NCBI GenBank assembly: GCA_003696125.1
Contig: RFHZ01000055.1
Location: forward strand, 1-6,604
Source of the DNA: Nitrospinota bacterium
Lineage (GTDB): Bacteria > Tectomicrobia > Entotheonellia > J063
Length of the DNA stretch: 6,604 nucleotides
Direction of reading: 5' to 3'
This document shows positions 1 through 6,604 of this stretch, piece after piece. The notes beneath the pieces were generated by a model. That model did no database searches and had not been told where the DNA came from. It was given only the letters and a program-made list of their open reading frames with translations. The number at the start of each line of letters is the position of its first letter. The stretch's first letter is position 1. The position numbers and the translations under genes are program-made.

Positions 1-409
1 CTTCTCCGGTGCCGCCCTGGGGATCAAGCTGGCCGCACCGGAGAAGACGGTGATTGCCACGGTCGGGGATGGGAGCTATCTCTTCAGCGTGCCCACAGCC
101 GGGCACTTCGTCTCCCAGGCCTATCACCTCCCCATCCTGGTAGTGGTATTCAACAATCAATGCTGGGGAGCGGTGCGGCGGGCCACCCGCTCTGTCCACC
201 CGCAGGGATGGGCGGTCAAGACCAACCGGTTCCCGTTGAGCGAACTCTCTCCTGCCCCGGCCTATGAGATGATCTGCCAGGCCAACGGCGGGTACGGGGA
301 GCGGGTCGAGGATCCGGCCGAGATCCTGCCGGCCCTGCGCCGTGCGCTTCGTGTCGTGCGCGAAGAAGGACGCCAGGCCCTGCTCAACGTGATCTGCAAG
401 CACCCGTAG
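1..409 (+). CDS. Thiamine-diphosphate-dependent enzyme, acetolactate synthase-like, C-terminal part (partial)
   Basis: The 5' end lies outside the window; the first complete codon is at 2 and the stop is TAG at 407-409, leaving 135 residues. The visible part is the TPP-binding C-terminal domain of the acetolactate synthase / benzoylformate decarboxylase superfamily. The ThDP/Mg2+ motif starts with GDG at 65-73 and closes with the Asn pair NN at 152-157, the usual spacing of about 30 residues. It is followed by an aromatic-rich stretch (QCWGAVRRAT) and ends with a GGYGERVEDPAE segment and the strand ALLNVIC. These match the group annotated as 'thiamine pyrophosphate-requiring protein' rather than biosynthetic IlvB, but this comes from memory of the family. 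It would decarboxylate a 2-oxo acid or carry out a carboligation in the cytosol; the substrate is unknown because the specificity region is missing. A 217-nt gap with its own promoter separates it from the next gene, so it need not be cotranscribed. Confidence 0.88.
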   Translation, partial: FSGAALGIKLAAPEKTVIATVGDGSYLFSVPTAGHFVSQAYHLPILVVVFNNQCWGAVRRATRSVHPQGWAVKTNRFPLSELSPAPAYEMICQANGGYGERVEDPAEILPALRRALRVVREEGRQALLNVICKHP

Positions 410-516
410 GTATCGTCTCTTCGCCTCTCCCTCCCGGTGATCTCCGTGGGCTTAAAAGGCGATTTTCCGGGTAACGTGCGATCGGAGAGGGGCATCCATG
501 GCCACGTAAAATGCTC

Positions 517-545
517 TTGACAGGAGGAAAAGGGGGGCCTATAGT
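517..545 (+). promoter_or_regulatory. Near-consensus sigma-70-type promoter for the transporter operon
   Basis: A perfect -35 hexamer TTGACA (517-522) is followed by exactly 17 nt and a -10 hexamer TATAGT (540-545), one base off TATAAT. Transcription would begin near 551-553, leaving a leader of about 75 nt before the start codon at 627. The spacer is purine-rich and contains a run of six G. There is no extended -10 TG. It sits in the only sizeable gap upstream of the operon, which supports the call. Activity has not been shown. Confidence 0.72.
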
Positions 546-611
546 GGGGTTGGTATCCCGGTAACCAGGCGAACCGGTGGAGTTTTTCTTTATCTCTGGT
601 CTAATGCAGTC

Positions 612-618
612 AAGGAGG
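612..618 (+). promoter_or_regulatory. Ribosome-binding site that fixes the start of the binding-protein gene
   Basis: AAGGAGG at 612-618 is a full anti-Shine-Dalgarno match placed 8 nt before ATG 627. The in-frame GTG at 618 would overlap this site and is therefore not the start. A second in-frame ATG at 669, just before the twin-arginine motif, has no comparable upstream site. Confidence 0.85.
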
Positions 619-626
619 TGGTAACG

Positions 627-1904
627 ATGTCAAGGAAAGAGAGAGACAGACCATTGGCGATACCAGGCATGAGTCGCCGGCAGTTTTTGAAAACCACTGC
701 TCTAGGCGTGACTGTGGCTTCCTGGGGCTTTCCGGCCATCGTGAGAGCCGGAGCAGACACGATCAAAGTGGGGCACCTCACTCCCCGTACCGGGTTCCTG
801 GGACAGCTCGGCGCCTATGCGGTCATGGGAGCGACTCTTGCCGTCAAGGAGATCAATCAGGCGGGAGGGGTGCTGGGACGACAGGTCGAACTCATCTCCG
901 AGGACAGTGTCAACCCGGGAGTGGCGGTTACCAAGGCGCAGAAACTGGTGGAGCGGGACAAGGTGGATTTCCTGATCGGGGAGATCAGCTCTGCCTCTGG
1001 TCTGGCCATCGCCGAGCAGGCGCTCCGCTACAAGAAGCTTTATGTGAACACCGGCTGCAACTCTGATGCCCTGCGGGGGAGTAACTGCAACCGCTACATG
1101 TTCCACGTCGAGGGCTGTAACACGATGTACACCAAGACGATCGGGCTCTGGCAGAAGAAGCAGGGGCTGATCAAGGGGGCAAAGTGGTATATGCTCACCG
1201 CCGACTACGCCTTCGGCCATGACCTCTACCGCGTCTCCTCCCGTTTCCTCAAAGCCAACGGTGGGATCGTCATGCACAACGACATGGTGCCCACCAATAC
1301 GCCGGATTACAGCCCGTACATCATCAAGATCCGGCGGGCCAAACCGGATTTCGTGTACATCAATCTGGCCGGTGTTGATCAGACCACCTTCCTCAAGCAG
1401 TACCGCGAATACGGTCTCCCTTATCCCCTGGCCGGTGGAGTCATGGACACGGTCCCCTTCTGGGCAGCCGGGATCGAGTCGCTGTCAGGCTACTGGCAGA
1501 GCCTCTGGTATCACGGTCTCCAGAACCCGAAGTCGGTCGCTTTCACCAAACGGTTCATCGCCGAATACGGCAAGCCACCTGACAACCAGGCCTGGCAGGA
1601 CTATACCGGGATCCGCATCGTGTTGCAGGCGATTGCAGAGACCAAATCTACCGAATCGGCCAAGCTCATCGAGTACTTTGAAAAGGGAGCCAGGTTTGAT
1701 ATCTATAAGGACCGGGAAGCGCATTTCCGTGACTGGGATCATCAGCTCCTGCAGGAGATGTATGTGGTGAAGGTCAAAGACCCGTCTGAGGCCAAAGACA
1801 AGTGGGATATCTTTGAGATCGTGCAGCCGATGCCCGGACCTGACGATCCGCTCGAGTTGATTCAGCCGACCAGAGAAGAAAACCCCTGTACCCTGAAAGC
1901 GTAA
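627..1904 (+). CDS. Tat-exported LivK-like ABC transporter solute-binding protein
   Basis: This 425-residue protein is a periplasmic binding protein of the HAAT (Liv/amide/urea) ABC importer class, Peripla_BP_6-like. The N-terminus has a textbook twin-arginine motif, SRRQFLK at residues 16-22, a hydrophobic stretch to about 38 and a likely cleavage at VRA/GA (residues 39-43), so export of the folded protein by Tat is expected. The mature part opens with the IKVGHLTPRTG strand typical of the family, then the ligand-lobe segment GATLAVKEINQAGGVLGR, and a DYAFGHD segment like that of amide/urea binders. ATG 627 is chosen for its Shine-Dalgarno site 8 nt upstream. It is the first gene of the importer operon, followed after 84 nt by livH. 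Three cysteines sit at residues 144, 154 and 164 and one near the C-terminus (421). The ligand cannot be named; amino acid, amide or related solute is the family expectation. Confidence 0.93.
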   Translation: MSRKERDRPLAIPGMSRRQFLKTTALGVTVASWGFPAIVRAGADTIKVGHLTPRTGFLGQLGAYAVMGATLAVKEINQAGGVLGRQVELISEDSVNPGVAVTKAQKLVERDKVDFLIGEISSASGLAIAEQALRYKKLYVNTGCNSDALRGSNCNRYMFHVEGCNTMYTKTIGLWQKKQGLIKGAKWYMLTADYAFGHDLYRVSSRFLKANGGIVMHNDMVPTNTPDYSPYIIKIRRAKPDFVYINLAGVDQTTFLKQYREYGLPYPLAGGVMDTVPFWAAGIESLSGYWQSLWYHGLQNPKSVAFTKRFIAEYGKPPDNQAWQDYTGIRIVLQAIAETKSTESAKLIEYFEKGARFDIYKDREAHFRDWDHQLLQEMYVVKVKDPSEAKDKWDIFEIVQPMPGPDDPLELIQPTREENPCTLKA

Positions 1905-1915
1905 AACGAGAATCC

Positions 1916-1964
1916 CTGAGGCGCCAGGAGGTGATGGCCCGTTGCCGTTGCCCTTGCGCCTCAG
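1916..1964 (+). promoter_or_regulatory. Stem-loop between the binding-protein gene and livH, possible attenuator or processing site
   Basis: CTGAGGCGC (1916-1924) is the perfect reverse complement of GCGCCTCAG (1956-1964), giving a 9-bp GC-rich stem with a 31-nt loop. CCTTTTAT follows directly, so a weak intrinsic terminator is possible although the T run is only four bases and the loop is long. Stem-loops after binding-protein genes in importer operons commonly reduce transcription of the membrane genes or protect the upstream mRNA. That role here is inference. The loop contains a strong Shine-Dalgarno-like AGGAGGT (1926-1932). Confidence 0.5.
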
Positions 1965-1988
1965 CCTTTTATCGGATGCGAGACCATC

Positions 1989-2862
1989 ATGTTATTTGTT
2001 GTGGTCGAACAGATCATAAACGGCTTGTTAGTCGGCGCCTACTATGTGTTGCTGGCCCTGGGGCTATCGCTGATCTTCAGCCTGGGGGGGGTGGTCAATA
2101 TGGCGCACGGGGCGTTTTACGCCCTGGGAGCCTATTTCGCCTATGAAGTGCAGCGATGGACCGGATTTTTTGGGGCCATGGTGATCGCCCCTGTCGGTGT
2201 CGCCTTGCTCGGCGTGTTGATCGAAACCCTCTTTATCCAGCGATTTTACCAGGAAGATCCGGCCCTTTCCCTCCTCTTTACCCTTTGGACTGGCCATGAC
2301 GGCAGAGCAGAGCATCCGGTTGATCTGGGGGGCAACCGGCTTGCCCTTCTCCATCCCTAAAGCCTTGCGAGGAGCGATCTTTCTCGGAGAGTTCATCTAT
2401 TCCTATTACCGCCTGACGGTACTGGTAATCGTGATCGTCACCGTCCTCGGCGCCTGGCTCCTCCTCTACCGGACCCCCTTTGGCATGATCGTGCGGGCCG
2501 GCACACGTGACCCGGAGATGGTACGCGTCCTGGGTATCAGCCTGCGGCCGGTGCTCACCTCCATCTTTGCCCTGGGTATCGCCTTTGCCGCCCTGGCCGG
2601 TGTCATGTCGGCGCCGCTGGCCGGTGTACAGCCGGCCATGGGTACCGAGATCCTGACCGCAGCGTTCGTGGTGGTGGTGATCGGTGGGCTCGGGAGTTTC
2701 TGGGGGGTCATCTGCGCCGGGGCACTGGTCGGTATCGCCCGGGGCATAACCGTGCTCATCTATCCACCGGCTACCGAAGCTTCCATGTATGCCCTCATGA
2801 TACTGGTCTTACTCCTCCGTCCCCGTGGCCTGATGGGGGAGAGGTTTGAACGCCTGGAATAG
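1989..2862 (+). pseudogene. livH: LivH-type branched-chain amino acid ABC permease, split by a frameshift
   Basis: LivH is one of the two membrane subunits of the HAAT importer. The N-terminal part lies in the frame starting at ATG 1989, which by itself stops at 2360 after 123 codons. The rest lies in the next frame, open up to TAG 2860-2862 and with an ATG at 2296. Removing one C from 2281-2283 joins them into a 290-residue protein, the normal LivH length. The N-terminal part carries INGLLVGAYYVLLALGLSLIF and NMAHGAFYALGAY, the LivH hallmark. The C-terminal part carries the coupling loop RAGTRDPEMVRVLGISL, AGVMSAPLAGVQPAMG and IGGLGSFWGVICAGALVGI. Neither part has other stops or damage. It could be a sequencing error, a recent mutation or, less likely, recoding. 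ATG 1989 has only a weak upstream Shine-Dalgarno match. The 3' end overlaps the next gene by 17 nt if that gene starts at TTG 2846. Confidence 0.88.
2280..2288 (+). other. Frameshift site inside livH
   Basis: The upstream frame reads ACC CTT TGG here, while the family sequence continues in the frame TTT GGA CTG from 2284. One extra base, most simply a C in the run 2281-2283, accounts for the shift. CCCTTT occurs twice within 24 nt (2263-2268 and 2281-2286) in a pyrimidine-rich tract, a plausible slippage context for polymerases or sequencing chemistry. Confidence 0.8.
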
Positions 2863-5407
2863 AAGGAAAAAGCGAAAGGTGCGTATACCTCGTCATCCTT
2901 TACTGATCTATGCCCTCAGCCTTGTCGTGCTTCCCCACCTGCTGAGTGCCGCCGGCCTGATCCATGCCGTGGCCACGGAAATCGCCATCTTTGCCATGGT
3001 CGGCCTCGGCTTTAACCTGCTGCTCGGGTACACCGGTCTCCTCTCTTTCGGGCATGGCGCCTATTTTGGGCTGGCCGCCTATGCGGCTGCCCTCTTCCAG
3101 ATCCATCTGATGCCGGGAGGCTTCTTTGTGCCCATCCTGTTTGCCATCGGTTTTGCCGCTCTCTTGGGCCTGATTACCGGGTTTCTCGCCCTGCGCCGGC
3201 GCGGTGTCTACTTCTCCCTGTTGACCCTGGCCTTTACCGCCCTCATCTTCTACGTGGTCTACCGGTGGACCTCCTTTACCGGTGGGGAAAACGGGTTAGG
3301 TGGCATTACCCGTCCCCCTCTCCTCGGCATGGCGATCAACAACCAGTTGGTCTTCTACTACCTGGTGGCCTTCCTTACCTTCCTGGTGGCCTGGTTGATG
3401 TGGCGCGTTGTCGATTCTCCCTTTGGTCGTGTGCTGGTAGCGATTCGTGAAAACGAGCAGCGTGCCACCTTTATCGGTTACCCGGTACACCGGTACAAGC
3501 TACTCGCCTTTGTCTTATCGGCAACCGTGGTAGGATTCGGAGGGAGCCTGTTTGCCTTCCTCAAGTACTTCGTCTCCGCCGATCTCGTGCATCCCTTCTT
3601 CTCCGGGGAAATCCTGGCCATGTCGATCATCGGGGGGATGCGCAGCTTCCTGGGGCCTCCCTTGGGAGCAGCCTTCTTCATCGTGTTTCGCGAGGTCCTC
3701 TCCGAATATACCGATGCCTGGCTCTTCTATTTTGGCCTCCTCTTCATGGCCTTTATCCTCTTTTCCCCCACCGGGCTCATGGGGTTAGGGGAACGGATTC
3801 TGGCCCCCTGGCGCCGCAAGCAGGAGACCATTGCCGCCATGGCTGGCCGGATAAAGCCGCAACCGAGCCAGGAACTCCCCCCCTTCCTGCGGCCGGATAT
3901 CCCTGCTGCTTCTTCTGCCCTGCTCCAATGCCAGGGAGTGGTCAAGCGTTTTGGAGGCTTTGTGGCCGTCTCTGATGTCACCCTGCAGGCCTATGCGGGG
4001 CGGCTCCAGTCTGTTATCGGCCCTAACGGTGCCGGCAAGACAACGCTCTTTAATGTCTTCTCCGGGATGTATCCCCCCGATGCCGGTAGCGTGCACTTCC
4101 TGGGAGAACGGATCGATGGCCTCTCTCCTGACCGGATTGTGGCCCGGGGATTGGCCCGCTCCTTCCAGATCACCAATCTCTTCCAGGATCTCACCGTGTA
4201 CGAAAACCTCCGCCTGGGTATCCAGGCCCATCACCCCAACCGCTTCCATCTCCTGCGGCGTGCCGACACCCTGCCCACGGTGCATGAGGAGACAGAGGAG
4301 CTTATCCGCTTCCTGGGACTGGAAGGGTTAGAACAGGCCCTGGTCTCCAACCTCTCCTATGGGGGACAGCGGCTGTTGGAGATCGGTTTAACCTTAACCG
4401 CAAAACCGAAAGCCATCATGCTCGACGAGCCTTTGGCCGGGTTGGCGGCGGCGGAACGGGAACGGGTGACCGGTCTCATGAAGCTCCTGGCCCGGCAGAT
4501 GGCTGTGCTGGTCGTGGAGCATGACATCGATCGTGTCTTTGCCTTCTCCGATGCGATTACGGTCATGAACGACGGCCGGGTGCTGGTGGATGGTCCTCCT
4601 GCCGTGGTGCGGAACCATCGCGAGGTGCAGGAGGTGTACCTCGGTAGCGGACGCAAATCGATGATTCAGGTGCAAAAGCCCCGGAAGAAGGCGGAGGGAA
4701 AACCGATCCTCACCCTCAAGGAGGTGAATACCTTTTACGGGAAGAGCCATATCCTCTACGACGTCTCCTTAGAACTCCGTGACAATGAGGTGGTGGCCCT
4801 GCTCGGACGCAACGGGGCAGGGAAATCATCGACCCTCCGGAGCATCATGGGCCTGTCCCGACCACGGCAGGGACACATCTTCTTCGAGGAGACAGAGATC
4901 ACCGGCAGAACACCGGAAGCCATTGCCCGTCTCGGTATCCGCCTGGTACCGCAGGGACGACGACTCTTCCCGAACCTGACCGTGGCCGAAAACCTGGCTC
5001 TCGGCCGGCTGAAGCGAGGACCCAAAGAGGGGGTGCATTGGGATGAGGAGCAGATCTTTCGTTACTTTCCCCGGGTAAAGGAGCGCTTACACTTCCGGGC
5101 CGATATCCTCTCCGGAGGCGAGCAACAGATGGTGGCGATTGCCCGTGCCCTGAGCGGTAACGTCAGGTTGTTGCTCCTGGATGAGCCCTTTGAGGGACTG
5201 TCTCCTGCCCTGACCGAAGAGGTGTTTCACTGCATCAATCAACTCCGGGAAACGATCCCCATACTGCTGGTCGAACACGATCTCGATCTGGCCCTCTCCT
5301 TAGCCGATCGTGTCTACGTGCTGGATCGAGGGCACATCACCTATGAGGGACCGGCAGAACCGCTGCTTACCAATCTCGACTACCGCAAAGAGGTGCTGTG
5401 GGTATAA
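2846..5407 (+). CDS. livM/livG/livF: LivM-LivG-LivF fusion: permease plus two ATP-binding subunits of the importer
   Basis: A single 853-residue frame joins three subunits that are usually separate. Residues 1-325 are LivM: a basic N-terminus, several membrane helices, LGYTGLLSFGHGAYFGLAAY, TGGENGLGG (145-153) and a coupling loop AIRENEQRATFIGYP. Residues about 345-600 are LivG: Walker A GPNGAGKTT (392-400), Q-loop Q441, signature LSYGGQ (503-508), Walker B LDE (D527, E528) and H-loop H559. Residues about 617-853 are LivF: Walker A GRNGAGKSS (654-662), Q703, LSGGEQ (755-760), D779/E780 and H811. All ATPase residues are intact, so both nucleotide sites should work. The linkers (about 326-344 and 600-616) are short, polar and rich in Pro, Lys and Arg. 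The start is uncertain: TTG 2846 overlaps livH by 17 nt, and GTG 2879 would give 842 residues. The chain would sit in the inner membrane with both ATPases in the cytosol and pair with LivH. Confidence 0.93.
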   Translation: MNAWNRRKKRKVRIPRHPLLIYALSLVVLPHLLSAAGLIHAVATEIAIFAMVGLGFNLLLGYTGLLSFGHGAYFGLAAYAAALFQIHLMPGGFFVPILFAIGFAALLGLITGFLALRRRGVYFSLLTLAFTALIFYVVYRWTSFTGGENGLGGITRPPLLGMAINNQLVFYYLVAFLTFLVAWLMWRVVDSPFGRVLVAIRENEQRATFIGYPVHRYKLLAFVLSATVVGFGGSLFAFLKYFVSADLVHPFFSGEILAMSIIGGMRSFLGPPLGAAFFIVFREVLSEYTDAWLFYFGLLFMAFILFSPTGLMGLGERILAPWRRKQETIAAMAGRIKPQPSQELPPFLRPDIPAASSALLQCQGVVKRFGGFVAVSDVTLQAYAGRLQSVIGPNGAGKTTLFNVFSGMYPPDAGSVHFLGERIDGLSPDRIVARGLARSFQITNLFQDLTVYENLRLGIQAHHPNRFHLLRRADTLPTVHEETEELIRFLGLEGLEQALVSNLSYGGQRLLEIGLTLTAKPKAIMLDEPLAGLAAAERERVTGLMKLLARQMAVLVVEHDIDRVFAFSDAITVMNDGRVLVDGPPAVVRNHREVQEVYLGSGRKSMIQVQKPRKKAEGKPILTLKEVNTFYGKSHILYDVSLELRDNEVVALLGRNGAGKSSTLRSIMGLSRPRQGHIFFEETEITGRTPEAIARLGIRLVPQGRRLFPNLTVAENLALGRLKRGPKEGVHWDEEQIFRYFPRVKERLHFRADILSGGEQQMVAIARALSGNVRLLLLDEPFEGLSPALTEEVFHCINQLRETIPILLVEHDLDLALSLADRVYVLDRGHITYEGPAEPLLTNLDYRKEVLWV

Positions 5408-5429
5408 CCCTTAGCAAGGAGGGAAGGAT

Positions 5430-6604
5430 ATGACACAGGAAGACCTGGCGCGAGAAGTGTTGGCCGAGGTTTCCCAGGCCAAGCTGATGGAGTATACGGA
5501 GACCATTGCCCAGTGGATTCGACTCTCCGGGAGCCCGGAAGAACGTAAGGCCTTTGATTATGTCCAGCAGGAACTGGACCGGTACGGTTTTACCACCCAT
5601 CTCTATGAACCTGAAGCCTACATCAGCCTGCCGGAAGAGGCGAGACTCCAGGTGCTCTCCCCGGAACAACGGGAGATCAGGGCCATCACCCACTCCTTTT
5701 CCCTCTCCACCCCACCGGAGGGGATGGAGGGGGAGCTGGTGTACCAGACCTATCCGCTCTCTCCCCCGGAGAAAGGGGTGGATGTGTCGGGAAAGGTGGT
5801 GCTGCAGGATGGACGGGTCATGCCGGTCAAGGTGCTGGAGGCGGAGAAAGGGGGGGCGATCGCCCAGATCCATATCAGTGGTGAACACCTCCATGAGATG
5901 ATCGCTTCACCGGTATGGGGTACCCCTACGCCGGAGACCGCTTCCCTGCTTCCCCACTCCCCGATCATCTCCATCCTCTCCCGGGATGGAGATTACCTCA
6001 AGGAACTCCTGCGCAAGGGACCGGTCCGGGTTCGACTCTCTACCAAGACCTGGACCGGCTGGCGAAACATCCCGGTGCTGATCGCCGACCTGCCGGGTCA
6101 GATCGAAGCGGACACGTTTGTGATGTTCAGCGGACACATCGATTCCTGGTATTACGGAGCCATGGACAACGGCACGGCCAATGCCACCATGCTCGAAGTG
6201 GGACGGATCTTGGCCGGACACCGCCAGGCCTTGCGGCGTGGACTGCGCCTGGCTTTCTGGTCCGGCCACTCGCATGGCCGGTACGCCGGTTCCACCTGGT
6301 ACGCCGACACTTTCTGGGAAGAGCTGCATGACCGCTGTGTGGCCCATGTCAATGTCGATTCGGTCGGAGCCAAAGGGGCGACCATCCTCTCTGAAGCCTG
6401 CACCATGGCCGAGATGCGTGATTTCGCTTCTGCCATCATCGCCGAGCAGACCGGCCAGACCCTCTCAGGGAGACGCTTTGGCCGGGCCGGTGACCAGTCC
6501 TTCTGGGGATGTGGCATCCCCTCCCTCTTCATGTCCCTCTCCGAGCAACCCCCGGATAACTCCGAGGCGGCCCGGGCCTTTGCCCTCCTCACCGGTGGAC
6601 CTCC
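5430..6604 (+). CDS. M28-like zinc-dependent peptidase/amidohydrolase with PA-like insert (3' end outside window)
   Basis: ATG 5430 follows the importer gene by 22 nt with AAGGAGG (5416-5422) 7 nt upstream, so it is almost certainly cotranscribed. The frame stays open to the window end (391 residues seen). No signal peptide is visible (polar MTQEDLAREV start), so it should be cytosolic. Residues about 95-205 resemble a protease-associated (PA) domain: VDVSGKVVLQDG from 117 and PIISILSRDG from 178. From about 220 the M28 catalytic fold appears: GHIDS with metal ligand H236, AMDNGT with D246, NVDSVG with D310 and GDQSFWGCGIPS from 354. The place where M28 enzymes normally have the catalytic and metal-binding Glu-Glu pair reads GHSHGRYAGS (279-288), with Ser281-His282 instead. 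The last His ligand lies beyond the window. It would hydrolyse a peptide or amide bond in an imported compound, or have lost classic peptidase activity; the substrate is unknown. Confidence 0.85.
   Translation, partial: MTQEDLAREVLAEVSQAKLMEYTETIAQWIRLSGSPEERKAFDYVQQELDRYGFTTHLYEPEAYISLPEEARLQVLSPEQREIRAITHSFSLSTPPEGMEGELVYQTYPLSPPEKGVDVSGKVVLQDGRVMPVKVLEAEKGGAIAQIHISGEHLHEMIASPVWGTPTPETASLLPHSPIISILSRDGDYLKELLRKGPVRVRLSTKTWTGWRNIPVLIADLPGQIEADTFVMFSGHIDSWYYGAMDNGTANATMLEVGRILAGHRQALRRGLRLAFWSGHSHGRYAGSTWYADTFWEELHDRCVAHVNVDSVGAKGATILSEACTMAEMRDFASAIIAEQTGQTLSGRRFGRAGDQSFWGCGIPSLFMSLSEQPPDNSEAARAFALLTGGP

Follow-up and report, generated by a model that had tools for sequence, protein, structure and literature searches.

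A LivM-LivG-LivF fusion in a single open frame

The 6,604-nucleotide stretch of DNA analyzed here (hereafter, the window) carries a three-way LivM-LivG-LivF fusion, and this fusion is a further member of an established, annotated, and recurrent architecture rather than a one-off. We are highly confident that its product combines membrane and ATPase modules as a fused subunit of a Liv-like ABC importer, one of the hydrophobic amino acid and amide (HAAT) family. BPD_transp_2 permease sequence, two complete ABC ATPases with a LivG-type BCA_ABC_TP_C tail, and a Peripla_BP_6 protein in the same operon are all present.

The ORF listing of the window gives positions 2846-5407 of the forward strand as one open, stop-free frame of 853 codons. 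Pfam searches with this ORF matched residues 40-305 to BPD_transp_2 (E 9e-38) and residues 578-602 to BCA_ABC_TP_C, the LivG-type C-terminal tail, and also identified two ABC_tran stretches. The chain is made up of a LivM-type permease module (2879-3790), a first linker (3791-3913), a LivG-type ATPase module (3914-4651), a second linker (4652-4702), and a LivF-type ATPase module (4703-5404), all on the forward strand. Walker A, signature, and Walker B are complete in both ATPase modules, reading GPNGAGKTTL (residue 392), LSYGGQ (503), and IMLDEPLAG (524) in the first and GRNGAGKSS (654), LSGGEQ (755), and LLLDEPFEG (776) in the second. The first-pass annotation had described three modules with no separating stop and a full set of ATPase motifs in both halves, and the ORF, the Pfam architecture, and the motif readings bear out both points.

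The TTG at 2846 is the start of the longest ORF only. The conserved part of the related proteins starts with M-RIHPLL, which aligns with VRIPRHPLLIYAL (VRIPRHPLL) at the GTG at 2879. We therefore favor the GTG as the probable true start, which would give a protein of about 842 aa. The sequence AGAAGGA lies upstream of this codon, at about 2862-2868.

Distribution of the fused architecture

At least 29 other distinct loci encode the LivM, LivG, and LivF modules in one frame, with the architecture checked ORF by ORF. These 29 comprise 10 loci on Alphaproteobacterial plasmids and 19 in genomes. The plasmid-borne proteins are 39-56% identical to the window fusion, and 7 of the 10 are annotated as ATP-binding protein/permease. 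In our search of plasmid proteins, Alphaproteobacteria yielded matches that were full length and in one piece, with 52-56% identity; several carry the annotation "branched-chain amino acid ABC transporter ATP-binding protein/permease". The best genome matches reached 64-66% identity along the entire chain.

Among 386 genomes sampled broadly, only 3 besides the window's own had matches at E <= 1e-130. One of the three, G089, belongs to a class in which 27 of 95 genomes had long matches at this threshold. A pattern scan of genome contigs, with patterns built from one sequence, gave only two distant matches. Two loci (L047 and L048) were cut by contig ends. The single-chain architecture is thus uncommon across bacteria overall and frequent in some lineages. 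The earlier description of it as uncommon fits the broad sample, but it does not fit the G089 class or the 29 or more loci, some of which were already annotated. The possibility raised with it, that close relatives all have separate genes with stops, is contradicted by the 29 other loci, which are uninterrupted. Our literature search found neither a described three-way LivM-LivG-LivF fusion nor an experiment on any fused member. In passages of a Brucella ABC inventory, the IM and ABC components of HAA systems are listed as separate genes (PMC2821768).

Two-way fusions also occur, with LivG joined to LivF and LivM separate in one case (L036 2476-4011, 512 aa, in G101) and LivM joined to LivG in another (L016 1465-3234, 590 aa, in G023). 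Three further fused relatives have one in-frame TAG each (L043 2995-2997, L050 3025-3027, L057 2215-2217), located inside the LivG module and not in a linker. Glu is common in the other sequences at two of the three positions, and the TAG codons could have arisen by point mutation or sequencing error.

Descent of the fusion and genome of origin

As judged from sequence comparison, the fusion is inherited and no local accident. Concatenated modules from 30 fused loci, counting the window, and from 12 loci with separate or partly fused genes were placed in one tree, where the fused loci group together to the exclusion of the 12 with a FastTree support of 0.997. The separate-gene loci were drawn from the search returns as a sample, and a closer unfused relative may exist. 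The window, with its three modules in one open frame, is nested inside the fused clade beside L039-L042. Composite rows for L008, L043, and L050 had long branches in a wider tree and were left out of the final one. Selection was evaluated in two close pairs of relatives, where dN was below dS on counts too small to weigh.

The L039-L042 loci, from the same 95-genome class, resemble the window along the chain (64-66% identity), in the substrate-binding protein (74-75%), and in the two LivH halves (71-78%). They differ in having an intact livH and a higher GC content (68-72% vs. 60% in the window). We considered whether the window's contig had been misbinned from this class, the home of the closest relatives, and rejected this because its composition fits its own bin and not the high-GC relatives: its tetranucleotide correlation with the bin is 0.959, compared with 0.92-0.98 for the bin's own contigs and 0.34-0.77 for the loci of the fused relatives. 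The four other genomes of the window's phylum contained no full-length match, and horizontal acquisition of the fusion is therefore possible.

Integrity of the frame and of the adjoining livH

The gene order of substrate-binding protein, LivH, and fusion is kept in relatives, with the first two immediately upstream of the fusion. In the window, the substrate-binding protein (Peripla_BP_6, E 1.4e-73) is encoded at 618-1904 of the forward strand and begins with a twin-arginine-like leader (SRRQFLK); proteins at the same position in relatives are 43-75% identical to it in most cases and 33-36% in L032 and L033. In livH (1989-2862, forward strand), a frameshift of one base, located between 2283 and 2295, separates the gene into frames at 1989-2360 and 2296-2862, and both halves match BPD_transp_2. 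The conserved halves are separated by 13 nt in the window and by 12 nt in L062 and L024, among other relatives, and relatives hold both halves in a single frame.

This frameshift bears on how the fusion itself is to be read. An assembly or sequencing artifact that deleted stops or shifted frames between separate genes could in principle produce a single frame, and the window comes from a bin broken into 990 contigs, with 8% contamination, in which the gene next to the fusion does have a one-base frameshift. The same single frame, however, is found at 29 independent loci with up to 66% identity over the full length, and the linkers can be aligned with those of relatives. Alignment with the fused relatives keeps both linkers in frame, and neither linker has an indel in two close pairs of these relatives. 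The first linker contains an AAMAGR...PPFLRP motif that corresponds to the AAMAxR...FLR common to many relatives. It also contains the run of seven C at 3877-3883 that had been flagged for checking. Here the flanking frame, ELPPFLRPD, matches PSFLRD, PEFLRP, PPFLKP, and PDFLRG in relatives, so the alignment keeps the frame on both sides of the run and no indel is indicated. We regard an artifact as close to negligible in probability and reject it, given that fused relatives exist independently. The same livH defect could instead mark an operon in decay, with livH lost by frameshift, both halves being in one frame in relatives, and the fusion out of use. We consider this rather unlikely: the substrate-binding protein and fusion genes are intact, the downstream gene is open up to the contig end, and one extra base is also typical of error in a draft bin. 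The extra base thus reflects either an error in the draft genome or a loss of livH function; unless sequencing or assembly introduced the frameshift, the window operon would have no intact LivH. The proposal that LivH is the only separate inner-membrane partner of the fusion is true of the relatives, where LivH is intact, but livH in the window's contig is broken into two frames, which we read as a local defect or error.

The identity of the transporter was also weighed against a urea (Urt) system, since the whole fusion scores above the UrtD and UrtE equivalog cut-offs. These cut-offs are passed only by summing the two ATPase modules, which singly score 212.8 (UrtD cut-off 304.1) and 215.2 (UrtE cut-off 285.8). 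UrtC (160 vs. a cut-off of 296.2) and UrtA (90 vs. 492.75) also fall short. A urea transporter is accordingly very unlikely, and we rejected it on the single-module scores.

Predicted mechanism, relationship to known systems, and substrate

As a HAAT importer, the system would be expected to work as other members of the ABC importer family do. The binding protein would pass a small ligand to a pore that LivH forms with the LivM module, uptake would be driven by the LivG and LivF modules paired as an ATPase heterodimer, and the two linkers may simply tether the modules. Classical LivHMGF and other separate-gene HAAT systems, the LivG-type structure 1g6h, and the LivF-like structure 1ji0 belong to the same module families, but LivM, LivG, and LivF are separate proteins in the classical system and one chain in the window. 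The first-pass suggestion that a single chain fixes the stoichiometry of the two ATPases follows from this anatomy, but it adds little because the usual HAAT transporter is already thought to contain one LivG and one LivF. The significance is modest: the gene fusion is genuine and sets the ratio of LivM, LivG, and LivF at one each per chain, and a single-chain construct could ease structural work on HAAT importers, which otherwise have four different membrane/ATPase subunits.

Three RefSeq proteins annotated as branched-chain amino acid ABC transporter ATP-binding protein/permease, from Skermanella rosea (WP_203101472.1), Salipiger (WP_066111908.1), and Microvirga ossetica (WP_099515769.1), share with the window the three modules, a chain of about 840 aa, and the order of substrate-binding protein, LivH, and fusion, at 52-56% identity. 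They differ in belonging to another phylum and in having a divergent GntR regulator upstream of their operons. When the modules were scored singly, no curated equivalog cut-off was reached, including those of NCBIfam LivG, LivF, and LivM, so these models assign no substrate. The operons of Salipiger, Ponticoccus, and Microvirga ossetica run on into 3-hydroxyacyl-CoA dehydrogenase and 3-keto-5-aminohexanoate cleavage genes, which hint, as a lead only, that the ligand may not be a branched-chain amino acid. We suggest tentatively, as a possibility we do not favor, that the fused clade forms a HAAT subfamily with a function of its own, transporting something other than branched-chain amino acids, with the window's lineage being a further phylum that carries it.

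Where some of the RefSeq fusion operons have these two genes downstream, the window instead has an M28-family peptidase gene (5430-6602), which begins 22 bases past the fusion stop and is probably part of the same operon; it was not found near the fused relatives examined. At the opposite contig edge, positions 2-409 encode the C-terminal portion of a thiamine-pyrophosphate enzyme, with NCBIfam PRK08327 as the closest family.
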